A stretch of DNA of 64,000 nucleotides from Synechocystis sp. PCC 7338 (GTDB lineage: Bacteria; Cyanobacteriota; Cyanobacteriia; Cyanobacteriales; Microcystaceae). Made by a program: the position numbers and the translations under genes. Positions within the stretch are counted from its first letter, which is position 1; each line of letters starts with the position of its first letter. The notes beneath the pieces were generated by a model, which had not been told where the DNA came from, did not search any database, and was given only the letters and a program-made list of their open reading frames with translations. Where the stretch lies: assembly GCF_018282115.1 (NCBI RefSeq), contig NZ_CP054306.1:1163488-1227487 (forward strand), written 5' to 3'. Positions 1 through 64,000 of this stretch are shown here, piece after piece.

Positions 1-40
1 GTAAGCTTAATTTTTTGGTGGAATTAATTTGAGAAAACCG

Positions 41-220
41 TTAACCGTGGAGTAAGGCTTGGTTTAACAGTTCCGAGGTGTTGAAAGAAAGGGGACTAGT
101 GTTATCGCTGGCGATCGCCTGCATCTGGCGACACTGACAGCAATACCAAACTAAATTTCCTTGATGTAAATGCCGCAAAAGACAGTGGGAACAGCACAAA
201 CAAGTGTGAGGATGACCCAT
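41..220 (-). CDS. Small Cys-rich putative zinc-ribbon protein (59 aa), next to isiA
   Basis: This 59-residue reading frame is complete from ATG at 220 to TAA at 41. It has two Cys-x2-Cys pairs (C10/C13 and C27/C30) plus extra Cys at 7, 9 and 28, which suggests a small zinc-binding or metal-binding fold. No enzymatic motif is visible and I cannot name a function. It lies 167 bp downstream of isiA on the same strand. From memory, a small protein (ssl0461) is co-induced with isiA in PCC 6803, and this may be its counterpart. There is no convincing Shine-Dalgarno sequence. The C-terminal half is low in Cys and looks unstructured. Confidence 0.6.
   Translation of the reverse strand: MGHPHTCLCCSHCLLRHLHQGNLVWYCCQCRQMQAIASDNTSPLSFNTSELLNQALLHG
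111..118. repeat. HIP1-type octamer GCGATCGC, representative of about 59 copies
   Basis: The octamer GCGATCGC occurs about 59 times in the window by hand count, far above chance for 64 kb. Others are at 1557, near 14199, 26882, 36499, 57688 and 63870. It is the known highly iterated palindrome of cyanobacteria and occurs in coding and non-coding DNA alike. Confidence 0.9.
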
Positions 221-284
221 AATTTTTTAGGCAATGGGAAAAGATACGTTAACTAACTTAGGCAAGGGAATTAAGAATAAAAGA

Positions 285-347
285 GGTTTACTATTACCCA
301 GCAATGGAGTCTTAATTTAAAGCTGGCATGGCTAGGCAAAGTAAACC
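285..347. repeat. Nested inverted repeat between isiA and the small Cys-rich gene
   Basis: An outer perfect 8-bp arm pair, GGTTTACT (285-292) and AGTAAACC (340-347), encloses an inner 5-bp pair, CCAGC (298-302) and GCTGG (322-326). Transcribed from isiA, the RNA could form a long bipartite stem. There is no T-run, so a simple intrinsic terminator is unlikely. A processing or mRNA-stability element in the isi transcript is one possibility. Confidence 0.45.
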
Positions 348-387
348 CCGATGCTTGCTTAAGAGAGGAAAAGCTAATGGCTAATAA

Positions 388-1416
388 CTAGGCTTGCAGG
401 GAATCAAAGGCTTGTTCGACCCGTTTGAAGTCAAAACCCAAAGCCCGTAGTGCGTGCCAGAGATGACCTTGGAGGAAGAAAAAGGCCAGGAAAAAGTGAG
501 CATTGGCTAACCAAGCCCTGCTGGTGTGGGCATGCATGGGCAGTTCCACTGTGTCGGCAAAATAGGGAAAAATTCCCAATTTAATTGCCAAAGGCGGACC
601 ATAAAATTCCGGCGGATAGGCCAGGGTGTTAACGGCACAGAAGTAGGCCGCTACAAATCCCGCTAGGGCAATGCCCCCCAGGGAGTAGGATAAAATGGCT
701 TCTCCAGAAAAGAGCAAAACCTTTTTGGCCCAACCGAGAGGTGGCACCAGAATGTGCCAAATACCTCCACCAATGAGCAGAAAACCAACAAAAATATGTC
801 CCCCCACCAGATCTTCCAGGCTACTGATGCTGGCAAAATGGGTTTGATAACCATAGATAACCAAAGGGTCTAATGTTGGTGAGCTGACTAGGCGTACAGT
901 TTGGCTGGTGGCATCGTACAGGCCACCCCAATACATGGCTTTGCCCGCCAACAGAAGAGCTCCGGCCCCCAGAAACAGGAGATGATGACCCAAAATTATC
1001 CCCAGTTGTTGGGGGTTTTCCCAGGTGAAATGGAATTTTTTGCCCTGGCCCTGGAGGGTACTTAGGTCAGCGGGGGCCCGCAGGGTATGAAATAAAGCTC
1101 CGGCCCCGAGTACGGCCGAGGCGATCAGGTGGATACTGCCGATGACAAAGTAGGGATAGGTGTCCACAATTTGTCCGCCATCGCCCACGCCCCAACCAAG
1201 GGTAGCTAAATGGGGCAGTAGGATTAACCCCTGGTCCCCCATGGCCTGGGTGGGGTCAAAGCGGGAAATTTCAAACAGGGTGAAGGCTCCGGCCCAAAAT
1301 GCTGTTAAGGCCGCCTGGGCCACATGGGCTGCTATGAATAGCCCCGATTGATCAGCGAAACGGGCATTGCCAGCCCACCATTCATATTGAACGGTGTCTT
1401 TGCCATAGGTTTGCAC
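388..1416 (-). CDS. isiA: Iron-stress-induced chlorophyll-binding protein IsiA (CP43')
   Basis: The 342-residue protein is a CP43-like antenna with six membrane segments and no large lumenal loop between the last two, which is typical of IsiA rather than PsbC. It binds chlorophyll a and carotenoid in the thylakoid membrane, and under iron starvation forms rings around photosystem I or free aggregates. The N-terminus reads [19 protein letters not shown], and conserved His residues lie in the helices. The start is GTG at 1416, supported by a strong Shine-Dalgarno AGGAGGT (1423-1429, minus strand). A promoter is recognisable about 220 bp upstream. In many cyanobacteria a flavodoxin gene (isiB) follows. 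It is not between isiA and the small gene here and could lie beyond the window edge. Confidence 0.96.
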
Positions 1417-1635
1417 AGAATTACCTCCTCAATTTAGACGATAATTAATAATTAATAGCAATAAATGCCAAAAGTCCTAGGTTGGCAGACCGCCATGGAT
1501 GTGGGCAATAAAGCGTTCTCCGTCCACCCGAGACCATTCTGCCTCCATTCACACCGGCGATCGCCAATAATTTCCTAGGGCTAAGCTCAAACCATCGTCA
1601 GATAGTTGAGAATCTTTAGCACTTACTCCCGAATT
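1417..1635 (-). other. Long isiA leader and intergenic region
   Basis: No gene is visible on either strand here. The region would form a leader of roughly 210 nt for the isiA transcript if the upstream TATAAT box is used. It holds an AT-rich stretch of repeated ATTAATA (about 1441-1457), the ribosome-binding site, and one GCGATCGC octamer at 1557-1564. Confidence 0.6.
1423..1429 (-). promoter_or_regulatory. Strong ribosome-binding site for the GTG start of isiA
   Basis: On the minus strand the sequence AGGAGGT ends 6 bases before the GTG at 1416. It is the best Shine-Dalgarno match near this gene and decides the non-ATG start. Confidence 0.8.
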
Positions 1636-1662
1636 ATTATAGGGGCATAAATGAGAATTTAT
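1636..1662 (-). promoter_or_regulatory. Putative isiA promoter with a Fur-like dyad
   Basis: On the minus strand there is a perfect -10 box, TATAAT (1636-1641). Just upstream lies the dyad ATAAAT-TCTC-ATTTAT (1647-1662), a perfect 6-bp inverted repeat with a 4-bp centre that covers the space where a -35 element would be. Known iron control of isiA by Fur and the AT-rich dyad character make it a candidate operator. It is only a partial match to the classical Fur box. Confidence 0.55.
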
Positions 1663-1833
1663 AGCAACTAAAAATGTTAAGAAATATTAAGTCTGGTTGA
1701 ATATGGCTCTGGGCTGGGATTTGGGGTCTGGCGATCGCCTTTGGCGGCGTAACTTCCACCGGGGATGTGGCAAGCTGTTATGGGTGGGAGCGTGGCCTCC
1801 AGAAGCCCTCGTCAGTAAAAAAGTGAACAACTC

Positions 1834-2673
1834 ATGGCCTTAATCCAATGGTATCCCGGGCATATTGCCAAAGCGGAAAGACAACTCCGGGAGCAGTTAA
1901 ACAAAGTTGACGTAGTGCTGGAGGTAATTGATGCCCGCATTCCCTTGGCATCCCAACATCCCGATGTGCCCCTCTGGGTGGGAGAAAAGCCGAAATTAAT
2001 TATTCTCAACCGAGTGGATATGATCACACCGGAATTACAGGAGCAGTGGTTAACCTGGTTCCGCCAGCAAAATCAAACGGTGTATTACGCCAATGCGAAG
2101 CAAGGCACCGGAGTAAAGGCCATTAGCAAAGCGGCTCAGCAAGCAGGTAAAGCCGTTAATGAAAGGAGAAAGCGGCGGGGTATGCAACCGCGGCCGGTGC
2201 GGGCGGTGGTCATGGGCTTCCCTAACGTAGGTAAATCTGCATTAATTAACCGACTTTTGGGCCGTAAGGTGGTGGAAAGTGCCCGGCGAGCGGGGGTAAC
2301 CAGGCAGTTACGGTGGATTCGCATTTCCGATAGTTTGGAATTGCTCGATTCCCCTGGGGTGATTCCCCTCAAGCTGGAAAATCAGGCCAATGCCCTTAAA
2401 TTAGCTATCTGTGAAGATATTGGTGAAGCGGCCTATGAAAATCAGGCGGTGGCGATCGCCATGGTGGATTTGTTGCTGGATTTATCCCTGGGGTTGGCGT
2501 TGACGCACCGTTACCAAGTTGCCCCGGAAACCATGAATGGGGATTTGTATTTAATTGCCCTAGCCGATGCCCGCCATAATGGCGATCGGGAAAGGGCCGC
2601 CGTGCAACTTCTGAACGATTTCCGCAAAGGATTACTGGGGCCCCTACCGTTGGAATTGCCCCCGGAGACCTAG
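1834..2673 (+). CDS. rbgA: Ribosome biogenesis GTPase RbgA/YlqF
   Basis: The 279-residue protein is a circularly permuted GTPase. The G4 motif NRVD (59-62) comes before the P-loop GFPNVGKS (128-135) and the G3 motif DSPG (172-175). This order defines the YlqF/RbgA/YawG group, which assists late maturation of the large ribosomal subunit. The N-terminal QWYPGHIAKAERQL is also characteristic of the family. It is a soluble cytoplasmic protein. The ATG at 1834 is favoured because the family begins with this N-terminus. The gene converges on ychF with about 48 bp between the two stop codons. Confidence 0.93.
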   Translation: MALIQWYPGHIAKAERQLREQLNKVDVVLEVIDARIPLASQHPDVPLWVGEKPKLIILNRVDMITPELQEQWLTWFRQQNQTVYYANAKQGTGVKAISKAAQQAGKAVNERRKRRGMQPRPVRAVVMGFPNVGKSALINRLLGRKVVESARRAGVTRQLRWIRISDSLELLDSPGVIPLKLENQANALKLAICEDIGEAAYENQAVAIAMVDLLLDLSLGLALTHRYQVAPETMNGDLYLIALADARHNGDRERAAVQLLNDFRKGLLGPLPLELPPET

Positions 2674-2721
2674 GCCGAGATAGACTTAGAACAGGGGTTA
2701 ATTCCAAGTGGGGCTCAAAAC

Positions 2722-3813
<1,092 letters not shown>

Positions 3814-3950
3814 AATGTCTAACTATTTTGAGGATGATTATGGGGGGCAAAACAGTCCCCCATCTTACCAAAATCAGGTGGGTACTATATGACATTGAAG
3901 TTCTCCCACAGCATTAAACCGCCTGAAACTTCAGTGAACTTAATTCAAAT

Positions 3951-4373
3951 TTAAGGGAATTTATAGACAATCCCGCCGGACTCACTAGCTTCAAATGTGG
4001 CATTAAACTCGATCGCCTTTTGGTCTAAATATTCCTTGGCTTCCTTGCCTTCAATTTCTGCGGCCTTGCAAAATTCCAGGACGGTAATAGTGTTTTTGTT
4101 CTCCTCCAGAACTTGAAAGAAAATTTTTCTGAGGTTCTCCGAGGCTTCCATGGTTATTTTTTGTCGTTGCTTTCTGCCATCATGGACTGCACTCCAGAGT
4201 AGCCCACCCCCCATGGCACTCATCGGTAAAGCAAAAATCATCAGGGCCGCCGCGGCCCCATCCCGGTCCTCCTGGGACTTAGTGGAATCAAATATTTCCA
4301 CCACACAGTAAAGCCCTAAAGGCATCCCCAAAGAGAGCAAAAGAAAGGCCAAAATCTGCTTAATCAGTTTCAT
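3951..4373 (-). CDS. Membrane protein of unknown function (140 aa)
   Basis: Two hydrophobic segments (about residues 6-26 and 42-62) are followed by a charged cytoplasmic C-terminal part of about 75 residues. The C-terminal part (ITVLEFCKAAEIEGKEAKEY and onward) looks like a small helix-turn-helix or winged-helix fold of the kind that reads as a substrate-sensing domain, but I recognise no named family. It lies downstream of ychF on the same strand with no overlap, so co-transcription is uncertain. The start is ATG at 4373. Confidence 0.7.
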   Translation of the reverse strand: MKLIKQILAFLLLSLGMPLGLYCVVEIFDSTKSQEDRDGAAAALMIFALPMSAMGGGLLWSAVHDGRKQRQKITMEASENLRKIFFQVLEENKNTITVLEFCKAAEIEGKEAKEYLDQKAIEFNATFEASESGGIVYKFP

Positions 4374-4436
4374 TGTTTTAGTAAGCTGACAAAAGTGAAA
4401 TTGGGCAAAAACCCAAGAAACACCTCCATTGAGGCA

Positions 4437-6689
4437 TTATTTTGCCATTAATACCACCGATGAGCGGGGTTGAACCCAATATAGATTGCTCTTAATGGGG
4501 GGAGCAATTTCCGGTTCCTGAAAATCCGCCGGGGTAGGCAGATAGGTATCCACCAGTCGGTGCCACACCATACCATCATTCAAAGGAGGCAGCTCAAAAC
4601 TGATGGGCTCCCAATAGGCATTAAAAATTAGATGCAAAATTTCCTTGGCTGCTGGATAGAATAGTGTGGCCGCCAGGGTGTGGGAAGTGTAAGACCAATC
4701 GGGCTGGGCCAGTTTCACCCCCTGCCACACCACACAGGGCCCAGGCAAATCCTTGGTGGCCTTGAGATACATTTGCCGCAGAGCCATTTCATCCACCGGG
4801 GGGAGGGGTTTATAAACAGGTTCTTCTCCATCCTGGGCATCCTCCTCGGAGTCATGATTTTCATCGGGCAAGCGGGGCAGGTCAAAATGTAACACCGGCA
4901 ATAAACTTTCCTCAAGGAAGAGGGATAATTTTTGGGTCAGGGCAATAATCCCCCGCAAAAAGTGGGTTTCGTCGCTGTGGGTTTCTTCGCCGCTCCAGTC
5001 GAACCAACTGAGCTCGTTATCTTGGCAATAGCCGTTATTGTTGCCCTTTTGGGTGCGCCCCACTGGGTCTCCCATCAGTAACATCGGCGTGCCTTGGGAG
5101 AAAAAGAGAATGGTGAGAAAATTTTTAATCTGTCGCAGTCGCAGTTGATTGATTTTCGGATCGTCGGTTTCCCCTTCCACACCGCAGTTCCAACTAAAGT
5201 TATCATTGGCGCCGTCTCGATTATTTTCCCCGTTGGCTTCGTTGTGTTTTTCGTTGTAGGAAACCAAATCTGCCAGGGTGAAACCGTCATGGCAGGTGAC
5301 AAAGTTAATACTGCGGTTGATATCCGTGTCTTGGCGATAGTAAATGTCGGGGCTACCCAGTAGGCGGCTAGCTAAAAGGGGTACAGTGCCATTGTCCCCT
5401 TTGACAAAACGGCGTACATCATCTCGAAAGGGGCCATTCCATTCCGCAAACCAGTCTGCCAATTCCACAAATTTCCCCACGCTATACAAACCGGCCGCGT
5501 CCCAGGCTTCGGCAATTAATTTGGTGCCAGCCAAAATAGGATCGGATTCGATCGCCCAGATAATATTAGCGGTGGCAATTTCACTGCCATGGAGGGGCAC
5601 CCCTTTGGTATCCCGCACCAACACAGAAGCCAGGTCAAAGCGGAAACCATCCACATGCATTTCCGATACCCAGTAACGCAGGGAATCGAGGATTAACCCC
5701 CCCACCACGGGGTGATTGGCCTTGACGCTGTTGCCGCAACCGCTGTAGTTACTATAAAAATTTTTATCCTCATCCAGGATGTAATAGGTTTTGTTATCAA
5801 TGCCCCGGAAGGAAAGGGTGGGTCCATTTTCGTTGCCCTCCGCCGTATGGTTAAACACCACATCTAAAATTACCTCTATGCCCTCTTTGTGCAGGGCTTT
5901 GACCATATCCCGAAATTCGTCCACCACTTCCAGGGGATCATCGGCGGCACTGTAGCCCTGGTGGGGAGCGAAAAAGCCGATGGTGCTATAACCCCAATAG
6001 TTGGTCAGTCCCGGTTGGGCGTCTTCGGGGTCGAAATAATGCACCGGCAATAATTCTACCGCTGTAATACCCAATTCCTTTAGATAGGGAATTTTTTCAA
6101 TTAGTCCGGCATAGGTACCCCGTTTGTTTTCACTGAGTCCGGAATTAGGGTTGCGGGTAAAGCCCCCCACGTGGAGTTCGTAGATAATGCTGGCGGCGTA
6201 GGGCGTGCGGGGAGCATGGTCATCCTCCCAGTCGTACACACTGGTGTCCACCACCACACTGCGTAGGGCCTGGGCACAGTTATCTCCGGGAACCATGGCC
6301 GCTTGGCGGTCGTAAATATCCTTACCGGCGATCGCCTTGGCGTAGGGATCGAGCAAAACTTTATCTGGGTCAAAACGATGGCCCTTTTCTGGCTCGTGGG
6401 GGCCATCAATACGGTAAGCATAAACCTGCCCCGCCTTTAAACCCGCCACAAAAATATGCCAGTAGTAGAAAGTCCGGTTCTGTCCTCGATGGAGCTCAAT
6501 AGTGCGGGCCGGGGCCGGATCATTAGGGCGATCGAACAACAATAGCGTCACCTTTTCCGCATGTTTGGAAAACAGGCAGAAATTAACTCCATCGCCATAG
6601 ACCGTTGCCCCTAACGGAAAAGTTTGGCCAAGGCGGACATCGGTGGACAGGTTGGGAACAGGTATCAACTGTGGCACGGGCAATTCCAA
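4437..6689 (-). CDS. glgX: Glycogen debranching enzyme (isoamylase type, GH13)
   Basis: The 750-residue enzyme hydrolyses alpha-1,6 branches of glycogen. An N-terminal carbohydrate-binding module (about 20-110) precedes the GH13 barrel. Conserved regions are DVVFNH (276-281), GFRFDLAS with the nucleophile D352, LIAEAWD with the acid E394, and VTCHDGF with H467/D468. The start appears to be TTG at 6689, preceded by AGGAAAGAG about 12 bases upstream, because no in-frame ATG precedes the domain. A GTG four codons later is the alternative. An acidic insert (about residues 630-645, DEENHDSEEDAQDGEE-like) lies in the C-terminal part. It acts in the cytoplasm in night-time glycogen breakdown. Confidence 0.93.
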   Translation of the reverse strand: MELPVPQLIPVPNLSTDVRLGQTFPLGATVYGDGVNFCLFSKHAEKVTLLLFDRPNDPAPARTIELHRGQNRTFYYWHIFVAGLKAGQVYAYRIDGPHEPEKGHRFDPDKVLLDPYAKAIAGKDIYDRQAAMVPGDNCAQALRSVVVDTSVYDWEDDHAPRTPYAASIIYELHVGGFTRNPNSGLSENKRGTYAGLIEKIPYLKELGITAVELLPVHYFDPEDAQPGLTNYWGYSTIGFFAPHQGYSAADDPLEVVDEFRDMVKALHKEGIEVILDVVFNHTAEGNENGPTLSFRGIDNKTYYILDEDKNFYSNYSGCGNSVKANHPVVGGLILDSLRYWVSEMHVDGFRFDLASVLVRDTKGVPLHGSEIATANIIWAIESDPILAGTKLIAEAWDAAGLYSVGKFVELADWFAEWNGPFRDDVRRFVKGDNGTVPLLASRLLGSPDIYYRQDTDINRSINFVTCHDGFTLADLVSYNEKHNEANGENNRDGANDNFSWNCGVEGETDDPKINQLRLRQIKNFLTILFFSQGTPMLLMGDPVGRTQKGNNNGYCQDNELSWFDWSGEETHSDETHFLRGIIALTQKLSLFLEESLLPVLHFDLPRLPDENHDSEEDAQDGEEPVYKPLPPVDEMALRQMYLKATKDLPGPCVVWQGVKLAQPDWSYTSHTLAATLFYPAAKEILHLIFNAYWEPISFELPPLNDGMVWHRLVDTYLPTPADFQEPEIAPPIKSNLYWVQPRSSVVLMAK

Positions 6690-6860
6690 AAATTGTTCAG
6701 ACTCTTTCCTTTAAAGCTAGCAAACCTTTGGAAAAGGGAAACAATTCCGATCTCCATGGTTGGATGTTTTTTTCTTCGCTAGGGGTAAGAAGTTGGGCTA
6801 GAACCGCAAGGAAAAAGGAGGGAGTTAAAACCCTCTGGGGCAATGGGCTGGCATCGTTCC

Positions 6861-7529
6861 TCAATCTAGCCCCGGTGGTAAAGGTTCTCCACAAATTAAA
6901 TGCACTGACCTAATGCGCTCGAACAACCAGGGTAAGCACTCACGATAGGCCGGCAACAGTGCCAAGGGACTGAGCAAAGCGGCGGCGGTTAAATCGGCCA
7001 CGGTCAACTGGTCACCGCAAAGATAGGGCCGATCCTGCCAACTAGCTAACACCTGGAACGCTAGGGCTAATCGTTTTTTGGCTAGGGCAACGGTGGTGCC
7101 ATTGATGCTGTACTGACGGCGGACAATTTGAATCACGATCCGGCTGGCAAAGGACGGATCAATGGCCTTGCCTGCCCCGGCTCGGTAATCGTAATAAACA
7201 AACCGGGTTGCCGTACCAATGCTTTCATCCAACCAATCTTCTAACCATTGCGCCCTCAATCTTTGTTCAGCATCCAGGGGAAATAAACGGCGATCGGGGG
7301 AAATTTCCTCTAAAAAACGGAAAATTTCGCTGGAATCACTGATATATTCCGGTTTCCCTGGGAGTTCTGGACAAAGAACCGGCATCGTAGTGGCACCGGT
7401 CTTAGGTTTAAGTTGCAGGGCATGGATACCGGGGGTTAAATTTTTAACTCGGTAAACAATTCCCTTATAACCCAGAGCCAGCCTGGCTTTGCGGCAATAG
7501 TGGGAAGTGCTGAATTGGAGCAACAACAT
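6861..7529 (-). CDS. Glutathione S-transferase family protein
   Basis: The 222-residue protein has the two-domain GST layout. In the N-terminal thioredoxin-like domain, SHYCRKARLAL, the cis-proline motif TMPVL and the glutathione-contacting DSSE are visible. The helical C-terminal domain ends in the pattern LCGDQLTVADLTAAALLSPL. It probably conjugates or reduces glutathione-linked substrates in the cytoplasm, but the substrate is unknown. The gene begins one base after the infB stop (TAG-G-ATG), which implies translational coupling to infB. From memory, the closest PCC 6803 match (slr0236) lies away from infB, so this may be a rearrangement junction. Confidence 0.85.
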   Translation of the reverse strand: MLLLQFSTSHYCRKARLALGYKGIVYRVKNLTPGIHALQLKPKTGATTMPVLCPELPGKPEYISDSSEIFRFLEEISPDRRLFPLDAEQRLRAQWLEDWLDESIGTATRFVYYDYRAGAGKAIDPSFASRIVIQIVRRQYSINGTTVALAKKRLALAFQVLASWQDRPYLCGDQLTVADLTAAALLSPLALLPAYRECLPWLFERIRSVHLICGEPLPPGLD

Positions 7530-7530
7530 C

Positions 7531-10500
7531 CTAGGTAGCCAATGTGCGACGCTTCATGGTCATTTCATAGGCTTCGATGATGTCTCCCTCTTTCCAATCG
7601 TTGAACTTGCTACAGCCAATACCGCATTCATAACCGGCATTAACTTCCCGCACGTCCTCCTTAATCCGTTTGAGGGAATCGATGTTGCCTTCAAAGACCA
7701 CTTGGTCACCCCGACGCACCCGCAGGTTACGGTTCCGAATAATTTTGCCCGACTGGACGTAACAACCGGCAATGTTGCCCCGACCCACAGGGAAGACTGC
7801 CCGCACTTCCGCCGTTCCGAGGGAAGACTCAATTTCTTCGGGATCCAATAGACCCTCCATGGCCCCCTGGATGTCATCCAGAAGCTTATAGATAATGTCG
7901 TATTCCCGAATGTCCACCCCTTCCTGGTCGGCCGCTTGACGGGCCCCACTGGCCAGGGTGGTGTTGAAGCCAATGATAATTGCTCCACTGGCGGCAGCCA
8001 GATCCACATCGGTCTCCGTTACCTCGCCAGGGGATGCCAACAGAACGCGGATCTGTACTTCCCCTTGGGGTAATTGTTCCAAGGAACCCAAAATCGCCCC
8101 CACCGAACCTTGTACGTCCGCTTTGAGGATAATATTCAATTCCTTTAGTTCCCCTTCCTGGGCCTGGGCAGAAATACTGCTGAGGGTCACCTTGCGGGAA
8201 GACATCGCCTGTTGCAAACGGGTTTGACGGTCTTCCATGGCCCGAGCTTCGGCCTGGAGACGGGCATCTTTTTCGTTGGTGAAGACCTCAAACTCATCCC
8301 CGGCGGCGGGCACATCCCCCAGACCAAGGATTTCCACTGCGAAGGAAGGACTGGCTTCTTCCACCTTGTCGCCCCGGTCGTCGATCATTGCTCGGATTTT
8401 GCCGTACACAGCCCCCACCACAATGGCATCCCCAACCCGGAGAGTACCATTTTGGATCAAGAGGGTAGCCACAGGGCCCCTGGTGCGGTCTAGGTGAGCT
8501 TCGATTACTGTACCTTTGGCTTGGCGTTGGGGGTTAGCCACCAATTCTTCTACTTCCGACACCAGCAGAATCATTTCTAGCAAGCCGTCTAGGTTATCGC
8601 CGTTGAGGGCACTGACAGGCACCATGATGGTATCTCCGCCCCATTCCTCAGCCAGGAGACCAAGTTCGGACAACTCCTGTTTAATCCGGTCGGGATTGGC
8701 TTCGGGCTTATCGACTTTGTTGATGGCCACAATTAAGGGCACGCCAGCGGCCTTGGCATGGCTAATGGCCTCTTTGGTTTGGGGTTGCACACCGTCATCG
8801 GCAGCCACCACCAGAATGGCAATGTCCGTAACCTTAGCTCCCCGGGCCCGCATGGCGGTAAAGGCTTCGTGGCCAGGAGTATCGAGGAAGACAATCTGTT
8901 CGTTCTTGTCGTTGTGCTCTACTTCGACGTGGTAAGCGCCAATGTGTTGGGTAATGCCCCCTGCTTCCCCTTGGGCTACCTTGGTTTTCCGAATAGAGTC
9001 CAACAGGGTAGTTTTACCGTGGTCTACGTGACCCATGATGGTAACCACGGGGGGACGACGTACCAGGTTATCCAGATCTGCTTCGTCGAGCATTTCTGTG
9101 GTTTTAGCAGCGGCGGCTACTTTTTCGGGGGTTTCCACTGCCACTTCAAAGGATTCGGCCACCATGCGGGCGGTTTCTTCGTCCAGGGTTTGGGTAATTT
9201 GCACCGCCACCCCTTTGAGGAAGAGCCGTTTGATGATGTCCGTTTCGGAAACCTTTAACAGATCCGCCAGATCCCGGACAGTTAAGCTCCGGTCCAACAT
9301 GATCACTTCTGGTTTTTGCACCACTTCTTTCCGGTCGCGGCGATCGCCACGGTTACGGGAACTGCTGCTGCTACCACTGCTGGCTTCGGACTTGAGGGTC
9401 GGTTTCTTAACCTTGGCCACGGTGGGGGTGCTAGGTTTAGCCGCCAAGGATTTTGGTTTGGGAGGACGGGCAATGGAAAGACTGACGAGGGTGGGCTTGG
9501 GACCATTATCCCCATCTATATCCAGGTCATCGTCATCGTCGTCCATTTTGGGCCGCCGTTTGCCCTTGTTGGCCGCCTTAGCTTTATTGGCTTTTTCGTC
9601 TTCATCATCCTCCCATTGATCTGGTTTACCCAGGCGAGGAGGGGTGGGACGTTTTAGCTTCGGCTTAGGTTTTTCGGTGGAGAGCAGATCACCGTCATCG
9701 CCATCGTTATCCCCATCGCTCCCTTTACCCCGACTGAGGGGAGGAAATTCCAGCAATTCCGGTAAATTCTCGTCCTCTTCGGGCCGGGGGGGCTTGGGAC
9801 GGCGCAATTCTACCTTGGGCTTGGGCGGCTCCGGGGCATTATTGGACTTAGGGGCCCCAGCAGGGATCGCCAGTTTTTCCTCTTTATCGTTATTGGCGGA
9901 GCGACTCTGACCACGGTTGTCCTTAAGACTGACAATTTCAGGGCGGTTAGCTTTGGGCTTGGCTGGAGCAGCGGGCTTGCCGGGATTAGAAGTGCGGCTG
10001 GGAGGCCCTGCTAAACGGGGAGCCGCAGCAGTTTTCTTCGCCGGGGAGCTGGGAAGAACCGGCTTACTGGGGGGCGTTTGTAGGCTGGGTACAGGGGGAG
10101 GAGTCAGGGGAGGGGGAGCACTCTTCGGGGTCTCATTAGGAATATCTTCCTGTTTCTGGACCTTCGGGGCTGGAGCTTTGGCCACGGGGGGCTGGGGCGG
10201 AGTGGGAGCCTTCGGCGCTTGGAGTTTTGGCCGGGGAGGAGGGGTGGGGCGGGCCGGAAATGCACCGCCGGATTTTTCCTGTTTGTGGTGGATTGCTAAA
10301 ATCTTCTGTTGTTTGGGATCTGACTTATCCTCCTTCGACTCTGGCTTAGCGGCCACTCTAGGCTTCTTCGGTTGCTGGGGGGTGAATTTTTTGGCCGCCG
10401 CTTTGATGCGCTCCGCATCGGATTCACTAATGGTGCTGCTGTGACTTTTGGCGGCCACGTTGAGCCGTTCGCAGATGTCTAAAATATCTCGATTCTCCAG

Positions 10501-10548
10501 ATTTAATTCTTTTGATAGGTCATAAATTCTGACTTTGGCGTTGTTCAT
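7531..10548 (-). CDS. infB: Translation initiation factor IF-2
   Basis: The 1005-residue factor delivers fMet-tRNA to the 30S subunit. The N-terminal IF2_N domain (about 4-55) is followed by about 350 residues of low-complexity Pro/Lys/Asp-rich linker, which is usual for cyanobacteria. A second IF2_N domain ([18 protein letters not shown]) follows, then the G domain with GHVDHGKT (about residue 505), DTPGHE and NKVD, then domains II to IV. The start is ATG at 10548. It is the last member of the rimP-nusA-ylxR-infB block and is followed after one base by the GST gene. Confidence 0.97.
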
Positions 10549-10643
10549 CCACTGTCCCCCTGACTAATGATCCATAAATTTAATAAGTGACAAATTGGTT
10601 TAGGTGAGTGCAAAGACTGGGTGCACAGACAGAGCACTAACTC

Positions 10644-10668
10644 TTCCCAGGGGAATTGTCCCCGGGAA
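10644..10668 (-). promoter_or_regulatory. GC-rich hairpin in the ylxR-infB spacer
   Basis: The arms TTCCCAGGGGA (10644-10654) and TCCCCGGGAA (10659-10668) pair with one bulged A around a 4-nt loop. The hairpin lies about 100 bp upstream of the infB start, inside an otherwise empty 259-bp spacer. No T-run follows on the minus strand, so an mRNA structure or processing site is more likely than a terminator. Confidence 0.45.
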
Positions 10669-10807
10669 CGCTTTGCGGAGTTGATAAGGTGAAGCCGAGA
10701 TTGTAGATGGTCTTACTCCTAATGCTAACTAACGATAACTGCCGCTGGGTAAGTTTCGGCAAGAGGCATCCATGGTGGTGGATGGGGAGAGGGTTTATGG
10801 CAGGGCC

Positions 10808-11062
10808 TCAGGGAGTGGCGAGAAGACGAGCTTCTAGTTGCTCAAAGAGATGGCTGGGGACTGGGGCTCGGAGGGCCCGCCCCAACAGATTTTTGTGGCG
10901 AGCCTTACGCAGACAGTCATGGGTCGGACATAAATAAGCCGATCGCCCCATACCGTGATCTAATTGTACAGTTCGGGATGGATAGACTCTGACAATTCGC
11001 CAAAATTGTCGGCGATCGCCTACTTTGCGGCAACTGAGGCAACGACGGTATCCGGGGGCCAT
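10808..11062 (-). CDS. YlxR family RNA-binding protein
   Basis: This 84-residue protein (86 if an upstream codon is used) belongs to the YlxR/RnpM family found between nusA and infB in most bacteria. It shows the conserved MAPGYRRCLSCRKVGDRRQF start, VQLDHGMGRSAYLCP and the ending KARHKNLLGRAL. Family members bind RNA, and in Gram-positive bacteria one modulates RNase P. The start is taken as ATG at 11062 because the family motif begins there. It is co-oriented with nusA, 73 bp downstream of it. Confidence 0.9.
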   Translation of the reverse strand: MAPGYRRCLSCRKVGDRRQFWRIVRVYPSRTVQLDHGMGRSAYLCPTHDCLRKARHKNLLGRALRAPVPSHLFEQLEARLLATP

Positions 11063-11135
11063 GGTCAACGGTGGGCAAGAATGGGCAAGAAATGGTCAGG
11101 ACAAATTAGCGCAAAGCTGTCATTGTCAATCTTAC

Positions 11136-12512
11136 CTAGCTTAACGCTTCTTCCTCCCCTAACTCCGCCCCTTGGTCTTGGTCTGATTCCTCCAGTTCTT
11201 CTTCCCCCCTGGCGATCGCCTCGGTAGTGGACTCCCACTCTTCTGCTTCTTCCGCTTGGAGGGCGGCCATTTCCGCTTCTAATTTAGCTTGGGCCTCCTG
11301 TTCCGCGGCTTCCCGTTCTGCCCTGGCCTGGGCCGAAGCCGCCGCCCGTTCCAAAATAGATTGTTCAATGGCCTCCTTATCCCGGGCATAGGTTTCAGGG
11401 TCTTTGATGTCAATTTTCCACCCAGTTAAACGGGCCGCCAAGCGGACATTTTGCCCCTCCTTACCGATCGCCAAGCTGAGTTGATCCTCCGCCACAATTA
11501 CCAGGGCATGGCGCTCCTCCGCATGGATGAGGTAAACCTGGTCTACCCGGGCTGGACTGAGGGCCTGGGCAATGTAGGTAGCTGGGTCTGGGGACCAACG
11601 GATCACATCAATTTTTTCTCCCCGCAGTTCATTGACCACCGCATGGATCCGGGAACCCCGGGCGCCAATGCAAGCTCCCACCGGGTCCACATCTCGCTCC
11701 AGGGTATCCACTGCAATTTTGGTGCGGGGCCCCACCGAAGGGGAAGGGGGTTTGGCTTCCCGAGCCACTGCCACGATACGCACCACCTCTTCTTCAATTT
11801 CCGGCACTTCCACACTGAAAAGGTCCACCACCAAACCAGCCGCCGCCCGGGAGACTACCAATTGGGGGCCCCGTTGGGAGCCTTCCCGTACCCGTTTGAG
11901 ATACACCCGGAAAGTGGAATTAGCCCGGTAATTATCGTTGGGTAACTGTTCCCGCTTGGGCAATTCCGCTTCCACTTCTGGTTGGCCAAAACTACTCTGC
12001 ACCGCCACAATGATCGATTGACGTTCAAATCGAAGGGCCCGGGCATTGAGCACTGACCCCTCCAGATCTTGGAATTCCTCTTGGATAATTTTCCGCTGTT
12101 GATCCCGCAGTTTTTGCAGTAATACCTGCTTAGTTTGAATGGCGGCCATGCGCCCAAAATCTTTCTGTTCCGGGGTCACATCCAACACCACCTCGTCCCC
12201 TAGTTGGGCTTCCTGGGTCACTTCTAGCACTTCCTTGAGGGAAATTTGTTGGTCAGAATTTTCCACTTCCTCCACAATGCGCTTGGTGGAAAGCACCCGA
12301 AAGCCCTCTTCCTCCGTGTCTAGTTCCACCTCAAAGTTATTGAAATATTCTTCGGGGAATTGGTGCCCCATCAACTGCGATCGCCGAAAACGTTCGTAGC
12401 CCTTCAATAAAGCTTCCCGTAGGGCTTCTTCCACTGCCGTGGTGGGCAAATTATTGCGCTTACTAATTTCACTGATCATGGCCGGGAGCCCCGGTAAACT
12501 GACAAGAGACAT
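11136..12512 (-). CDS. nusA: Transcription termination/antitermination protein NusA
   Basis: The 458-residue product binds RNA polymerase and influences pausing, termination and antitermination. An N-terminal domain is followed by an S1 domain (KRVREGSQRGPQLVVSRAA) and two KH domains with GACIGARGSRIHAVVNEL and AIGKEGQNVRLAARLTGW. The C-terminus is a long Glu/Ala-rich acidic tail instead of the enterobacterial AR repeats. The start is ATG at 12512, supported by GGAGG about 9 bases upstream. The longer in-frame extension to 12587 has no ATG at its beginning that fits. It lies downstream of rimP with an 80-bp gap. Confidence 0.95.
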   Translation of the reverse strand: MSLVSLPGLPAMISEISKRNNLPTTAVEEALREALLKGYERFRRSQLMGHQFPEEYFNNFEVELDTEEEGFRVLSTKRIVEEVENSDQQISLKEVLEVTQEAQLGDEVVLDVTPEQKDFGRMAAIQTKQVLLQKLRDQQRKIIQEEFQDLEGSVLNARALRFERQSIIVAVQSSFGQPEVEAELPKREQLPNDNYRANSTFRVYLKRVREGSQRGPQLVVSRAAAGLVVDLFSVEVPEIEEEVVRIVAVAREAKPPSPSVGPRTKIAVDTLERDVDPVGACIGARGSRIHAVVNELRGEKIDVIRWSPDPATYIAQALSPARVDQVYLIHAEERHALVIVAEDQLSLAIGKEGQNVRLAARLTGWKIDIKDPETYARDKEAIEQSILERAAASAQARAEREAAEQEAQAKLEAEMAALQAEEAEEWESTTEAIARGEEELEESDQDQGAELGEEEALS

Positions 12513-12591
12513 GGAAAATCCTCCAAAATATTTGCGATAAGGCTCTAGGCCGTCCCCAGAGCTAGACTGGCTAGATTCTGAGGTCAATCAA

Positions 12592-13047
12592 TCAATGGGG
12601 TAGCCGCACCGTTAATCCCGCTGTCAGAGGAATAGCTACGGTTCTTCCCCTAATGCTCAAGTACACCGCCTCTCCATCTCGCCCCTGTAAACTCCCCTGC
12701 CATTGACTTTGACCCTGGTGGGGATTGTCACTGGTAACCACTACTTCAAACCCTTTAAAGGCAATAAAATCTCGCTCCGTGGCGAGGTAGGGGGAAATGC
12801 CTGGGCTAGAAACTTCCAACACGTAGGCGCTGGCTATTAAACTGCTTGCCTCCAATTGGGCGTCAAAGCTCCGACTAAAGGCTTCACAGTCATTTAGGCT
12901 AGTATCCTGCTGGAGATTACGGATATCAATCCGCAACACCGGTGGACGTTTATTGGTTTGGAACACCGCATCCGTCACCTCCAGCCCCAAATCCTCAGCA
13001 ATGGGCTGTGCTAATGCAAGAATGTCGGGAATTACGGGATGGGTCAT
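12592..13047 (-). CDS. rimP: Ribosome maturation factor RimP
   Basis: The 151-residue protein is needed for 30S subunit maturation. Visible family signatures are VLRIDIRN, the SRSFDAQLEASSLIASAY-type helix, YVLEVSSPGISPYL and RDFIAFKGFEVVV. The ATG at 13047 is chosen because the family begins with MTHPVIPDILALAQPIAEDLG. The upstream extension to 13143 is unlike RimP. It is the first gene of the rimP-nusA-ylxR-infB block on the minus strand. Confidence 0.92.
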   Translation of the reverse strand: MTHPVIPDILALAQPIAEDLGLEVTDAVFQTNKRPPVLRIDIRNLQQDTSLNDCEAFSRSFDAQLEASSLIASAYVLEVSSPGISPYLATERDFIAFKGFEVVVTSDNPHQGQSQWQGSLQGRDGEAVYLSIRGRTVAIPLTAGLTVRLPH

Positions 13048-13208
13048 TGAATACAATTGGGCATAAAAAAAGCGGGGGACACCCACTTCTGGAAAAAAGT
13101 CCAAGATTGGGGCAGACCGCACCGTTGCGTGTCTACTCTCCATCTAGTTTAGCAAATCTTCGTGGCCATCAGACCGAATCTCCCCAGTCCCCAATCGATC
13201 GCCGGGCC

Positions 13209-13883
13209 TCATTCCCGTTTACCTGTGACGATATAGGAAACCCGTTGGGCAATGTTGGTGGCATGGTCGGCCATTCTTTCCAGGTGGCGGATAACCAGGG
13301 ACATGAGCAAAATTGGCTCCACTACGCCTTTGATATCCCTCTGGAAGGCGAGGGTTTTATAAAGGCGATCGTAGGCATCATCCACCACGTCGTCCATTTT
13401 TTTGACAATTTCCCCGGCGTTGGGGTCTAGCTGGGTCAGGCAAACGAGGCTTTGGTCTAACATGTGTTGGGCTTGCCAGGCCATGGCGGCAATTTCGTCC
13501 ATACAGGGATGGGGGGGGTAACGGGTCAACTTCATGGCAATTTCCCCCAAATCCTGGGCATAGTCGCCAATTCTTTCCAAGTCCCGTACCAATTGCATAA
13601 TGGCGCTGAGTAGGCGTAAATCTTGGGCCACGGGGGCCTGGAGGGTGAGAAAACTGGCGCATTCCTGTTCAATATGGCGGTAGAGGCGATCAATTTCCTT
13701 TTCCAATTCGGCAATTTTGAGGGGGGTTTCCAATCTATTCTCAAACAGGGCCTGATGGCTCATGCGGAAGGATTCCTCCACCAAAGCTCCCATGCGGAGT
13801 ACGTCCTGCTCCACCCGCTTGAGGGCTTGCTCAAAATAACTACGTTCGGGATTGTTAATCTGTTGGGATAAACTGGCGGCCAT
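13209..13883 (-). CDS. phoU: Phosphate signalling regulator PhoU
   Basis: The 224-residue all-helical protein consists of two PhoU three-helix repeats. Each carries a metal-binding E-x3-D motif, seen as DLERIGDYAQDLGE and HLERMADHATNIAQ. PhoU dampens the phosphate two-component system together with the Pst transporter. The start is ATG at 13883, which removes an implausible 29-residue extension. The coding strand contains an unbroken run of eight C (13511-13518 as G on the plus strand), a possible slippage site. It lies just upstream of rimP on the same strand. Confidence 0.93.
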   Translation of the reverse strand: MAASLSQQINNPERSYFEQALKRVEQDVLRMGALVEESFRMSHQALFENRLETPLKIAELEKEIDRLYRHIEQECASFLTLQAPVAQDLRLLSAIMQLVRDLERIGDYAQDLGEIAMKLTRYPPHPCMDEIAAMAWQAQHMLDQSLVCLTQLDPNAGEIVKKMDDVVDDAYDRLYKTLAFQRDIKGVVEPILLMSLVIRHLERMADHATNIAQRVSYIVTGKRE

Positions 13884-14065
13884 GGTGCAAATGGGGATGG
13901 AGAGAGCAACGGAAAAAACTGGGAGCGGGGACGGGGCATCAAGTCTGCCTAAGTATTTAACTTTGTCCAAAAGTCCCGGTTTTAATGGGTTAATTTAAGG
14001 GGCAGAATAGGACTTTATTAAGGGTTCCTAGCAACGAACCATTGAGCTTATTCAGGAAGACCCGC

Positions 14066-14923
14066 ATGCCCAAATCCGTCGTTAATTTTAGGTTGAACGG
14101 CCAAGCCATGGCGCGGCTGGCTCCCCCATTGAGGATGGGTGTGTTCATTTTACTGTTGGCCCTTGCTTGGTTGCCGTTTTTGCTGCCCCTATCCCTGGCG
14201 ATCGCCGATGCAAATTTGCGTTCCATTGTGGTGATGGGAATTTTATTTTTAATTTTCCTCGTCCTGCTAATTTTTTGGAGTCATTGGTGTTACCAAACGC
14301 CGCTGTCCCTCAAGGCCTATGGGGAGTACGGCCTGGGTTGGAACCGCCGCCAAGGATTGGAGCTATTGCGGGGGTTGGGGCTGGGTTTTGGTTTTACCTC
14401 CGGCTTGTTTATCATCCAGGCTTTATTGGGCTGGGCGGTGCTGGAACCCGCTGGCGATAGCCTCTGGGTGATTATTTTGCAGGGAAGCCTGACGGGGCTA
14501 GGGGTGGCCCTGGCGGAAGAACTCTTTTTTCGGGGCTGGTTGCTGAAGGAGTTGGACCAGGGTTACAGCAGGGGAGTTGCTCTGGGCAGTAATGCCGTTA
14601 TTTTTGCTGTGCTCCATTTTCTTAAGCCCCTGGGGGAAGTAATCCGCACCCTCCCCCAATTTCCTGCATTGGTGTTGTTGGGTTTGAGCTTGGTGGTCAC
14701 TAAACGCCGCCACGGCGATCGCCTGGGGCACTGCATTGGTCTCCATGGAGGATTGGTGTGGGCCTATTACATTATCAATGTGGGGCAATTGGTCAGCTAT
14801 ACCGATAGGGTGCCGACTTGGGTAACGGGCATTGATCAAAATCCCCTCTCTGGCGTGATGGGCATTGCCGGTCTATCCCTTTTACTCTGGCTGGTGAGCC
14901 GGGGACAGAAAGCCTCAGTTTAA
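14066..14923 (+). CDS. CPBP family intramembrane metalloprotease
   Basis: The 285-residue protein has about eight hydrophobic segments and the CPBP (Abi) motifs: EELFFRGWLLKEL (motif 1, EExxxR), FAVLHF (motif 2) and GLHGGLVW (motif 3). The Glu and His residues probably coordinate a metal in the membrane. Bacterial members resemble Rce1 and are linked to processing of small peptides or membrane proteins. The start is taken as ATG at 14066; a TTG at 14042 is less likely. Its stop and that of the convergent neighbour overlap in the palindrome TTAA (14920-14923). Confidence 0.85.
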   Translation: MPKSVVNFRLNGQAMARLAPPLRMGVFILLLALAWLPFLLPLSLAIADANLRSIVVMGILFLIFLVLLIFWSHWCYQTPLSLKAYGEYGLGWNRRQGLELLRGLGLGFGFTSGLFIIQALLGWAVLEPAGDSLWVIILQGSLTGLGVALAEELFFRGWLLKELDQGYSRGVALGSNAVIFAVLHFLKPLGEVIRTLPQFPALVLLGLSLVVTKRRHGDRLGHCIGLHGGLVWAYYIINVGQLVSYTDRVPTWVTGIDQNPLSGVMGIAGLSLLLWLVSRGQKASV

Positions 14924-15315
14924 ACAGACTGGATCTTAACTCCGGTGACGAATTGCCGCAACTTCAATAAACTCACCGTCTGGCCCAAATTTAGGGGCAA
15001 CAGGGAAATGCCTTCCAAGCGGGATTGCACCCAGCCATCGCCCCAGTACCATTCATGGAAACCGTCAATGGCTCCACTAAGTATGAGCCGCAAATGGTCG
15101 TCCCCCACCCTATCCACCGTTTGGGTTAGCGTGGCTAAACCAATGCCAGTGTGGAGGGTAACACCGGGGATTAGACGTTCTGGTAAACCTTCCCCCAGGG
15201 GCAGGGGCGCTAACCATTGGCGCAGTTGGGGAATTTTGGTTAAGCTGTCCCGAATTACCGGCGCCGCCGCTTCCACTTCAAGGCGGAGTTGACTATGTTG
15301 AAAATTTCCCAGCAT
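14920..15315 (-). CDS. Conserved cyanobacterial protein (131 aa), SRPBCC/DUF-like
   Basis: This soluble 131-residue protein has alternating beta-strand segments (TLHTGIGLATLTQTVDRVG, LRLILSGAIDGFHEWYWGDG, VQSRLEGISLLPL) that suggest a lipid-binding or START-like beta sheet. I know of no assigned function. A similar gene sits next to crtE in PCC 6803 (slr0740) as I recall. It is co-oriented with crtE, 79 bp downstream. The start is ATG at 15315. Confidence 0.7.
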   Translation of the reverse strand: MLGNFQHSQLRLEVEAAAPVIRDSLTKIPQLRQWLAPLPLGEGLPERLIPGVTLHTGIGLATLTQTVDRVGDDHLRLILSGAIDGFHEWYWGDGWVQSRLEGISLLPLNLGQTVSLLKLRQFVTGVKIQSV

Positions 15316-15394
15316 GGCTAGTGTGAGTTCAGTTAATGCATTGAACAGAGCAAACTGTCCCTAGCATAACGAGAAACTAGCCCAAAGCAAGGGA

Positions 15395-16303
15395 TCAATA
15401 CTTTCGGGCAACAATATATTCGGCGATCGCCTGGAGAGGCTGGGCGGAGGGGCCAAAGGGTTCCAGGGCGGCAATGGCTTGGTCAATCAAACTTTGGGCC
15501 TGGGCCCGGGAAGCGTCCAAACCGAGCAGACTGGGATAGGTGGCCTTTTGGGCTTTGACATCTTTACCGGCGGTTTTACCCAATTCTTCCTGGGTGGCGG
15601 TGATGTCGAGGATGTCGTCCACCACTTGAAAAGCTAAGCCAATATTTTGGGCATAGTGAGCCAATCTCTGTTGTTGCTCTCCACTGGCCCCCGCCAAAAT
15701 CGCGCCAGTGAGCACGGAAGCTTCCAGTAACGCTCCGGTTTTATGGGTGTGGATAAAAGTTAAAGTTTCCGGCGTAATGTCTGTGCGTCCCTCCGATTCG
15801 AGATCTAGGACTTGACCCCCCACTAAACCGGCAGCACCCACGGTGCGACCTAAACGGGCAATAACCTGGAGTAAAGCTTGGGGATCGGCTTGGGGTGTAT
15901 GGGTGACCACATACTCAAACGCATATGCTAGCAGTCCATCCCCGGCCAAAATGGCAATGTCTTCCCCGTACACCTTATGATTAGTGGGTTTCCCCCGGCG
16001 AAAATCGTCATTATCCATGGAGGGCAAATCGTCATGGATGAGGGACATGGTATGAATCATTTCCAGGGCACAGGCCGTGGGCAGAGCCAGGGCTTCATCG
16101 CCATCACATAGTTCACAGGCCGTAATGCATAGGATAGGGCGCAGTCGTTTCCCCCCCGCCAAGAGAGAGTAGCGCATGGCTTCGTAAATCTTTTCGGGGC
16201 GGGCGATCGCCAGGGAACTGTCTAGGGCTGCCTCGACTACGCCTTTTTTAACTTGTAAGTATTGGGCTAAATCAAAGTCGGTTCGTGTTTGTTGGGCAAC
16301 CAT
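15395..16303 (-). CDS. crtE: Geranylgeranyl diphosphate synthase
   Basis: The 302-residue prenyltransferase condenses isopentenyl diphosphate units to C20 GGPP, the precursor of carotenoids, phytol and other isoprenoids. The first Asp-rich motif is [10 protein letters not shown] and the second [14 protein letters not shown]; the FQVV lysine-containing motif lies between. The start is ATG at 16303 ([17 protein letters not shown]), since the longer frame adds 17 residues not seen in the family. It lies downstream of trpE on the same strand with an 89-bp gap. Confidence 0.95.
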
Positions 16304-16392
16304 ACTGTCACTGGATACTAAATAACGGTGTTGGGCAATGGCCGGGGGCGGCAACTACGGCCCATTTTACAGGTAGGGGTGATGGAAGAAAC

Positions 16393-17919
16393 CTAGGATA
16401 AGGCACGAATGGCTTCCAAGAGGCCCCGGGCTTTATTGAGGGTTTCTTCGTACTCCTTTTGGGGATCGGAATCCGCCACAATGCCCGCTCCGGCCTGCAC
16501 CGACACCCGATGGGTTCCATCCGCCTGTTCCTGCACCACCATGGTGCGAATGGCGATCGCCGTGTTTAATTGCCCTTCAAAATCGTAATAACCATAGACC
16601 CCAGAGTAGGGCCCCCGCCGTTCCGGTTCCAGTTCATTAATAATTTCCATAGCCCGGATTTTGGGCGCACCACTGACAGTGCCAGCGGGAAAACAGGCCT
16701 TCAACAGATCCCAGGCTGTTTTATCGGCAGCCATTTCCCCAATGACGTTACTGACAATGTGCATGACATGGGAGTAGCGTTCAATCACCATGAGCTCATC
16801 CACTATCACGGAACCCTGGACACAGACACGCCCTAAATCGTTGCGCCCTAGGTCTACTAGCATGACGTGTTCGGCAATTTCCTTGGGATCATTGAGCAAT
16901 TCTTCCGCTAACTGTTCATCCTCTAGGGGGATTGTGCCCCTGGGTCTAGTACCCGCAATGGGCCTAACCGTAGCTACGAGTTTCCCGTCCGGTTGCCGCT
17001 CCGCCTTCACCATAACCTCCGGACTGGAGCCAATAATTTGCCAATGGCCAAAGTTGTAATAGGCCATGTAGGGGGAAGGGTTAATCAGCCGTAGGGAACG
17101 GTAGAGCTTGAAAGGATCATCCTGGTAAATGGTGGAAAGTCTTTGGGAGAGCACCACCTGGAAAATGTCCCCCGCTGTGATGTAATCCTTGGCGATCGCC
17201 ACTTCTTCTAAAAATTTTTCTTGCTCGGTATTACTGCTATAGTTCAGTTCCTTATTCTCAAGTTGGGTTTTAGTTAGCAGTTCTAGGGGGGTAGCTTCCG
17301 GGGGTAAAGGCAGTTGCAATTGCAGAACCAATTTGGTCACCCGTTGACAGGCCGCTTGATAGGCGGCTTCAAGATCCACGTTCTCTCCCCGTAGATCCGC
17401 AAAGGCGATCGCCCAAATTTTGCGTTTTACCTGGTCAAAAATCAGCAGATGATCCACCTGCATCCAAATGCCGTCTGGTAGGTCTTGCGGCTGGGGTTCA
17501 TAAACGGGAACTCTGGGTTCCATCCAGCGAATCAACTCATAGCCCCAAACCCCAAACAACCCACCAATGCCTGGAGGTAACTGGGGTAAATTCACCGGGC
17601 GAATTGATTCCAAACATTGGGACAAAATATCTAGGGGATTACCCTCAAATGTCTGCTTCTGGCCATCCCGCCAAACTAAATTGGTTACCGTCCCCCTGGC
17701 TTCCAATACCCACATGGGGTCACAACCAAGGAAGCTATAGCGGCCAATATTTTCTCCCCCTTCCACCGACTCCAACAGAAAATTGTAGGGTTGGGCAGAG
17801 CAAACTTTATACCAGGCTGAAACTGGTGTTTCTAAATCCGCCACCCATTCTTGATACACCGGAATAAAATTGCCCTGTTGGGCGAGTTCAGTGAAGTGAG
17901 AAAACCCAGGGGAAATCAT
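16393..17919 (-). CDS. trpE: Anthranilate synthase component I
   Basis: The 508-residue enzyme converts chorismate to anthranilate for tryptophan synthesis, together with the TrpG amidotransferase, which is not in the window. The N-terminal domain carries the LLES motif of the tryptophan feedback site (residues near 50). The C-terminal chorismate-binding domain shows ATVRPIAGTRPRG, LNDPKEIAEHVMLVDLGRNDLG and GAPKIRAMEII. The ATG at 17919 gives the family-like N-terminus MISPGFSHFTELAQQG. No leader peptide or attenuator is evident upstream. The gene is 122 bp downstream of psaD on the same strand. Confidence 0.95.
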   Translation of the reverse strand: MISPGFSHFTELAQQGNFIPVYQEWVADLETPVSAWYKVCSAQPYNFLLESVEGGENIGRYSFLGCDPMWVLEARGTVTNLVWRDGQKQTFEGNPLDILSQCLESIRPVNLPQLPPGIGGLFGVWGYELIRWMEPRVPVYEPQPQDLPDGIWMQVDHLLIFDQVKRKIWAIAFADLRGENVDLEAAYQAACQRVTKLVLQLQLPLPPEATPLELLTKTQLENKELNYSSNTEQEKFLEEVAIAKDYITAGDIFQVVLSQRLSTIYQDDPFKLYRSLRLINPSPYMAYYNFGHWQIIGSSPEVMVKAERQPDGKLVATVRPIAGTRPRGTIPLEDEQLAEELLNDPKEIAEHVMLVDLGRNDLGRVCVQGSVIVDELMVIERYSHVMHIVSNVIGEMAADKTAWDLLKACFPAGTVSGAPKIRAMEIINELEPERRGPYSGVYGYYDFEGQLNTAIAIRTMVVQEQADGTHRVSVQAGAGIVADSDPQKEYEETLNKARGLLEAIRALS

Positions 17920-18040
17920 AAAACCTTTGCCAACAGTGAAAGAGCGAACTGTCAAAGGTTCAGTGGTGCCTTTAACAAATTCGCCCGTTAGTTAAACTTC
18001 TGCCAATTGTGCAAGTTCCGCAAGCAAATATCGCCAGGAA

Positions 18041-18484
<444 letters not shown>

Positions 18485-18535
18485 TCATAAGGTATTTTAG
18501 GGAATCCTACCACTGACCTACGGTTACCATCTGGC

Positions 18536-18553
18536 TTTGTCAAGAACTGTAAC
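18536..18553 (-). promoter_or_regulatory. Probable HLR1 (RpaB) site overlapping the psaD -35 box
   Basis: The minus-strand sequence GTTACAGTTCTTGACAAA fits the HLR1 direct repeat (two TTACA-type 8-mers with a 2-bp gap) at 14 of 16 positions. Its second half includes a perfect -35 hexamer, TTGACA (18538-18543). A matching -10 box at the usual distance is weak (TAGGTC, 18515-18520). Confidence 0.55.
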
Positions 18554-18631
18554 ATTTCAGCAAATTTTGTCCCCCGCTGCACCGGGTAGGGGATCTCTGT
18601 TAGAACGCCTAGTAGGTTGGTGTAATCAAGA

Positions 18632-18659
18632 TAGAATCATAGGAGTTTTGGCAAGGAGA
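18632..18659 (+). promoter_or_regulatory. Putative -10 box and ribosome-binding site of hik33
   Basis: TAGAAT (18632-18637) is the only good -10-like hexamer before the gene, and it lacks a clear -35 element. AAGGAG at 18653-18658 sits 3 bases before the ATG at 18662, a rather short spacing for a Shine-Dalgarno site. The transcript leader would be very short if this -10 box is used. Confidence 0.35.
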
Positions 18660-18661
18660 TT

Positions 18662-20656
18662 ATGGGGACTTCTGTGTCCAATCCGACGGCAATTTTACAG
18701 ACCCTGCAGGTTTTTCTGCAGAAATGGTGGTCTGAGTTTAACCTGCAAACCCGGTTGATGGCGGCAGCCACCTTGGTAGTGTCCCTATTGATGAGTGGGC
18801 TAACTTTTTGGGCGGTGAATACTATCCAAGAGGATGCTCAGTTGGTGGATACTCGTTTTGGCCGGGATGTGGGTTTGTTGTTGGCGGCCAATGTTGCCCC
18901 GATGATTGCCGATAAAAATTTGACGGAAGTGGCCCGGTTTTCCAGTCGCTTTTACGAAAATACCTCTAATCTCCGCTACATGATCTATGCTGACCCCTCC
19001 GGCAAGATCTTTTTTGGCATTCCCTATTCCGAAGAAACTGTCCAAAACTCCCTCACCCTAGAGCGGCGCATCGAATTGCCCCAGATTGATCCCCACAACT
19101 TTGACCAGCCCTTTGTGCGGCAACACCACACCCCCAATGGCGATGTCACTGATGTCTTCATTCCCCTGCAATACCAGGGCAAGTCCCTCGGAGTTCTGGC
19201 GATCGGCATTAACCCCAACCCCGCTGCGGTCAACTCTTCCAACTTAACCAGGGATGTGACTATTGCTGTTTTTATTTCTATCTGGGTGATGGTAATTCTC
19301 GGGGCTGTATTCAATGCCCTCACCATTACCCAACCGATTAAGGAATTATTGCTGGGGGTAAAGAACATCGCCGCCGGCAACTTTAAGCAGAGAATTACCC
19401 TGCCCTTCGGGGGGGAATTGGGGGAATTAATTGTTAACTTCAACGAGATGGCGGAGAGGCTGGAGCGTTATGAAGCCCAAAACATTGAAGAGTTAACTGC
19501 GGAAAAAGCAAAACTGGATACCCTTGTTTCCACGATCGCCGATGGGGCCATGTTGGTAGATACAAACTTAGAACTATTGTTGGTCAATCCTACTGCTCGT
19601 CGTTTATTTGCCTGGGAAAATAAGTCCATCATTGGCGAAAATTTACTGGAAAATTTGCCACCGGAAATTACTGCCCAACTGACCCAACCCTTGAGGGAAT
19701 TGGCCGCTGATCAGGGAAGCCTGCTGTTTGCACCTGGCCATAGGCCCCAAGAAGAAGAGGAACAGGATAAAACCTACGCCCCGGAAGAATTTCGCATTAG
19801 CCTCACCCAGCCGTTTCCCCGCACCATTCGTCTGATGTTGACCCAGGTGTTGGATCAAAATAGGGAAAATTTACGGGGCATTGTCATGACGGTGCAGGAC
19901 ATTACCAGGGAAGTGGAATTAAATGAGGCCAAAAGTCAGTTCATCAGTAATGTTTCCCATGAACTACGTACTCCCCTATTCAACATCAAATCCTTCATTG
20001 AAACCTTGAGTGAGTTTGGGGAGGATTTGAGTGAAGTGGAGCGCAAAGAATTTCTAGAAACCGCTAACCACGAAACCGATCGCCTGAGCCGATTGGTCAA
20101 CGATGTGTTGGATTTATCCCGGCTGGAATCCTCAAAAATTTACCAGTTGGATGCGGTGGATCTGCACCAATTAATTGAGCAAAGTTTACGTAGTTACCAA
20201 CTCAACGCTAAGGACAAACAACTACAGTTAGAAAAAATCTTGGATCCGGATCTACCCCTGGCCCTGGGCAACTACGACCTACTACTGCAGGTAATGACCA
20301 ATTTAATTGGCAATTCCTTTAAATTCACTAAAGCTGGGGGGAAAATTATTGTCCGGGCCTATGCCCTCCACCGCAATAACCTCCGGCCGGAAGATGGCCC
20401 AGGGCTAGTACGGGTGGAAATTTCCGACACTGGCATCGGCATTGACCCAGAGGATCAAGCGGCTATTTTTGAGCGTTTCTTTCGGGTGGAAAATCGGGTC
20501 CACACTCTAGAAGGTACGGGGTTGGGGCTTTCCATTGTCAAAAACATCATCGCCAAACACCAAAGCCAAATCCATTTGGTCAGTGAGGTGGGGGTAGGTA
20601 CCACCTTTTGGTTCGATCTGGCGGTATATCAATCCATGTTGATGGTGGTGGGCTAG
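18662..20656 (+). CDS. hik33: Sensor histidine kinase Hik33 / NblS (DspA)
   Basis: The 664-residue membrane kinase has TM1 (about 32-52), an extracytoplasmic sensor region (53-198), TM2 (199-219), a HAMP domain, a PAS domain (about 285-400), a HisKA domain with phospho-acceptor H433 in ISNVSHELRTPLFN, and an ATPase domain with DTGIGIDPEDQ and GTGLGLSIVKNI. It is the conserved essential cyanobacterial kinase that responds to cold, osmotic, oxidative and high-light stress and acts on RpaB. The ATG at 18662 gives the expected length. It is divergent from psaD with a 195-bp intergenic region. Confidence 0.97.
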   Translation: MGTSVSNPTAILQTLQVFLQKWWSEFNLQTRLMAAATLVVSLLMSGLTFWAVNTIQEDAQLVDTRFGRDVGLLLAANVAPMIADKNLTEVARFSSRFYENTSNLRYMIYADPSGKIFFGIPYSEETVQNSLTLERRIELPQIDPHNFDQPFVRQHHTPNGDVTDVFIPLQYQGKSLGVLAIGINPNPAAVNSSNLTRDVTIAVFISIWVMVILGAVFNALTITQPIKELLLGVKNIAAGNFKQRITLPFGGELGELIVNFNEMAERLERYEAQNIEELTAEKAKLDTLVSTIADGAMLVDTNLELLLVNPTARRLFAWENKSIIGENLLENLPPEITAQLTQPLRELAADQGSLLFAPGHRPQEEEEQDKTYAPEEFRISLTQPFPRTIRLMLTQVLDQNRENLRGIVMTVQDITREVELNEAKSQFISNVSHELRTPLFNIKSFIETLSEFGEDLSEVERKEFLETANHETDRLSRLVNDVLDLSRLESSKIYQLDAVDLHQLIEQSLRSYQLNAKDKQLQLEKILDPDLPLALGNYDLLLQVMTNLIGNSFKFTKAGGKIIVRAYALHRNNLRPEDGPGLVRVEISDTGIGIDPEDQAAIFERFFRVENRVHTLEGTGLGLSIVKNIIAKHQSQIHLVSEVGVGTTFWFDLAVYQSMLMVVG

Positions 20657-20740
20657 CTTCTTCTTTGGCGGCGCTAGTTTAAACGCAAAATTTATGCCCA
20701 AGTTCTCTCCGGTCCGTGGTTTTGAGCGATCTATCGATCT

Positions 20741-21859
20741 TTAGGTTAGTTTTGCTTTTAACCAAGTTTTTGCTTCCTGGGCTGTGCCTGGGGCAAGGAG
20801 CACACCATTGCGGTAATGGCCAGTCGCCAAGAGAACATTGTCATAGCCATCGAGGGGGCGGATTACCGGCGCACTTTCCCCCACTGGTCGAGGACGTTTC
20901 CCACTCCAGTAATTAATGGTTTCTGCCCGTTCTAAAAATGGATAATAAGAGATCGCCTGTTGCCAAAGGTTTTCCCTTAGTTCAGTATTAGGTTCTCCGT
21001 TGGGACAGTCAGTGGGAAATTCGACGGTGGCTCCCAACCAAAATTGGCCATTAGCCAGGGGGACGAGGTGAATATCTTCTGTGGTCAAGACCGATCGCCA
21101 AAGGGAATGGTGGAGTGGATTATCGGCGTCGGCAAATTGCAGTAGAAAGGCTTGGCCAATCACTGGCTGTAACTGTAATGGTTGATCGTTACTATTTTTA
21201 TTGGTCACCAAAGGATCACTGCCCAGGCCAGCGGTGACGATAACGTAGTCCACCGGAAAGTCATCTTGGCCAGCTTGCAAACTCTGGCAATTTCCACTAG
21301 CAGTGGCCGGAGGCAGAGGATGAACAGCTTGCTGGAAATGGCAACGCACTCCCTGTTGTTGAGCCGCTTCAATCAACCTTTGGGTGAGGGCTTGGGGCTG
21401 AATTTGCCAATCCCAGGGGGAATAGATTGCCCCTGCCATGGCCTCGTAACGCAAAGACCAACCTGATAGTTTCTGTTCAACTTCCGCCTTCGTCCATAAC
21501 TCCAGGGGATAGCCCTGACTCTGACGCACAGTTTGCAGTTGTTGCCAGCGGGGCCAATCCGCTTCCAGCAAGATTTTCACTAACCCTTGGCGATCGCCGG
21601 CAATGGTTTTGCCTGTAGCCGCTTCTAGTTCGGGTAAAAGGGTGCGGTATCCCTGTAAACTCTGTTCCCGCAAGCGCCAACCCCGGCCTTTGGTTTTCTG
21701 ACTAATAACCGCCATCAAAATACCGAGGGCCGCTCCGGTTGCTCCTTGGGCTGGCTCCTGGGCATCAAACAGGTCAATGGTTAACCCTGGCATGAGGCTT
21801 AGTTCGTAGGCAATGGTAGCCCCCACAACCCCAGCCCCCACAATGGCTATTTTTGGCAT
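20741..21859 (-). CDS. FAD-dependent glycine oxidase-like protein (DAO family)
   Basis: The 372-residue flavoprotein begins with the Rossmann motif IVGAGVVGATIAYEL and ends with ATGHYRNGVLLAPGTA, which is typical of ThiO and related D-amino-acid oxidases. It could make iminoglycine for thiazole synthesis, but no thiG or thiS gene is nearby, so another amine substrate is equally possible. The start is ATG at 21859. It converges on hik33 with an 84-bp gap in which no clear terminator hairpin is seen. Confidence 0.8.
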   Translation of the reverse strand: MPKIAIVGAGVVGATIAYELSLMPGLTIDLFDAQEPAQGATGAALGILMAVISQKTKGRGWRLREQSLQGYRTLLPELEAATGKTIAGDRQGLVKILLEADWPRWQQLQTVRQSQGYPLELWTKAEVEQKLSGWSLRYEAMAGAIYSPWDWQIQPQALTQRLIEAAQQQGVRCHFQQAVHPLPPATASGNCQSLQAGQDDFPVDYVIVTAGLGSDPLVTNKNSNDQPLQLQPVIGQAFLLQFADADNPLHHSLWRSVLTTEDIHLVPLANGQFWLGATVEFPTDCPNGEPNTELRENLWQQAISYYPFLERAETINYWSGKRPRPVGESAPVIRPLDGYDNVLLATGHYRNGVLLAPGTAQEAKTWLKAKLT

Positions 21860-22157
21860 TGGTGAACTTGGCTGCTGCTGAAAATCTGATCATAGGGGAA
21901 AATTTCAAGTTTTGCTCTCACTCTAAAACACCTTTTACCCCGTCTCCCAGAAAATAACTGCATCCTATCCCGTGTCACGGCAATAAATTTCAAAATATTT
22001 TTTAGCTTCTAGAGTCTTTTAAACTATAAATTCTTGAGTTATAAAGTTTAGGTATTTAGCATTCCAGGTATCTCGACTACTAGACAATAAAGTTGCTAAA
22101 ATACTTTAAACTGAGAAACTAGTAATTGCAGCAATCAATTAAGCTAAGGTTAAAGTA

Positions 22158-22442
22158 ATGCTAAATTCTAGCACTGTAAACCCCATGGGCAAAATCAGCA
22201 AAAATTTTTCCACCAAACAAACCACCATCCGCCTAGAGAGCAAGCTCATGGAGCGGATTAGTAAGCTCTGTGCCAAGGAAGGTTTAAGCAGAGAAGTTTT
22301 ATTTGAGGCTTTATTTGAGCACTATCTGGAAGACAAGGAGGCCTGGGCTACAATTCTGGAGCAGGCCAAGCAAAAAGCTGAATTTCGTCAGGTGATCGCC
22401 AATCATAAGCGGGCAAAAACGATGATGGAAAAGTTTGGCTAG
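22158..22442 (+). CDS. Small ribbon-helix-helix-like protein (94 aa)
   Basis: The central segment (STKQTTIRLESKLMERISKL, then SREVLFEALFEHYLED) has the beta-strand plus two-helix pattern of ribbon-helix-helix DNA-binding proteins. The C-terminal third is a charged helix. Members often repress their own operon or act in plasmid/antitoxin systems. AAGG lies 9 bases before the first ATG at 22158; a second in-frame ATG is at 22185. The gene converges on the integrase gene with a 44-bp gap, so it may regulate nearby accessory genes. Confidence 0.6.
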   Translation: MLNSSTVNPMGKISKNFSTKQTTIRLESKLMERISKLCAKEGLSREVLFEALFEHYLEDKEAWATILEQAKQKAEFRQVIANHKRAKTMMEKFG

Positions 22443-22486
22443 TAAAATTGAGAGAATTGCCAGAATTTTCTAGTAAATCAACAAAT

Positions 22487-23428
22487 TTAAAGCAAATCTG
22501 CCAAAATATCAGTAATTTGAGCTTGGTGCTGGTGACGGTTATCGTCGTAGATCATCAGGGTATTTAAATTGCTGTGGCGGCTTAGTTTTTGCACTTTACG
22601 AGTGTCCCCATTGGTAGCTTCTAGGGCGGCGGTGATGGCACTGTGACGCACTCGATGGGGACTCATAACTTTATTGATACCAGCTAATTCTGCACTAGTG
22701 CGGACGATGTTATAGATGGCGTTGCCGCTGAGACGATGGCCAAAAGTTGCCCGGTCGAGGGTGCAAAATAGGGGCTCATTTTTAGGGCGGGGGCCAATGG
22801 CAGTTAACCATTGGTTGATTAAAGTAGTGCCTTTAACGCTGAGGGTGATGGCCTGTTTGCCTAATTTTCCTTTGCCTTTAATGAGTAATTGGCGCTCCGT
22901 TGGTTGATAGTCCCCTAGGTTAAGAGCGCAAACTTCCGCCCGTCGGAGGGCATTGTCCCAGAGCAAACGCAGAATAGCTAAATCCCGCTTACCTTTGAGG
23001 GAATCAGGGGCAATGTGGTCGGTAATTTGCTTGAAGGAAGTGGGGCTAACTCCGGTGGTGTCCCGATAGGTTTCTGCCTTTAAACCTTCCACATCTTCTA
23101 GGGTGTACTGGCATTTGCCTACCCGGCGGGCATAGTTCACTAAGCTTTTAATTGCCGCCAATCGCACGTTAATGGTGGCTGGTTTCAATTCTCTTTCCAA
23201 TAATTCCGCTCGATAGCGTAAAACCATGGCGATCGCCTCGAAGTGATCCAAGCTCAAAAACCAAGCAATGACATCTGGAGATGGTTCTTCCCCGGCCATG
23301 GTGAGGAAAAAATCCTTTAACGCTTTGGCATAGGTTCTCCGGGTATTGGGCGATCGTTTATCCCGCAGTAGTTCTTCGAGAATGTTTGGATTAAGCCCGG
23401 ATAAATTGGCAGGGGAAGGGAGAAACAT
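22487..23428 (-). CDS. Tyrosine recombinase (XerC/phage-integrase family)
   Basis: The 313-residue protein has an N-terminal SAM-like core-binding domain (about 10-110) and a catalytic domain with all active residues: R162 (ALRRAEV), K186 (KGKGK), H258-x2-R261 (SPHRVRHS), H285 and nucleophile Y294 (LMIYDDN). It cuts and rejoins DNA at specific sites. A similar lone integrase gene (slr0733) is known in PCC 6803, so it may be a resident chromosomal recombinase rather than part of an intact prophage; no structural phage genes are seen. The start is ATG at 23428. Confidence 0.88.
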   Translation of the reverse strand: MFLPSPANLSGLNPNILEELLRDKRSPNTRRTYAKALKDFFLTMAGEEPSPDVIAWFLSLDHFEAIAMVLRYRAELLERELKPATINVRLAAIKSLVNYARRVGKCQYTLEDVEGLKAETYRDTTGVSPTSFKQITDHIAPDSLKGKRDLAILRLLWDNALRRAEVCALNLGDYQPTERQLLIKGKGKLGKQAITLSVKGTTLINQWLTAIGPRPKNEPLFCTLDRATFGHRLSGNAIYNIVRTSAELAGINKVMSPHRVRHSAITAALEATNGDTRKVQKLSRHSNLNTLMIYDDNRHQHQAQITDILADLL

Positions 23429-23598
23429 AGGGGGGAAGTTGTTATTTTATTCTTGCTCTTTAACCATCAAATAAAGCTCCGTAATCCGACGGCAGTCGTG
23501 GGACTTACTCTGATCCGTTACCCTAAAAGCAGAAAAGGAGAAGCCGCAAACTCCCCCTTTCCAATCAAAAAAATTGAACTTTAAAGGAAGTGTAACCC

Positions 23599-23856
23599 AT
23601 GGCTGAAATGGACAGTCCAAGGTTTTATGATTTGTTTCGCAAGGTAGCCAGCTTAGAAAAGCGATTAACCAAGCTAGAGGATGGGCATCAACAACTGGAT
23701 AACATCCTTGACCCGACTGGCTGGATAGGGGAAGCGTTTGATTTACAGGAGCAAGATCTGGAGGCTATCAAAGCTGAGATTAAAGCATTACAGACGGAAG
23801 TAAATGGCAAGTTGGATGCGATTCTGACTCACCTAACCGGATTTAGCAAAGACTAA
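23599..23856 (+). CDS. Small coiled-coil protein of unknown function (85 aa)
   Basis: The 85-residue product is rich in Leu, Lys and Glu with heptad-like spacing in KVASLEKRLTKLEDGHQQLD and DLEAIKAEIKALQTEVNGKL, so it is probably a coiled-coil dimer or a scaffold. An AAGGAAG ribosome-binding site precedes the ATG at 23599. No homologue is recognised. It lies between the integrase and a DUF4258/DUF2283 pair and is oriented away from the integrase. Confidence 0.6.
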   Translation: MAEMDSPRFYDLFRKVASLEKRLTKLEDGHQQLDNILDPTGWIGEAFDLQEQDLEAIKAEIKALQTEVNGKLDAILTHLTGFSKD

Positions 23857-23928
23857 TGGCAAGCACCCTTAAACCACCGCAACCCTTGCCAAAGCCGGGG
23901 ATTTTTATTTGGGGGAATGTCAGGAAGA

Positions 23929-24180
23929 TTAGGCGATCGCCAATTTGGGCAACCATTCTTGAAGTCGTGCCAAGGCAGATTGCGAGAGTAAAGGCTTTAG
24001 TTTCTGAAAATCATTAGGGTTTATCGTCTTAACTCCCAAAAGCTCTACAGCGATCACATTATTATCTTGGTCATAGTCCACAATAATGCCGTCTGCAATT
24101 TCTTCAGAGTCAATACCCGGTTTATCTGCCAGCCGGAAGTAGGCTGAATCAACTTCGGGGTCATATTCGATGTTGTTCAT
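23929..24180 (-). CDS. DUF2283 family protein (83 aa), probable antitoxin-like partner
   Basis: The short protein has the DUF2283 pattern: MNNIEYDPEVDSAYFRL at the start, then GIIVDYDQDNNVIAVELLGV. This family is usually found directly after a DUF4258 gene. Here its ATG at 24180 overlaps the stop of the upstream DUF4258 gene by four bases (ATGA), implying coupled translation. The role is inferred as the antitoxin of a small toxin-antitoxin-like pair and has not been shown. Confidence 0.75.
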   Translation of the reverse strand: MNNIEYDPEVDSAYFRLADKPGIDSEEIADGIIVDYDQDNNVIAVELLGVKTINPNDFQKLKPLLSQSALARLQEWLPKLAIA

Positions 24181-24428
24181 TTTTTAAATCTCCTGTCAAA
24201 AAAGACTGTCACAACTACAGGTGGTTGCTTATCTGGGTTGTAAACCACTCTTAAAGCTCTGTTGTCGCACTCAGGGATACGTTTCCATTTTCGGACAGTA
24301 TTTGTCCTCTCGTCTATGTCGGAATAGTCCGGGTCAGTTAGCACCTGATCAATCCATTCCCTCTTAATATTTGACCTTTCTGGTTTCTGAAGTTCATTTC
24401 TAGCATGATTTGACAGAACGTAATCCAA
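24177..24428 (-). CDS. DUF4258 family protein (83 aa), probable toxin-like partner
   Basis: The sequence begins DYVLSNHARNELQK and contains WIDQVLTDPDYSD, RVVYNPDKQPPVVVTVFFDRRFKK, a RelE-like compact basic fold typical of DUF4258. The start is a TTG codon at 24428, since no in-frame ATG exists near it. The gene overlaps the DUF2283 gene by four bases. A ribonuclease toxin is a guess from family and context; no function is known to me. Confidence 0.72.
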   Translation of the reverse strand: MDYVLSNHARNELQKPERSNIKREWIDQVLTDPDYSDIDERTNTVRKWKRIPECDNRALRVVYNPDKQPPVVVTVFFDRRFKK

Positions 24429-24699
24429 GGTACCGACCTACCCGCATGATCCATTGTTTTTCCTCAGATTAAGTATAGGAGCAAGCTTTCTGATCCTTAC
24501 TGGTGCTTCCTAACAAACTCAGCCACATTTACCCCTAGTTTATGGTGAAAGTCAAGGATGCGGAAACATCCATTATCACATTCTTAGTATAAGATAGCCC
24601 CCAGACAGTAAAGGTTCCAGCCCACTAAATCCACACCGGAGCAAGGCTAGGGGTAGAATTGCCAGGAAAGAGAATTATCCCCCCTTTAATTGTTTGCCC

Positions 24700-25092
24700 A
24701 TGGCCATCGTTATTAATTACCGTTCTCCGATCGCCGTCCTTGGTGCCTGCCTATGTCTCTCGGCGATCGCCCCCGCCCAAGCTGTGCCCCTGCAGTCCCC
24801 TATATTGGTTAGCCAAACCCAACTACTGCCACCGCCCCCCACTAGTCCCAATCCGGTACCGGACCCAAGTGCGTTGAGCTTTACCCCCAATGCCAGTTCC
24901 TACCGGGTGATGGCCCTAGTTACCTCTCCAGTAGAAGAACAACAGGTTAAAGCCGCTTATCCGGGGGCCTTTTTTACCACCTTCAATGGGCAACGGCTAT
25001 TACAAGTTGGTAGTTTTAGCGACCCCCTTAACGCTCAACAGGCGGCCTTGAGTTTGCAAAATTTGGGACTAGAAACAGTGATTAATCCCTAG
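24700..25092 (+). CDS. Exported SPOR-like domain protein (130 aa)
   Basis: A hydrophobic signal-type segment (about residues 8-27, ending AQAVP) is followed by a Pro-rich linker and a C-terminal domain with YRVMALVTSPVEEQQVKAAYPGA and LLQVGSFSDPLNAQQAALSLQ. The latter resembles a SPOR domain, which binds denuded peptidoglycan glycan strands. The start is ATG at 24700; the TTG at 24694 is in frame but less likely. The protein is probably periplasmic. It is 66 bp upstream of a flavoprotein gene on the same strand. Confidence 0.65.
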   Translation: MAIVINYRSPIAVLGACLCLSAIAPAQAVPLQSPILVSQTQLLPPPPTSPNPVPDPSALSFTPNASSYRVMALVTSPVEEQQVKAAYPGAFFTTFNGQRLLQVGSFSDPLNAQQAALSLQNLGLETVINP

Positions 25093-25158
25093 GTTGATGG
25101 ACGGTTCCATCTTTCAATTCCCTGGGGGCGATCGCCTGTTACCAGTTAAAGGTCAACT

Positions 25159-26319
25159 ATGTATCAGTTAGTGATTATCGGGGCCAGTCCAGAGGGGTTA
25201 GCGGCGGCCCATAGCTGCGTCGAGCAATATCCCGCAGCCAGAATTGCCCTAGTCACCCACGGTTGGGAACGGGGTTGGTCTGGCGATCGCGATGGGGAGT
25301 TAGCGGAGGAAAAATTTTGGGAACAGTTACGCTTACTAGCGGCCCAGGCCGTGGATATGGTAGTGGGAGAGGGGACTTTTTTACAAGCACCAGCGGGATT
25401 GCTATATCAAACCAAAGAGCGGACGTTAGAGGGGGAAAGTTATTTACTTACCAGCGGCAAAGTTGATGAGGAAAACTTTAATCGCTTCAGTGACACTCCC
25501 CAACAGTGGGCCATAGTGGGGGCCTTGCCGGAAAATCTGGTTTTAGCCCAGGAGTTAACCAAGCTGAGTCATAGGGTCACCATCCTGAGTCGCAATAGTC
25601 AGTTATTACCGGGGGAAGACCGGGAAATGGCGGCCCTTCTGCAAACCTATTTGGCAAGTTTAGGCATTGAATTTTGGTTTAATTGTAGTAATTTTATCCG
25701 GCACTATGACCAAGGTAATTGCACTTATCGCCTCCAATTTAACCATGGTTACGAGGGGGCTAGTCATCACCTCACTGTGGATAATTTCCATTCCAAGGAG
25801 CGATCGCCGCAGTACCGAGATCTACTCGCCAATCTGCCGGAACTAAACCCCAATGGCAGCCAAGGGCAAGGTTCTTACCTGATGGTGAACCAAAACTTGC
25901 AAACCGCCCATGGGCAAATTTATGCCTGTGGTAACTGGTTAAAAGGCTACCGTTGTGCCCCCATGGCCCAACAAGAAGCCAAGTATGTGGTTCACCAGCT
26001 TTTGGGCAAGAATACTACCCCGATTAACTACGGTCAAATGCCCTTTACCATCGACCTATCCCCTCTGTGGTATCGCATCGGCAACCCCGCCGCCCCCCAG
26101 AAAATCGTCCGGGGCTTTGAACCCTACAGCGACCACTGTGACCTACGGGGAATGTATAAATTGGCATTAGATTCCCATGACCGGATTATCAGCGCCCACT
26201 GGTTTGGGCCACGGGCCCGGGAAAGTATGGCTTTACTACAACTGGCGATCGCCAAGGGGATTAGTTGGTCGGAATTGAAACCCTTGCCCCTGTGGGAAAA
26301 TTGTCAAACTTTGTACTAA
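25159..26319 (+). CDS. FAD-dependent pyridine nucleotide-disulfide oxidoreductase-like protein
   Basis: The 386-residue protein has an N-terminal FAD motif (YQLVIIGASPEGLAAA), a central NAD(P)-type segment (WAIVGALPENLVLAQEL, an imperfect GxGxxG) and a C-terminal interface-like domain (MYKLALDSHDRIISAHWFGP). It lacks the CxxxxC redox disulfide of lipoamide dehydrogenase or mercuric reductase. Substrate and role are unknown. The N-terminal glycine motif is GASPEG rather than GxGxxG. The start is ATG at 25159. Confidence 0.75.
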   Translation: MYQLVIIGASPEGLAAAHSCVEQYPAARIALVTHGWERGWSGDRDGELAEEKFWEQLRLLAAQAVDMVVGEGTFLQAPAGLLYQTKERTLEGESYLLTSGKVDEENFNRFSDTPQQWAIVGALPENLVLAQELTKLSHRVTILSRNSQLLPGEDREMAALLQTYLASLGIEFWFNCSNFIRHYDQGNCTYRLQFNHGYEGASHHLTVDNFHSKERSPQYRDLLANLPELNPNGSQGQGSYLMVNQNLQTAHGQIYACGNWLKGYRCAPMAQQEAKYVVHQLLGKNTTPINYGQMPFTIDLSPLWYRIGNPAAPQKIVRGFEPYSDHCDLRGMYKLALDSHDRIISAHWFGPRARESMALLQLAIAKGISWSELKPLPLWENCQTLY

Positions 26320-26320
26320 G

Positions 26321-26788
26321 TTAATGCTTAATATTAACATTCAATCTTTTAATCATCCAAAAGCTCGTCGCCAAACACAAAATCGCGAAGCCCAGAGCCA
26401 ATAAATCTAAGCCTTCATATTTGCTGAAGTCAAAAATAATAATTTTCCTGGCTACGGCAATTATCGCCGTCACAATCACCAGTTCCACCTGGATGACATT
26501 ATCCTTCAAATAAACGGTGATATTTTCCAATAATTCTAGGGCGATCAATATATTTAAAAATAAACCAAAAATCTCGATTAAAGTTCTACTAAAAAAGCCA
26601 AAGGGTTCCCCCCGTAATTCGATAACTAGCACCTTAAAGAGGTCGAACACAGCAACAAAAACCACTACCATCAGGCAAATGGCTAATAACTTAGAAACTA
26701 GCTTCTCAAAACTACGTAACACCGACAAAAATAGTAAGTCTTGATCCTTAGATAATATTAATCTGATGTATCTGTGGATTGGTTTCAT
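26321..26788 (-). CDS. PsiE-like phosphate-starvation-inducible membrane protein
   Basis: The 155-residue protein (ATG at 26788; a longer frame to 26836 is less likely) has about four hydrophobic helices, and segments such as LFKVLVIELRGEPFGFF and LLENITVYLKDNVIQVELVIVTAIIAVARKIII are typical of the PsiE family. Members are small inner-membrane proteins of unknown biochemical role, induced by phosphate starvation in Escherichia coli. It is convergent with the upstream flavoprotein gene (1 bp between stops). Confidence 0.75.
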   Translation of the reverse strand: MKPIHRYIRLILSKDQDLLFLSVLRSFEKLVSKLLAICLMVVVFVAVFDLFKVLVIELRGEPFGFFSRTLIEIFGLFLNILIALELLENITVYLKDNVIQVELVIVTAIIAVARKIIIFDFSKYEGLDLLALGFAILCLATSFWMIKRLNVNIKH

Positions 26789-26963
26789 GGAGGGGTAGCA
26801 GGCAATAACAAAGGTCTCGCCATATTTTATCGGCAATGATCAGCCAAAATTTGCCCAGTTTGTAATGATGATTATTGCTTAAGCGATCGCCGGAGGGGTA
26901 GGGAAGATTACAATGGGGTTAATCCCATAGGAAGAGCGTTATCCGTTACCTGATCAATGTGCC

Positions 26964-28139
26964 ATGAAAATTTACCTCGATTACAGTGCCACCACTCCGC
27001 CCCGGCAAGAGGTAAAGGCCGCAGTGCAAAATTTTTTGGATCAAAGTTGGGGCAATCCCGCTAGTCTGCACCATTGGGGGAACCGGGCCGCCCTCGCCCT
27101 GGAAACCGCTCGTTTGCAAGTGGCCCAATTGCTCAACGCTGGCCACGCCGACAGCATCGTTTTTACCTCCGGTGGCACCGAAGCTAACCATCTGGCTCTG
27201 TTTGGGGTCACCCGCAATTACCCCAGCCCCCAACATGTAATCATTTCCACTGTGGAACACTCGGCGATCGCCGCACCGGTGCGATGGTTAGAAAACCAAG
27301 GTTGGCAAGTAACTCGCTTAGGGGTCAATGCCCAGGGACGGGTAAATCCGGCGGAATTGGAACGGGCAATACAAAACAATACGGTGCTAATTTCCGTCAT
27401 CTATGGCCAAAGTGAAGTGGGCACCCTCCAACCCATCGAAGAATTGGGACGCATTGCCCGACAACGACATATTCCCTTCCACACCGATGCAGTACAGGTG
27501 GCGGGGCGCTGTCCAGTGGACGTGAAACATTTACCGGTGGATCTCCTCTCCCTCTCCAGCCACAAACTCTACGGCATCCAAGGCGCTGGCGCTTTATACA
27601 TCCATCCCGACCTGGCCATTGGCCCTCTGCTTATGGGAGGCGGCCAAGAACAGGGTTTACGATCTGGGACTCCCCCCCTGCCGGCCATTGTTGGTTTGGG
27701 GGTGGCCGCCGAGTTGGCCCAAGGGGAATTGGCCGAGGAAATGACTAGGCTACAAACCCTGCGGGACTGTTGCTTTGATTTACTGGCCGATTGTGAATTT
27801 TTGACCCCCACTGGCGATCGCCTTTATCGGTTGCCCCATCACGTTAGCTTTGTCGTCCAATCGAGCCGTTATTGCACTGCCGGACTGACGGGGAAACAAT
27901 TAGTGCGGGCTTTGAACCGGGAAGGCATTGCCATTAGTGCCGGGGCCGCCTGTAATTCCGGTAAACTCAATCCCAGTCCGGTACTGTTAGCCATGGGATA
28001 TCAAGAACAGCAGGCCCTAGCTGGTATTCGGCTCACCTTTGGTCGGGAAACTACCATGGCTGATATTGAAGTGACAGCCCGGACCATTAAAGAGGTTTTT
28101 GCCCAACTTTGCCCCCAGTTAATCGGCATCCAAGGTTAG
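26964..28139 (+). CDS. Cysteine desulfurase (NifS/IscS type)
   Basis: The 391-residue pyridoxal-phosphate enzyme releases sulfur from cysteine for iron-sulfur clusters. The start IYLDYSATTPPRQEV, the PLP lysine motif SLSSHKLYGIQGAGAL and an active-site Cys in AISAGAACNSGKLNPSP are visible. The Cys loop differs from the canonical IscS form, which is usual for cyanobacterial NifS-type enzymes. It is divergent from psiE, with a 175-bp gap, and converges on the next gene with a 33-bp gap. The start is ATG at 26964. Confidence 0.92.
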   Translation: MKIYLDYSATTPPRQEVKAAVQNFLDQSWGNPASLHHWGNRAALALETARLQVAQLLNAGHADSIVFTSGGTEANHLALFGVTRNYPSPQHVIISTVEHSAIAAPVRWLENQGWQVTRLGVNAQGRVNPAELERAIQNNTVLISVIYGQSEVGTLQPIEELGRIARQRHIPFHTDAVQVAGRCPVDVKHLPVDLLSLSSHKLYGIQGAGALYIHPDLAIGPLLMGGGQEQGLRSGTPPLPAIVGLGVAAELAQGELAEEMTRLQTLRDCCFDLLADCEFLTPTGDRLYRLPHHVSFVVQSSRYCTAGLTGKQLVRALNREGIAISAGAACNSGKLNPSPVLLAMGYQEQQALAGIRLTFGRETTMADIEVTARTIKEVFAQLCPQLIGIQG

Positions 28140-28172
28140 GGCACTGACTGGATTAATTTGACTGTGACTAAA

Positions 28173-29375
28173 CTAGGAAAAATAGTTACTGCCCCCGGCT
28201 TGGTAACTAGGTGCAAAGGCCAACAGTAAGGGGAATTGCAACAAAGCTAAATCAATTTGTTCCTCTGTTTCATCCACCAACACCAAGGGCATTTGGCGAT
28301 CGCCGACTAATCTTTCTGCCCGCTGAATCAAGGCACTGGCAGATTCAAACAGGACAATGCCCCGCTCTGGGCCAAAATCGCTGCGGGAAATGCCTAAACA
28401 ATCCTGTAAACCCCGTCGCCATTCCCCCAGCCGTTCCGGTGTGGCCGCTAAAATTAACGCCCGACAACGATCGCCGTAGAGTTGATTCAAAATGGCGATC
28501 GCCGCTGAACCCACCAAAATATTTTGCAAACGACTGTCTAAACTGAGGATGGCCCCCCGGCCGCCCAGGGTAAATAACCAATTTTCAATCCGTTCTGCAT
28601 GGATCGGCTCAAAGGTGCGACGTAATTGCCAAGGGGGACCGTAATAATCGGGGCGGGTGCGGTACTGCTCCAACAAAGCTTGGATTTGTCGTTTTTGGCT
28701 ACTGAAACCCTGCTCTGCAAAACTCACCACCGGGGTGGTGTCAGCATTTTCAATAATCGCATCCCCATGGGTAGAGGAAGATTCCCAACTGTCCCCTACT
28801 CCCAACTCCAATTGGTCGGCGGCGGAAACCAAATCTTGCAAACTCCCCACCAAATAATCCTTAAAGCCCTGCACCCGGATGGCTAATTCTTGGGAAGCCC
28901 CAGCGAAGGTGGTACGCATTTCCTGTTGAATCCGTTCCTGGCGTCGTTCTAACTTTTCAATTTCTTTTTCCAGGGCTGCTCTTTTTTGCACTAGTTCCCT
29001 AGTGCCTTCCTCCACTAGCTGGGCCATTTCCTTCTGTAATTGCTGGAACTGCTGGCCATACCACTGGGCTTTTTCCCTTTGCAGAGCAGCAATTTCTTTT
29101 TCTAGGGCAGTCTTTTGGGCAGTTAAGTCCCCCAAAGCCGGAGGGTCTTCCTCCAATTGAGCTGACACCACTGGAGCTATTTCTGCCACTTCCGCCACCA
29201 TGGCATCCATCGGGGGTAACTCCTCCGGGGGGGAAAGTTCGTCTGCCACTATCCTATCTCCTCCCCTATCTTGCTCCGGTTCATGGGCATCACCATCCTG
29301 GCTAACGTCTGCTGTCGTTAGCCAAGCATCGGAGGGGGTTTCTTCGGGAAAATTAGGATTCAATTCTGGGGTCAT
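28173..29375 (-). CDS. Conserved cyanobacterial protein (DUF3086-like, 400 aa)
   Basis: An acidic, variable N-terminus is followed by a long coiled coil (about residues 85-170, LTAQKTALEKEIAALQREKA and so on) and a C-terminal domain with YYGPPWQLRRTFEPIHAERIENWLFT. I assign it to DUF3086, which is found only in cyanobacteria; the role is unknown. ATG at 29375 is chosen because it overlaps the stop of the upstream DUF3119 gene as ATGA. The frame extending to 29402 would use TTG. The two genes almost certainly form a unit. Confidence 0.78.
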   Translation of the reverse strand: MTPELNPNFPEETPSDAWLTTADVSQDGDAHEPEQDRGGDRIVADELSPPEELPPMDAMVAEVAEIAPVVSAQLEEDPPALGDLTAQKTALEKEIAALQREKAQWYGQQFQQLQKEMAQLVEEGTRELVQKRAALEKEIEKLERRQERIQQEMRTTFAGASQELAIRVQGFKDYLVGSLQDLVSAADQLELGVGDSWESSSTHGDAIIENADTTPVVSFAEQGFSSQKRQIQALLEQYRTRPDYYGPPWQLRRTFEPIHAERIENWLFTLGGRGAILSLDSRLQNILVGSAAIAILNQLYGDRCRALILAATPERLGEWRRGLQDCLGISRSDFGPERGIVLFESASALIQRAERLVGDRQMPLVLVDETEEQIDLALLQFPLLLAFAPSYQAGGSNYFS

Positions 29376-29770
29376 TCCGGACGTAGGGACTGGAGGGGAC
29401 AATGGCGCTCAAGACAAGCCTTGAGGGTGCCGGGGTCAAAGATAATCGGCAAAAAATGGATGCTCTTGACCTCTTTAAAATAAAACAAAATGGGAGCGGG
29501 TTCCCAAAAGATTCGCCAGTTTTGCCACTCTGTGTAAGGGAAAGAGCGAATTAACTTGCTCCCACGGTACACTTCCAATGCAGTGGCCGTAAAGCTGAGT
29601 TTGATGATGGCAGTCTGCACCATTAAAAAAACACCAAACACGGCGATCGCCAGGCCGATCCACATCTGCAAAAAGAAAACCGGTATGGCCCCAAACAGGA
29701 GTACGAGGGGAATGACAAAGCTGGGTTCTAAGTCGGTGCGAGCTTGGCTCTGGATGGGGATACTAGCCAT
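29372..29770 (-). CDS. Conserved cyanobacterial membrane protein (DUF3119-like, 132 aa)
   Basis: The 132-residue protein has two adjacent hydrophobic segments (about 18-56: FVIPLVLLFGAIPVFFLQ and GLAIAVFGVFLMVQTAII) followed by a PH-like beta domain (LEVYRGSKLIRSFPYTEWQNW). I place it in DUF3119, which is restricted to cyanobacteria and plants as far as I recall. It is translationally coupled to the DUF3086-like gene. The start is ATG at 29770. Confidence 0.76.
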   Translation of the reverse strand: MASIPIQSQARTDLEPSFVIPLVLLFGAIPVFFLQMWIGLAIAVFGVFLMVQTAIIKLSFTATALEVYRGSKLIRSFPYTEWQNWRIFWEPAPILFYFKEVKSIHFLPIIFDPGTLKACLERHCPLQSLRPE

Positions 29771-29884
29771 GGGAATTGTGCTTGGTGGTGAATGGAAATT
29801 TAATAATTTGCCTAATGTTTGCGGGCAAGGGCAAAAACGCTGAGCAATTAGGGATTTTTGCCAACCTTTAACGGCGGAAAAATT

Positions 29885-30190
29885 TTAAAAATTCTTACTT
29901 TGATATTCTTCCAACAGGGTCAGCAAACGGTTAACCATGGTGCTAGAGAGGGCATCCAGCAGGGAAATGTTGACCTTGCCCCCACCGATCGCCACGGACA
30001 AATCCTTCAGGGCACCTTCCACCCCAGCTTGACTCAGTTCATCCTTCTCCAACAGGGGATAAACCCTTTCGGCCAGGGGAATATGCAAATGGGCTTCCGC
30101 CAAAAATAGATTCCACTTGGCCACGTCAATGGCAATTTGTTCACCAATGTCGGCGGCGAGGGCTTCAATCTCTGGGGTAGTTGAGGTCAT
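29885..30190 (-). CDS. Conserved cyanobacterial protein (DUF3181-like, 101 aa)
   Basis: This small soluble helical protein shows IEALAADIGEQIAIDVAKW and HLHIPLAERVYPLLEKDELS, characteristic of DUF3181, a family of unknown function in cyanobacteria. The start is ATG at 30190; a TTG two codons upstream is in frame. It lies 114 bp upstream of the DUF3119 gene on the same strand and may belong to the same transcript. Confidence 0.72.
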   Translation of the reverse strand: MTSTTPEIEALAADIGEQIAIDVAKWNLFLAEAHLHIPLAERVYPLLEKDELSQAGVEGALKDLSVAIGGGKVNISLLDALSSTMVNRLLTLLEEYQSKNF

Positions 30191-30320
30191 GGTCAATTCG
30201 GAGGGGGATGGGGTTTACTTGCCAAAATCAATTGGGCGTTGCTGTTATCTAGCAACTAAATTAATGTTGCTACACTTCCCATGGTAGATCACAACCCCAA
30301 GAACCTGGGGCAACGGCCAT

Positions 30321-31655
30321 TTACCCAGGCACTTCCAACTTGGCGGGATTACCCTGGGCCAATTTAGCTCCATAGCGTTGACTCACCCCGGCGATCGCCG
30401 CTAGGAAAATCCAGCCCAGCACATTATTCCGCATATCAAAAATGGTGACATCGAATAGGTTGTACAAACAAAGGGCCGCAAAGGCAATGCCATAGGACAG
30501 CAGTAATAAATGTTGGGACTGACGGCGAAAACCACTACAACGACTAAGGTTAATCAGTAGCATCATCCCCTGGGCCAAAATGAAACCCACTGCTCCTAAC
30601 ATTAAGCCGGTGCCAATCAAGCCCGTTTCCCCCAACAGCATCAGCACTAAGTTATGGGGATGGCCAATCCAAACGTTCATGGCGGCTTGATACAGGGGGG
30701 TAAAATTCCTCAAGCCCTGGCCAAAAATGGGTTGGTCAAGGAACATATCCCAGCTAAATTGCCATTGGGTACTCCGTAGGGCCGTGGTGTAGCGGTCGGG
30801 GTAAAGTTCATCGGACAATCTGCCCCAAAAATATTTAGGTACTATCTGCCGCAATGGTTCTTTGCCAAAGGGGCCAAAGGATGCCCATAACACCATGGCA
30901 GTGGCTCCTCCGGCCAAGGCTACTAACCAGTACCAACTTAAATAGATGGCGTAGGCAATGCCAATTAGTAACCCAATGCCCCAAGCACTGCGGGAACCGG
31001 TCAACACTAAGGCGATCGCCTCTAGGATACAAGCTACTAAAAGGGCCCACACCAGGGGAGGAGGATTAAGGCGGTTACTGGGGGCGGTGAAATGCCAGCG
31101 GCGGATGCATTGGATTAATAGCCCCAGGCTGAGGGGAAACACCATCAATAACCAAGCGGAAAATAGGTTGGCATACATTAATAGGGAAGACATTCTCCCT
31201 TCTGGTCTGCCTCCGGCTACTAGGTTGGTGCCGATCGCCGCTAACCAATTGGGGGTGGCCCAGTCCCCATAGATTTGCCCAAAGCCAAAGATGATTAACA
31301 CTACGGTGTTGGCGGTCAATAGCCAGGCCAAATTATTCAGTTGCTTAAATTGGCAAATTACCTGGCTGAAGGCCAGAAAAACGATGAAGTAGGGCACAAA
31401 GTTGGCCAGTCCCAACAGGGCTTCCCCTCGGTCGTGGGCGGTGATGGTGGTCAACAAAAACCACAGGGTCAGGGCGGCCCACACTTTGGCCAGGGGTAGG
31501 CTCGCTAATTTTTTGCCATGGAAAAACCACGGGCTCAGGCTCGCAAACAGCAGTGGCAGTAACCCCGCTACAGCGTTGAAAGGCAGTAGGGTTAACCCCA
31601 CAGATACCGCTAGTTGTTCTTTCTTGAAGAGATGGGAAGGGATTTTCAACTGCAA
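30321..31655 (-). CDS. O-antigen ligase/IctB-like polytopic membrane protein
   Basis: The 444-residue protein has about ten to eleven membrane helices. Wzy_C-type features are TGSRSAWGIGLLIG and a periplasmic loop ending FGQGLRNFTPLYQAAMNVW, followed by GHPHNLVLMLLGETGLIG. Related proteins polymerise or ligate O-antigen, or in cyanobacteria include IctB. The substrate is unknown. No ATG begins the frame: TTG at 31655 or TTG at 31649 (better spaced after GGGAG) must be used, so the exact start is uncertain. Confidence 0.8.
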   Translation of the reverse strand: MQLKIPSHLFKKEQLAVSVGLTLLPFNAVAGLLPLLFASLSPWFFHGKKLASLPLAKVWAALTLWFLLTTITAHDRGEALLGLANFVPYFIVFLAFSQVICQFKQLNNLAWLLTANTVVLIIFGFGQIYGDWATPNWLAAIGTNLVAGGRPEGRMSSLLMYANLFSAWLLMVFPLSLGLLIQCIRRWHFTAPSNRLNPPPLVWALLVACILEAIALVLTGSRSAWGIGLLIGIAYAIYLSWYWLVALAGGATAMVLWASFGPFGKEPLRQIVPKYFWGRLSDELYPDRYTTALRSTQWQFSWDMFLDQPIFGQGLRNFTPLYQAAMNVWIGHPHNLVLMLLGETGLIGTGLMLGAVGFILAQGMMLLINLSRCSGFRRQSQHLLLLSYGIAFAALCLYNLFDVTIFDMRNNVLGWIFLAAIAGVSQRYGAKLAQGNPAKLEVPG

Positions 31656-31733
31656 CTCCCAAAATTACCACTCCCCATCTTATCCCCAGGCAATCGCCTT
31701 CCGCATTGACCCTCCGTCCGATTGGCAATCAAG

Positions 31734-32744
31734 CTACTTGGCAACCTCAACCTTCAATATGTTTTTGACTTGATAAAGCCTTTTCATCAGGGTTTCGCTG
31801 GCGTGCTCTGGGTATCTTTCAACCACAAAATCAATAAAATCCTGTACAGTACAGGGCTGATCAAAGCCCCCCATCCAACTATGAAATTCTTGATGAATTA
31901 ATGAATCAATGGTGATTAGGTTTTCTTGGACTGTAGCAAGATGAGGATAGCCATTAACTGAGTAAAGATGATGGGCAGCTAAGGATATTTTGTTAATACT
32001 GTCGGGGCTAGCCAAAGTTACTTGGCAAATTTTATCTCTTTTTTTTGTTTTACTTTTAGCATTTGTAAGTTTTTTATCAGCATTTTTAGCATCATTATCA
32101 AGAGCTTTTAGAGCTTTTTCTATTTCGACGCTAATAGTATGGCATTTGCTCCTTCTTGCTTTATCTTTCAGAGTATGACTGATTTGACGAGAGACAAGAA
32201 AACAACCTTTACCAGAAAACCAAAGTTGTTCACCTTGTTTTTGTTTTTTCGGATCAGAAAATGACTGCTGGACGTAATCTCGATCAATTTCTAATGGATC
32301 AGTTTTTGATAAATGCTCAAGTGCCCTGTTCATAGTATGGCCATTAGTCTCCAGAATGCGCCGCAAGCACTGTTTATGAATAAAATTTCTACTGTTAACT
32401 TGAATAATTCTATCTTGAGGTTCTGAAAACTCATCTTGAATTATCCTTTGAGCTAGAGCATGTTTTAGCTTATTGGATTTTTGAGTAATAAAGTCTTTAA
32501 TACGATAAATAATACCAAGATTACCGTGAGCGTCAAGATAATAAGCTATTTTGAGAGCTCCCTGATCAGAAAATTTCTTCATCTTGAAGGATGGCTTGAC
32601 AATGATATAGTCTTTATCCTTCACCAAATCCCATTCATCATCAGGATCTGAGTCGAAAAACTTAATAATGTCCAACAGTTTTTGATGGCTAATATCAAGA
32701 GCTTTGGCTAATTCTTCTTCAGAAATAGTAAATTTTATCGGCAT
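31734..32744 (-). CDS. HNH-like protein with unknown N-terminal DNA-binding-like domain (336 aa)
   Basis: The N-terminal part (MPIKFTISEEELAKALDIS and KMKKFSDQGALKIAYYL) resembles a helix-turn-helix or antirepressor-type region. The C-terminal part has an HNH-like pattern without zinc Cys: H258-H259 (AAHHLYSVNGYPHLA), N275 (ENLITI) and H284/H288 (HQEFHSWMGG). This suggests a nuclease fold, not proven. It is downstream of the J-domain gene with a 14-bp gap on the same strand, so the two are probably one operon. The region is AT-richer than its neighbours, pointing to transfer. Confidence 0.6.
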   Translation of the reverse strand: MPIKFTISEEELAKALDISHQKLLDIIKFFDSDPDDEWDLVKDKDYIIVKPSFKMKKFSDQGALKIAYYLDAHGNLGIIYRIKDFITQKSNKLKHALAQRIIQDEFSEPQDRIIQVNSRNFIHKQCLRRILETNGHTMNRALEHLSKTDPLEIDRDYVQQSFSDPKKQKQGEQLWFSGKGCFLVSRQISHTLKDKARRSKCHTISVEIEKALKALDNDAKNADKKLTNAKSKTKKRDKICQVTLASPDSINKISLAAHHLYSVNGYPHLATVQENLITIDSLIHQEFHSWMGGFDQPCTVQDFIDFVVERYPEHASETLMKRLYQVKNILKVEVAK

Positions 32745-32758
32745 AGTAGTGATCCTCT

Positions 32759-33325
32759 CTATTTGAAGGTGTTTGGATTGATGGAACGATACATTTGATT
32801 GATGCGGTCGAAAACTTTAGCATTCCCTGTTTGAGGATTGTCGGGATGATAAACCTTGGATAGTTGTCGGTAGGCACTCTTGATCTGTTCTTCTGTTGCT
32901 GTGGTGCCATCTAGACCAAATACTTGCCAGGGTTTGAAATACTTAAATATATTTATGCCGTTGATGCAATCTTTACCTGTTTCCCCTACCTCGTTAGGCA
33001 AAATACCAATAAAATCTCGATATAAGCTTTCCCAAGATTCTTTTCTACTTAAGTTTAGTTCCATGTCTCGTGTTGCCAGTTGGAACTCACCAGATTCTTT
33101 TAATTCTGGGGTGCTGGACACAGCAAAGTATTTATAGACTGCTTCCTTAACTTCGCCCACCTTCAGGGCGGGGACTTTCTTCGGTTTCTTGGGAGTCGTT
33201 TTTGCTTTAGCTTTAGGCTTTTTCTGGGCAAGGACAAACTCCGCAAACTGCTCTAGGTGCCCGGCATCATAGCCATGCAGGGAAACTAGTCTCTCTATTT
33301 CCTTTCTGATGCCATCAGTGACCAT
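32759..33325 (-). CDS. Protein with a C-terminal J-domain (188 aa)
   Basis: The J-domain occupies residues 134-182, with the HPD motif at 160-162 (YRQLSKVYHPDNPQ), so it should stimulate an Hsp70/DnaK partner. Unlike ordinary DnaJ proteins, the J-domain is at the C-terminus; the N-terminal 130 residues include a Lys/Pro-rich linker (34-52) and an unassigned domain. Its neighbour is the HNH-like gene downstream. A role in defence or in mobile-element biology is inference only. The start is ATG at 33325. Confidence 0.7.
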   Translation of the reverse strand: MVTDGIRKEIERLVSLHGYDAGHLEQFAEFVLAQKKPKAKAKTTPKKPKKVPALKVGEVKEAVYKYFAVSSTPELKESGEFQLATRDMELNLSRKESWESLYRDFIGILPNEVGETGKDCINGINIFKYFKPWQVFGLDGTTATEEQIKSAYRQLSKVYHPDNPQTGNAKVFDRINQMYRSINPNTFK

Positions 33326-33564
33326 GCACTTTCCCTCAATAGCAGATTACTTTGATAATAAATGCCAATTGAAAATTCGTATGTATGCTTAGGACGAGAT
33401 TGTACCAGATTGTGGATCTACTTTGCTAAATCTGCTTAAATTTTTTTAAACTACAAGGTCATAATACCTGTAGTCATGCGGCAATGGGCGCAAAGGCGGT
33501 CTGGTCAAACCTTGGCTTAGTCTATCTTGCAGCGCTGTGAGCTTGAGAATATTGTACTCATGAG

Positions 33565-34686
33565 CTAATTAGACCCATCCAAACGGCGATCGCGGCAGAA
33601 GGCCAGGGTGCTGTAGAGATGGAAAGCTTTGTCCCAATTGGTATCTTCCCGGCGGAGAAAAGGAATGTGGGGGTCTACGGATTTAAGTAATTCCTGAAAA
33701 TCTAGGGCCGTTTCTGCAAAGGCCTTGAACTCCTTCCAGGTTGGCTTATCCGGTAAATTTGTTTGCCATAGTTGGCTGAGTTGTTGCCATTGTTGATGGG
33801 CCGTACCCCGTTGCCCATGGTTAGAGTCACCATCATCCAGACTAATACCCTGGTTAAATTCGTAAATTTGGTCGCAAAAACGCAGAATTGTTTGGTGTTG
33901 CGGTAAATGTAAATCACAAATGTGGGCGTAATCTAAAATTTCCGTTTTGCGCTCGATTTTACCCCGCACATTTATATCCACACATTCCTCAAAAATGGGC
34001 AATAAACCCTCCACCGTTTGGCTGACATCTTGCCAAGTAAAGCTAAAAGTCCCCTCCTCCTCCCGACTAATGCGATAGGTAACCGTGACCACGGGGGACA
34101 AACTTTCAATGCGGAAAACGGGGAAAACTTTTAGGGCCAAAATGTCAGCTAAAGCCACAGAAAAGCTAGGAATGGCCGCCGCCTGACATTGCTGATGGTA
34201 ATAGTTCAACTCTCCGATCGCCCCAGTGCGATAGAGCCGCCAAGCCCGACTGGGTAACTGGAGCCGAGCCGTGTAGGGGTCCATGGCCATGATTTTGCCA
34301 AACTGTATTGCCTTGGCTTGTTTTTCCCCAGGGGGCACCGGTTCCAGCACAAAAATTCCCGCCGACTGGGCCTCCGGATCTGCCTTAGCCTCCTCAATGG
34401 CCGCCTGTTGTTCCGCCAGGGATTGAGCTGCTTCTGCTTGACGATGGGCATCGATGCGACCCAGCCCCGCCCTAATTTTGGCCACCAGTTGGGGACTGTG
34501 ACTAATGACCAACAATTGTCGAAATTTTTGCTCCGCCTCATCCAAATTCCCTTGGGCTTCCACCAGGCGAGCTTGGTAATAGGCCGTCATAGGATTTTCC
34601 CAACTTTCCCCCTCCATCGCTGCCAATAGTTGTTCCGCTGTGGCCAGGTCATGGCTGTCAATGGCGTTGGCAATAGCTTTATACAT
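33565..34686 (-). CDS. TPR-like cyanobacterial protein of unknown function (373 aa)
   Basis: The first 95 residues contain two tetratricopeptide-like repeats (LATAEQLLAAMEG and AQGNLDEAEQKFRQLL), followed by a Gln/Glu-rich stretch and a C-terminal region of about 240 residues that I do not recognise (with segments VFPVFRIESLSPVVTVTYRI and YAHICDLHLPQHQTILRFC). TPRs suggest protein binding. The gene is followed, on the same strand, by nothing close. It is 22 bp downstream of rsmE, with which it may be co-transcribed. The start is ATG at 34686. Confidence 0.65.
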   Translation of the reverse strand: MYKAIANAIDSHDLATAEQLLAAMEGESWENPMTAYYQARLVEAQGNLDEAEQKFRQLLVISHSPQLVAKIRAGLGRIDAHRQAEAAQSLAEQQAAIEEAKADPEAQSAGIFVLEPVPPGEKQAKAIQFGKIMAMDPYTARLQLPSRAWRLYRTGAIGELNYYHQQCQAAAIPSFSVALADILALKVFPVFRIESLSPVVTVTYRISREEEGTFSFTWQDVSQTVEGLLPIFEECVDINVRGKIERKTEILDYAHICDLHLPQHQTILRFCDQIYEFNQGISLDDGDSNHGQRGTAHQQWQQLSQLWQTNLPDKPTWKEFKAFAETALDFQELLKSVDPHIPFLRREDTNWDKAFHLYSTLAFCRDRRLDGSN

Positions 34687-34707
34687 AGGGAAACGAGCCG
34701 AAAAATA

Positions 34708-35430
34708 TTAGGTTTCCAACAGAGCAGAGAGCTGGGCTAGGGCTACGGTGGGGGCCGTCACCGCCCGTAAAATCCTTTTACCGAGGGATACAGGCTGAAA
34801 CCCTTTGGCGATCGCCAGTTCGATTTCCTGATCCGTCCATCCCCCTTCCGGGCCAGTGGCCAACACCATTCGGGCTGGCAAACTACTCTGTTTCAAGTAT
34901 GCCCCAAGCATAGGGCTATTTCTACGAGTCACACAGAGCAAAGCTATGGTTTCGGGTCCCGTAACCTCTTCGACAAATTCAGCAAAAGTTAATGGAGGGG
35001 CCACCGGGGGTAACCATTGCCGCTCCGACTGTTCCGCCGCTTCGGTGACAATGCGCTGCCAACGCTCAAGTTTATTTTTACTGGGCTTTAATAGGGTGCG
35101 TTCCGTCAACAAAGGCTGAAACGCTGTGGCCCCCAACTCCGTACAGGGGCGAATAATTTCCTCAAACCCACTACCCTTGGGTAAGGCGATCGCCAAAGTC
35201 ACTGCTAGGGGTAATTCATTCTGCTCACTGACCGCTTCTAATAATTGGGCCGTGCCATCATCCAAATCATTTAATTGGGCCCGCCATACTCCGCCGCCGC
35301 CGTCCAACACCATGAAGCCATCGCCCCTTTGTAGTCGCAACACCCGCTGGAGATAATGCCGCTGGGGAGCAGTCAGCATAACCGTGGCATCAGTAATTTG
35401 CTCTGGGGCAACGACCAAACGGTAGGCCAT
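34708..35430 (-). CDS. rsmE: 16S rRNA m3U1498 methyltransferase RsmE
   Basis: The 240-residue SPOUT enzyme methylates U1498 of 16S rRNA. Typical features are HYLQRVLRL near the start, the GSGFEEIIRPCTELGATAF segment, EAAEQSERQWLP, and the C-terminal knot MVLATGPEGGWTDQEIELA and LGKRILRAVTAP. ATG at 35430 gives the family-like N-terminus MAYRLVVAPEQI; the longer frame to 35544 has no counterpart. It is divergent from rsmA, with a 131-bp gap. Confidence 0.92.
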   Translation of the reverse strand: MAYRLVVAPEQITDATVMLTAPQRHYLQRVLRLQRGDGFMVLDGGGGVWRAQLNDLDDGTAQLLEAVSEQNELPLAVTLAIALPKGSGFEEIIRPCTELGATAFQPLLTERTLLKPSKNKLERWQRIVTEAAEQSERQWLPPVAPPLTFAEFVEEVTGPETIALLCVTRRNSPMLGAYLKQSSLPARMVLATGPEGGWTDQEIELAIAKGFQPVSLGKRILRAVTAPTVALAQLSALLET

Positions 35431-35561
35431 AACAAAATAATTGAGGAATTTTTCCTCGCTAAAATCAATCCCCAAACGACGGTGGAGGATAGGACGAATT
35501 GTACAATGGGCTTCTGGCATTGCCCCGGCAGGGTAGTAAACCAAGCATTGATTAGAATTTT

Positions 35562-36440
35562 ATGGCTTTTCGACCCCGCAAACGCTTTGGCCAACATTGG
35601 CTGAACCATCCACCAACTTTGCAGGCCATTGTGGCAGCGGCAGATATTCAGTCCGGCGCACCGCAAAGCGGATCCCAAGGCGATCGCCTGCTGGAAATTG
35701 GCCCTGGTATGGGGGTTTTGACCAAACAATTATTGGCTACGGGCAACCCGGTGGTGGCGGTGGAGCTAGACCGAGATTTATGTCTTAAATTACGAAAAAA
35801 ATTAGGGCAAAGGGAAAATTTTCTGCTCCTGGAAGGGGATGTCTTAAAACTAGATTTAAACAGCTTATTACAAGATTTTCCCCAGTTTTCCTCTCCGAAT
35901 AAAGTAGTGGCCAACATTCCCTACAACATCACCAGTCCCATTTTAGAACTACTGTTGGGCACCATCCAAAACCCCCGTTTACCTAGTTTCCAAACCATAG
36001 TTTTATTGGTACAAAAAGAAATTGCGGAACGGTTAACGGCCCAACCCAGCACTAAAGCCTACGGTGCCCTATCGGTGCGTATGCAATACCTCGCCCGGGT
36101 GGATTGGATTGTGGATGTACCCCCCAAAGCCTTTACCCCGCCGCCCAAAGTGGATTCCGCTGTTATTCGCTTAACTCCCTATCCTGTGGAGCAACTACCA
36201 GGCGCACCGCGTAGCGGATCTCTACGAGATCGTCGTTTACTGGATCAACTCCTCCGCTTAGGATTCGCCAATCGCCGTAAAATGTTACGCAATAACCTCA
36301 AGGGATTAATTGCCCCGGAACAGTTAACTACTGTATTAGAACAGTTAGCTTTGCCGAGCACTGCCCGGGCGGAAGACTTGAGCCTAGAACAATGGTTAGA
36401 GTTAACTAATTTGTTGCCGACTTTTTTACCCCCAACCTAA
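35562..36440 (+). CDS. rsmA: 16S rRNA dimethyladenosine transferase RsmA/KsgA with two repeat-derived inserts
   Basis: The 292-residue enzyme dimethylates A1518 and A1519 of 16S rRNA. Motif I is [12 protein letters not shown], the catalytic motif is [11 protein letters not shown], and the C-terminal helical domain has [12 protein letters not shown]. Two copies of a 20-bp repeat (35655-35674 and 36201-36220), read in the same frame, add the segments GAPQSGS and GAPRSGS to loops where the family normally has none. The frame is otherwise intact. The stop and the ispE start overlap as TAATG, implying coupling. The start is ATG at 35562. Confidence 0.93.
35655..35674 (+). repeat. 20-bp palindromic dispersed repeat, copy 1 (inside rsmA)
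   Basis: GGCGCACCGCAAAGCGGATC matches copy 2 at 18 of 20 positions and contains the small palindrome CCGC-AAA-GCGG. It adds about eight residues before motif I of RsmA without breaking the frame, and is followed after a few bases by a GCGATCGC octamer. Confidence 0.8.
36201..36220 (+). repeat. 20-bp palindromic dispersed repeat, copy 2 (inside rsmA)
   Basis: GGCGCACCGCGTAGCGGATC contains CCGC-GTA-GCGG and is followed by a second small palindrome, GATCTC-TAC-GAGATC (36217-36231). It is read in the same frame as copy 1, giving GAPRSGS, before the helical C-terminal domain of RsmA. Confidence 0.8.
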
Positions 36441-37387
36441 TGCATTCCTACACCCTCCATGCCCCGGCCAAAATTAATCTTTTCCTCGAAATTCTTGGCG
36501 ATCGCCCCGACGGATTCCATGAATTGGTGATGGTGTTACAGAGCATTGCCCTGGGGGATGAAATTACCGTGCGGGCCAACGGTACCGATGACATCCGCCT
36601 CAGTTGTGGGGACAGTCCCCTGGCCAACGATGCCACCAATTTGGCCTACCGGGCGGCCCAGTTGATGATTAACCATTTTCGCCAGGCCCATAGTCAGTAT
36701 GGCGGCGTAGATATCACCCTGACCAAACACATTCCCATGGCGGCGGGCCTAGCAGGAGGTTCGGCCGATGCTGCGGCGGTGTTAGTAGGTTTAGACCTGC
36801 TCTGGAATTTAGGCTTAACCAGGCCAGAATTGGAACAGTTAGCGGCCCAACTGGGTTCCGATATTCCCTTTTGCATTGGGGGCGGCACGGCGATCGCCAC
36901 GGGACGGGGGGAAATCATCGATCCCTTACCGGACGGGGATTGCTTCTGGGTGGTGCTGGCCAAACACCGTTCCCTGGAAGTTTCCACCCCCTGGGCTTAC
37001 CAAACCTATCGCCAACAGTTCGGGAAAAATTACTTAAACGATGACCAATCCCAACGGGCCCGCCGCAAAACCATCCATGCAGGGCCCCTCCTCCAGGGTA
37101 TTCAGCATCGTAATCCAGGACAAATTGCCAGCCATATCCACAATGATTTAGAAAAAGTTGTTTTACCGGCCCATGAGGCTGTGGCCCAGTTACGGCAAGC
37201 ATTACAGTCCGCAGGGGGATTGGGCACCATGATGTCCGGCTCTGGCCCCAGCGTGTTTACCCTCTGTCAAGATCAAATAGAGGCAGAACGGGTGTTGGCG
37301 ATCGCCAAGGAAAAATTAAACGACCCCGATGTGGATTTTTGGTTAACTCACACCATCGGCCATGGCATTCAAATTATTGATCACTGA
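36440..37387 (+). CDS. ispE: 4-diphosphocytidyl-2-C-methyl-D-erythritol kinase IspE
   Basis: The 315-residue GHMP kinase phosphorylates CDP-methylerythritol in the MEP route to isoprenoids, feeding enzymes such as CrtE in this window. Motifs are [11 protein letters not shown] near the start, the ATP loop [17 protein letters not shown] and the C-terminal [14 protein letters not shown]. The start at 36440 overlaps the rsmA stop by one base (TAATG), an arrangement that implies translation coupling. Confidence 0.95.
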
Positions 37388-37492
37388 AATTGGGCACTGA
37401 ATCAGATCAACCAATTCCGCGAAAATTCTCCCTGGGGTAGGATAACCTAACAGGGTTTTAACCCCAGATTGCCCGCCCTACCTCAATTCAGC

Positions 37493-38470
37493 ATGGATAT
37501 TAAGCATGGCTTTGTGGACTCCATTGGCCACACCCCCTTGATTCGCCTCAACAGTTTCAGTGACGAAACCGGCTGTGAAATTTTAGGCAAAGCGGAATTC
37601 CTCAACCCCGGTGGCTCTGTCAAAGACCGGGCGGCCCTGGGCATTATTGAAACGGCGGAAAAGCAAGGCCAGCTTAAACCAGGCGGCACCGTGGTGGAAG
37701 GCACAGCAGGTAATACGGGCATTGGTTTGGCCCATATTTGCAATGCCAAAGGCTATAAATGTTTAATCGTCATTCCCGATACCCAATCCCAGGAAAAAAT
37801 TGATTTGCTCCGCACCCTGGGGGCAGAAGTCAGGACAGTGCCAGCGGTGCCCTATCGAGACCCCAATAATTACGTCAAACTCTCCGGGCGTATTGCCGCA
37901 GAATTGGATAACGCTATTTGGGCCAATCAGTTTGATAATTTGGCCAATCGTCAAGCCCACTACAACAGTACAGGCCCGGAAATTTGGCAACAGACGGACG
38001 GCAATGTGTCTGCCTGGGTAGCAGCTACGGGCACTGGGGGAACCTATGCAGGGGTAGCCCTCTACCTCAAAGAACAGTCTGAGGCCGTGCAGTGCGTAGT
38101 GGCGGACCCCATGGGCAGTGGCCTGTATAGCTTCGTTAAAACCGGGGAAATTAACCCCAGCGGCAATTCCATCACTGAAGGCATTGGCAACAGTCGCATC
38201 ACCGCCAACATGGAAAATGTGCCCATTGACGATGCGGTACAAATCGATGACCCGGAAGCATTGCGGGTGGTGTACCAACTTCTCCGGCGGGATGGCCTTT
38301 TCATGGGCGGCTCTGTGGGTATTAATGTGGGGGCGGCCTACCAATTGGCCAAAAAGCTAGGGCCTGGGCACACCATTGTTACCGTGCTTTGTGACGGAGG
38401 AGCCCGTTACCAATCCCGCCTTTACAACGGGGAATGGCTGGCCAGTAAGGGGTTAACCGTTCCAGATTAG
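37493..38470 (+). CDS. Cysteine synthase (O-acetylserine sulfhydrylase)
   Basis: The 325-residue pyridoxal-phosphate enzyme makes cysteine from O-acetylserine and sulfide. The PLP lysine is in NPGGSVKDRAALGI, the substrate loop is EGTAGNTGIGLAHI, and GTGGTYAGV forms the phosphate pocket. Cysteine synthase A and B types are not easily told apart here, so no gene symbol is given. The start is ATG at 37493; a TTG at 37469 is in frame. It is separated from ispE by 105 bp. Confidence 0.93.
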   Translation: MDIKHGFVDSIGHTPLIRLNSFSDETGCEILGKAEFLNPGGSVKDRAALGIIETAEKQGQLKPGGTVVEGTAGNTGIGLAHICNAKGYKCLIVIPDTQSQEKIDLLRTLGAEVRTVPAVPYRDPNNYVKLSGRIAAELDNAIWANQFDNLANRQAHYNSTGPEIWQQTDGNVSAWVAATGTGGTYAGVALYLKEQSEAVQCVVADPMGSGLYSFVKTGEINPSGNSITEGIGNSRITANMENVPIDDAVQIDDPEALRVVYQLLRRDGLFMGGSVGINVGAAYQLAKKLGPGHTIVTVLCDGGARYQSRLYNGEWLASKGLTVPD

Positions 38471-38627
38471 TTTCGGTAGCGAGGCTCTTGCTTTTTATCC
38501 GGGAACGGGACTCATGGTGCTCTGTTTGATCACCGCTATAGAAAAAATTGGTCTAACAAGCTATGCCTTTGGGAACTGCCAAAATTTTTCAGCTTAGGTT
38601 AACCGGAAATATTCTCGGTGATAGGCC

Positions 38628-39335
38628 ATGGCGATCGTTTTTCAGCTAATTATCCTGGCCATAGGTTTCGTCCTCTTTCACCGCATGGGTTGGAGTTATC
38701 TCCAAGCTCTAGCTCAATACCAACCACTGCCTCCCGGTAAAAGGGGGCGATCAGGTCAAAAGGTCTATGTGGAAGGAATGTATAGTTCAGGAACCATTTT
38801 ACGGTCTCCCATTGCTCAGGAAGTTTGCCTCCGCTGGCGGGTTATCGTCACCGAAAAACAGGGTAAAAACAGCATTAGCCGCCTCGACCATGGTTCCTAC
38901 GGAGTGGAAAATTTTGCCATTCTACGCCGGGGCGATCGCCGTTCCTTTCTAGTTGAGCAGCAACCGGACACTGTGCTGAAGCAGATCCATGACCTGGGGG
39001 GTCACCAGGGACCTAAACATCAATACCAACAAAACTTGCTTTGGCAGAGTAATCATCCCCAGATGGTGGAGTTTTTGCAGAACAATGGCATTAACCCTGA
39101 GAACTGGTTGGGGGTGCGACGCTCCCTCACCGTCACCGAACTATTTTGGCGTACTAACGATCCTATTTTCGTCTTCGGTGAACTGACAGAACAAGAAGGA
39201 CAGTGGTGCCTGAAAGCCCATTTGCTCAGCGACCAATCCGTGGAAAAACTCAGGCGGGTGCCCAGTCTATTCCTGTTAATTGGTGTGGTTATCCTCTTTT
39301 TTGCCGGCTTGGGGATGTTCAATTTTTGGCGCTGA
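38628..39335 (+). CDS. Two-TM membrane protein, GIDE/E3-ligase-like architecture (235 aa)
   Basis: One hydrophobic segment lies at the N-terminus (1-18, AIVFQLIILAIGFVLF) and one near the C-terminus (about 210-232), enclosing a large soluble domain. The domain (VEGMYSSGTILRSPIAQEVCLRWRVIV, SYGVENFAILRRG) resembles the GIDE/MULAN domain of eukaryotic organelle ubiquitin ligases, without the RING. This likeness is by eye only. Function is unknown. The start is ATG at 38628. Confidence 0.6.
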   Translation: MAIVFQLIILAIGFVLFHRMGWSYLQALAQYQPLPPGKRGRSGQKVYVEGMYSSGTILRSPIAQEVCLRWRVIVTEKQGKNSISRLDHGSYGVENFAILRRGDRRSFLVEQQPDTVLKQIHDLGGHQGPKHQYQQNLLWQSNHPQMVEFLQNNGINPENWLGVRRSLTVTELFWRTNDPIFVFGELTEQEGQWCLKAHLLSDQSVEKLRRVPSLFLLIGVVILFFAGLGMFNFWR

Positions 39336-39385
39336 ATCTTATCCCAACGCTTAGTAATGGCAGTGACTGGTTTACCCCAGGGGCA

Positions 39386-40777
39386 TTATCGGGCCGCTAC
39401 CCCCTCACTGCGGGCGGCCAACTGCACCGCACTGGCCACGGTGGTGGCAACTCGATGGTCAAAAACCGAAGGAATAATATGTTCACTATCTAGGGTGTTG
39501 CCGTGGACCAAAGAGGCGATCGCCTTGGCCGCTTCGATGCACATGCTGGTGGTGATGATGCTAGCCCGACAGTCAATGGCTCCGCGGAAAACCCCCGGAA
39601 AAGCGAGCACATTGTTAATTTGGTTGGGGTAATCACTGCGCCCTGTGGCAATGACCGCCGCATCTTCCTGAATTAATTCTGGTTGAATTTCCGGGATGGG
39701 ATTGGCCATGGCAAACACAATCGGGTCTTTGGCCATGGATTGCACCATTTCCCTGGTCACTACCCCCGGCGCACTCACCCCTAAGAAGACATCGGCCCCG
39801 GCCATGGCATCGGCCAGACTACCTTCCGCTTCCACTGCAAAGCCCTGTTTTTTGCTATTTAAATCGGTGCGATGTTTACCCACAATGCCCTTGGAGTCAC
39901 AGATCCAAATATTTTCGGCTCCGGATTCCTGCAATAATTCGGCGATCGCCAACCCGGCGGCCCCAGCCCCATTGATGACAATACGCACCTTGGCCATGGC
40001 CTTACCGACAAATTTCAGCGCATTTAACAAGGCGGCCAGGGTAACAATGGCGGTGCCGTGCTGATCATCGTGGAAAACAGGAATATTCAATTCTTTTTTC
40101 AGGCGGGCTTCGATTTCAAAACAGCGGGGGGCGGCAATATCTTCCAAATTAACCCCCCCAAATACCGGGGCGATCGCCTTAACGGTGCGGATAATTTCCT
40201 CCGTATCCTGGGTGTCCAAACAGATGGGAAACGCATCTAGTTGGGCAAACTCCTTGAACAGCATGGCTTTCCCTTCCATCACTGGCAACGCCGCTTCGGG
40301 ACCAAGATTGCCCAAACCCAACACCGCACTGCCATCGGTCACCACCGCCACCGTGTTACTTTTGATGGTCAGGGAATAAACCTTATCCGGATCTTCGGCG
40401 ATCGCCCGGCAAATGCGCCCCACCCCCGGGGTATAGGCCATGGCCAAGTCCGACTGGGAAGTGAGGGGAATGCGACTAACGACGCTAATTTTTCCCTGGC
40501 GATGCAAATCAAAGGTGCGGTCGGATACCTTCAGTAATTTGACATTATCCAGAGCCTTAACCGCTCCAATAATTTTTTCCGCATGCTCACTGCTAGAGGC
40601 ATCTACGGAAATTTCCCGGCGGGTGAGCTTGAGATTACTTTCAATCAAGGAAATTTGCCCAAAACTTCCCCCCGCATCGGCGATCGCCTGGGTAACACTG
40701 GCCAAGGTGCCGGCATGGTTGGGTAATTCCAACAGGAGGCTGACACTATAACTCGGATTGGGGGTAAGGCTAACCAT
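39386..40777 (-). CDS. NAD(P)-dependent malic enzyme with N-terminal ACT domain
   Basis: The 463-residue enzyme decarboxylates malate to pyruvate. The N-terminal ACT domain (YSVSLLLELPNHAGTLASVT, about 5-75) is likely regulatory. The malic-enzyme core contains MAYTPGVGRICRAIAEDP, GSAVLGLGNLGPEAALPVMEGKA, VFHDDQHGTAIVTLAALLNAL and the nucleotide-binding INGAGAAGLAIAELL. The ATG at 40777 agrees with the known cyanobacterial length. It is divergent from lepB with a 190-bp gap. Confidence 0.94.
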   Translation of the reverse strand: MVSLTPNPSYSVSLLLELPNHAGTLASVTQAIADAGGSFGQISLIESNLKLTRREISVDASSSEHAEKIIGAVKALDNVKLLKVSDRTFDLHRQGKISVVSRIPLTSQSDLAMAYTPGVGRICRAIAEDPDKVYSLTIKSNTVAVVTDGSAVLGLGNLGPEAALPVMEGKAMLFKEFAQLDAFPICLDTQDTEEIIRTVKAIAPVFGGVNLEDIAAPRCFEIEARLKKELNIPVFHDDQHGTAIVTLAALLNALKFVGKAMAKVRIVINGAGAAGLAIAELLQESGAENIWICDSKGIVGKHRTDLNSKKQGFAVEAEGSLADAMAGADVFLGVSAPGVVTREMVQSMAKDPIVFAMANPIPEIQPELIQEDAAVIATGRSDYPNQINNVLAFPGVFRGAIDCRASIITTSMCIEAAKAIASLVHGNTLDSEHIIPSVFDHRVATTVASAVQLAARSEGVAAR

Positions 40778-40967
40778 AGGGCAATCGAAAAAAGGTTGAA
40801 AAGCGAAAATCGACAATCTCAGGCGGCGTTTGGGTACGCAGTCTCTCCTCGATTATGCTTGATCTGTGACCTTTGCTTACCGAGGTTTGCCCTGGCTGTC
40901 AGGGTTTGCCTATCTATCCAGCCCTAGCAATCTCCCCCCAGGACCGTTTCCCGTTCGATTCCCTTTT

Positions 40968-41537
40968 ATGCAAAATTCCCCCGCCTCTTCCCGTTGGCAA
41001 TTCATCAAGGAAAATATTCCCCTGCTCTTTGTGGCCCTGCTGTTGGCCCTGCTATTGCGTTTCTTTGTGGCAGAACCCCGCTACATTCCCTCCGACTCCA
41101 TGTTGCCCACCCTCGAACAAGGCGATCGCCTGGTGGTGGAGAAAATTTCCTACCATTTCCATCCTCCCCAGGTGGGGGACATCATCGTGTTCCATCCGCC
41201 GGAATTGTTGCAAGTGCAGGGTTACGACGGCAATCAAGCCTTTATCAAAAGGGTCATTGCCATGCCTGGGCAAACGGTGGCGGTGAACAACGGCATTGTC
41301 TACCGGGATGGACAACCCCTGAAAGAAAAATATATTTTGGAGCCGCCCCAATATAATTTGCCAGCCGTGCAGGTGCCAGAAGGTCAGGTGTTTGTCATGG
41401 GGGACAACCGCAACAACAGTAATGATTCCCATGTATGGGGATTTTTACCCCAACAAAACATCATCGGCCATGCCCTATTTCGCTTTTTTCCCGCCAGCCG
41501 CTGGGGTTCATTAGCCACCCTCCCCCTTAATTGGTAA
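40968..41537 (+). CDS. Signal peptidase I (LepB-type)
   Basis: The 189-residue enzyme cleaves signal peptides from exported proteins. One N-terminal membrane segment (about residues 14-34) is followed by the catalytic Ser in PSDSMLPTLEQGD and the catalytic Lys in FIKRVIAMPGQTV, then GDNRNNSNDSHVWG. ATG at 40968 gives MQNSPASSRWQFIKE as the N-terminus; the frame to 40866 has a less plausible extension. Cyanobacteria often have two such genes; this is likely the lepB1-type. Confidence 0.92.
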   Translation: MQNSPASSRWQFIKENIPLLFVALLLALLLRFFVAEPRYIPSDSMLPTLEQGDRLVVEKISYHFHPPQVGDIIVFHPPELLQVQGYDGNQAFIKRVIAMPGQTVAVNNGIVYRDGQPLKEKYILEPPQYNLPAVQVPEGQVFVMGDNRNNSNDSHVWGFLPQQNIIGHALFRFFPASRWGSLATLPLNW

Positions 41538-41675
41538 TTGTTAACTGATAACTGACTGATAACCGATTCACCAGTCTTCCCCGGCGATCACCGTTTGGTC
41601 GGCCCAGGGTTCGTCAATGGTGTTAGGATCTGCTGAGAAGAAGAAACGTCATAGCACATAAGGAAAACACGTTAA

Positions 41676-43832
41676 ATGCAAGAGTTTGACAAGTCCATAT
41701 CCTTCGACGGACGGGATATAAGACTCAAAATGGGAACCCTAGCCCCGCAAGCAGGAGGTTCAGTCCTCATTCAATCCGGCGATACAGCGGTGTTGGTCAC
41801 GGCGACCAGAGCTAAAGGAAGGGATGGCATTGATTTTCTACCCCTAACGGTGGACTACGAAGGACGACTCTATGCCGCAGGTCGTATTCCGGGCGGTTTT
41901 TTGCGGCGGGAAGGCCGACCCCCAGAAAAGGCCACATTAATTAGCCGCCTCATTGACCGTCCTTTACGTCCCCTATTCCCCCATTGGCTCAGGGATGAAC
42001 TACAAATAGTTGCTACCACCCTTTCCATGGACGAGGAAGTGCCCCCCGATGTTTTGGCTGTTACAGGGGCTTCAGTGGCGGTCATTCTAGCCAAAATTCC
42101 CTTCAAAGGTCCCATGGCCGCTGTGCGGGTAGGTCTAGTGGGGGATGATTTCATTATTAACCCCACTTATAGAGAGGTCTATAACGGTGATTTAGATTTG
42201 GTGGTGGCCGGTACCCCCGCCGGTATTGTCATGGTAGAAGCTGGGGCGAACCAGTTACCAGAACAGGACATTATCGAAGCGATTGATTTCGGCTATGAAG
42301 CAGTACAGGATCTGATCAACGCGCAGCAGGAATTGATGACAGACCTGAGCATCACCCTGGCCACCTCTGAACCTCCCTTGGTCAATACCACGGTGGAACA
42401 GTTCATCGAAAGTAAAGCCGCCAAAAAAATTATCACTGTACTTGGTCAATTCGACCTGGGCAAAGATGGTAGGGACGCCGCCCTCGATGAAATTAAAGCT
42501 AGTGAAGTGGAAGGGGCGATCGCCGAATTGCCGGAAACCGATCCCGTCAAACAAAGTGTGGAAGAAGACCCCAAACTAGTAGGCAATCTCTACAAAGCAT
42601 TGACCAAAAAGTTAATGCGTAAACAAATTGTCGAAGAAGGGGTGCGGGTAGACGGCCGCAAACTCGAACAGGTACGCCCCATTAGCTGTGAGGTTGGCTT
42701 TTTGCCCCGTCGAGTCCATGGCAGTGGTTTATTTAACCGGGGTTTAACCCAGGTACTATCCCTCGCCACCCTTGGTTCCCCTGGGGATGCCCAGGATTTA
42801 GCGGACGACCTCCATCCCGAGGACGAAAAACGCTACCTCCACCACTACAACTTCCCCCCCTACTCTGTGGGTGAGGCCCGCCCCATGCGCTCCCCTGGCC
42901 GCCGGGAAATTGGCCACGGTGCTTTAGCGGAACGGGCCATCATACCCGTACTTCCTCCCCAGGAAGACTTTCCCTATGTGGTGCGGGTAGTGTCAGAAGT
43001 TCTTTCTTCCAACGGTTCCACCTCCATGGGTTCCGTCTGTGGCTCCACCCTCGCTCTCATGGATGCTGGAGTACCGATTAAAAAACCCGTCAGTGGCGCC
43101 GCCATGGGTTTAATCAAAGAAGGGGATGAAATCCGCATTCTCACCGATATTCAAGGCATTGAAGATTTCCTTGGGGATATGGACTTCAAAGTGGCCGGTA
43201 CTGATTCCGGCATCACCGCCCTGCAAATGGATATGAAAATTGATGGTCTGAGCATGGAAGTCGTATCCAAGGCCATCATGCAAGCTCTCCCCGCCCGGCT
43301 CCATATCCTCGATAAAATGTTGGCCACCATCCGGGAACCCCGTCCTGAGTTGTCCCCCTTTGCGCCCCGATTATTGACCCTGAAAATTGAGCCCGAACAT
43401 ATCGGCATGGTCATTGGACCCGGTGGTAAAACCATTAAGGGCATCACCGAACAAACTAGTTGCAAGATCGATATTGCCGACGACGGTACCGTCACCATTG
43501 CCTCCAGTGAGGGGGAACGGGCAGAACGGGCCCGGCAAATGATTTACAACATGACCCGCAAACTCAATGAAGGAGAAGTGTACCTCGGTCGTGTGACCCG
43601 CATCATTCCCATTGGGGCGTTTGTGGAAGTGCTACCTGGAAAAGAAGGCATGATCCATATTTCCCAGCTAACGGAAGGCCGGGTCGGCAAGGTGGAAGAC
43701 GAAGTGGGTGTGGGTGACGAGGTCATTGTCAAAGTACGGGAAATTGACAGTAAAGGCCGCTTGAACCTGACCCGCTTGGGTATCCACCCCGATGAAGCGG
43801 CGGAAGCCCGTCGTAACGTCAGCCGGGGTTAA
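41676..43832 (+). CDS. pnp: Polyribonucleotide nucleotidyltransferase (PNPase)
   Basis: The 718-residue phosphorolytic 3'-to-5' exonuclease has two RNase PH-like domains (about 10-210 and 315-540), a linking helical domain, a KH domain ([23 protein letters not shown]) and an S1 domain ([24 protein letters not shown]). It degrades and, in cyanobacteria, polyadenylates RNA. AAGGAAAA lies upstream of the ATG at 41676. It faces the rnhB-rne genes across a 650-bp stretch with the small mutT-like gene. Confidence 0.97.
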
Positions 43833-43866
43833 GTTAATTTGCTTGTAGGGGTTTAGGGCTAATTGG

Positions 43867-43881
43867 CCTATGGCCCATAGG
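43867..43881. repeat. 7-bp perfect palindrome after pnp
   Basis: CCTATGG (43867-43873), C at 43874, and CCATAGG (43875-43881) form a 15-bp near-perfect inverted repeat 35 bp after the pnp stop. It may be a protein-binding site or part of the pnp 3' end. Confidence 0.4.
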
Positions 43882-43985
43882 GGTCAGACCTAAATTGATT
43901 TTGGGTTTGACCTCCCCAAGGCCCCTGATAACAAATCAATGAACTGCAATTGTTTGGCCCAACTTAACCAACTGACATCATCCCG

Positions 43986-44013
43986 ATCCCCTGGGTATCC
44001 TAACTTAGGGGAT
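43986..44013 (+). terminator. Possible terminator hairpin downstream of pnp
   Basis: ATCCCCT (43986-43992) and AGGGGAT (44007-44013) are perfect inverted arms with a 14-nt loop, followed by the T-rich stretch TTGCTTTGTTA. It lies about 160 bp after the pnp stop and before the next plus-strand gene. The T-run is interrupted, so termination efficiency is uncertain. Confidence 0.42.
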
Positions 44014-44059
44014 TTGCTTTGTTATTTACTCCAAGTTTTTATTCATACTGTTTTTTCCC

Positions 44060-44470
44060 ATGGCCCATTCTTTCCCCCATAAACAAATTGGCGTAGCGGT
44101 AATTATCAATGACCAGGGCCGGGTATTGATCGATCGCCGTCCGGTGGGGGGATCCTTTGGCGGGCTATGGGAATTTCCTGGGGGTAAACTAGAGCCGGGG
44201 GAAACCGCTGCCGAATGTATTGCGCGGGAAGTGCGAGAAGAAATTGCCATTGAAGTGGCAGTGGGGGAATCTCTGATTACCATTGACCATAGCTATCCCC
44301 AGGTACGGCTCACTTTATACGTCCATCTTTGTCAGTATCTATCGGGGCAACCCCAAACCATTGCCTGTGAAGAAGTGCGCTGGGTGGCGATCGCTGATTT
44401 GGGGGAGTATCGTTTTCCCAAAGCCAATGGGGAAATTATTCAGGCCCTGCGCCAAAAGTTTCTCAAATAA
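44060..44470 (+). CDS. Nudix hydrolase, MutT-like
   Basis: The 136-residue protein has a Nudix box running from GKLEPGETAAECIAREVREE; its last Gly is replaced (EEIAIE). A MutT-type role, cleaning oxidised nucleotides such as 8-oxo-dGTP, is the most likely function. The start is ATG at 44060. It converges on rnhB with a gap of 9 bp. Confidence 0.85.
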   Translation: MAHSFPHKQIGVAVIINDQGRVLIDRRPVGGSFGGLWEFPGGKLEPGETAAECIAREVREEIAIEVAVGESLITIDHSYPQVRLTLYVHLCQYLSGQPQTIACEEVRWVAIADLGEYRFPKANGEIIQALRQKFLK

Positions 44471-44479
44471 TCGGGCCAC

Positions 44480-45133
44480 TCAATCCAGGTTTTCAATAAT
44501 TTTGCGACAAAAAAGCGGGCGGTGTAGAGGAGTCGTACCATACTGCCTTAACCCTAGGCGATGTTTCGCTGTGCCGTAACCCTTATTACTGGCCAGATCG
44601 TAACCGGGAAAACGCTCTGCTAAACGGGTAATTAAACTATCCCGCCAAACCTTAGCTAAAATGCTGGCGGCCCCAATTAGTAAGGATTTGTCGTCTCCGC
44701 CGGTAATGGCCATTTGGGCAGAAGCAATGTGGGGTAAAGTTAAAGTGTCTCGCCCATCTACCAACACATAGGCCGGCATAACAGGCAATTTTTGCACCGC
44801 CCTCTCCATGGCCAATAGACTAGCTTGACGAATATTAATCCGGTCAATGGTGGGCACATCGGCAAAGCTAATGCCGTGGCTGTGGAGATAGGGGGGCAAT
44901 ACCTGGGCAAACTGGACACGACGTTGGGGAGACAGTTTTTTACTATCCTTCACCCCCAAAGCCTGTAATTGGTTAATGGCTTCGATGGGAACCAGCACCG
45001 CCGCCGCCACCACTGGCCCAAATAAAGCTCCCCGCCCCACTTCATCCACCCCGGCCACCAGGCGATCGCCGGATAGTCCTTGGCTCTCTTGCCACCATTG
45101 GCGATCGTTGTAACAACTGGGGGAGTAAATCAA
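44480..45133 (-). CDS. rnhB: Ribonuclease HII
   Basis: The 217-residue enzyme removes RNA from RNA-DNA hybrids and single ribonucleotides from DNA. Active-site motifs are AGVDEVGRGALFGPVVAA (Asp/Glu), DSKKLSPQRR and YVLVDGRD. The start is TTG at 45133, eight bases after the rne stop (45142), so translation may be coupled with rne. No ATG is available near it. The N-terminal 22 residues precede the first conserved motif. Confidence 0.92.
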   Translation of the reverse strand: MIYSPSCYNDRQWWQESQGLSGDRLVAGVDEVGRGALFGPVVAAAVLVPIEAINQLQALGVKDSKKLSPQRRVQFAQVLPPYLHSHGISFADVPTIDRINIRQASLLAMERAVQKLPVMPAYVLVDGRDTLTLPHIASAQMAITGGDDKSLLIGAASILAKVWRDSLITRLAERFPGYDLASNKGYGTAKHRLGLRQYGTTPLHRPLFCRKIIENLD

Positions 45134-45141
45134 GCTAATAC

Positions 45142-47166
45142 CTACTCCGCCGAAGAACGCCGGCGTCTTCTGCCAGGACGTTTTTTCGTTTCCGTGGGAG
45201 CAGACACCTCTGCCACCGCAGCAGATGAAGCTTCATTATTAAGTTGGGGCAAGTCAACTTTTTCCTGAGCTACCGTTGCGTTCGCTGGTTGCTCAATAAC
45301 TGGGGCTGTGACCTCAGATGTAATCGTCGGTCCATCACTGGAGGCGTCATCGGGACTATTATCGCCATTGTCCACCGCTGTAATGATGGTATTAACCTGA
45401 CTGCCATTACCATTAATGTTTTCCTCCGGGGCCGTCGTACCCGCAGTAACCACCGAGACCACAAAGGAGCGGGGATCCTGATCGGCGTATTCCGTTTTGA
45501 CCAGAGGAGAAATTCCCATGCGGGCATAAATGTCCTGTTCCAAAGTTGTCATAGTGACATCCACCGGAACCAAAGTTTTTTCCACTCTACGGGACGGCCG
45601 CTCACGGCGGGGAGGCGCAGTGCCACTGGCCTTTTCCTTGGTAGGGCTGGGGTTAGTACTCTTACTGCGGGCAACCCCCACGGACTTAGTATTTTCCTTT
45701 TCAGAAAAATCCGAGCCTCGACGACGGCGACGACGACGGTTATTATCCCGATCGCCTTGCTCTTGATAATTAGGATGGAAAAGTAAGTCTAGGGGGCTAG
45801 ATATTTTTGCTTCTTCCTTCTTCGGCGGCTCACTAACCTTGACAGTGGGGGGAGAGAGAATTGGTTTTTCTACCAACCGGGGGGGAATGCTACTGCTGAC
45901 CGCGGTGGGAACCAAGGAAACAAAACCCTTCTCTCCAGGGAGTTCCACCAAATGGCCTAAACCACCACACTCAGGACAGGGTTGCCCGAATAGTTCATAT
46001 AAATTCTGCCCCTGGCGCTTACGGGTCAACTCCACTAGCCCCAACTCCGTCAACTGGGCAATCTGGGGCCGAGCCTTATCCGTTTCCAAACAACGGTTAA
46101 AATGCTCCAAAAGTTGCAACTGGTCCTTATGGGAATCCATATCAATGAAATCGATAATGATCACCCCGCCAATGTTTCTCAGTTTTAACTGCCGTGCAAT
46201 TTCCGTAGCCGCTTCATAGTTAGTCCAGAGCACCGTTTCCCGGGAATTAGCCGAATGGGTAAAGGAACCAGAGTTAACGTCAATGACCGTCAAAGCTTCC
46301 GTCGGTTCAATGATTACATAACCCCCCGAAGGCAGATCCACCCTGGGCTTGAGGGCCTCCCGAATAGTGGCATTGACCCGGAAATACTCCAGAATACTGA
46401 GGGATTCTCGGTGACAATCAATTAAAACCCCCTCCGGCAAGCGACCTTGATCCCAGTTCATCAACTGTTGTTTGATCTGTTTCATCCCCGCCGGGGTATC
46501 CACCACAATGCGATTCACTTCGCCAGAATACATATCCCGCAGCACTCGTTTGATGAAATCATCATCCCGGTCTAGGAGCATGGGGGCACTACGGGTCATG
46601 GCCTGTTGTTGCACCAATTCCCATTGCTTTTGCAGATTTTCTAAATCTTCGATAATCGCATCTTCCGGCACATCTTCCGCTTCTGTCCGTACCAGCAGTC
46701 CCATGCCCGGTGGCTTAATCAACACCGCCAAAGCCCTTAAACGACTACGTTCCTCCTCCCGGTTAATGCGACGGGAAAGATTAACGCCGCGGCCATAGGG
46801 CATCAACACCATGTAACGCCCTGGCATACTGATGTTTCCAGTCAGACGGGGTCCTTTGTTCCCGGTAGGTTCCTTCATCACCTGCACCAACACCCTCTGT
46901 TGGGGAGCTAAAAGTTCCGAAATGGAACCGGCGGTGCGTCTTAATCTAACTGGGCCTAGGTCACTGACGTGGATAAAGCCATTTTTCTCGGTGTCCCCAA
47001 TGTTAATAAAAGCGGCGTCAATGCTAGGCAGAATATTGTCAACTAAGCCTAAATAAATATCTCCCACCTGTTGGCTGCCCGTGGACACCACCAATTCTTG
47101 AATTTGATCCTTCCAAAAAACAGCAGCAACCTGATGTTTTTCAGCAATGACAATTTGTTTTGGCAT
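45142..47166 (-). CDS. rne: Ribonuclease E
   Basis: The 674-residue endonuclease starts at ATG 47166 (MPKQIVIAEKHQVAAVF). An S1 domain lies within the first 120 residues, then the RNase-H-like and DNase I-like parts with IIEPTEALTVIDVNSGSF, and the zinc-link CPECGGLGH. The C-terminal half is short and low-complexity: basic RRRRRRRGSDF-like clusters, then an end tail KKRPGRRRRRSSAE. In cyanobacteria this Arg-rich C-terminal peptide is known to bind PNPase. It is in an operon-like order with rnhB. A long leader precedes it. Confidence 0.96.
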   Translation of the reverse strand: MPKQIVIAEKHQVAAVFWKDQIQELVVSTGSQQVGDIYLGLVDNILPSIDAAFINIGDTEKNGFIHVSDLGPVRLRRTAGSISELLAPQQRVLVQVMKEPTGNKGPRLTGNISMPGRYMVLMPYGRGVNLSRRINREEERSRLRALAVLIKPPGMGLLVRTEAEDVPEDAIIEDLENLQKQWELVQQQAMTRSAPMLLDRDDDFIKRVLRDMYSGEVNRIVVDTPAGMKQIKQQLMNWDQGRLPEGVLIDCHRESLSILEYFRVNATIREALKPRVDLPSGGYVIIEPTEALTVIDVNSGSFTHSANSRETVLWTNYEAATEIARQLKLRNIGGVIIIDFIDMDSHKDQLQLLEHFNRCLETDKARPQIAQLTELGLVELTRKRQGQNLYELFGQPCPECGGLGHLVELPGEKGFVSLVPTAVSSSIPPRLVEKPILSPPTVKVSEPPKKEEAKISSPLDLLFHPNYQEQGDRDNNRRRRRRRGSDFSEKENTKSVGVARSKSTNPSPTKEKASGTAPPRRERPSRRVEKTLVPVDVTMTTLEQDIYARMGISPLVKTEYADQDPRSFVVSVVTAGTTAPEENINGNGSQVNTIITAVDNGDNSPDDASSDGPTITSEVTAPVIEQPANATVAQEKVDLPQLNNEASSAAVAEVSAPTETKKRPGRRRRRSSAE

Positions 47167-47815
47167 AAATATATTCCTCAAAAGGCCAACCCAAAGCCGT
47201 CCCAGTGGTGTGGACAGGGGCAAGGTAGCCTACAGAAAAATGTTGTAATGTTGGACATGGGGTGAACTAAATATTTTCCTCTCTAGGGTCAACCTACCCT
47301 CTAGCCCAGTAAACTATTTCCGTTATCCCCGTTGCTATAGTTGTGACCGTTTTTTGCCACCACAGCTTCCTGATAGGGTATGAACAGGGAATTTTGGGGG
47401 GCATGGATTACGGTCAGATTGCTGGAGCAAGTCGTAGATATTCCCAGGGAAACGCCCAGGGGACAGCCGCCCATCGCACGGACGGGGGAAATAGATAGGC
47501 AAGAGTATTGGAGGCAGTTTAAGACGGAAAAAACTATCTGTTTTTCTGCACCGCAAGAACGACAACCGGTAACGATTAGAAAAGAAGAATCGGGGGCTGC
47601 TTACGGCGATTCACTACAGGGGCATAACTTTTGCTGGTTATCCCTGGACCAACGCCAATGATTACATTGGACATCGACCTCGAGGGGTTGGAGTCCCTCT
47701 CAAAATAACCCGGGCATTGTCAAAAGAAATAAACCTAATGCCCGAGAAATTTAAACTGAATATAACCTGAAATGGTAGCCTTTAGCAAGAAGCCTCGGCC
47801 CTCCAGGCCAGTTGC
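47167..47815 (-). other. 650-bp leader/intergenic region before rne
   Basis: No convincing gene is present. The region ends at the stomatin-like gene's stop. It holds one 8-bp inverted repeat (47711-47744) and AT-rich stretches close to rne. Long leaders are known for rne genes that are autoregulated, so this may carry an RNase E processing region. Two opposite reading frames (47380-47661 plus, 47335-47565 minus) show no known features. Confidence 0.45.
47711..47744 (-). repeat. 8-bp inverted repeat, possible terminator of the stomatin-like gene
   Basis: CGGGCATT (47711-47718) and AATGCCCG (47737-47744) form a perfect stem with an 18-nt loop, 72 bp after the minus-strand stop at 47816. The following minus-strand bases (GGTTATTTTGAG) contain only a short T-run, so this is a weak terminator or a processing site. 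Confidence 0.45.
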
Positions 47816-48781
47816 CTACCCAGCCCGATGACGATCCACTTTATCCAAGGCCGCCTCTAATCCTTCATCCAGGGCACCATCTCCCACAATGGACCGCACC
47901 CCTTCCAAGGTGGAAATGATGTTGCGGGGATCGAGGAACATTACCTTACTGCTGTCGCTACTGCCGATCGCCGTACCCATATTGAGGTATTGCTGGGCCA
48001 GGAGAAACTGCAGGGCTTCCCTGGCATGGTTATCAGAACCCAATTTTTCCGTAAGGATACTGAGGGCCTCCGCTGTAGCCTTAGCTTCCAACACTTTTTT
48101 CTGTTGTTCCGCCTCTGCATTGAGGATAGCCGCTTTTTTCTTAGCCTCCGCTTCTAACACCCGAGCTTGGGCATCCCCCTGGGCGGAGTTGATGGCAGAA
48201 TCCCGTTGACCTTCGGAAGTGAGAATAGCCGCCCGTTTTTTTCTCTCTGCGGTCATTTGCAGTTCCATGGAATCCAACACTGCTTTAGAAGGCATAATGT
48301 CTCGTAATTCCACCCTAGTAACTTTTACCCCCCAAGGGTCAGTGGAAATATCCAGTTCCCGCAGTAGTAATTCATTAATTTCCGTCCGGGCAGTGAAGGT
48401 TTGATCCAACTCAAGCTTGCCAATTTCAGAGCGGATTTGGGTCAACACCAAGTTCACCATGGCGGACTGTAAATTTTCCACCTTGTAATAGGCTTTCTCC
48501 ATATCGATAATGCGCCAATAGACCACAGCATCGGCGGTGATGGCCACATTGTCTTTGGTAATACAGGACTGGGGGGGAATGTCGATGACCTTTTCCCTGG
48601 TGGTTTGCTTAAAAACGACCCGATCCAAAATAGGAACCGTAAAATTCAGCCCTGGGGTAAGTTTTTTGTTGTAACTTCCCAGCCGTTCCACTAGAAATTC
48701 ATTTTTTTCATTAACAATTTTGACCGAAGTACCGATCGCCGATCCGAAGAAGACGAGAAAGAAGAGAAAAAAGGCTTCCAT
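47816..48781 (-). CDS. SPFH/stomatin-like membrane protein
   Basis: The 321-residue protein has an N-terminal membrane segment (1-17), an SPFH domain (about 20-200; [36 protein letters not shown]) and a long coiled coil (200-260: [20 protein letters not shown]). The family assembles into large membrane rings and affects protease or ion-channel partners. In PCC 6803 the similar protein Slr1128 is found in large complexes. The start is ATG at 48781. Confidence 0.9.
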
Positions 48782-48923
48782 GATTTAGCTCCGCTGTAAC
48801 TGGGGAAAGGGGAAAGTTGGGGACAATGTCAGTAAAATCAACAATCAATCAGTGAAAAAAGACGAAAGGGTAGAAAATTTGCTCTATGGATTCCCCCATT
48901 TGCCGGAGGGTGTGATGGGAGGG

Positions 48924-49601
48924 CTAGAGTTGAATTTGAAATTGATCTACGGGGGGTTGGAAAGGCTCGTCTTGGTCCCCGGGTAACTCCTGACTAGGCA
49001 AATCCTGGATATGAATTTCCTGTCGTTGCTGTTCGTTGAGGGTGATGGGTTCAAGGGTTCCCTCTCCACTATTCAACTGGTACGCTTCCGAAACCAGGGC
49101 ACTGGGGCAACATTGGGGGTCTCCCTGCTGGTGCTTCAACACGTTGAGGCGGATTTGGCCATTTTTAATTACTAAACTTTGTACCCGCACCCGATCGCCG
49201 AGGAAATAGGCGTTGGGATTGGCGATCGGTCCGTCGGGGCCATCGGTCACTACGGCGAGGTAAATCAATTCTTCCGGGCCCACCGCACTGCCCCAGCGTA
49301 AAATCACCGCCGCGTCCTGGTCGCCGTCTTGGTCAACGTCCCCAATGGCAATGGGCTTAATCAAATTGAGATTAAAAGTTCCGCCGGTAAACACACCGTT
49401 GTTGAGGGGGTAGGTACCTTGGTCGGGAATGTTGTAGCTCAGGTTTTTTAACACATCCACCGTCAAGGGGGCAGAGCTGTTCTGGGTGATCGTCAGGGGG
49501 GGGCTCATCAAAGGGGTTGCCATTACCAGGGACCCCAGGGCCTCCCCTCCCACCAGGGCAGTGAGTAAACCTAAACTTATTGAACCGATCCTATTAGCCA
49601 T
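48924..49601 (-). CDS. Exported protein of unknown function (225 aa)
   Basis: ATG at 49601 gives an N-terminal signal-type segment (GSISLGLLTALVGGEALGS), after which the protein is soluble, with calcium-binding-like acidic segments (AIGDVDQDGDQDAAVILRWG) and no enzymatic motif. It is probably periplasmic or surface-associated. The frame upstream to 49718 is a less likely extension. A similar gene (slr1127) exists in PCC 6803 as I recall. Function unknown. Confidence 0.65.
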   Translation of the reverse strand: MANRIGSISLGLLTALVGGEALGSLVMATPLMSPPLTITQNSSAPLTVDVLKNLSYNIPDQGTYPLNNGVFTGGTFNLNLIKPIAIGDVDQDGDQDAAVILRWGSAVGPEELIYLAVVTDGPDGPIANPNAYFLGDRVRVQSLVIKNGQIRLNVLKHQQGDPQCCPSALVSEAYQLNSGEGTLEPITLNEQQRQEIHIQDLPSQELPGDQDEPFQPPVDQFQIQL

Positions 49602-49831
49602 TGTCTCAATCCTTTTGGAAATTTCTCTGAACATTGTGCCCAGACAGAAGCACTTTCCCAGGGCAAAAGGACAGTTTCGCAGTGGTTTTTGTTGCCCTCT
49701 TTTCCATTCTAAAGGCATGGTAGCACGACCCCTGGGAACAGTAGCAGGGGAACGTTCGTGGTGAGCATCTGCCCCACCTAGGCCTTTGTTAAGCTGTAGA
49801 ATTGCCTAAACTGTCCTGCCGTCTAGTGTCT

Positions 49832-51520
49832 ATGGTTGTCGATTCTGTGCCCGATTTATCTACTTTTGTGGGAAAAACCATTCGTCCCGTGGCCGCCGTT
49901 TCCATCCATGGCATTGTCTTCGACGGAGATCGTCTGTTGGCTGTGGACAGCAAAAATGGTTACCTGTTGGAAATCGATCCCTACACCAACAACACTAAGT
50001 TACTCAACGGTCAGTACTGGCAGGAATTTATCGGAGCCACTGGCCTGGCGATCGCCGACGGGCAGCTATGGTTTAGCTCAGGACAGTATGTTTACACCTG
50101 TAATCTGGAAGGGGAAGACCTGAAGCCGGAGGTATTTGCCTGGTTTGACGACCCGGTCAATGGGGTAGCCATCTGGGGCAGCACTGTGTACATCACCTGC
50201 CATAAGCGGGGCCACATTTTGGTGTATGGCAGGGACACCCGCAAGCTAGTGGCCACTTTTTACAGTCCCGGCATCGGCGTGGAAAACATTACCGTGCGGG
50301 GGGAAGAACTGTGGGTCTGTGACAGTGCCGAACAAAGTGTTTATTGCCTCGATCGGGCCACCGGGGAAATTAATTTTAGCCTGATTACTCCCTTTGAAAG
50401 CCCCACTGGCCTGGCTTTTTACAACGATCAAGCTGGAGAAAAAGCAACCCTCTATGTGGCCTATGTGCAACAGGAACCCTACGTCCGGGATAACCCCAAC
50501 GCCGATCCCAACCACGAGTTGATGTATCGGGAAACCACCTTCATCCATCCCCTCTATTTCTACAACGACACCCACAAGCGTTGTACCTTTTCCAACGGTT
50601 ACTTGGTGGAGATGCGCTACGTTGAGGAACTGGCCCCCCTGGACCCTGTTGATTTAAAACAGGTGGAATGGCGCATGGCCCTGCCAGCGGAAACTCCCCG
50701 GCAAAGAATTCGCAAAATCGAATCGGTGGGTTTACCCTTTAGCCGCATTGATGACGTCAACGGGCAAAAGGTCGCTGTGTTCGAGTTTGACAAGCTTGAT
50801 CTAGATAGTCGAGCCGTGTTTGGCTGGCGGGTAGAAATGGAAGTATGGGGGATTAAATATCGACTGAAACCCAGTGATTGCGAGTACCTTCCCGCCTTAC
50901 CTGAAGGCTTTGCTGACCGTTACCTAGTGGATAACGATAACCTGAGCATGGAAACCGATATTATTATCCGGGCCGCGGCCGAGGCGATCGGTCGGGAAAC
51001 CAACATCCTTCGTAAGATGTTTAATATCCGGAACTACGTCTACGACCGCCTTTCCTACGGCATTAAACCCCACATTGATACTCCTGACTTAGCCCTACGG
51101 CGGGGGGTGGGTTCCTGCGGGGAATACGTGGGGGTCTTGTTAGCCCTGGCCCGTTTGAATGGTATTGCCTGTCGCACCGCTGGCCGCTACAAATGTCCGC
51201 CCCATCCCCTCCAGCGTAATTTGCCCATGGAACCGGACTTCAACCATGTTTGGTTTGAATTTTATCTGCCCGGCATCGGTTGGTTGCCTATGGAATCTAA
51301 TCCTGACGACACCAATGATGGTGGCCCGTACCCCACCCGTTTCTTTATGGGTCTGGCTTGGTACCACGCTGAAACCGCCAAGGATGTGCCCTTTGAGCAG
51401 CTACTGAGTCAGGGTATTCCCGTCAATAAACAGGTGGTTTCCATTGGCGAACTGGCCATCAACCATGTGCAATTCACCATCTTGGAGGAACTAGACCCGG
51501 CGGTGCATTTAGCCGATTAA
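49832..51520 (+). CDS. Transglutaminase-like domain protein with N-terminal beta-propeller
   Basis: The 562-residue protein has an N-terminal half of repeated beta-propeller-like segments (IHGIVFDGDRLLAVDSKNGYLLEI, VNGVAIWGSTVYITCHKRG, VENITVRGEELWVCDSA). The C-terminal transglutaminase-like core shows C429 in VGSCGEYVGVLLALARL, H472 in FNHVWFEF, and a following acidic segment SNPDDTND for the Asp. These could be peptidase or crosslinking enzymes. No signal peptide is seen. The start is ATG at 49832; a TTG at 49802 is in frame. Confidence 0.78.
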   Translation: MVVDSVPDLSTFVGKTIRPVAAVSIHGIVFDGDRLLAVDSKNGYLLEIDPYTNNTKLLNGQYWQEFIGATGLAIADGQLWFSSGQYVYTCNLEGEDLKPEVFAWFDDPVNGVAIWGSTVYITCHKRGHILVYGRDTRKLVATFYSPGIGVENITVRGEELWVCDSAEQSVYCLDRATGEINFSLITPFESPTGLAFYNDQAGEKATLYVAYVQQEPYVRDNPNADPNHELMYRETTFIHPLYFYNDTHKRCTFSNGYLVEMRYVEELAPLDPVDLKQVEWRMALPAETPRQRIRKIESVGLPFSRIDDVNGQKVAVFEFDKLDLDSRAVFGWRVEMEVWGIKYRLKPSDCEYLPALPEGFADRYLVDNDNLSMETDIIIRAAAEAIGRETNILRKMFNIRNYVYDRLSYGIKPHIDTPDLALRRGVGSCGEYVGVLLALARLNGIACRTAGRYKCPPHPLQRNLPMEPDFNHVWFEFYLPGIGWLPMESNPDDTNDGGPYPTRFFMGLAWYHAETAKDVPFEQLLSQGIPVNKQVVSIGELAINHVQFTILEELDPAVHLAD

Positions 51521-51580
51521 TTTAATTTAACTTTGGTGAGAGGGAAACTTCCTTCCCTGTCTACGAGGTGGTGCTGGGAA

Positions 51581-51600
51581 TATTCCCCCGTATTCCCCCG
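51581..51600. repeat. Tandem 10-bp repeat
   Basis: TATTCCCCCG occurs twice in direct tandem between the transglutaminase gene and cpcF. A third partial match is not seen. It may reflect replication slippage. Confidence 0.5.
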
Positions 51601-51700
51601 CTCCTCAATGCCAGGTATTTACAGAGATGTTAGGGCCGAAGCAATGTTATGGTGATTCACTGTCAGTAGCATAGGTAGCGTAGGCTTCAGGGGCTAAACC

Positions 51701-52345
51701 ATGGAGGATAATAGCGTCATAACTCCGGAAATTGAACAATTAATCCAAGCAGTGGAAACCGCAGACTCGGCGGCCAAGTTAGTGGGGGCAGTGCGAGCCC
51801 TGGCGGCCACCCGATCGCCGTTGGCAGTACCCCAATTGACCACGGTGTTGCGTTACAACAATCCAGGGGCAGCGGTGGCGGCGGTGGATGGGCTGATCCA
51901 AATCGGGGACGCGGCCATGGCCCACTTGCTGGCCAATATGGATGGCTACAATTATGGCGCTAGGGCCTGGGCCACCAGAGCCTGTGCCGGCATTGGTGAT
52001 CCGAGAGCATTGGCTTTGTTGCAGGAAGCGGCCCTGACGGATTTTGCCCTCAGTGTGCGGCGGGCGGCGGCCAAGGGACTAGGTTTTCTCCGCTGGCAAT
52101 CCCTACCCCAGGAAGAACAAGAGACAGTACAAAAAGCTATTTACGACACCCTGGTCCAAGTTTGTGAGGATCCCGAATGGGTGGTGCGCTACGGGGCGAT
52201 CGCCGCTTTGGAAAATTTAGCTCAACAAGCGCCCAGTTATCGTCAACCCTTACAAAATTTTCTCCAGTCTTTGGTGGCCGAGGAACCGGAGGCGATCGTG
52301 GGGGAACGCATTCTTTTGGCCCTGGAAAATATCAGCCCGATGTAA
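51701..52345 (+). CDS. cpcF: Phycocyanobilin lyase subunit CpcF (HEAT-repeat)
   Basis: The 214-residue protein has at least four HEAT/PBS-lyase repeats (SPLAVPQLTTVLRYNNPGA, WATRACAGIGDPRALALLQEA, VRRAAAKGLGFLRW, WVVRYGAIAALENLAQ). With CpcE (not in the window) it attaches phycocyanobilin to Cys84 of the phycocyanin alpha subunit. The length and sequence match known CpcF. The start is ATG at 51701. The intergenic region upstream (51521-51700) shows no clear promoter. Confidence 0.9.
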   Translation: MEDNSVITPEIEQLIQAVETADSAAKLVGAVRALAATRSPLAVPQLTTVLRYNNPGAAVAAVDGLIQIGDAAMAHLLANMDGYNYGARAWATRACAGIGDPRALALLQEAALTDFALSVRRAAAKGLGFLRWQSLPQEEQETVQKAIYDTLVQVCEDPEWVVRYGAIAALENLAQQAPSYRQPLQNFLQSLVAEEPEAIVGERILLALENISPM

Positions 52346-52453
52346 ACCCTGTAGAGCACATTTAAGCTTCCACTGCAGGGATTGTCAAAACCTAGACCCA
52401 GATTGGCCATACACTGGAACGAAAAATTTCCTAATTAATCTCATCCAGCAACG

Positions 52454-52828
52454 ATGGCCATCAACACTTTTACCATTGTCAGTTTTATTGCCCTAGGTTT
52501 AATGGCCGGCTTTGCCAGCGGCCTCATTGGCATCGGCGGCGGGTTGGTTATTGTACCAGTGCTAGTGTTTGGTTTTGGTTTTACCCAACATTTAGCCCAG
52601 GGCACTACCCTCGCCCTCATGGTGCCCCCCATCGGTCTGGCGGCGGCCTGGACCTACTACCAAAAGGGGGACGTGGACATCAAAGTAGCCGTGCTAATTT
52701 GCCTGGGATTTGTCCTTGGTAGTTTGTTTGGTGCCAGGGTGGCCACCAACATTTCCAATGAATTGCTGGGGCGTATTTTTGGCGGAGCGATGTTGGTTAT
52801 TGCCCTCAAAATGATTTGGGGCAAATAG
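52454..52828 (+). CDS. Half-size TSUP/TauE-SafE family membrane protein (124 aa)
   Basis: Four hydrophobic segments cover most of the 124 residues, with LMAGFASGLIGIGGGLVIVP and AQGTTLALMVPPIGLAAAW, both typical of the TSUP (DUF81) family of sulfite/organosulfonate exporters. Full-length members have twice this number of helices with two such halves, so this protein may act as a homodimer. The start is ATG at 52454. Confidence 0.82.
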   Translation: MAINTFTIVSFIALGLMAGFASGLIGIGGGLVIVPVLVFGFGFTQHLAQGTTLALMVPPIGLAAAWTYYQKGDVDIKVAVLICLGFVLGSLFGARVATNISNELLGRIFGGAMLVIALKMIWGK

Positions 52829-53001
52829 TTTGGATGGGCATGACCTCCCCTGGGGGAACTTTAAATGGTTTTCCTAAGCCTCCGCCCACACCAAATTGTC
52901 CGTCGTCATCGTACCCACGAACTTTCCTCTTTTTTTCTACCGCTTGCCCGACTATTCCACCACCAAGGAGCAAGATTTTCCACTGCCAGAATTGTTGAAA
53001 T

Positions 53002-54261
53002 TTAGCGAATCCCCCCCGCTGTCACCTGTTCGATAATATCCGCCGCCTTGGTAACACCTCCAGCAGTTTTAATTGCTTGTTGAAGCCGCAGAGCATTTCT
53101 TTTGTAGGAATCTTCAGTGAGAACTTTTTCAAGGGCCGTCCGCAGATTATCCACATTCAATTTACTTAAGGGAATAAATTCCCCCACTCCAGCCCAGGCA
53201 ATTCGGGCCGCCACGGCTGGTTGATCATTGGCAATGGGAATGGCCACCATGGGCACTGCGTTATTGAGACATTCCAATGTGGTGTTGAGGCCGGCATGGG
53301 TAATGGTAAGAGCTGTTCTTTGCAAAAGTTCCAGTTGGGGGGCGTAATTAACAACAAGGGGATTACCAGGTAGTAGGGGCATAGATTCCAAATCAGCTCC
53401 CCCCAGAGAAATAACCAATTGGGCATCTAGGCCTACGCAGGCTTCGGCAATGGTTTTAAAGGTGCCCATTAACTGATTTTGAATCGTACCCAGGGAGGCA
53501 TAAATTAGGGGTTTATCGGTGAGTTTGTCCCAGGGAAAATCGGGCACATCTCGCCCCACCGCGCTGTGAAATGGGCCAGTGAAATGGAAATGGGCTGGTA
53601 AGCATTGTCGAGGAAATTCAAATGCTGCCGGTTGCTGACTAATTTGCGCTAATGGGGAATAACGATCATTGGGACTGAATTGGCGGGGTAAATTCCAGCG
53701 ATGACGATAATCATTAATCAATTCCGTAATTGGTTTGGTGGCCCGATCCAAAAGTGCATAGCCAAGGCGATTCCGCAGTTGCCCCAACCAGCTAGGATTG
53801 TATGGCCAAGGGGTGGCACAGGGGGGGATAGTGGGCTCACGATTAAGCACCACAGCACTACAGATTGTGACAAAAGGAATGCCGAGGTAATCGGCAATGG
53901 TGCCCCCTTCCTGGGAAACTTGATCGACCAATAAAACTTCCACACCAGCCTTGGTTATCACCTCAGGGGCTTCCTTAAAAAAGGCTTCTGTTTTTTTGGT
54001 GATCATGGCCACAGTGCATTGCAATGCCTTCAGCCCACTGAGTTTCCCCAACCTGGCCATAAACTCTATTTGGGCTCCCAAGGGAAATTCCCCTATGGCG
54101 ATCGCCTGAAAATCCAGACCGGCCGCTAGGGTTTTAGCCTGGGCGTCCAACACCCCAAACATGGTCACGGTATGGCCCCGCTGTTGCAGCTCCTTGCCTA
54201 AGGGCAACATGGTGTTGAGGTGCCCCGTTGTCGCTGGACAGAGTAGGCCGAAGTGAGTCAT
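53002..54261 (-). CDS. UDP-glycosyltransferase (MGT/CrtX-like)
   Basis: The 419-residue GT-B enzyme contains the N-terminal LLCPATTGHLNTMLPLGKEL and the C-terminal donor-binding signature THAGLNTTLECLNNAVPMVAIPIANDQ. It resembles zeaxanthin glucosyltransferase (CrtX) and macrolide glycosyltransferases; in PCC 6803 the similar slr1125 is annotated as a glucosyltransferase. Acceptor is not known; a carotenoid or lipid is plausible. The start is ATG at 54261. It is co-oriented with the PGAM gene (53-bp gap). Confidence 0.85.
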   Translation of the reverse strand: MTHFGLLCPATTGHLNTMLPLGKELQQRGHTVTMFGVLDAQAKTLAAGLDFQAIAIGEFPLGAQIEFMARLGKLSGLKALQCTVAMITKKTEAFFKEAPEVITKAGVEVLLVDQVSQEGGTIADYLGIPFVTICSAVVLNREPTIPPCATPWPYNPSWLGQLRNRLGYALLDRATKPITELINDYRHRWNLPRQFSPNDRYSPLAQISQQPAAFEFPRQCLPAHFHFTGPFHSAVGRDVPDFPWDKLTDKPLIYASLGTIQNQLMGTFKTIAEACVGLDAQLVISLGGADLESMPLLPGNPLVVNYAPQLELLQRTALTITHAGLNTTLECLNNAVPMVAIPIANDQPAVAARIAWAGVGEFIPLSKLNVDNLRTALEKVLTEDSYKRNALRLQQAIKTAGGVTKAADIIEQVTAGGIR

Positions 54262-54314
54262 GGCAAAAAGTAGTTAGGGAACCAATGGGAGCATCACCTG
54301 CCCATTCAACAGGT

Positions 54315-55646
54315 CTATAGGGCCCCGGCGGCGGTCTGATCCAACACTGTCCCCAAATGGCCCATTAAGTTAATGGCTTGAATAACCGGGGGTTTATCCA
54401 AACCCTGGGGATAATCAATGACGCTCACCCCGCCATTACCCTGCTTAACTTGCCAAAAATGGGCTGGGGACAGTCCCAACAAATAAGCCAAAATGACTTT
54501 GTTAATGGCATCATGGGCTACCACAATGCCCACGGTGGAGCCATCTCCCTGACTGTAGAATTTGACCCGATCCTGCCAACAGGCGATCGCCCGGTCCCAG
54601 ACCTGTTGCAAATTTTCCCCTTCTGGCATTTGCACTGTGGCGGGGGCATCCTTCCACTGTTGCAATAAGCCGGGATATTCCGCTTCAATTTCCGTTTCTA
54701 GTTTCCCTTCCCATAGCCCATGGCAAATTTCCGCCAATTCTGGTTGTAAATCGAGGGCGACAGCGGGATGATATTGCAGAATAATTTCCGCCGTTTCCTT
54801 GGGCCGGGCCATGGGACTGCTAATGCCCAGGTTAATGGTCACCTCCTTGAGAAACTCCGCTGCCTTTTGAGCTTGGTTTTTCCCGTTTTCGTTCAACGGA
54901 ATATCCCGAATGCCCTGGAAACGTCCTTCCCGATTCCATTGGGTTTCCCCATGGCGAATGAGCAGCAACCGCAGGCGATTATTCTCCTTACGGGGAGGGG
55001 GGAGGGGGACTCCCATGTGGGCCGTTTGGTTGAGGGATTCTAGTTGCACTGGATCGCCCCAGCCACCGCTAAAGTTCAACACGTTAATGTTGCAGTTAGA
55101 CTGTTGCAGGCGCTGGTAATGGGAAGCGGGCATGCCAATGGCACTCATTAATAGGCAACGGTTAATGCCGTTGTGGGCCACAATCAACAAGGTTTGCCCG
55201 GCCGCATTGGCCAACACATCCTGCCAAAACCTTTGGGCCTGGGCGTAGAGGGCCGCAACGGGGTAATACTCGGCCCCATCCACCGTCATGGCCAGTTGAT
55301 CGGGAGCTTCATGCCAAAGACAGTATTCCACCGGATATTGATTGGCCACATTCTCCTTAGTCATTTTTTCCCAGAGGGGCAGATTGACCTCCAATAAATT
55401 TTCGCTGGGGATCAATGCCGGGGGATGGGCAAAGCTGGCCTGGATGATCTGGCCGGTTTCCTTGGCCCGGCGTAGGGGACTGCAATAGATTTTGTCGATC
55501 GCCAGGGAGCTAAGGGTTTGACCGACTTTTTGGGCATCGGCCTTACCTTTGTCGGTGAGCACTGATAGATCACTGCGACCTTGAATCCGTCTTTCTGCGT
55601 TATAGGTGCTCTGCCCGTGGCGAACAATAATGACCCGAGTAGCCAA
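54315..55646 (-). CDS. Double-domain phosphoglycerate mutase-like phosphatase (443 aa)
   Basis: Two histidine-phosphatase domains are visible in one chain: RHGQSTYNAERRIQGRSD (near residue 9) and RHGETQWNREGRFQGIRD (near residue 230). The fused arrangement is unusual. In PCC 6803 the similar protein Slr1124 has, from memory, been described as a phosphoserine phosphatase. The start is TTG at 55646, backed by AGGAGG 10-15 bases upstream. It lies 66 bp downstream of gmk on the same strand. Confidence 0.88.
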   Translation of the reverse strand: MATRVIIVRHGQSTYNAERRIQGRSDLSVLTDKGKADAQKVGQTLSSLAIDKIYCSPLRRAKETGQIIQASFAHPPALIPSENLLEVNLPLWEKMTKENVANQYPVEYCLWHEAPDQLAMTVDGAEYYPVAALYAQAQRFWQDVLANAAGQTLLIVAHNGINRCLLMSAIGMPASHYQRLQQSNCNINVLNFSGGWGDPVQLESLNQTAHMGVPLPPPRKENNRLRLLLIRHGETQWNREGRFQGIRDIPLNENGKNQAQKAAEFLKEVTINLGISSPMARPKETAEIILQYHPAVALDLQPELAEICHGLWEGKLETEIEAEYPGLLQQWKDAPATVQMPEGENLQQVWDRAIACWQDRVKFYSQGDGSTVGIVVAHDAINKVILAYLLGLSPAHFWQVKQGNGGVSVIDYPQGLDKPPVIQAINLMGHLGTVLDQTAAGAL

Positions 55647-55712
55647 TCCCCCTGCCTCCTGAACGATAAAATCAGACCAATTTTACAGGGTTGGGGTGGC
55701 AGTGGCCGTATT

Positions 55713-56300
55713 TTAATCCTGGGGGCGGTTTCCTTCGCCAATTAGACCAATTAAGTGGTTTAATGCTCGCTCCAAATCATCATTGACCAGTTGGTGATCA
55801 AATTCCCCCGCCGCTTGTAGTTCCTGCTGGGCCTGGGTTAAACGTTTGGCGATCGCCGTTTCACTGTCGGAACCCCGGCCCCGTAACCGTTCTTCCAACA
55901 CCTCCACAGAGGGAGGCAAAATAAAAATTCGTCGGGCAGAGGGAAAAGTTTGTTTAATTTGCCGGGCCCCCAGTACTTCAATTTCCAACAACACAGTTTT
56001 GCCCTGGGCGATCTGGGCTTCCACCGGTTGCCTGGGGGTGCCGTAATAGTTGCCCGCATACTCAGCCCATTCCAGTAATTTTTCCTCCCCAATCCAAGTT
56101 TGAAACTCTTCCTTGCTTAAAAAATAGTAGGACCGCCCATCTTCCTCCCCGGCCCTTGGCGATCGGGTAGTGGCGGAAATGGACAAAAACCAATGGGGAT
56201 GCCGCTCCAGCAGTAGTTGCACCAACGTCCCCTTGCCTACCCCACTAGGGCCCGTTAGCACAATCAATTGTCCTTTTGCTTGGGTTTGGTCTGGGGCCAT
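55713..56300 (-). CDS. gmk: Guanylate kinase
   Basis: The 195-residue enzyme phosphorylates GMP to GDP. The P-loop LTGPSGVGKGTLVQLLLE and the GMP-binding SISATTRSPRAGEEDGRSYYF are clear. ATG at 56300 (MAPDQTQAKGQLIVL) is chosen over a TTG at 56312. It is upstream of the double-PGAM gene with a short gap and divergent from the membrane-fusion protein gene. Confidence 0.94.
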   Translation of the reverse strand: MAPDQTQAKGQLIVLTGPSGVGKGTLVQLLLERHPHWFLSISATTRSPRAGEEDGRSYYFLSKEEFQTWIGEEKLLEWAEYAGNYYGTPRQPVEAQIAQGKTVLLEIEVLGARQIKQTFPSARRIFILPPSVEVLEERLRGRGSDSETAIAKRLTQAQQELQAAGEFDHQLVNDDLERALNHLIGLIGEGNRPQD

Positions 56301-56551
56301 GGAGCTTAACAACTACTCAATAAAGAAGGTGAATAATTCTGAATAACCTTGGGGGAGGGATAGGGAAGCAAAAACTAAGGCGAGAGCAACAAAGGGGGGC
56401 AATGTTAAGCGCCCTTTTTAGTAGCAACAACCTTAAAATCCGCAAATACTCCCTAGGAACGAAGCGCCCCGGGGGAAATATCCGCTACCCTAGGGTTCTG
56501 TGTCCTTGTAAACTTTTCTTAAAGATTAGCCCATTTAGTCCCCCCTTACCC

Positions 56552-58114
56552 ATGACTGAGCCCCCCGTACTGCACGAAACTCATCCGGAATCGGAAAAGG
56601 AACAAAGTATTGGTAAACAAAATTTGTCCTTTCAGCCCATTCCCCAAGCTTCCAAACCAGGCAAACGGCTCTGGCTAGTGATGGGGGCCTTACTTTTGTT
56701 GGGGGGCGGTGGTTATTGGTGGTTTCAGTCCCGTTCCGGTGGCCCTCCCGGAGGGGCCATGATGGGTCAAATGCCGCCAGCCCCTGTGAAGTGGCAGGTG
56801 TTAGAACCCACTGAGGTTAGGGATTTCACCACGTTGATGGGAACGTTGGAAGCGCCCAAGGGCATGGAAATTGATTCAGAAATTGATGGACGGGTTCAGG
56901 AAATTTTAGTCAGGGAAGGGCAACGGGTACAACAGGGGCAGGTTTTATTTCGCATTGACAACGATGTTCTGCAAACCCAATTGTTGGAAGCCCAGGCTAA
57001 TTTGGCGGCGGAAAGGGCCCAATTGGCGGAGTTGGAAGCGGGCAGTCGTCAGGAAGACATTGGGGCGGCGGCGGCCCAGTTGCGTCAAGCTCAAACCCGT
57101 TTAGCCAATGCCAAGGGAGGCTCTAGCCCGGAAGAAATTGCCCAGGCCCAAGCCCAATTGAATTCCACCAAGGCGGCAGCGGAACTAGCCAGTGAGCGGG
57201 TGCGCCGATTTCGTAATCTGCGAGACCAAGGGGTTATTTCCCTCGATGCCTATGATCAACAACTGAAGGAAGAACGGCAGGCGATCGCCGATGTGGAAGC
57301 AGCCCAACGGCGGTTGCAACAGCTCAAACAAGCCCGCAGCTCCGATGTGGAAAGGTTAACGGCGGAAGTAGATGCCCAACAGCAAAATTTAAACCGTTTA
57401 CGGGCGGGGGAACGGCCCGAAAGCATTGCCCAAGCTCGGGCCCGGGTGGGACAGGCCCTGGCCAGTGTGAAAACCTTGCAAGCCCGCCTAGGTAAGTCGG
57501 AAATTACCGCTCCCTTTGCTGGGGTAGTGGGGTATATTCCGGTGAAATTGGGGGATTACGTCCAGGCCGATGATGATTTGACTAATTTGACTGAAAATCA
57601 GCAGTTAGATTTAAATCTAGCCGTGCCCCTCGCCCAAGCCCCCCGGTTACGCCCTGGCCTGATCGTGGAAATCCTCGATGGCCAAGAAACGGCGATCGCC
57701 AGGGGGCAAATTAGTTTTGTCTCCCCCGATGTGGACAATGATGGTCAGAGTGTATTAGCCAGGGCCACCTTCAGCAACCAAGACCAAAAACTGCTCAACG
57801 GTCAGTTAGTACAAGCCCGCATCATCTGGGAGCAAGACACGGGGCTAGTGGTGCCCACCGTGGCCATCACCCGCATTGGCGGGGAAAGCTTTGTCTACGT
57901 AGTGCAAGAACAGGAAAATGAACAAACCGGGGAGCCGGGCTTAGTAGCCCAACAAAAAGCCGTTGACCTGGGCAGTATCCAGGGCAGTAATTACCAAGTT
58001 TTGTCGGGGTTGGCACCGGGCGATAAGGTTATCACTGCGGGGCTATTGAGAGTGCAGGACGGAGCTCCTATCCAGCCAGCACCAGCAGAAGACTCATCCA
58101 ATCCCACTCCCTAG
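56552..58114 (+). CDS. HlyD/RND-type membrane-fusion (adaptor) protein
   Basis: The 520-residue protein has an N-terminal membrane anchor (about 45-62: LWLVMGALLLLGGGGYWWFQ), a split lipoyl domain (VREGQRVQQGQVLFRIDNDV and GKSEITAPFAGVVGYIPVKLGDYV), a long coiled coil (about 145-300) and a C-terminal beta-barrel. It links an inner-membrane transporter to an outer-membrane channel, but neither is adjacent. ATG at 56552 is chosen; the frame to 56402 is longer but implausible. Confidence 0.9.
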   Translation: MTEPPVLHETHPESEKEQSIGKQNLSFQPIPQASKPGKRLWLVMGALLLLGGGGYWWFQSRSGGPPGGAMMGQMPPAPVKWQVLEPTEVRDFTTLMGTLEAPKGMEIDSEIDGRVQEILVREGQRVQQGQVLFRIDNDVLQTQLLEAQANLAAERAQLAELEAGSRQEDIGAAAAQLRQAQTRLANAKGGSSPEEIAQAQAQLNSTKAAAELASERVRRFRNLRDQGVISLDAYDQQLKEERQAIADVEAAQRRLQQLKQARSSDVERLTAEVDAQQQNLNRLRAGERPESIAQARARVGQALASVKTLQARLGKSEITAPFAGVVGYIPVKLGDYVQADDDLTNLTENQQLDLNLAVPLAQAPRLRPGLIVEILDGQETAIARGQISFVSPDVDNDGQSVLARATFSNQDQKLLNGQLVQARIIWEQDTGLVVPTVAITRIGGESFVYVVQEQENEQTGEPGLVAQQKAVDLGSIQGSNYQVLSGLAPGDKVITAGLLRVQDGAPIQPAPAEDSSNPTP

Positions 58115-58146
58115 ACACATCGTTCAAACATATTTTTTTGCTTAGT

Positions 58147-58710
58147 ATGATTGCCCCAGATTCATCCCCCCGTCCTTTGGAAATTGCTCCAGTGCTCCAG
58201 CAAAAACTCTTTTACCGAGGACGTAAATTTAACTTTGACGTTAGTCGGAGGCAATTGCCCAACGGCGTGGTGGGAGACTGGGAACTAATCCAACACCCGG
58301 GAGGCGCCCTAGTGGTGCCTATTACAAACGAAGGTCAATTGGTGCTAGTGCGGCAATATCGTTTCGCTTTGGCGGGGCGGCTGTTGGAATTTCCGGCGGG
58401 CACCGTGGAAGTGGGGGAAAATCCAGCGGCAACTATTAGGCGGGAATTGGAGGAAGAAGCTGGTTACCGGGGCCACACCTGGCAGACCATTGGTCAATTT
58501 CCCCTCGCTCCGGGCTACTCCGACGAAATTATTTACGCTTATCTGGCCACAGACCTAGAAAAGTTACCCAATCCCCCGGCCCAGGACGAAGACGAAGATA
58601 TTGAACTGGTATTAATGACATTTGACCAGTTTGAAACGGCGATCGCCAAAGGGGAAATGGTTGACGCCAAATCCATTGCCAGTTACTTCTGGATGCGTCA
58701 TTTGCTTTGA
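58147..58710 (+). CDS. Nudix hydrolase, ADP-ribose pyrophosphatase-like
   Basis: The 187-residue protein has the Nudix box AGTVEVGENPAATIRRELEEEAG and an ADP-sugar-type pattern GRLLEFPAG before it, with LAPGYSDEIIYAYLA after. It probably cleaves ADP-ribose or related dinucleotides. The start is ATG at 58147; a TTG at 58138 is in frame. It converges on the next gene with a 5-bp gap. Confidence 0.88.
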   Translation: MIAPDSSPRPLEIAPVLQQKLFYRGRKFNFDVSRRQLPNGVVGDWELIQHPGGALVVPITNEGQLVLVRQYRFALAGRLLEFPAGTVEVGENPAATIRRELEEEAGYRGHTWQTIGQFPLAPGYSDEIIYAYLATDLEKLPNPPAQDEDEDIELVLMTFDQFETAIAKGEMVDAKSIASYFWMRHLL

Positions 58711-58715
58711 AAACA

Positions 58716-59468
58716 CTAAAATAAACGACGTTTAGCCGGGGGCGATTTTGGCGGAGCTGTGGCTGATTTTTTAACCGGCTTGGATGTACTGGTCTTGGGT
58801 TTAGGCGTTGACTTGCCGGCGGGTTTGCCTGGGCTAGACCGTCGTTGCATCGGCCCCAGGTCAGTGGCTTTTTCCAAAACTAGTTCATTGCCCTGCAGAG
58901 TGGCTTCCATATCCCAAAAACGCCGCAGGGGACGGCGACAAATTTCCCCTTCCGTATCCTTCAAAATTCCACTAATTTTTACTTTAAAAAACAAGGGTCG
59001 TTTACTAGGGGACTTGGGGGATTGGCGAATTTTCATCACAATGTTTTCCCTCGCCTGGGATACAAATACCACTTCCCCGCGGATGGAAAAATAGGGGTGA
59101 TCTACTTTTGGACTAGGTAAACTGTTCGAGGCAGGGTCAGAGGCCGAGGTCAGACCAGGGCCAAGATTTTCCGGTTCCCATAATCCCGCCAATTGAAAAT
59201 GGAGGTGATCATCCTTATCCCGCAGTCGGGGATAAACCACCCAAAAATGGGGATCTTCCAAGTTGACATGGCGTTTGAATAAACTGAAAGTTTTTCCTAA
59301 TAACACTGACTCCACAATGTCACCGGTTTCCGTCACCAATATTCCCCGTTGACTGGATTCCTCGCTGGCATAGTAGCGCCCATATACCACACCGATCGCC
59401 CGGAATTGCTTGGGGTGACTAGGGGGAGAAATGGGATGCTGACGGGGCTGTAGCGCAGAATCGGCCAT
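58716..59468 (-). CDS. Conserved cyanobacterial protein with basic tail (250 aa)
   Basis: The N-terminal 190 residues form a beta-rich domain (AIGVVYGRYYASEESSQRG, LFKRHVNLEDPHFWVVYPRL, LFFKVKISGILKDTEGE). The C-terminal 45 residues are a Lys/Pro/Ser-rich basic tail ending PPAKRRLF, which could bind nucleic acid. Similar proteins occur in other cyanobacteria (slr1122 in PCC 6803, as I recall). Function unknown. The start is ATG at 59468. Confidence 0.72.
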   Translation of the reverse strand: MADSALQPRQHPISPPSHPKQFRAIGVVYGRYYASEESSQRGILVTETGDIVESVLLGKTFSLFKRHVNLEDPHFWVVYPRLRDKDDHLHFQLAGLWEPENLGPGLTSASDPASNSLPSPKVDHPYFSIRGEVVFVSQARENIVMKIRQSPKSPSKRPLFFKVKISGILKDTEGEICRRPLRRFWDMEATLQGNELVLEKATDLGPMQRRSSPGKPAGKSTPKPKTSTSKPVKKSATAPPKSPPAKRRLF

Positions 59469-59634
59469 GGATGATCAAAGTCAGTTTTAAAAGTAATACA
59501 GTCTAGGCTGGGGGGCTAATGTGACGCCCGCTGGACACTAGGCACATTCTACCTTGAACTATCTAACCGGATTGTTTTTGGGCAATCTCAGATAAAATGA
59601 GCCTGGAATCCCTGACCCTTTTATTCTCCTTGCC

Positions 59635-61941
59635 ATGACCGCCCCCTTTACCCCTGCCGAAATCGCCGCCGAAGGTATAAAACCCGATGAGTACCTGGAT
59701 ATTGTGCAACGGCTCGGCCGTCATCCTAACAAAGCTGAGCTTGGCATGTTCGGTGTTATGTGGTCAGAACATTGTTGTTATAAAAATTCCCGCCCCTTAT
59801 TGAGTAGTTTTCCCACCGAAGGAGAACAAATTTTAGTAGGCCCTGGGGAAAATGCCGGAGTAGTGGATCTGGGAGATGGCCTGCAACTAGCTTTTAAAAT
59901 CGAATCCCATAACCATCCCTCTGCAGTGGAACCATTCCAGGGGGCAGCCACCGGGGTGGGGGGGATTCTACGGGACATTTTCACCATGGGAGCCCGGCCG
60001 ATCGCCATTTTAAACTCCCTTCGTTTTGGCAATTTGGACGATGCTAGGAATCGGCGCATTTTCACCGGGGTAGTGGACGGCATTAGCCATTACGGCAATT
60101 GTGTTGGCGTACCCACCGTGGGCGGAGAAATTTATTTTGATCCAGCCTATTCCGGCAATCCTTTAGTCAACGCCATGGCGTTGGGCTTGATGGAAACGGA
60201 AGAAATTGTCAAAGCTGGGGCTTCCGGGGTAGGCAATCCAGTTTTATATGTCGGTTCCACCACGGGGCGGGATGGCATGGGGGGAGCCAGTTTTGCCAGT
60301 GCTGAGTTGACGGATCAGTCCATGGACGATCGTCCAGCGGTGCAGGTGGGGGATCCATTTTTAGAAAAATCCTTGATTGAAGCCTGTTTGGAAGCCTTTA
60401 AAAGTGGGGCAGTGGTGGCGGCCCAGGACATGGGGGCAGCCGGTATCACCTGTTCTACGGCGGAAATGGCGGCCAAGGGAGGCGTAGGCATTGAGCTGGA
60501 TTTAGACAAAATTCCGGTGCGGGAAACGGGCATGGTGCCCTACGAATATCTCCTATCTGAATCCCAGGAACGGATGTTATTTGTGGCGCAACCGGGGCGG
60601 GAACAGGAATTAATCGACATTTTTCACCGTTGGGGTTTGCAGGCAGTGGTGGCAGGGCAAGTAATTGCTGACCCCATTGTGCGGATCTTTTTCCAAGGGG
60701 AAATTGCGGCGGAAATTCCGGCCACAGCCCTGGCGGACAATACTCCTATCTACCATCATCAGTTGTTAGACCAAGCCCCGGACTATGCCCAACGAGCTTG
60801 GCAGTGGCAGGAAAATACTTTACCCAAGGCGGCGATCGCCGGGATTGGCATTGCAGGGCAAAAGCAAAGCTGGAATGAAGTGTTGTTAACCCTGTTGGAT
60901 AGTCCCACCATTGCTTCCAAGTATTGGGTGTACCGTCAGTACGACCATCAAGTGCAAAACAACACGGTGATAGTGCCCGGTGGGGCCGATGCGGCAGTGG
61001 TGCGGGTTCGTCCCCTGGATGCCAAGCCCGAGGAATGTGTGATTGGGGTGGCGGCCACTACGGATTGTAATGCCCGTTACGTTTACCTCAACCCCCTCGA
61101 AGGAGCCAAGGCGGCAGTGGCAGAAGCGGCCCGTAATCTAAGTTGTGTGGGGGCAGAACCCCTGGCGGTAACGGACAATTTAAACTTTGGTAGTCCTGAA
61201 AATCCGGTGGGCTATTGGCAACTGGCCCTAGCCTGTGAGGGCATTGCAGAGGGCTGTCGGCAGTTGAACACGCCGGTAACCGGGGGCAATGTCAGCCTTT
61301 ATAACGAAACATTGGATTCCAACGGTAAACCCCAACCCATTTATCCGACGCCGGTCATTGGCATGGTGGGACGGGTAGAAAATATCAATCAAGTTGTTGG
61401 CCAAGGTTGGCGCAATTCGGGGGATGGCATTTACTTGCTAGGTAGTAATGACGGCAATACCCTGGGGGGATCAGAATATTTGGCTGTTGTTCATCACACC
61501 GTTGCTGGTCAGCCACCCCACGTCGATTTTGATCTGGAAAAAGCAGTGCAACAGGCCTGTCGTCATGGCATTGCCCAGGGATGGGTAAACGCAGCCCACG
61601 ATTGTGCGGAAGGAGGTTTATCGGTAGCCCTAGCAGAAATGGCGATCGCCAGTCAGTTGGGAGCAAAAATTAAGCTACCCGACGGGGATCATAGACTAGA
61701 TACCTTGTTGTTTGGAGAATCCGCCAGTCGCATTGTGGTAGCGGTGGCACCGGCAAATCAGTCCGTCTGGGAAGCCTATCTAACTAGTCAGTCTTTCCTC
61801 TGGCAAAAATTGGGGGTAGTGAGTAGTGAACAGGGCAACTTGACCCTTTTAAATGGCCAAAATAACGCTCTGATTGATCTACCAGTTACCGCCCTCACCG
61901 AACCCTGGCAAACGGCGATCTCTAATCGATTAAGGCTTTAG
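59635..61941 (+). CDS. purL: Phosphoribosylformylglycinamidine synthase II (PurL)
   Basis: The 768-residue ATP-dependent amidotransferase subunit makes FGAM in purine synthesis, working with PurQ and PurS (not in the window). Typical motifs are [56 protein letters not shown], and [10 protein letters not shown] in the second half. The -10-like TAAAAT at 59593-59598 precedes it. It is divergent from the basic-tail protein gene with a 166-bp gap. The start is ATG at 59635. Confidence 0.97.
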
Positions 61942-62166
61942 AAGTCAATATTTTAGAAGGATTGGTGGTACAAAAGTTATTTGACTTAATTTATCCAGGC
62001 TCAAAGTATTTGAAAAACTCTCTTTATGTTTCTCAATGCTCTTTTGTTGAGAACCTAGTTTATTTTTTCTGTTCACCATGATAAATATATGAAATATTGT
62101 CAACTTTTCAAGAAAAAATCGAATTCGGTCATTTATGTCAATCACTATAAATAAACAATTGAGCTA

Positions 62167-63498
62167 ATGGCTATTATAAATCCTTCTCATGTCAGTGAAA
62201 TAGAGTTTGATCAGGATGATCTACATGTGTTTAACATTGAAGATGTGAAACAACGTGCTATTGCAATGAGGAGTCAGTTTTTTCCTCGATTAGAGCTATT
62301 GAGGAAAGAAAGCTTAGAGCTTGCAGCGAGCGTATATGGTATTGATCCTCTTGAAGGAATGGGAAGCATTTCTAGTCCTAACAATAGACAAGATGCTACA
62401 AAAAATAGAGGAGCAGAAAACGTTCGTGTTGGCATTTCGGGTAAAAGAAGAGATAAAAACGATTCACCATTGTCTATCAAAAATTCAAACGGCAAGCCAA
62501 TTTATATTCATCCTTCTATGCTTGGCTTTGACATATATCCAGGAGAAGAGACATGTATAACTATAAATTTTTCACCCTTTTCTTTTTCGGTAGAGAAGGC
62601 CTTCGCCGAGAAAATATACGTAGAAATGCAATCTAATTTTGATTTGCTGAATAAAATTCTAACGAGTATTGAGGTTTGCTATAGCTTGCCCAACTATGAC
62701 TATTCTAATGATTTTCATGATTTAATCAATACGAAAAAATTTAATTTATTAAACAAGAAAACCATTAAAAATACCCTTCTATTCGTAGATCCTTATTATT
62801 TCCTCGTCAATTTTAATGAAGGATTGGGGACACTCAAAATCGCCTTCGTTGGCTTGTATCCTCTATTACACTTATCCGTTTCAATTGCGGAAGGGAGAGA
62901 AACAAAATTTTCTACAATGCTTGAAAAGTTTTATGAATGGTATTCACAGGAAGAACAGAATGAGAACGAAAACTTAAGTGATTCTCTTAATGTAACTGAA
63001 TCTAAAGAAATCTCTGATGATTTAGATAAAAACCATTGGATTTTGGCTGATAGAGAAGAAATTGAAGCTGAGTTAAATTTTGATCCACAAAATATTAAAG
63101 ATGCTAGAAAACGAACAATGAAAGAGATTGTTCAACGTCAGGGTCAACCTAAATTTCGCTCCGAATTATTAGAGGCTTATGATAGAAGATGTGCTATTAC
63201 AGGTTGTGATGCAGAGGCTGCATTAGAAGCCGCACACATAATTCCCTATTTGGGTGCTCAGACAAACTATGTTGCAAATGGTTTAATACTACGTGCAGAT
63301 ATTCATACTCTCTTCGATCTTCATTTAATTTCGATTAATCCAACAACTAAACAGGTTTTTGTTTCACAAGATCTTTTAGACACTTGTTATAAGGAAATCG
63401 ATGGAATATTCATCAGACTTCCTGAAGATACTTCTGCTGTACCATCTTTTGAAGCTTTGGAACAACACTACAATAATTTCTTAAAGCTTTCTAGTTAA
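62167..63498 (+). CDS. HNH endonuclease-like protein (443 aa) of unknown N-terminal type
   Basis: The C-terminal HNH domain contains C342/C347 (RRCAITGC), H357 (AAHIIPY), N371 (VANGLILRADI) and H380 (DIHTLFD), typical of the HNH_2-type nucleases linked to restriction systems. The preceding residues (310-341) carry the usual KFRSELLEAYDRRC lead. The first 300 residues are unrecognised. It is clearly AT-richer than the flanking genes and has no HIP1 site, which suggests recent acquisition. No methyltransferase is adjacent. The start is ATG at 62167. Confidence 0.78.
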   Translation: MAIINPSHVSEIEFDQDDLHVFNIEDVKQRAIAMRSQFFPRLELLRKESLELAASVYGIDPLEGMGSISSPNNRQDATKNRGAENVRVGISGKRRDKNDSPLSIKNSNGKPIYIHPSMLGFDIYPGEETCITINFSPFSFSVEKAFAEKIYVEMQSNFDLLNKILTSIEVCYSLPNYDYSNDFHDLINTKKFNLLNKKTIKNTLLFVDPYYFLVNFNEGLGTLKIAFVGLYPLLHLSVSIAEGRETKFSTMLEKFYEWYSQEEQNENENLSDSLNVTESKEISDDLDKNHWILADREEIEAELNFDPQNIKDARKRTMKEIVQRQGQPKFRSELLEAYDRRCAITGCDAEAALEAAHIIPYLGAQTNYVANGLILRADIHTLFDLHLISINPTTKQVFVSQDLLDTCYKEIDGIFIRLPEDTSAVPSFEALEQHYNNFLKLSS

Positions 63499-63595
63499 AT
63501 TTATTGCATTCCAATTTCATTATCACCGATTTTTTTAAAAGCCTAGTCATTGATAGACGACGGAATTATTTTTTATAAAAATAGGATTCATATCT

Positions 63596-63835
63596 ATGAC
63601 TAACCTTGAAGTTACCCATATTTCCAACCATGGGATTTGGTTGCTGTCTGGGGATAATGAACTATTTCTGTCCTACGAGGATTTTCCTTGGTTTAAAGAC
63701 GCCTCGGTAAAGCACATTCTTAACGTCACTGAGCCCACTGCCAATCATTTTTATTGGCCTGATCTGGACGTAGATTTGACCTTGGACATCATCAAACATC
63801 CCAAACTTTTTCCCCTAGTTTGTACTGACTCTTAA
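63596..63835 (+). CDS. DUF2442 family protein (79 aa)
   Basis: The protein has the DUF2442 pattern: NHGIWLLSGDNELFLSYEDFPWF, then HFYWPDLDVDLTLDIIKHP. Relatives usually follow a DUF4160 gene in small toxin-antitoxin-like pairs. No DUF4160 gene is seen upstream or in the remaining 165 bp. The 97-bp gap before it contains a short TATAAA-like stretch that could be its promoter. The start is ATG at 63596. Confidence 0.8.
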   Translation: MTNLEVTHISNHGIWLLSGDNELFLSYEDFPWFKDASVKHILNVTEPTANHFYWPDLDVDLTLDIIKHPKLFPLVCTDS

Positions 63836-64000
63836 TGAATTACCTAGGTAGTTCACAGACAACTTCACGGCGATCGCCCGTCGCTTGAGCTAGCAAAACC
63901 AGGGAGATCAGTTGGGCTCAGTCCTCCCTTTGGGGCCGAAAATGGTTGTAGCATGGGGAATAAGGGATCAGTCCGCTAGAAACACGCCCATGCTAGCCGT

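Follow-up and report, generated by a model that had tools for sequence, protein, structure and literature searches.

It has been suggested that small dispersed repeats (SDRs) may be the smallest mobile elements, and SDR5-like repeats range in length from 21 to 27 nt. SDR5 of Nostoc punctiforme was reportedly described by Elhai et al. in 2008; SDR4, SDR5 and SDR6 are said to have a common paired structure, and the authors reportedly proposed a route through an RNA intermediate. Among other short repeats, REPs bear a GTAG tag 5' of the hairpin, and usual MITEs are far larger than 24 nt. In the accounts cited here, SDR5 is a HIP1-splitting small dispersed repeat (PMC4390886), the palindromic elements of Rickettsia are about 150 bp long with an encoded peptide (PMC10969869), and REPs are extragenic (PMC3116915).

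We analysed a stretch of 64,000 nt from the genome of Synechocystis sp. PCC 7338 (hereafter the window), in which the octamer HIP1, GCGATCGC, occurs 61 times against 0.37 expected. Two copies of a 24-nt element are found within one gene of the window:

35562..36440, + strand: rsmA/ksgA, 16S rRNA adenine dimethyltransferase, 292 amino acids, with both in-frame eight-residue inserts inside it
35659..35682, + strand: copy 1 of the 24-nt element, between the HIP1 halves GGCG (35655-35658) and ATCGCC (35683-35688)
36205..36228, + strand: copy 2 of the 24-nt element, between the HIP1 halves GGCG (36201-36204) and ATCGTC (36229-36234)

The element is very probably (about 0.85) a mobile, non-coding small dispersed repeat with HIP1 as its target, a figure which covers the identity of the element, as seen in its copies, precise empty sites, target, polymorphism and pairing, and not its route of movement. 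It appears to be a distinct family of HIP1-splitting small dispersed repeats. Like SDR5 it is very small and splits HIP1, and it agrees with SDR5-like repeats in the split of HIP1 between nucleotides 3 and 4, in length and in hairpins supported by compensatory changes; the full three-way junction was not returned as the minimum-energy fold of the 24-nt element. The preliminary description had likened the repeat to the palindromic elements of Rickettsia, and the likeness stands insofar as both are palindromic, dispersed and found in frame in unrelated protein genes. As far as the cited account of those elements goes, however, the present one differs in being 24 nt long, in having a fixed octamer target and in being open in most frames and inserted in both orientations, so it was not assigned to that class. 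The nearest known relative is SDR5, which splits HIP1 in Nostoc-type cyanobacteria. REP/REPIN sequences mobilised by RAYT are likewise short, palindromic and non-autonomous, whereas several of the 24-nt copies lie inside genes, no GTAG is conserved 5' of the hairpin and the window's genome has no match to Y1_Tnp; judged against the portion of the REP literature cited above, this assignment was rejected as well. MITEs, also non-coding and non-autonomous with inverted repeats, were rejected in turn: the 24-nt element has internal hairpins and no target-site duplication, filled and empty sites differing by 24 nt with no flank duplicated.

The product of rsmA scored 295.5 bits against NCBIfam TIGR00755 RsmA (cut-off 171) and carries the inserts at about residues 32-39 and 214-221. 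The preliminary description had reported two 20-mers in this gene, at 35655-35674 and 36201-36220 (+ strand), differing at 2 of 20 positions and reading GAPQSGS and GAPRSGS in the same frame, all of which we confirmed. It had taken the 20-mer itself as the repeated unit, and this needs correction: the inserted unit is 24 nt, and the 20-mer comprises the left edge of HIP1 plus the first 16 nt of it. The GGCG at its start is part of the HIP1 target that was split. Two genomes of the same genus, G004 (L017, 95% protein identity) and G003 (L018, 92%), are 24 nt shorter at the rsmA sites, where HIP1 is intact and both read GGCGATCGCC. When 30 RsmA proteins were aligned, all of the other 29 lacked both inserts, bearing out the earlier statement that RsmA/KsgA proteins normally have no such residues: both segments are insertions and are not conserved in these homologues. 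The two copies entered rsmA within the lineage of strain PCC 7338. In an AlphaFold2 model of this RsmA (mean pLDDT 88.7), the least certain parts were the termini and both inserts, the ten-residue blocks 31-40 and 211-220 averaging 61 and 64.

Because some letters are common to the element and its flank, the element ends in rsmA are ambiguous, by up to four bases in copy 1 (35655-35678 fits equally well) and by one base in copy 2. The 3' part of copy 1 has diverged to CCCAAGGCG, which restores an intact HIP1 at 35680-35687, and in copy 2 the HIP1 at the 3' junction is now off by one base (ATCGTC). Both copies were matched by a covariance model (E = 1.7e-13 and 7.3e-16, respectively), although both were among the sequences on which it was built. 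Copies ending in GCGATCGC, as rsmA copy 1 does, were also seen in Prochloron (L099) and in L360, L366, L367 and L373, and are possibly a sub-family in which the target is kept whole.

In the window, these two 20-mers were the sole matches at up to three mismatches, while dinucleotide shuffles averaged 0.01 matches and none of 100 gave two. A search of the window's own genome (G000; 3.83 Mb, four contigs, 99.99% complete) with the merged 20-mer gave 15 matches at up to three mismatches and none with the reversed pattern; the sequence is thus present elsewhere. Chance similarity or codon bias within rsmA is ruled out by the shuffles, the zero-match reversed control and the empty sites. For the longer unit, GCGCACCGCnnnGCGGATCTCTnCGAGATCGC, a covariance model built on alignment A1 (43 hand-picked copies, several from G000, all verified letter for letter) found 12 copies in G000 at E ≤ 1e-6, namely 11 of these 15 matches and one further place, and 22 at E ≤ 1.

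Fourteen distinct sites, comprising the two in rsmA, 11 others from G000 and G004 and one plasmid site, were compared with their best matches in related sequences; L230 and L068 count as one site, and L232, which lacks a comparable empty site, was left out. L060, L065, L071 and the plasmid site belong to repeats or plasmids, so some of these relatives are paralogues. A clean difference of 24 nt between filled and empty versions was observed at 12 of the 14 sites among Synechocystis chromosomes and plasmids (both rsmA sites, L053, L061, L072, L231, L075, L052, L060, L065, L071 and the plasmid site), the element measuring 24 nt at every one of the 12, and at nine of them HIP1 is complete in an empty relative. 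The three exceptions are L231 (GCGATTGC), L075 (GCGATCGG) and L065 (no HIP1). Neither of the other two sites gave a clean empty allele: at L230/L068 G003 differs, and L073 has diverged copies only. At L071, both empty (L314) and filled (L321) relatives occur in G000.

The sites are polymorphic among the three strains G000, G004 and G003, of which G000 and G004 are nearest each other at all six loci measured. Private copies are found in G000 (rsmA twice, L053 and L231) and in G004 (L052, empty in both G000 and G003). On the other hand, at L061 and L072 the element is present both in G000 and in G003, the more distant strain, the two copies at L072 having a variant base in common, whereas the sister G004 is empty there with a perfect HIP1 (L281 and L277). 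This pattern means that precise loss, allele exchange, lineage sorting or a second insertion has to be allowed for, and the two sites in G004 are candidate precise excisions. One could suppose that the 24 nt are ancestral everywhere and were lost precisely and repeatedly, with no insertion at all, and L061 and L072 do suggest that precise loss, allele exchange or lineage sorting occurs. Nevertheless this is very improbable, as near-identical 24-mers occur at unrelated sites, neither rsmA insert is found in any of the 29 homologues, and each of the sisters has its private copies.

The plasmid gene that holds an element site is multi-copy (13 records, 25 places) and its site is filled in contigs C2 and C3 of G000. 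Among the eight record places examined, the site is filled in pSyn7339_1, in pSYLB of PCC 6714 and at one place of pSYLA, and empty at the other place of pSYLA, in pSYLC, in pSYSX and pSYSM of PCC 6803 and in strain B12. As pSYLA of PCC 6714 is filled at one of its two places (L380 and L336) and empty at the other, a single plasmid has both versions. In contig C1 of G000, L075 (883415) and L232 (881656) are neighbouring similar sequences, presumably ABC-ATPase-like as labelled by eye, each with a diverged copy and no long open frame; from their sequences they look like a pseudogene duplicated together with its insertion.

Taken together, the many copies, strain-variable presence and clean empty sites support the earlier proposal that the repeat is a small mobile palindromic element tolerant of in-frame insertion. 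Its activity in this genome, also proposed, is seen only as polymorphism between strains and between plasmid copies.

With regard to the target, the insertion point, in element orientation, lies between bases 3 and 4 of HIP1 (GCG^ATCGC), and a one-base shift is equally possible where a G is common to element and target. The product of insertion is GCG-CACCGCnnnGCGGATCTCTnCGAG-ATCGC, in which two triloop hairpins stand between the HIP1 halves. Around the rsmA copies the split site is GGCG^ATCGCC, and the base beyond the octamer is variable on either side. Species genomes were scanned with a pattern in which GCACCGC, GCGGAT, a single C, a single G and ATCGC were constant, while the loops, two stem positions per side and the bases further upstream could vary. 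At least 120 stretches were found, and the 80 listed hold 81 matches, 72 of them cyanobacterial by record title. At the two unconstrained bases upstream, GC stands in 63 of the 72 cyanobacterial matches listed and in none of the nine listed from other bacteria, only the 3' ATCGC and one G being imposed; in 40 further stretches with unnamed hosts (L156-L195), which stand outside these counts, upstream GC was seen in 34 of 41 matches. We also searched 71 listed cyanobacterial loci and 400 kb of Nostoc for inserts of other lengths or split points in HIP1. Clusters of 24 nt and 21 nt were obtained, the former by construction since the 71 loci had been picked by pattern, and the other clusters were shifted or partial registers of these two elements or had one to three members.

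In a sample of 388 genomes of the class, the 32-nt pattern at up to three mismatches detected the element in nine, and the covariance model at E ≤ 1e-6, run with stricter Infernal filters which drop weak matches, in 21. The reversed-pattern control gave zero in each genome scanned. Hosts among the cyanobacterial matches listed include Crocosphaera, Prochloron, Paraprochloron, Xenococcaceae, Hyella, Synechocystis salina and Picosynechococcus. Length variants are scarce (4 of 40 copies fetched after the class scan). A variant with CTGC/GCAG stems is common in family f13 (G320, G344 and G034; L340-L359), with 5-11 model matches per genome. No match was found in Rfam at E ≤ 1 for window positions 35000-37000. 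Our literature search gave no recognisable description of the 24-nt element, although the 2008 SDR5 paper may list the family, and no paper combining Synechocystis with "small dispersed repeat"; queries with stretches of the 24-nt and 21-nt sequences returned only an unrelated 13-mer match.

A second HIP1-splitting family was obtained by de novo search of 400 kb of a genome of the Nostoc family (G394) for repeated inserts in HIP1. This search returned one strong family, a 21-nt element, GCG^TAGGCGTAGCCCGCCGCAGGC^ATCGC, with the same split point as the 24-nt element. It was detected in 21 of the 388 class genomes, with up to 236 copies, and 17 of these belong to family f18 (17 of the 24 f18 genomes sampled), which includes Nostoc since one contig of G394 is a Nostoc plasmid. 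The 236 copies, counted at up to three mismatches, are all in the Nostoc genome G394 (e.g., L253 and L270), and some copies there have GTC-GTA-GAC replacing GCC-GCA-GGC, a compensatory change. From its fit to the published description, this 21-nt element is presumably SDR5. This Nostoc candidate for SDR5 differs from the 24-nt element in sequence, length and hosts: the 24-nt element was found in none of the 24 sampled f18 genomes, either by pattern (up to three mismatches) or by covariance model (E ≤ 1e-6), and only one genome of the 388, G276, has both. The lengths of the two, 21 and 24 nt, are both whole numbers of codons.

Since 24 nt are eight codons and most frames are stop-free, insertion of the element in a gene adds eight residues. 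Each of the six frames is free of stops in 47 to 61 of 61 distinct 32-mers. Copies in open frame occur in RsmA (twice), a DUF4336 protein, a DUF1824 protein, a Rieske/PaO oxygenase, a JAB-domain protein and a plasmid AAA kinase-like protein; in G004, they occur in a metallophosphoesterase and a Dnd-type methyltransferase. These host proteins are unrelated by Pfam/NCBIfam, and the copies within genes are read in several frames and in both orientations. What the gene insertions have in common is survival of the frame, and no particular peptide is selected. Other copies (L074, L075, L231, L232 and L235) lie outside long open frames. A shortened copy reading AISQRSF (L238, G000 C3:11156-11181) was observed inside a plasmid SNF2/helicase-like protein of >800 amino acids.

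Both hairpins of the element are kept by compensatory changes. Alignment A3 consists of 33 of the 40 copies fetched after the class scan (L341, L349 and L350 were excluded as identical, and L359, L365, L368 and L377 as length variants or out of register) and 13 earlier hand-picked copies, with L076 and L078 shifted by two bases at their outer ends. Over 44 distinct sequences, pair 7-15 is C-G in 26, T-A in 16 and A-T in 2, and pair 20-26 is C-G in 21, T-A in 16, T-G in 1 and unpaired in 6. Cells changed on both sides numbered 37 against 12.9 in shuffles, a value reached by none of 500 shuffles, and 95.8% of pair cells were standard against 90.5%, with the proviso that rows found with the covariance model lean to its structure and that related copies are not independent. 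Slide controls gave at most five such cells each. Alignment A1 alone has two pairs with a both-sides change, not above shuffles (117 of 500 reach it), and 10 both-sides cells against 2.5 shuffled. Pair 20-26 was not imposed by the pattern search, and in the 72 cyanobacterial pattern matches listed it is T-A in 52, C-G in 18 and unpaired in 2. In divergent model-found copies, CTGC-nnn-GCAG or CAGC-nnn-GCTG replaces CCGC-nnn-GCGG; the outer stem made by HIP1, with one both-sides change, is little supported. Folding of short stretches around the two rsmA copies was no better than shuffles, and the minimum-energy folds of single copies were neither a three-way junction nor better than shuffles. 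The pairing therefore rests on covariation, as single-sequence folds do not support the structure.

How the element moves may be approached through the enzymes of its hosts, among which no dedicated one stands out: neither Y1 transposases nor reverse transcriptases were detected in every carrier tested. HUH chemistry joins hairpin-flanked single-stranded DNA at a fixed sequence without target duplication, and in one account the element would travel with the help of a Y1 (HUH) transposase, of either the IS200/IS605 or the RAYT type, its single-stranded DNA being cut and joined after a short fixed sequence. The fixed junction, the lack of target duplication and the conserved hairpins fit such chemistry, and in a profile search of 18 chosen genomes Y1_Tnp (PF01797) was detected in 16. 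However, G000 and G002 are the two that lack it, G000 nevertheless having insertions absent from both near relatives (rsmA twice, L053 and L231), and the GTAG tag is not conserved 5' of the hairpin; we regard this account as doubtful. Rather unlikely is an RNA route, in which a reverse transcriptase, for instance that of a group II intron, would copy a hairpin transcript into nicked HIP1. Pairing conserved through compensatory change speaks for it, and RVT_1 (PF00078) matches were found in 15 of the 18 genomes, G000 having one; the three without are the carriers G004, G012 and G260, and G004 has its copy L052 at a site empty in G000 and G003. G004, a draft of about 120 contigs, has one Y1_Tnp. 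Thus, with no Y1_Tnp in G000 and no RVT_1 in G004, the two sisters with private copies share neither family, although an enzyme family absent from today's genomes may have been present at the time of insertion.

The loops bear on the same question. Over 102 copies (100 after removal of the duplicates L058/L106 and L068/L085; nine non-cyanobacterial loci left out), which are not independent and 30 of which came from a pattern favouring a loop ending in A, the loop 1 triplets form six reverse-complement pairs against no reversed and two complement pairs: GAA 34/TTC 5, GTA 16/TAC 10, AAA 15/TTT 1, GGA 4/TCC 1, CCA 2/TGG 1 and ATA 2/TAT 1, of which the AAA and ATA pairs are complementary as well as reverse-complementary. 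Loop 2 gave three reverse-complement, one reversed and two complement pairs. Both strands of DNA are needed to give reverse-complement loops, which a single RNA could not produce. This argues against the RNA route and implies that the hairpins exist as DNA when their loops are inverted, perhaps not during movement; any short inverted repeat can undergo loop inversion, which has no necessary tie to movement.

We tentatively favour, at less than even odds, a DNA-level, host-assisted route at nicked HIP1 over a resident dedicated transposase or reverse transcriptase in every carrier. Hairpin DNA would be copied or joined into a HIP1 nicked on one strand, and this might be mainly the work of the host's own replication and repair enzymes, or of an enzyme that was present for a short time only. 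PvuI/SgfI-type enzymes cut at GCGAT^CGC; the junction GCG^AT is GCGAT^CGC on the other strand, so that a nick there on one strand would fix the orientation of the element in a palindromic target. A stronger version, in which the 24-nt sequence spreads with no dedicated enzyme and is taken up at HIP1 nicks by ordinary replication and repair, seems unlikely. If true, it would explain the HIP1 specificity, the fixed orientation, the loop inversion and the carriers that lack one or the other of Y1 transposase and reverse transcriptase; HIP1 would then be both landing and exit site, precise loss restoring HIP1.

The 24-nt family adds a second sequence family with HIP1 as target, also of whole-codon length, in a genetically tractable genus, and its insertions illustrate that eight-residue peptides can enter conserved proteins such as RsmA with the frame unbroken. 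Filled and empty versions of one site, on different plasmids and on one plasmid, make movement testable. This very small, apparently jumping sequence thus offers a practical system for finding how such sequences move.
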